NCBI GenBank assembly: GCA_017396055.1
Contig: JAFQND010000043.1
Span: 1 to 11,707 of the forward strand
Source: Oscillospiraceae bacterium
GTDB lineage: Bacteria; Bacillota; Clostridia; Oscillospirales; Ruminococcaceae
Direction of reading: 5' to 3'
Length of the DNA: 11,707 nt
Position 1 is the first letter of the stretch, and the number at the start of each line of letters is the position of its first letter. Position numbers and translations under genes: made by a program. Below, piece by piece: positions 1 through 11,707 of the stretch. Below the pieces are notes generated by a model. The model worked only from the letters and a program-made list of their open reading frames with translations, had not been told where the DNA came from and ran no database searches.

Positions 1-393
1 ACCGGTCACGGCGTCGGCTATCTGCTGGGTGTTCATGAAGCTCCCAACGGTTTCCGCTGGAAGATCGTCCCCGAGCGCAACGACAGCGCCATCCTCGAGC
101 CCGGCATGGTCACCACCGATGAACCCGGTGTTTACATCGAAGGAAGCCACGGCATCCGTACCGAGAACGAGTTGCTCTGTGTCGCAGGCGAAAAGAACGA
201 ATACGGTCAGTTCCTTCACTTCGAAAGCCTGACCTTTGCTCCCATCGATCTGGACGCCATCGTTCCCGAGCAGATGACTCTGAAAGAAAAAGACTGGCTC
301 AACGCCTATCACGCCGAAGTCTTTGAAAAGATCTCTCCCTATCTGAACGAAGAAGAGACCGAATGGCTGAAAAAATACACCAGAGCGATCTGA
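1..393 (+). CDS. Aminopeptidase P family (M24) Xaa-Pro aminopeptidase, C-terminal part
   Basis: Partial gene; its 5' part lies left of the window and 130 residues remain before the TGA at 391-393. The visible piece is the end of the pita-bread M24 fold, a two-metal peptidase that removes an N-terminal residue preceding proline. The metal-ligand motifs are present: TGHGVG (His3 of the fragment), TDEPG (Glu41) and GIRTENE (Glu55). VHE (His13) matches the substrate-stabilising histidine. After residue 70 comes the extra C-terminal domain typical of the long three-domain enzymes (about 590 residues), with FESLTFAPIDLDAI, then WLNAYHAEVFEK and a final WLKKYT. This domain separates it from short PepQ/PepP prolidases. 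It probably acts in the cytoplasm in peptide turnover. Nothing looks broken; it ends at a strong terminator. The family call is secure, but the substrate is assigned by family only. Confidence 0.93.
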   Translation, partial: TGHGVGYLLGVHEAPNGFRWKIVPERNDSAILEPGMVTTDEPGVYIEGSHGIRTENELLCVAGEKNEYGQFLHFESLTFAPIDLDAIVPEQMTLKEKDWLNAYHAEVFEKISPYLNEEETEWLKKYTRAI

Positions 394-400
394 TGAAAAC

Positions 401-430
401 AAAAACCGTCCCTTTCCGGGACGGTTTTTT
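401..430. terminator. Bidirectional intrinsic terminator
   Basis: A perfect 12-bp stem (401-412 with 418-429) encloses the five-base loop TTTCC. The plus side ends in a T run and the minus side in T5-G-T4. It starts 7 bases after the aminopeptidase stop and lies 10 bases beyond the metallophosphoesterase stop, so it serves both converging genes. Confidence 0.92.
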
Positions 431-439
431 CTTTGCGTA

Positions 440-1522
440 TCATCCGTTGAAAATGACTTTTCCGTGGATATAGTCATAGCAAAGCGTGCGCTTGATACGA
501 AGATAGTGGTCGGCATTGTCACCCACCCGCACCAGTTTGAAGATGCCGCGGTTCACGTCGACGGATACGACGTTGAAGCAGTCATAGGTCCTTGTACCGC
601 GGACCCGTTTGCCGTCGCACCAGCCTGCCCAGTCAGCAGCACATTCCACGATCGTATTCAATACGCCGTTATCGGTAAAGCCGAAATTATCCGCATGGTT
701 ATGTCCGACCAGATTGGTGATATGAATGCCGCCTTTTGCCTTAAACTCCGCAATGACCGCATCAAAGACATGGGTATCATTGGGCTCGGTCACATTGAGC
801 GACTGGAAAGTCACGTCAAATTTATCCGTGATCTGTGCGCTGGGTTCATGCATCGCGGTCAGCAGATGCATTCCCTTTTCTCTGGTATCGTCCAGAATTC
901 TCTTCAGCCACTCGACCTGTTCTTCCAGATCGTAATAAAGATTCAGAACGACCAGACGGATATTGGATTCGGGGAAATCCCGGTAATAGGTCATCGAATA
1001 TTCGCCGGGCATAAAGACCGCACCCCAGTTTTCAGTGTGGCCAAAAAGCTGCCGGTGAGGGATATCCGGACCTTCCATTTTGCCGGTATGACCAGAAACG
1101 GTGTCGTGATTTCCAACACAGTTCAGAATCGGACGGACACAGGGTTCGCCCTCAACATAACAATCGTGAAATTCTTCCTGAATACCGCCGCAGTAATCGC
1201 CGGTGTGCAGACCGAAGGAGATGTAATCCTTGTAGTGATTGACATACTCCACCATGCGGTTCCAGGCTTCCAGATTGGCATGAAGGTCGGAGAGATGCAC
1301 GAACTGCAGAATATCATAATCGTTGCCGAGAAACTCGGTACGCAGTGCCGATGCCTGGATGACAAAGGGCTCCACATCCTTGTTCAGCGAAAGAATGCTC
1401 TCGATGGGTGGGAGCTTCTCGTCGGTATGCTCACACCAATAAACCGGGTCATAAGGTTTGATCGTAAGGCTGTCGTAATACTGACACAGTTTTCCCATGT
1501 CGCGTTCCTGATGGATGGACAT
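440..1522 (-). CDS. Calcineurin-like metallophosphoesterase
   Basis: Protein of 360 residues, last gene of the minus-strand operon. The two-metal phosphoesterase motifs occur in the usual order: SDLHAN (78-83), GDYCG (108-112), GNHD (137-140), a lone His in MHEPS (225) and GHNH (273-276). The core is therefore complete and should be active on a phosphomonoester, phosphodiester or pyrophosphate bond. About 70 residues precede the first motif and are not recognised. About 80 follow the last; they are rich in aromatic and basic residues and may form a cap. No signal peptide or membrane segment is visible, so the protein is probably cytoplasmic. The start at 1522 is supported by AGAAGGGA (1533-1540) ten bases upstream; an in-frame Met at residue 9 is the alternative. 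It lies 50 bases after the glycosidase-like gene with no terminator between them. The substrate cannot be read from sequence; context suggests a phosphorylated or nucleotide-linked sugar. Confidence 0.9.
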   Translation of the reverse strand: MSIHQERDMGKLCQYYDSLTIKPYDPVYWCEHTDEKLPPIESILSLNKDVEPFVIQASALRTEFLGNDYDILQFVHLSDLHANLEAWNRMVEYVNHYKDYISFGLHTGDYCGGIQEEFHDCYVEGEPCVRPILNCVGNHDTVSGHTGKMEGPDIPHRQLFGHTENWGAVFMPGEYSMTYYRDFPESNIRLVVLNLYYDLEEQVEWLKRILDDTREKGMHLLTAMHEPSAQITDKFDVTFQSLNVTEPNDTHVFDAVIAEFKAKGGIHITNLVGHNHADNFGFTDNGVLNTIVECAADWAGWCDGKRVRGTRTYDCFNVVSVDVNRGIFKLVRVGDNADHYLRIKRTLCYDYIHGKVIFNG

Positions 1523-1572
1523 ATGCTTATTATCCCTTCTTTTATGTTTCGTGACAGCAATCTGCCGGAGTA

Positions 1573-2913
1573 TCAGGCTTCTACCGGAGCAATCTCGGTG
1601 GAAGGGATCACATCCTTCTCCAGATAATACTCGATAATGGACGGCTCGTCTGCAGCAGGCTCAACGCGGTAAAGTTCCATTCCGCCCTCGATAAAATGCG
1701 CGGTAAATTCGGTCACATTGTCACAGAGGATGCTCTGTTCACCTGTTTCCCGGCTGACTTCATACACACGCGAGGGCTGTCTGAAGGTGATGGTAATATC
1801 TTTTTCTTCAAGATAATCACGGTTGAGCACCATCAGATAATCGTTTCCGTATCCGTCGGTCAGCTCAGAAACAGAAGTGCGGTAAGGCAGTTTTCCCGCA
1901 AGCAGCTTGCTCTCGCTCATGGAAGTGCGCAGTTCTTCCATATACGGACAATCCGGCAGCAGCGAATCGTCATGAATAACATGGGTACATTCCAGTGCCA
2001 TCAGCGTTCTGCCAAGTTCAGCGAGCTCTGCGTGGATCTGCTTCTGGTCTTCAAAGAACACGCCGTGACCGCCGTCGGCGGGGTCAACAACACATTCCCA
2101 TGCGGTGTAGTGCTGAAGGCCTTTGACGCCGTAAAGAAGCGCCGCGTGCATCATCAGGCGGATCATCGGGAAGATATAGAACTCTTCATAATGCAGATTC
2201 TGTCCCTGATAATAGAACCAGAAGGGGATATTACGTTTTTTGCACGCTCTGCGGACATACTCCAGGTCGCACCACATCAGCGACTCATCCAGCTGACGGG
2301 TCTTGTCATGCTCCTTCATGCCCACCGGATAATAGTCGAACGACATGATGGGCGGGTCGATGATGTCCATGAAATTATCGATGTATTTGCTGTAGTTGCC
2401 GTCTTTCCACAGAAAACGGGGATTATAGCTGGGATTGGCAACGGTAAAAGGAAGTGCGGATGGTCTTTCCCGCTCGCAGAGATCCATCATCCGGCGGGTC
2501 GTATGCATCTGTTCGATCGTCGTGGGTTCGTCCCAGATATAATAGCCGACGACCGATTTCCACCGGCGCATCTCCTCCATCGAGGCGAGCAGGTCATTGG
2601 TCTTACAGAAAACATTCTTCGGTCCCATACCGCCATATCGCTTCAGATTCTGATAGATGATGCCGATGCCCAGCTGCTCGCACATCTGTACGGCAGCCTT
2701 GGCCCGCTCAGGGCTTGCCCAGCCAAGCTCCAGAAGGTTGAAACCCGCATTGTAACAGGTCCTGACCGATCGGCGCATGATCTCGTTGTTTTCTTCGCTT
2801 TCATCGTCCAGCTTCAGAAGGCCGGGAGAAAAGGTCGACAGTACAAAATTATCCTGAGACCAGATTCTTCTGGGATTGGAAAGAGGAAATCTCGCAAGAA
2901 GTTTCTTTTTCAT
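1573..2913 (-). CDS. Cytoplasmic TIM-barrel glycoside hydrolase-like protein
   Basis: Protein of 446 residues from the ATG at 2913. The sequence reads as a (beta/alpha)8 glycosidase-like barrel followed by a small beta domain. Features are NAGFNLLELGWASPE (55-69), GYYIWDEPT (123-131) with Glu129 at an acid/base-like position after strand 4, FDYYPVG (192-198), WFYYQGQ (232-238) and HYTAWE (268-273), where Glu273 is a candidate nucleophile. From about residue 350 a beta-rich tail with YLMVLNRDY resembles the C-terminal sandwich of retaining glycosidases. I cannot assign a GH family number; catalytic activity is inferred. There is no signal peptide, so any substrate would already be inside the cell. 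The frame stays open upstream to a Met at 2970, but that start would overlap the preceding gene and lacks a good ribosome site. The gene lies 41 bases downstream of the oxidoreductase gene. Confidence 0.75.
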   Translation of the reverse strand: MKKKLLARFPLSNPRRIWSQDNFVLSTFSPGLLKLDDESEENNEIMRRSVRTCYNAGFNLLELGWASPERAKAAVQMCEQLGIGIIYQNLKRYGGMGPKNVFCKTNDLLASMEEMRRWKSVVGYYIWDEPTTIEQMHTTRRMMDLCERERPSALPFTVANPSYNPRFLWKDGNYSKYIDNFMDIIDPPIMSFDYYPVGMKEHDKTRQLDESLMWCDLEYVRRACKKRNIPFWFYYQGQNLHYEEFYIFPMIRLMMHAALLYGVKGLQHYTAWECVVDPADGGHGVFFEDQKQIHAELAELGRTLMALECTHVIHDDSLLPDCPYMEELRTSMSESKLLAGKLPYRTSVSELTDGYGNDYLMVLNRDYLEEKDITITFRQPSRVYEVSRETGEQSILCDNVTEFTAHFIEGGMELYRVEPAADEPSIIEYYLEKDVIPSTEIAPVEA

Positions 2914-2921
2914 GATAATAA

Positions 2922-2928
2922 CTCCTTT
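2922..2928 (-). promoter_or_regulatory. Ribosome binding site deciding the start at 2913
   Basis: The minus strand reads AAAGGAG eight bases before the ATG at 2911-2913. This favours that Met over the in-frame Met 57 bases upstream, which would lie inside the end of the oxidoreductase gene. Confidence 0.85.
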
Positions 2929-2954
2929 ATTTTCCTGCAGCATCGTCTGTAAGA

Positions 2955-3782
2955 TCAGACTTCGACCCACACACCGGGAGTTTCAAGCGCTTTCAGACCG
3001 GCCTCACGAACAGCCATAATGTTCACTGTTTCGGCATGGGCAACGGGTGCTTTGCCGGTACGGAAAAACTCCACCAGTGCCACGATAAAATCATGGAAGA
3101 AATCAGACTTCACTTCGATCATTCTGCTTTCGCCTTTGCAGTGAAGGTTGCAGAGGAAAGGTGCACCGTACACATAGCCTGAGATGCTGCCGGCTCTGCC
3201 GTCGGCAAAATCAACGGTCAGCTGATACCATCCTTCGGCAGTCATGGCCATGACCCGTTTTGCAGAGGTACCCATCAGCATCATCAGCGGTTCCAGCTGA
3301 TGGATCGAATAGATCTCAAAATCGTTGGGGCCCCAGAAGCTGGCAGCCAGCAGGTCTTTTCCGGCATCTTTATACTCGGCCGCATATCGCAGTGCCGAGG
3401 TGGACCAGCAAGGTGTGCCAGATTCTTCGGCGATGGCAAAAATACGCTCAGCAGAAGCTTTGTCGGGCGCAAAGGTCTTGTCCACATAACAGGGCTTTCC
3501 GGAACGCAGAGGCAGCTGACAGAGCTCCTCATGGAACTCACAGTTATCGGGAGAAAGCACGACCAGGCAATCGCTCTTTTCGATCAGTTCTTCCATGGTG
3601 GCGCACTGCTTCACACCGAACTTTTCGCACCAGGCGGCAGTGGTCAGACCGCCTTTGGGGCTGTCGATCTTTGCCCAGGCATAGGCCACTTCGATCTCAC
3701 CGTCTGATGCTTCTTTGATCCACTGGGGATAGTTATTGGCGTGCCATTCGTCGATATAATAATCGATAAATCCAAGTTTCAT
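2955..3782 (-). CDS. Atypical Gfo/Idh/MocA-family oxidoreductase
   Basis: Protein of 275 residues, shorter than the usual 330-400 of the family. The Rossmann half carries LVVLSPDN (73-80) and GKPCYVDKTFAPD (95-107), the counterpart of the family's EKP segment, with Lys102 as the likely catalytic lysine. The C-terminal half contains a beta-sheet domain with IHQLEP (160-165), where His161 fits the second conserved active-site position, and VDFADGRAGSISG (190-202). The odd feature is the N-terminus: where GxGxxG nucleotide binding is expected it reads IDYYIDEWH (6-14). Dinucleotide binding may be altered or lost. Family members oxidise or reduce sugars, inositols and similar polyols with NAD(P). 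The start at 3782 has GAGG overlapping the stop of the upstream gene (10-base gap), which points to translational coupling. It is a cytoplasmic protein in the middle of the operon. The fold call is good; the reaction is unknown. Confidence 0.8.
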   Translation of the reverse strand: MKLGFIDYYIDEWHANNYPQWIKEASDGEIEVAYAWAKIDSPKGGLTTAAWCEKFGVKQCATMEELIEKSDCLVVLSPDNCEFHEELCQLPLRSGKPCYVDKTFAPDKASAERIFAIAEESGTPCWSTSALRYAAEYKDAGKDLLAASFWGPNDFEIYSIHQLEPLMMLMGTSAKRVMAMTAEGWYQLTVDFADGRAGSISGYVYGAPFLCNLHCKGESRMIEVKSDFFHDFIVALVEFFRTGKAPVAHAETVNIMAVREAGLKALETPGVWVEV

Positions 3783-3792
3783 GGCCTAATCC

Positions 3793-5112
3793 TCACTTCT
3801 TCATCAATTCAATAGTCTGTCTGACAAGATCATCCACATTCACGTCGTTGAAATCCTGGATAGAAGTCAGAAGTTTTCCGCCAAAGGGCTCGACCCAGTC
3901 ATCCGGGATGCCGCCGTTGCGCATGCCAAGAATAGAACCTACGGTAGCACCGTTGCAGTCGGTATCAAAGGCAGACTGTACAGCAAGACAGATGCTCTTG
4001 CCAAAATCGCCGCCGCCCGTAAGCAGCGCCATGGTCACGATCATTGCGTTGGAAATGGTATGGCACCAGCCGTGGGAAGTATTCTCGTCCCAGCATTCAT
4101 GGATCTTTTCGATGATCTCTTCGCCGGTCAGACCTTCTCTGTACCAGCGGATGACCTTTTCAACATCTTCGCGCAGGCGGCATTTTTCGGGGATCTCATC
4201 CAGACCGGCTTCGATGATCGTCATGATATCATCTGTAACAGCAGCCGCAGCGATCATGGCAGTGCAGAACATCTCACCATAAATACCGTTCTTCACATGA
4301 GAGATGGACGCATCCCGCAGTGCCATTTCAGCGGCGGTCTTGGGATCGCCGGGACAGATATAACCGAAGAAATCACCCCGGATCTGGGCGCCGATCCACT
4401 CGCGGTAAGGGTTGAGATGGGTGGCGGTATAAGGAGGCAGCAATCCCATGGCAGCATTGCGATAGGCTACCCGCTCAGCAGTGCAGAGCGCAAGATAAGG
4501 AATATCCCTCATCCAGCCTTCCATGACATCGTCGGCGGTGAAGTCCCGACCGCATTTCTGAACCAGTTTCAGGGCAAAGACGGTATAGTTGGTATCATCA
4601 TCCTCCGGAGCCTTGCCGTCGATGGTGTCCACCCAGCAGCGATTGATCCAGAGGCTGCCCAGTTCCTTTTCCAGTTCAGGGGTGAACTCGCTTCTGCGGA
4701 CATAGCGCTTCATGGGATAGTTATCGGTCGCTTTAAGCATGGTATACAGCAGCGGACGACGCATACCCTCCATGGGTTTTCCGAGCAGACAGCCGGCAAT
4801 ACGGCCCAGCCACGCTCCCCGGAGCTTTGCCTCATCCGGTGCGGCAGGAGTCAGCTGATGGCGTCTTTCTCCCAGGCAGTCCACGATCGAGCCAAGATCG
4901 GACGGTTCCATATAGGGATAGTCCTTCCGGATGCGCTGGTGGTGCATCTCTTCGGCGGTGATTCGGGCGAGATCCTCCATCTCTTTTCCGTTCTTTGCGA
5001 TCTCTTCACAGATGGTACGAAATCTTTCTACATTCAGACCCTCTTCCATACACTGGGTCCATTCGGTCATCATTTCGGGAGCAAGATAAATCCAGGGCTG
5101 ATTGTTCAGCAT
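3793..5112 (-). CDS. ADP-ribosylglycohydrolase-fold (DraG/ARH-like) protein
   Basis: Protein of 439 residues, first gene of the operon. The all-helical DraG/ARH fold is indicated by GAWLGRIAGCLLGKPMEG (99-116), EDDDT (170-174), GDPKTAAEMALRDASISH (255-272) and FDTDCNGATVGSILG (382-396). The aspartates at 171-173 and at 383 and 385 match the metal-binding sets of the family. The classical GDA of the first motif is GCL here, so this belongs to a divergent subgroup. Roughly the first 90 residues are an added helical region. Known members remove ADP-ribose from proteins or cleave related N- or O-glycosidic bonds; in a sugar-type operon the substrate may be a small glycoside. The start is chosen at 5112, with AAAGGA nine bases upstream. 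A Met six codons earlier (5130), with GAGG five bases ahead of it, is a real alternative. The frame remains open to 5169 without a better start. Confidence 0.85.
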   Translation of the reverse strand: MLNNQPWIYLAPEMMTEWTQCMEEGLNVERFRTICEEIAKNGKEMEDLARITAEEMHHQRIRKDYPYMEPSDLGSIVDCLGERRHQLTPAAPDEAKLRGAWLGRIAGCLLGKPMEGMRRPLLYTMLKATDNYPMKRYVRRSEFTPELEKELGSLWINRCWVDTIDGKAPEDDDTNYTVFALKLVQKCGRDFTADDVMEGWMRDIPYLALCTAERVAYRNAAMGLLPPYTATHLNPYREWIGAQIRGDFFGYICPGDPKTAAEMALRDASISHVKNGIYGEMFCTAMIAAAAVTDDIMTIIEAGLDEIPEKCRLREDVEKVIRWYREGLTGEEIIEKIHECWDENTSHGWCHTISNAMIVTMALLTGGGDFGKSICLAVQSAFDTDCNGATVGSILGMRNGGIPDDWVEPFGGKLLTSIQDFNDVNVDDLVRQTIELMKK

Positions 5113-5121
5113 ACAGTCACA

Positions 5122-5127
5122 TCCTTT
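5122..5127 (-). promoter_or_regulatory. Ribosome binding site favouring the start at 5112
   Basis: AAAGGA on the minus strand lies nine bases before the ATG at 5110-5112. A competing GAGG (5136-5139) precedes the ATG at 5128-5130. If the proposed promoter is right, transcription starts near 5134, which would leave the competing site outside the mRNA. Confidence 0.55.
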
Positions 5128-5140
5128 CATCGTTACCTCA

Positions 5141-5169
5141 AGACTAGCACAAAACTCACCGGTTGGCAA
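5141..5169 (-). promoter_or_regulatory. Possible promoter of the four-gene minus-strand operon
   Basis: On the minus strand TTGCCA (5164-5169) is followed after 17 bases by TAGTCT (5141-5146), which is preceded by TGC as an extended -10. The -10 match is only fair (3 of 6), so this is tentative; no better pair was seen in the divergent gap. Confidence 0.35.
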
Positions 5170-5216
5170 GCCATTTTGCAGTCAAAAATTAAAGCAATAA
5201 TTCTTCATCTTCCACC

Positions 5217-5245
5217 TTGCATTTTGACATTTAATATGATATACT
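5217..5245 (+). promoter_or_regulatory. Promoter of the DUF1508 gene
   Basis: TATACT (5240-5245) is preceded by TGA (extended -10), with TTGCAT (5217-5222) 17 bases upstream. A perfect TTGACA also sits at 5224-5229 but would need a 19-base spacer to TTTAAT (5249-5254). Either arrangement gives a leader of roughly 40 bases. Confidence 0.65.
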
Positions 5246-5296
5246 GACTTTAATCGGAGCAATATTCCATAATTTTTTCTTTCGGAGGTACTAAAA

Positions 5297-5665
5297 ATGG
5301 GTAAATTCGTTGTAAAAAAAGTAAACACCGGTATCAAATTTAACCTGCTCGCCACCAATGGCCAGGTTATCGCCACTTCTGAAGTCTATACCACCGCTGC
5401 TGCCTGCAAGAACGGTATCGCAAGCGTTGCCAAGAACGCTCCCGCTGCCAACGTGGAAGACCAGACTGTCGAAGGCTACACCGCTGTTGCTCATCCCAAG
5501 TTTGAGATCTACACTGACAAAGCCGGTGAGTTCCGCTTCCGTCTGAAGGCTACCAACGGCCAGGTCATCGCTGTTTCCGAAGGCTACAAGACCCATGCAA
5601 GCTGTGTAAACGGCGTTGAGTCCGTCAAGAAGAACGCTGTCGACGCTGAAATCGTTGAGGAATAA
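5297..5665 (+). CDS. Tandem DUF1508 (YegP-like) domain protein
   Basis: Small protein of 122 residues made of two copies of the DUF1508/UPF0339 motif. Copy one runs at about 13-48 (KFNLLATNGQVIATSE, then CKNGIASVAKNA); copy two at about 79-114 (RFRLKATNGQVIAVSE, then CVNGVESVKKNA). Proteins of this type, such as E. coli YegP, are small two-repeat beta/alpha proteins of uncertain function. There is no signal peptide, so it is probably cytoplasmic. GGAGGT (5284-5289) lies seven bases before the ATG. Codon choice is strongly biased (AAG/AAC/GTC/GCT-type codons, few rare ones), more than in its neighbours. With the near-consensus promoter and clean terminator this suggests an abundant protein expressed from a single-gene transcript. 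It diverges from the degradation operon and converges on the MFS-GH2 gene. Function unknown; domain call very secure. Confidence 0.92.
   Translation: MGKFVVKKVNTGIKFNLLATNGQVIATSEVYTTAAACKNGIASVAKNAPAANVEDQTVEGYTAVAHPKFEIYTDKAGEFRFRLKATNGQVIAVSEGYKTHASCVNGVESVKKNAVDAEIVEE
5351..5572 (+). repeat. Diverged direct repeat within the DUF1508 gene
   Basis: The 24-base segments at 5351-5374 and 5549-5572, 198 bases (66 codons) apart, match at 20 positions. All four differences are third-position silent changes. They encode the same ATNGQVIA core in each domain copy. The internal duplication is therefore visible in DNA, kept either by protein selection or by gene conversion. Confidence 0.75.
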
Positions 5666-5677
5666 TCTCTGACGCAT

Positions 5678-5711
5678 AAAAACCGCCTGCTCTTCTGAGC
5701 GGGCGGTTTTC
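5678..5711. terminator. Bidirectional intrinsic terminator
   Basis: A stem of about 14 pairs, including AACCGCCTGCTC (5681-5692) with GAGCGGGCGGTT (5697-5708) and one G-T pair, closes over TTCT. T-rich tracts follow on the plus side, and an A/T tract serves the minus side. It lies 12 bases after the DUF1508 stop and just beyond the end of the MFS-GH2 gene. Confidence 0.9.
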
Positions 5712-5714
5712 TTT

Positions 5715-8690
5715 TTATTCTGTTTTGAGTCTGAACGCATTTTTCAGTTCAGCGGCAAGAGCGGACATCTCTTCTCCGTCTGCTTTGACCACAGCACGGT
5801 CATAGGTAACAAGACCGTTGGTCTCGTCTTCCACATCGCTGACCTGCGTCAGCACAGCAGCCGAAAGGCCGGATTCAATGGCAGGGATGATCTCCTCCCG
5901 ATACAGTTTCTTCAGGGCTTGTGCAAATTCTTCTTTCGTTTTAAAGAAACTGTAGCCATAGGTCTTATCCAGATTAAAGGCATGCCCCTCGATTTTACAG
6001 GAATAGCCGCCGAATTCAGACAGCACCATCGGTCTCGCGGGATCGGCCTTCATGGTGACCTTTTTGAAATAGATATGTTCTGAGGTAACATCGCTCTTTG
6101 TTTCGGTAAACCAGCCGGAGGTGGCGTCCCAGACTCTTGTCGGATCATATGCCTTCATTTCCGAATAGATCCGGTCGGCATCATACTGGCCCCATCCCTC
6201 GTTGAAGATGGTGTAATAACAGACACAGGGGTGGTTGTACAAAAGGTCTGTCACCGCTCTCGAGTTCGCCTCAAAGGCAGCGCGGCGTCTGGCCGATGCA
6301 TGGTGGGTAATGCCTTTTTTCAGTCCGACAGTCGGCAGAGCAGTATCGATGAGGAAACTGTATTTTCCGCTGTTGACCATATCCTGGAAAACGATCATAC
6401 CGTACTTGTCACAGAGATAATAAAAGACATCCGGCTCGATCTTGATATGTTTTCTCAGCATGTCAAAGCCCAGTTTTTTCATGGTCAGGATATCATATTC
6501 GTATCCTTCCGGCGATGCAGGCAGATAGATGCCGTCGCTGTAATAGCCCTGATCCAGAAGGCCGTGGAAGAAATACGGTTTTCCGTTGAGGCAGATATAA
6601 GCCTGACCGTTTACCGTTTCTATCGTCACGGTACGCAGTGCAAAATAGGATTCGATCCTATCCCTGCCGGATAGAAGGGTAAGCGTATAGAGATAGGGAT
6701 CATCCGGCGTCCAGTTTCTGGGATGTTCGATGGAGATCTCTGTTCTGTCTCCGGTCCAGCTGTGGGTAAGTTCACCGTCCTGTGTACGGATGATGACTGT
6801 TTTCTCCGCTTCGCCGCCGGCTGTTTCAATGGTGATGCTGTCGGGAGAAGGAGTCAGCCTCAGAGAAGTGATCGCTTTTTCGGGCAGGCTTTCCAGCCAT
6901 ACCGGCTGCCAGATACCGCTGACAGGAGTATACCACATACCGCCCCGGTCGGTCCGCTGCTTGCCCCACGCAAGCTCCCGGTCGAGATCGTCGGTCACCT
7001 CGACCTCGATCCCGTTGATGCCTTCCCGGATAAACTGTGTCACATCCAGACAGAAAGGCAGATAACCGCCCTCATGCCGGCCCGCCTCCCTGCCGTTCAC
7101 CCGGACAACGGCGATCTGATCCACCGCGCCGAAATGCAGAATGAGTTTATCCTGCACAAAACCATCGGGCAGCGCAAAACTCCGGCGGTAAAGCCATTTC
7201 TCTCCCTTTTCCAGTGTGCGTCCGATGCCGGAAAGAGGCGATTCCGGCGGGAAGGGTACCTTGATCCTGCCGACAGGTGTTTCTGTTCCGTCTTTCAGTG
7301 CGCTCAGCTCCCACTCGCCGTTCAGCGGCAGATAAGACGCTCTCTTCATCTGCGGGCGGGGGTATTCATTCCAGCCGGAAGGTTCGAAAGAAGTATAAAG
7401 CTGCACGGTGCGGGGCTTTTCTTTCGGGATCAGAAGCAGCAGCATCACCAGTACTGCTGCTGCGATCAGCGCCGCCAAAAAGATATTTTCATTGGGAACA
7501 AAGGAATAGGTACCGTCGTTATTGAGGATCATCTCGGCGTTTTTCAGCACCGTCTTGCCGATGAAAGGACCAATGATACCTGGGACCAGCACCTGTGAGA
7601 AGATGCGGACACCCTGCAGCATACCCGCCTTACCCGCCGGGATCAAATCACGGATCTTTGCGCCGAAGACCGCCATGCCGGCAAGATAGCCGCACATCAT
7701 CAGAAGAGATCCGACGAATACCATGGCCGTACCTTTACAGAGATAGAGAATGACATATCCTGCCATGAGCCAGAAAAGAGAAATACCAGCCGCCAGAACA
7801 AAGCCCTTTTTATCATAGAATCTGCCCCAGAAGGCTGAGACCACCGCGGCGATCAGAATGGCGGGCGCCATGACATAGACATAATTTGCCATGCCCAACG
7901 AAACTTCGTAATAGATGATCAGATAGGGCATGAAAATCTGGATCGAGATATTGAACAGAATAAATGCCGCAAGGAAGAAATAAAGCTTACCATGCACTTT
8001 CACTGTGGAGGGACGGAAACCATAGAGCACATTCTGCCAGTATCCTGCCTCGGAAGGAGCCGCAGGACAGTCCTCGATAATAAACAGACCAATGATACCG
8101 ATCAGCAGTACAGCCGCGCCGATGATCGTGAAAATCACAGTCCAGCTTTCAGCTTCATCCAGATTAAATCCCATAAAGGAGCCGAATACGGCAAGGATCG
8201 CGATCAGCGGCATCATGGCATTGATGCCCTCGGCGGCACCGCGGTTTTCACTGTCGACACTGTCGGTGAGCCAGGCATTGAATGCGGCATCGTTTGCCGA
8301 CGAACCAAAGAAGGTCATGACACAGTCTAAGACGATGGTCAGGCTGACGCCCACCGCCGCGGCTGACGCAGCCATGGGGAAAACCGCCCCGATCACATCC
8401 GCTCTGATCAGAGCAAAACAGAAGATCGAAATACCCCAGAGGATATATCCTCCGCAGATAAAGACCTTGCGCTTGCCGATACGGTCGGACAGTGCGCCGA
8501 TCAGCACGGTGGTCAGCGTCGCCGCAACGGCGCTTGCACCCACCATCAGTGAAATATCCGCTGCAGATGCGCGGAACATCTTATAGATAAAGACGTTGAG
8601 ATACATATTTTCCACGACCCAGGCGATCTGTCCGATCAGACTGAACAGGGTCAGGGAGAGCCAGAAACGGGGCGATAATTTTTTCTGCAT
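5715..8690 (-). CDS. MFS transporter fused to a GH2 glycoside hydrolase
   Basis: One uninterrupted frame of 991 residues. Residues 1-422 form a complete major facilitator transporter: about 12 hydrophobic helices, motif A as GALSDRIGKRK (65-75), and a cytoplasmic loop near 206-234. After a linker of about 25 residues comes a full GH2 enzyme. It has a jelly-roll start at LNGEWELS (456-463) and an immunoglobulin-like middle (about 605-690). The TIM barrel (about 695-985) has acid/base Glu831 in FNEGWGQ (829-835) and nucleophile Glu892 in SEFGGYS (891-897). An even helix count puts the enzyme in the cytoplasm, tethered to the importer. The NxK signature of beta-glucuronidases is not seen near the C-terminus (NGLVTYDR instead), so sugar specificity is open. 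GGGAGG ends seven bases before the ATG. I see no ribosome site for separate GH2 translation near Met447. Joint import and hydrolysis of a glycoside is inferred. Confidence 0.9.
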   Translation of the reverse strand: MQKKLSPRFWLSLTLFSLIGQIAWVVENMYLNVFIYKMFRASAADISLMVGASAVAATLTTVLIGALSDRIGKRKVFICGGYILWGISIFCFALIRADVIGAVFPMAASAAAVGVSLTIVLDCVMTFFGSSANDAAFNAWLTDSVDSENRGAAEGINAMMPLIAILAVFGSFMGFNLDEAESWTVIFTIIGAAVLLIGIIGLFIIEDCPAAPSEAGYWQNVLYGFRPSTVKVHGKLYFFLAAFILFNISIQIFMPYLIIYYEVSLGMANYVYVMAPAILIAAVVSAFWGRFYDKKGFVLAAGISLFWLMAGYVILYLCKGTAMVFVGSLLMMCGYLAGMAVFGAKIRDLIPAGKAGMLQGVRIFSQVLVPGIIGPFIGKTVLKNAEMILNNDGTYSFVPNENIFLAALIAAAVLVMLLLLIPKEKPRTVQLYTSFEPSGWNEYPRPQMKRASYLPLNGEWELSALKDGTETPVGRIKVPFPPESPLSGIGRTLEKGEKWLYRRSFALPDGFVQDKLILHFGAVDQIAVVRVNGREAGRHEGGYLPFCLDVTQFIREGINGIEVEVTDDLDRELAWGKQRTDRGGMWYTPVSGIWQPVWLESLPEKAITSLRLTPSPDSITIETAGGEAEKTVIIRTQDGELTHSWTGDRTEISIEHPRNWTPDDPYLYTLTLLSGRDRIESYFALRTVTIETVNGQAYICLNGKPYFFHGLLDQGYYSDGIYLPASPEGYEYDILTMKKLGFDMLRKHIKIEPDVFYYLCDKYGMIVFQDMVNSGKYSFLIDTALPTVGLKKGITHHASARRRAAFEANSRAVTDLLYNHPCVCYYTIFNEGWGQYDADRIYSEMKAYDPTRVWDATSGWFTETKSDVTSEHIYFKKVTMKADPARPMVLSEFGGYSCKIEGHAFNLDKTYGYSFFKTKEEFAQALKKLYREEIIPAIESGLSAAVLTQVSDVEDETNGLVTYDRAVVKADGEEMSALAAELKNAFRLKTE

Positions 8691-8698
8691 ATTATTTC

Positions 8699-8728
8699 CT
8701 CCCGGTGATTACTGCTTTCATTATAGCA
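8699..8728 (-). promoter_or_regulatory. Promoter (-10) and ribosome site of the MFS-GH2 gene
   Basis: The minus strand has a perfect TATAAT (8720-8725) preceded by TGC (8726-8728), an extended -10. The -35 region would fall in the upstream terminator arm and is poor. The transcript would start near 8713, and GGGAGG (8698-8703) lies seven bases before the ATG. The mRNA leader is only about 20 bases. Confidence 0.7.
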
Positions 8729-8732
8729 TAAA

Positions 8733-8767
8733 CAAAAAGAAAAAGGCAGTGCCGAAGCACTGCCTTT
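8733..8767 (-). terminator. Intrinsic terminator with UUCG loop after the GNAT gene
   Basis: An 11-bp perfect stem (8742-8752 with 8757-8767) reads on the minus strand as GGCAGTGC-TTCG-GCACTGCC, followed by TTTTTCTTTTTG. The UUCG tetraloop is unusually stable. It isolates the acetyltransferase transcript from the MFS-GH2 promoter immediately downstream. Confidence 0.92.
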
Positions 8768-8782
8768 GAAAATATTATGTAA

Positions 8783-9298
8783 CTATCTGCAGAGCGGCTT
8801 TCTGAAACGCACATAAAACTTTTCTTCATCTTCATGATGAATATAACCGCCGTTTTTCAACATCACCTGCAGAGAGGCGGGATTGTCCTTACTGACCCGC
8901 AGATATATCTCATCTTCCGGAATGATATCTGCCGCGATCTGCAGTGCGAGCCGCAATCCTTCGGACGCATAGCCTCTTCCTCTGTGCCGGGGATGCACGA
9001 AATATCCGATATGCCCGGCACCCTCCCTGAGAGAATCACACAGATGATGCCGGAGACGAAAAAGCCCTGTGATCTTCTCATCATCCCACAAAAACAGCCA
9101 GCTCTCCGGCACATATCCGGCCGGCAGGCCCTCGCCTTTCCCATGGGCAATCATAGCCGGCAGAACCATCGCTTCAAACTCTTCCCGGGAAACACCGGGC
9201 CATTCATTGACAAAACCGTTCTCATCGGCGGGGATATCCCGAAAAAGAAGATATTCCTGTTCGGCGTCCTGCAGGTTTGCCTCTTTCAGGAACAACAT
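8783..9298 (-). CDS. GNAT-family N-acetyltransferase
   Basis: Protein of 171 residues, normal length for a single GNAT domain. The acetyl-CoA pyrophosphate loop is visible as HPRHRGRGYASEG (102-114) on the strand-4/helix-3 turn, preceded by GHIGYFV (95-101). The later SKDNPASLQVMLKNGG (136-151) is the usual Asn-containing segment before the last strands. The protein should transfer an acetyl group from acetyl-CoA to an amine of a small molecule or protein; the acceptor is not predictable. It resembles the broad cytoplasmic RimJ/RimL-like and YoaA-like sets. The start at 9298 has GGAGG eight bases upstream and overlaps the end of the ASCH gene by 13 bases, so the two are probably co-translated. 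It ends at a strong terminator. The domain assignment is secure. Confidence 0.9.
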   Translation of the reverse strand: MLFLKEANLQDAEQEYLLFRDIPADENGFVNEWPGVSREEFEAMVLPAMIAHGKGEGLPAGYVPESWLFLWDDEKITGLFRLRHHLCDSLREGAGHIGYFVHPRHRGRGYASEGLRLALQIAADIIPEDEIYLRVSKDNPASLQVMLKNGGYIHHEDEEKFYVRFRKPLCR

Positions 9299-9744
9299 AT
9301 TCTCTCTTCCTCCGGCCAGACGACCCTGAACTCTTCACAGACGATCTTCATCTCTTCCGAAAATTCCAGACCGTATTCTGCCATCTCGCTCCGGAAGAAT
9401 GCCTCGTGAACCCTTCTCCAGTACGAAAGGCTCCGGTCGCCTTCGCCTTCCTTTGCGGCAAAAACAGCATCGGTGTCGCAGTACTGCTGCACCCAGACCT
9501 TTTCGGTGCGGATGATACAGACAGCTTCGTCATTGCTGTCCAGAATGACGCTCAGCTCTCCTGCCCCAGGCAGATCTTCACCCTCGATCGCATAAATGGG
9601 ATATGCCGAACAGGTGGCGGTCTTGATACCCGTTTTCACCAGTTCAGCCAGCGTGTCAGGATCATCGCCGAAAGCCCATGCATCCATTTCGGAATCAGTC
9701 GGATATTTTTCGGTATATGCTTTCCACATTTCTTCCGCAGTCAT
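9286..9744 (-). CDS. ASCH domain protein
   Basis: Protein of 152 residues. The ASCH family (PUA-like beta barrel that binds RNA or modified nucleosides) is shown by AFGDDPDTLAELVKTGIKTA (24-43), in which GIKTATCS is the conserved turn, and by GEGDRSLSYWRRVHEAFF (100-117), the other family hallmark. Some ASCH proteins hydrolyse N4-acetylcytidine; the likely Lys41 and Thr42 site residues are present, but activity is not established. Length is typical. The start is the ATG at 9744 behind AAGGAAGGA. A TTG at 9765 is open in frame but would use the ribosome site as coding sequence. The gene begins 57 bases after the MATE gene, across that gene's terminator. No promoter of its own is obvious, so it may be transcribed by read-through or from a weak promoter. 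Confidence 0.88.
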   Translation of the reverse strand: MTAEEMWKAYTEKYPTDSEMDAWAFGDDPDTLAELVKTGIKTATCSAYPIYAIEGEDLPGAGELSVILDSNDEAVCIIRTEKVWVQQYCDTDAVFAAKEGEGDRSLSYWRRVHEAFFRSEMAEYGLEFSEEMKIVCEEFRVVWPEEERICCS

Positions 9745-9750
9745 CGTCTT

Positions 9751-9760
9751 TCCTTCCTTT
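9751..9760 (-). promoter_or_regulatory. Ribosome binding site deciding the start at 9744
   Basis: AAAGGAAGGA on the minus strand ends six bases before the ATG at 9742-9744. It rules against the longer reading that would begin with TTG at 9765. Confidence 0.8.
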
Positions 9761-9763
9761 TGC

Positions 9764-9794
9764 AAAAGCTCCCGTCCTTACGGACAGGAGCCTG
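9764..9794 (-). terminator. Intrinsic terminator of the MATE gene
   Basis: Ten-base arms (9768-9777 with 9782-9791, one G-T pair) around the loop TTAC, followed on the minus strand by a run of only four T. It sits about 10 bases after the MATE stop. The short T run may allow read-through into the ASCH-GNAT pair, for which no separate promoter was found. Confidence 0.78.
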
Positions 9795-9800
9795 TTTTTA

Positions 9801-11198
9801 TCAGATCACATTCTTCTCCCGGTTCAGCGGATTCCATTTTCCTCTGAGATAATGAATTGTAAACAGGGCGAACAGCAGCATATTGTGGGAGATCATGCAG
9901 GCCCACGCGGAAACAAGAGTCATATCCAGCAGCTGTGTACAGATGAAGGTACCGAGGATGCGAATGCCCCACATACCGGCAATGTTGAAGAAGAAGGGGG
10001 TCATGGTCTTGCCGACGCCCTGCATCATGCCCTCAAGAATGATGGAAACACCATAGAACGGCTCGGACACGGCGACCATTCTGAGAACGGTGGCTCCCAA
10101 ACGGATGACCTCCTCGTTATTCGAGAAGATACCCATCATATTGGGAGCGAAGATGAACAGAAGGCTGCCGGAGACGACCATCATCAACACTTCCAGAAGA
10201 ACGACCAGCTTGGCCAGATCCTGCATCTTCTTTTTGTCACGGGCACCGTAGGCGTTGCCCGCCAGCGTGGCAGCGGCCGTCTGCATGCCGTAACCCGGAA
10301 TATAGAAGGCAGATTCGACCGTATTGGCGATCGTATGGGCTGCAGTGGAGATCTCGCCCAGCGAGTTGATCATCGAAGCGAAGGCCACATAACCCAGCGA
10401 AGTGCCGAATCTCTGCAGCATATTGGGCAGAGCCACCTTCAGACAGGGCTTGAGTACAGTCCAGTCAGGCTTAAACGACTGCCCCTTCGGAGAAAGCATC
10501 GGATGTTTCCACAGCACGATCGTCAGCCGGACACCACCGACCACAAAAGCGATGGCACTGGCAACTGCGGCGCCGATAACGCCCCATCCGAAGCCGAACA
10601 TGGTAAACTCAAAGCCGAAAACGCTGATTTCTCTGGTAGGATAGATCATCAAAAAGTTCAGCACTACGTTGACAACGTTGACAACGATGCCCACCTGCAT
10701 GGGTGTTTTCGTGTCACCTGCCGCGCGCAGCAGCGTACCGAAAATGGTTGTCGCCGCCCGGAACAGCATCGGCGAATAGATAATGAAGAAATAGGTCGAA
10801 GCAATATCGCGGATCTTTTCATCCACCTGCATCCAGACGGGGACAACCCCGCTCAGCGAAAGAGCAGCGATGGTAAAGAAAGTACCGGTCACCAGCACTG
10901 CAAGCACTGCCTGTGACGACGCCTTGGCAGCAAATGCTCTGTCCCCTGCGCCGATGGCTTTTGCCACGAAGGCAAGGAATCCAACACCGAATGCTGAGAT
11001 GGAGCTGCCGATAAGCCAGCCGACGGTGGAAGTTGCACCGACAGCAGCCGTCGCTTCGGTACCAAGAGAACCCACCATGGCCGTATCGATATACTGCACT
11101 GCGGTCTGCATCATCTGTTCGAGCATGGTAGGCCAGGCAAGTGCAAAGATCACGGGCAGCATGCCCCATTCAAAATGCCTGCGAATCGTTTTCTGCAT
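9801..11198 (-). CDS. MATE family multidrug efflux transporter
   Basis: Protein of 465 residues, the normal MATE length, with about 12 hydrophobic helices in two homologous halves. Characteristic signs are WPTMLEQMMQTAVQYIDTAM (22-41) in helix 1, LRAAGDTKTPM (157-167) closing the first half, AGNAYGARD (313-321) and the matching EGMMQGVGKTMTP (389-401) in the second half. Asp38 in helix 1 is a candidate cation-coupling residue. Such carriers export cationic drugs, dyes or metabolites in exchange for sodium or protons; the substrate is not predictable here. The start at 11198 has AGAGGT about nine bases upstream, and a Met at residue 13 is less likely. The gene has its own promoter and a hairpin-containing leader, and ends at an intrinsic terminator. 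It is transcribed away from the G1P dehydrogenase-like gene. Confidence 0.93.
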   Translation of the reverse strand: MQKTIRRHFEWGMLPVIFALAWPTMLEQMMQTAVQYIDTAMVGSLGTEATAAVGATSTVGWLIGSSISAFGVGFLAFVAKAIGAGDRAFAAKASSQAVLAVLVTGTFFTIAALSLSGVVPVWMQVDEKIRDIASTYFFIIYSPMLFRAATTIFGTLLRAAGDTKTPMQVGIVVNVVNVVLNFLMIYPTREISVFGFEFTMFGFGWGVIGAAVASAIAFVVGGVRLTIVLWKHPMLSPKGQSFKPDWTVLKPCLKVALPNMLQRFGTSLGYVAFASMINSLGEISTAAHTIANTVESAFYIPGYGMQTAAATLAGNAYGARDKKKMQDLAKLVVLLEVLMMVVSGSLLFIFAPNMMGIFSNNEEVIRLGATVLRMVAVSEPFYGVSIILEGMMQGVGKTMTPFFFNIAGMWGIRILGTFICTQLLDMTLVSAWACMISHNMLLFALFTIHYLRGKWNPLNREKNVI

Positions 11199-11232
11199 GC
11201 GAATTTACCTCTGTCAATCATTCTGAACAGTA

Positions 11233-11257
11233 CAAAAGGCCGACACGCGGCCTTTTG
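11233..11257 (-). promoter_or_regulatory. Leader hairpin upstream of the MATE gene
   Basis: Perfect 10-bp inverted repeat CAAAAGGCCG / CGGCCTTTTG with a five-base loop, located between the MATE promoter and its ribosome site. It would begin about seven bases from the predicted RNA start. It resembles a terminator with a short T run, but could equally be a 5' mRNA-stabilising hairpin or attenuator. Confidence 0.6.
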
Positions 11258-11270
11258 CTCCGATAAATCA

Positions 11271-11298
11271 ATTATAACACAATTCTCTGATTTCGCAA
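11271..11298 (-). promoter_or_regulatory. Promoter of the MATE gene
   Basis: TTGCGA (11293-11298) and a perfect TATAAT (11271-11276) are separated by 16 bases, and TGT directly precedes the -10. The predicted RNA start near 11264 gives a leader of about 65 bases. Confidence 0.78.
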
Positions 11299-11331
11299 CT
11301 CCAAAATTGCGCCGTCGCCGCTCCCCGCCGC

Positions 11332-11360
11332 TTGAAAGCGCCGCTGAAATATGCTATGAT
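11332..11360 (+). promoter_or_regulatory. Promoter of the G1P dehydrogenase-like gene
   Basis: TTGAAA (11332-11337) and TATGAT (11355-11360) are 17 bases apart, with TGC directly before the -10. It lies back to back with the MATE promoter, about 33 bases between the two -35 elements. The predicted leader is about 53 bases. Confidence 0.8.
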
Positions 11361-11372
11361 AAAGAAAACACC

Positions 11373-11397
11373 CGTCTGATTTTTCGATCGAAAGACG
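11373..11397 (+). promoter_or_regulatory. Palindrome in the leader of the G1P dehydrogenase-like gene
   Basis: A perfect 12-base palindrome TTTCGATCGAAA (11382-11393), flanked by CGTCT (11373-11377) and AGACG (11393-11397), lies just downstream of the promoter. The position fits an operator for a dimeric repressor, but no regulator gene is in the window. Confidence 0.4.
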
Positions 11398-11420
11398 ATC
11401 AACAGGTAAGGAGGATCACC

Positions 11421-11707
11421 ATGGCCGTATCTATTTCCTATGATCAGAACAGCAGATTGCTGATATCAGGCATCTCCTGTGACTGTCCCTGTGAACACCA
11501 TATGCCTGCCCAGGATATCTATGTGGGCACCGGGCTGCTCGAGCGGCTGCCAGACTATATTCGGAAGAAAGCGCTCGGCACCAACTGTGTACTGGTATGC
11601 GACAAAAACACCTATGGAGTCGCCGGTCAGGCAGTGGAGCGCATTCTGAAAGATGCGGGTTTCCAGGTAATACTCTGTAAGATCCTCAGAGACGGCGATG
11701 TGGATCC
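11421..11707 (+). CDS. sn-Glycerol-1-phosphate dehydrogenase/AraM-like protein, N-terminal part
   Basis: Partial gene of 95 codons running off the right edge. It starts at the ATG behind AAGGAGG (11408-11414, six-base spacing). The N-terminus has the Cys/His-rich stretch CDCPCEHHMP (20-29), then DIYVGTGLLERLPDYI (32-47) and a Rossmann-like strand VLVCDKNTYGVAG (57-69). The D-x-NTY-x-x-AG motif is typical of the bacterial sn-glycerol-1-phosphate dehydrogenase (AraM/EgsA) branch of the metal-dependent alcohol dehydrogenases. The enzyme would reduce dihydroxyacetone phosphate to glycerol-1-phosphate with NAD(P)H in the cytoplasm. The catalytic metal-binding part lies outside the window. Glycerol dehydrogenase or 3-dehydroquinate synthase relatives are less likely alternatives. 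It diverges from the MATE gene and has its own strong promoter. Confidence 0.78.
   Translation, partial: MAVSISYDQNSRLLISGISCDCPCEHHMPAQDIYVGTGLLERLPDYIRKKALGTNCVLVCDKNTYGVAGQAVERILKDAGFQVILCKILRDGDVD

Follow-up and report, generated by a model that had tools for sequence, protein, structure and literature searches.

A transporter and a glycosidase in one reading frame

Why should a bacterium carry a membrane transporter and a glycoside hydrolase as one protein, and what might such a protein act on? The question is raised by the window analysed here, an 11,707-nucleotide stretch that is the whole of contig C275 from a draft metagenome-assembled genome of an Oscillospiraceae bacterium (67.72% complete, 2.9% contaminated, 351 contigs). 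Between 5715 and 8690 its minus strand holds a single open frame of 991 codons with no break, in which a first-pass annotation, made from the bare sequence, had seen a complete MFS transporter joined to a complete GH2 enzyme in one polypeptide, free of stops and frameshifts. Both points hold: the frame has full-length homologues (see below), and the two domains are recovered by Pfam and by an AlphaFold2 model (mean pLDDT 87.4, pTM 0.69; built on 88 sequences), in which the structure that the annotation had proposed as a check is predicted to consist of 12 membrane helices followed by a GH2 fold. We think it rather probable that the protein works as a self-contained unit for furanoside uptake and hydrolysis, in which the enzyme is tethered, and that it derives from a fused overlapping gene pair.

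Table 1. Features of the fusion gene and its upstream region (window coordinates).
Feature	Position	Strand	Basis or remark
MFS-GH2 fusion gene	5715..8690	-	991 aa plus stop; frame, Pfam domains, homologues
MFS transporter domain, residues 1-418, 12 predicted helices	7437..8690	-	Pfam MFS_1; AlphaFold2 helices
Outer loop between helices 11 and 12, residues 382-401, predicted beta-hairpin	7488..7547	-	motif DGTxSFxP kept in split relatives too
Linker, residues 419-427, PKEKPR-rich, positively charged	7410..7436	-	helix 12 ends at 418; GH2 structural match starts at 428
GH2 furanosidase-like domain, residues 428-991	5718..7409	-	Pfam; matches by sequence and fold
E831, predicted acid/base, in FNEGW	6198..6200	-	aligned to E464 of ORF1110
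E892, predicted nucleophile, in LSEFGG	6015..6017	-	aligned to E530 of ORF1110
T948, putative group III-type Thr of GH2 loop 8, replacing Trp	5847..5849	-	position inferred from TQVSDVE motif
Candidate TGCTATAAT-like (TATAAT-like) -10 (8725-8720) and GGGAGGA ribosome-binding site (8703-8697), ahead of ATG	8697..8725	-	by eye
Terminator-like hairpin	8742..8767	-	between upstream GNAT gene and fusion gene; 11 pairs, TTCG loop, T-rich tail

The regulatory signals in Table 1 are candidates: the promoter scan, whose counts equalled shuffle level, did not list the -10-like site, and the terminator scan as a whole was close to its shuffle background (6 hairpins found versus a mean of 4.7). The contig appears to be rightly binned with its genome, because the aminopeptidase fragment at 1-390 is closest to genomes of the same genus (87, 82 and 81% identity to G004, G007 and G003, whereas the closest genome of another genus in the family sample reaches 75%). 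None of the remaining window genes was found beside the aminopeptidase gene in these three genomes.

The enzyme half resembles furanosidases

Four GH2 models of Pfam match between residues 497 and 870, all of them over cut-off: PF02837 (52.7 bits, cut-off 28), PF00703 (24.5, cut-off 23), PF02836 (31, cut-off 21) and PF22666 (41.8, cut-off 27). The sugar-binding, immunoglobulin-like and TIM-barrel domains of a GH2 enzyme are all present, and the fold also matches GH2 enzymes. Both glutamates that the annotation had named as catalytic, 831 and 892, are identical, together with N830, in all 121 proteins compared (the query and its 120 best homologues), as is every one of the nine enzyme-half residues checked, the catalytic pair included.

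Judged by sequence and fold, the GH2 half is nearest to the furanosidase group, represented by the beta-D-galactofuranosidase ORF1110 and by 7sf2, and not to the beta-galactosidase or beta-glucuronidase groups, a furanosidase-like character that had been missed by the annotation. Sequence bit scores fall from 312 for 9j6n (GH2_18) to 191.5 for 7xyr (GH2_19) and 84.3 for the next match, an order that would fit GH2_18, and the fold match to 7sf2 and ORF1110 begins at residue 428. T948, present in 121 of 121 proteins, would occupy the loop-8 position (placed through a motif common to 7sf2 and ORF1110) at which a Thr in place of Trp is a feature (PMC12243196) of GH2 group III, the furanosidases of GH2_18 and GH2_19. 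The NxK motif that loop 8 carries in GH2 beta-hexuronidases (PMC12243196) was absent, by eye, from the corresponding stretch, TQVSDVEDETNGL / TQVSDVEDETNGLVTYDR.

It is possible, if rather unlikely, that the tethered transporter-enzyme unit acts on a pyranoside (a beta-galactoside or other beta-glycoside) and not on a furanoside. The nearest solved chain, 7sf2, is uncharacterised but titled beta-galactosidase, the best partial NCBIfam matches are to beta-glucuronidase and beta-galactosidase models, and minority activities occur within GH2 subfamilies (PMC12243196). All of these NCBIfam matches, however, lie far under cut-off (best 88.8 versus 544 bits), and a beta-glucuronidase or LacZ-type name is unsupported; the loop-8 Thr is invariant and NxK missing, and ORF1110 is described in PMC4560423 as inactive on beta-D-galactopyranoside. 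For a furanoside-directed enzyme, the terminal residue of the substrate would most likely be beta-D-galactofuranosyl or alpha-L-arabinofuranosyl.

Fused, overlapping and separated forms

A protein search gave 7894 matches among 8000 candidates scored. The best 120 of these 7894, which represent the top end only and have no bearing on the weaker matches, are 988-1027 aa long and 65-99% identical to the query over 99-100% of its length, and each contains MFS_1 together with one or more Pfam domains of GH2. The annotation had suggested counting the full-length homologues that keep both halves, and had named a consistent split at residues 422-450 as the outcome that would speak against it; the count is 120 of these 120. 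The few named records among them are labelled 'MFS transporter'. Fused loci also occur in a named isolate, Acetatifactor muris DSM 23669 (L044, one of the 80 loci sampled below), and in a Treponemataceae genome (L026).

Within its own genus the fusion was found in one of 14 genomes, and no match in the other 13 starts ahead of residue 441. Of 197 genomes sampled from the family, 29 have a match at E <= 1e-80; reading the match rows to assign states, we found a one-frame fusion in five of the 197 (the source genome, G014, G132, G197 and G207, the last two cut by a contig end), adjacent halves in five (G027, G045, G055, G084 and G117), halves on different contigs in one (G194) and the GH2 half only in 18. 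The phylum sample contributed two matching genomes out of 398, namely the source genome, with the only fusion (1/398), and another that has GH2 alone. Fusions are frequent among a set of gut Clostridia and rare elsewhere, and even in the genus of the source genome their distribution is patchy; the earlier view of covalent fusion as uncommon holds outside this clade, where the family and phylum counts are low, and fails within it, where fusion is common.

Loci from the genome collection were taken as the best 80 of at least 582 confirmed, a best-match sample and not a measure of frequency, and comprised 26 with one frame, 19 with MFS then GH2 adjacent, two with GH2 then MFS, 15 with GH2 alone, three in which a contig end truncates GH2, and 15 with MFS alone. 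All told, 97 loci were classified: 31 fused, 22 adjacent, two reversed, 24 GH2 alone (seven of these being distant relatives at 37-38%), three GH2 cut and 15 MFS alone. One locus classed as adjacent, L119, matches over the full length but has an in-frame stop. Taking as the GH2 start the start codon closest to the junction that yields a relative-like GH2 N-terminus, we read 19 adjacent MFS-GH2 junctions, of which 17 range from an overlap of 17 bases to a gap of one base, the other two having gaps of 139 and 193 bases.

Separation can go further. Among 28 genomes chosen because one half stood alone, 17 contain both halves, always on two different contigs, and in seven of these 17 identity to the window protein stands at 60-64% for the GH2 half and 68-73% for the MFS half; in the other 11 of the 28, which are draft genomes, just one half was found. 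Relatives with overlapping halves, with halves in reversed order, or with halves on separate contigs of one genome are a new observation, and because of them the covalent link is to be regarded as optional.

A possible history of the fusion

In a GH2 tree of 95 rows (16 drawn from the query and its best 120 homologues, the remainder being loci of sufficient coverage), the fused rows and the split rows nested among them form one group of 66 (SH-aLRT 98). The fused label needs at least eight changes on this tree, four of them forced by starred branches, against a mean of 31.8 after shuffling; on the MFS tree, of 83 rows, it needs at least nine, four forced, against 27.3. Both trees come from quick searches with SH-aLRT support only and without an inferred root, and long branches (L085, L119, L002) and odd composition (six GH2-tree rows) were flagged in them. 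They are compatible with a single fusion, and the simplest history would be one fusion of an overlapping MFS-GH2 pair followed by several fissions, to neighbouring genes (L018, L046, L052) or to unlinked ones. The stand-alone GH2 proteins of L033, L037, L041 and L116 begin, by eye, like the fused linker (...PRLxxLxTPFE), which is what descent from a fused ancestor would predict; in adjacent pairs outside the fused clade GH2 starts with MKTEFAKLYTP..., unlike PRLxxLxTPFE (also by eye). A second, independent fusion in the Lachnospiraceae/Treponemataceae lineage of L024, L026 and L044 is also possible: the MFS tree sets these three on the split-form side of a supported branch, inside an unresolved fork. 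In the GH2 tree L024 and L026 join the main fused clade (98), L044 having been left out for low coverage of its best segment.

Fusion need not imply a gain. With overlaps and gaps so short, most of the adjacent pairs could become fused through a single small indel or the loss of a stop, and split forms recur and persist, as they would if a fused pair had drifted and been kept as harmless, with no mechanistic benefit. We give this reading little credence. The fused state is clustered on both trees, although kin cluster by descent anyway and this argument is weak; likewise weak is the argument that all of the best 120 of 7894 homologues are fused, so that the state has lasted through long divergence. 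On the reading that we prefer, of a tethered furanoside unit, the main gain from fusion would probably be equal amounts of the two halves, their joint inheritance and a local concentration of the enzyme.

No conserved neighbours

Clustering of the 655 neighbouring ORFs within 5.5 kb of the classified loci gave an ABC-ATPase-like cluster present at 14 loci and no other cluster at more than six. Fifty neighbours were scanned (30 of the 100 nearest at F, S and R loci, and 20 at M and G loci); these were assorted families that varied by locus, with no conserved neighbour genes among them, and the obvious carbohydrate enzymes were limited to a GHL10 glycosidase-like protein (L079) and a pfkB-type kinase (L017), besides a SASA-family esterase (L011). 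This lack of conserved neighbours is likewise new, and the gene appears to stand alone as a unit. Viral contigs yielded no confirmed relative in one scan of 2.9 million (four pattern matches, all unconfirmed), and none of 18 plasmid records spanned 80% of the query; the ten that were listed match it in the GH2 half alone.

Topology, transport and a proposed function

The transporter half belongs to the MFS superfamily by its MFS_1 match (residues 29-375; 81.3 bits, cut-off 33.4) and by 12 predicted helices in two halves, the last ending at residue 418; pLDDT drops under 50 at residues 391-394, in the outer loop between helices 11 and 12. It is the more conserved half, with a mean identity of 68.9% versus 57.5% for the GH2 half in fused loci (MFS higher in 30 of 30) and of 63.8% versus 52.2% in adjacent or reversed loci (23 of 24).

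The annotation had counted 12 helices and placed the enzyme on the cytoplasmic side, and prediction agrees. An even number of helices, with the N-terminus inside, would put the enzyme inside, and the charge distribution points the same way: with model helices and an N-terminus assumed to be inside, inner loops of the window protein hold 18 Lys plus Arg and outer loops six, and the inner count exceeds the outer in all 78 rows with enough coverage (of 88). Between helices 2 and 3 lies GALSDRIGKRK, a stretch similar to MFS motif A, and this motif is cytoplasmic in known members. Stand-alone GH2 relatives, which by eye have no obvious signal peptide at their start, are in line with a cytoplasmic enzyme. 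The linker, put at about 25 residues by the annotation, is shorter: since helix 12 ends at 418 and similarity in structure to 7sf2 and ORF1110 sets in at 428, some nine residues are free.

From these elements we propose that the MFS half, probably cation- or proton-coupled to judge from its fold, would carry a small furanose-ended glycoside into the cytoplasm, where the GH2 half, kept at the inner membrane face by the short linker after helix 12, would remove the terminal furanose by the retaining GH2 mechanism. The annotation had suggested that the imported glycoside is cut as it emerges. Such channelling may occur, but an obligatory channel between the two seems unlikely, because relatives persist with their halves split and even unlinked. 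Tighter coupling, in which the enzyme takes the glycoside straight from the inner gate, each cycle ends in cleavage and no furanose flows back, and in which the proteins of split relatives form a complex that replaces the link, would be the hydrolytic counterpart of PTS group translocation; we consider it quite unlikely.

Import, which this proposal presupposes, is a putative direction, and the MFS half is close to no solved or curated carrier. In solved structures it gave two weak matches, AmpG (muropeptide permease; profile search, 23.1 bits) and SLC45A4 (single-sequence search, 24.4 bits), both of them import-type carriers. An MFS half serving as exporter or sensor, with the GH2 substrate made or imported otherwise, is improbable: exporters do occur, with MelB, in the fold search, and efflux families among the NCBIfam matches, but the latter are weak and all far below cut-off, and it is hard to see why an exporter should be paired with an exo-glycosidase of degradative function. 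The fold search ended in ties among many MFS families, which makes the absence of any given family from its matches uninformative. Last and least, an assembly artefact, frameshift or missing stop codon at the junction, conceivable in so fragmentary a draft genome, is ruled out for practical purposes by the full-length fusions among the best 120 homologues, found in many independent assemblies, and at the locus of the cultured isolate.

If the proposed furanoside unit is real, it would offer gut Clostridia that lack an obvious furanose locus a route to glycans ending in galactofuranose or arabinofuranose. The proteins form a large unremarked family of these bacteria, in which naming as 'MFS transporter' hides the enzyme half. 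The coexistence of fused, overlapping, reversed and separated forms makes the benefit of tethering an enzyme to an importer testable with natural variants.

Comparison with known systems

No earlier description of an MFS-GH2 fusion was found in the literature searched (open-licence PMC papers, most subscription papers lying outside it), and as far as can be seen the fusion of a sugar importer with a glycosidase is new, widespread and unremarked. GPH/MelB and SLC45, which we take to be the MFS sugar carrier families for comparison, share with the window protein the 12-helix MFS fold, through the MelB fold match and the weak SLC45A4 match. It differs from GPH/MelB in that the MFS_2 model PF13347 falls below cut-off (18.4 bits, cut-off 27) and the fold matches tie with those to many further MFS families; Pfam and NCBIfam profile searches assigned the MFS half to no curated transporter family. 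We know of no GPH/MelB or SLC45 carrier with a GH domain.

On the enzyme side, the nearest characterised protein by sequence and fold is the GH2_18 enzyme ORF1110 (9j6m/9j6n; PMC12243196, PMC4560423), which shares with the GH2 half the catalytic Glu pair, the putative loop-8 Thr and all but one of eight acidic residues that are sensitive to mutation. The window protein is 34-37% identical to it, has an N-terminal MFS transporter added and no detected AbfB domain, and its enzyme activity is predicted from sequence. As a pairing of genes, the split MFS-GH2 forms are a case of the neighbourhood described in the available part of a GH gene survey, in which 57.4% of GH genes were colocalised with a transporter gene (PMC10272396); what that part treats is neighbours, whereas here the two are a single polypeptide.

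The closest likeness in arrangement is to LplT-Aas, an MFS lysophospholipid flippase and an acyltransferase that, according to PMC11416262, are encoded in one operon in many bacteria and as a single ORF in others, with a complex reported, substrate tunnelling proposed and the fused proteins stated to be uncharacterised. There too an MFS transporter and an enzyme come from the same genes adjacent or fused, as in our 97 loci and their junctions, and there too the enzyme sits at the inner membrane face and acts on what the transporter delivers, as we propose for MFS-GH2. The likeness is one of arrangement, with no homology claimed between the enzymes: LplT-Aas differs in its lipid substrate, acyl transfer and enzyme fold, and its enzyme is peripheral and its interaction demonstrated, whereas MFS-GH2 is known here from sequence and prediction. 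By analogy, LplT-Aas is a clear precedent for the kind of arrangement that we describe.

Genomic surroundings of the fusion gene

The gene for the transporter–GH2 fusion (minus strand) is convergent with two DUF1508 repeats. A separate cluster of co-oriented genes encodes an ADP-ribosylglycohydrolase (PF03747), a Gfo/Idh/MocA-type protein (PF01408), and proteins of 465 and 360 amino acids that have no Pfam or NCBIfam match at 1e-3. Judged by eye, the former, which carries a WDEP motif, looks barrel-like, and the latter looks metallophosphoesterase-like. At the contig edge lies an aminopeptidase fragment that shares 81–87% identity with genes in three genomes of the same genus (G003, G004, G007; loci L121–L123), where no other window gene was found adjoining those genes. 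This may mark a region that varies, or else a join around window position 400–440.

Features of the window
Feature	Position	Strand	Basis
Aminopeptidase fragment	1–393		contig edge
Gene cluster, separate from fusion gene	440–5169	−	Pfam/NCBIfam scans
Two DUF1508 (HVO_2922 family) repeats	5297–5665	+	Pfam/NCBIfam scans
Strong terminator-like hairpin between DUF1508 repeats and fusion gene	5679–5710		hairpin scan
Predicted beta-hairpin in the outer loop joining helices 11 and 12	7488–7547 (residues 382–401)	−	structure prediction, alignment

Among related loci whose neighbours were clustered, the sole close neighbour of the fusion that recurs is an aminoglycoside 3-N-acetyltransferase-like gene (PF02522), whose cluster spans four fused loci. 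It lies 11–18 bases upstream of the fusion at L006, L112 and L114, and the upstream gene at L007 is probably the same.

Conserved outer loop and GH2 insertions

Six outer-loop residues (D392, G393, T394, S396, F397 and P399) are invariant across 24 aligned transporters, fused and split. By this alignment the predicted loop is an outside element of unusually high conservation, perhaps forming a lid over the substrate. Two fused proteins, from a Treponemataceae MAG (L026) and a cultured Acetatifactor muris isolate (L044), fall outside the Oscillospiraceae-type clade; both have long insertions in the GH2 half, which hints at transfer between Lachnospiraceae and gut spirochaetes.
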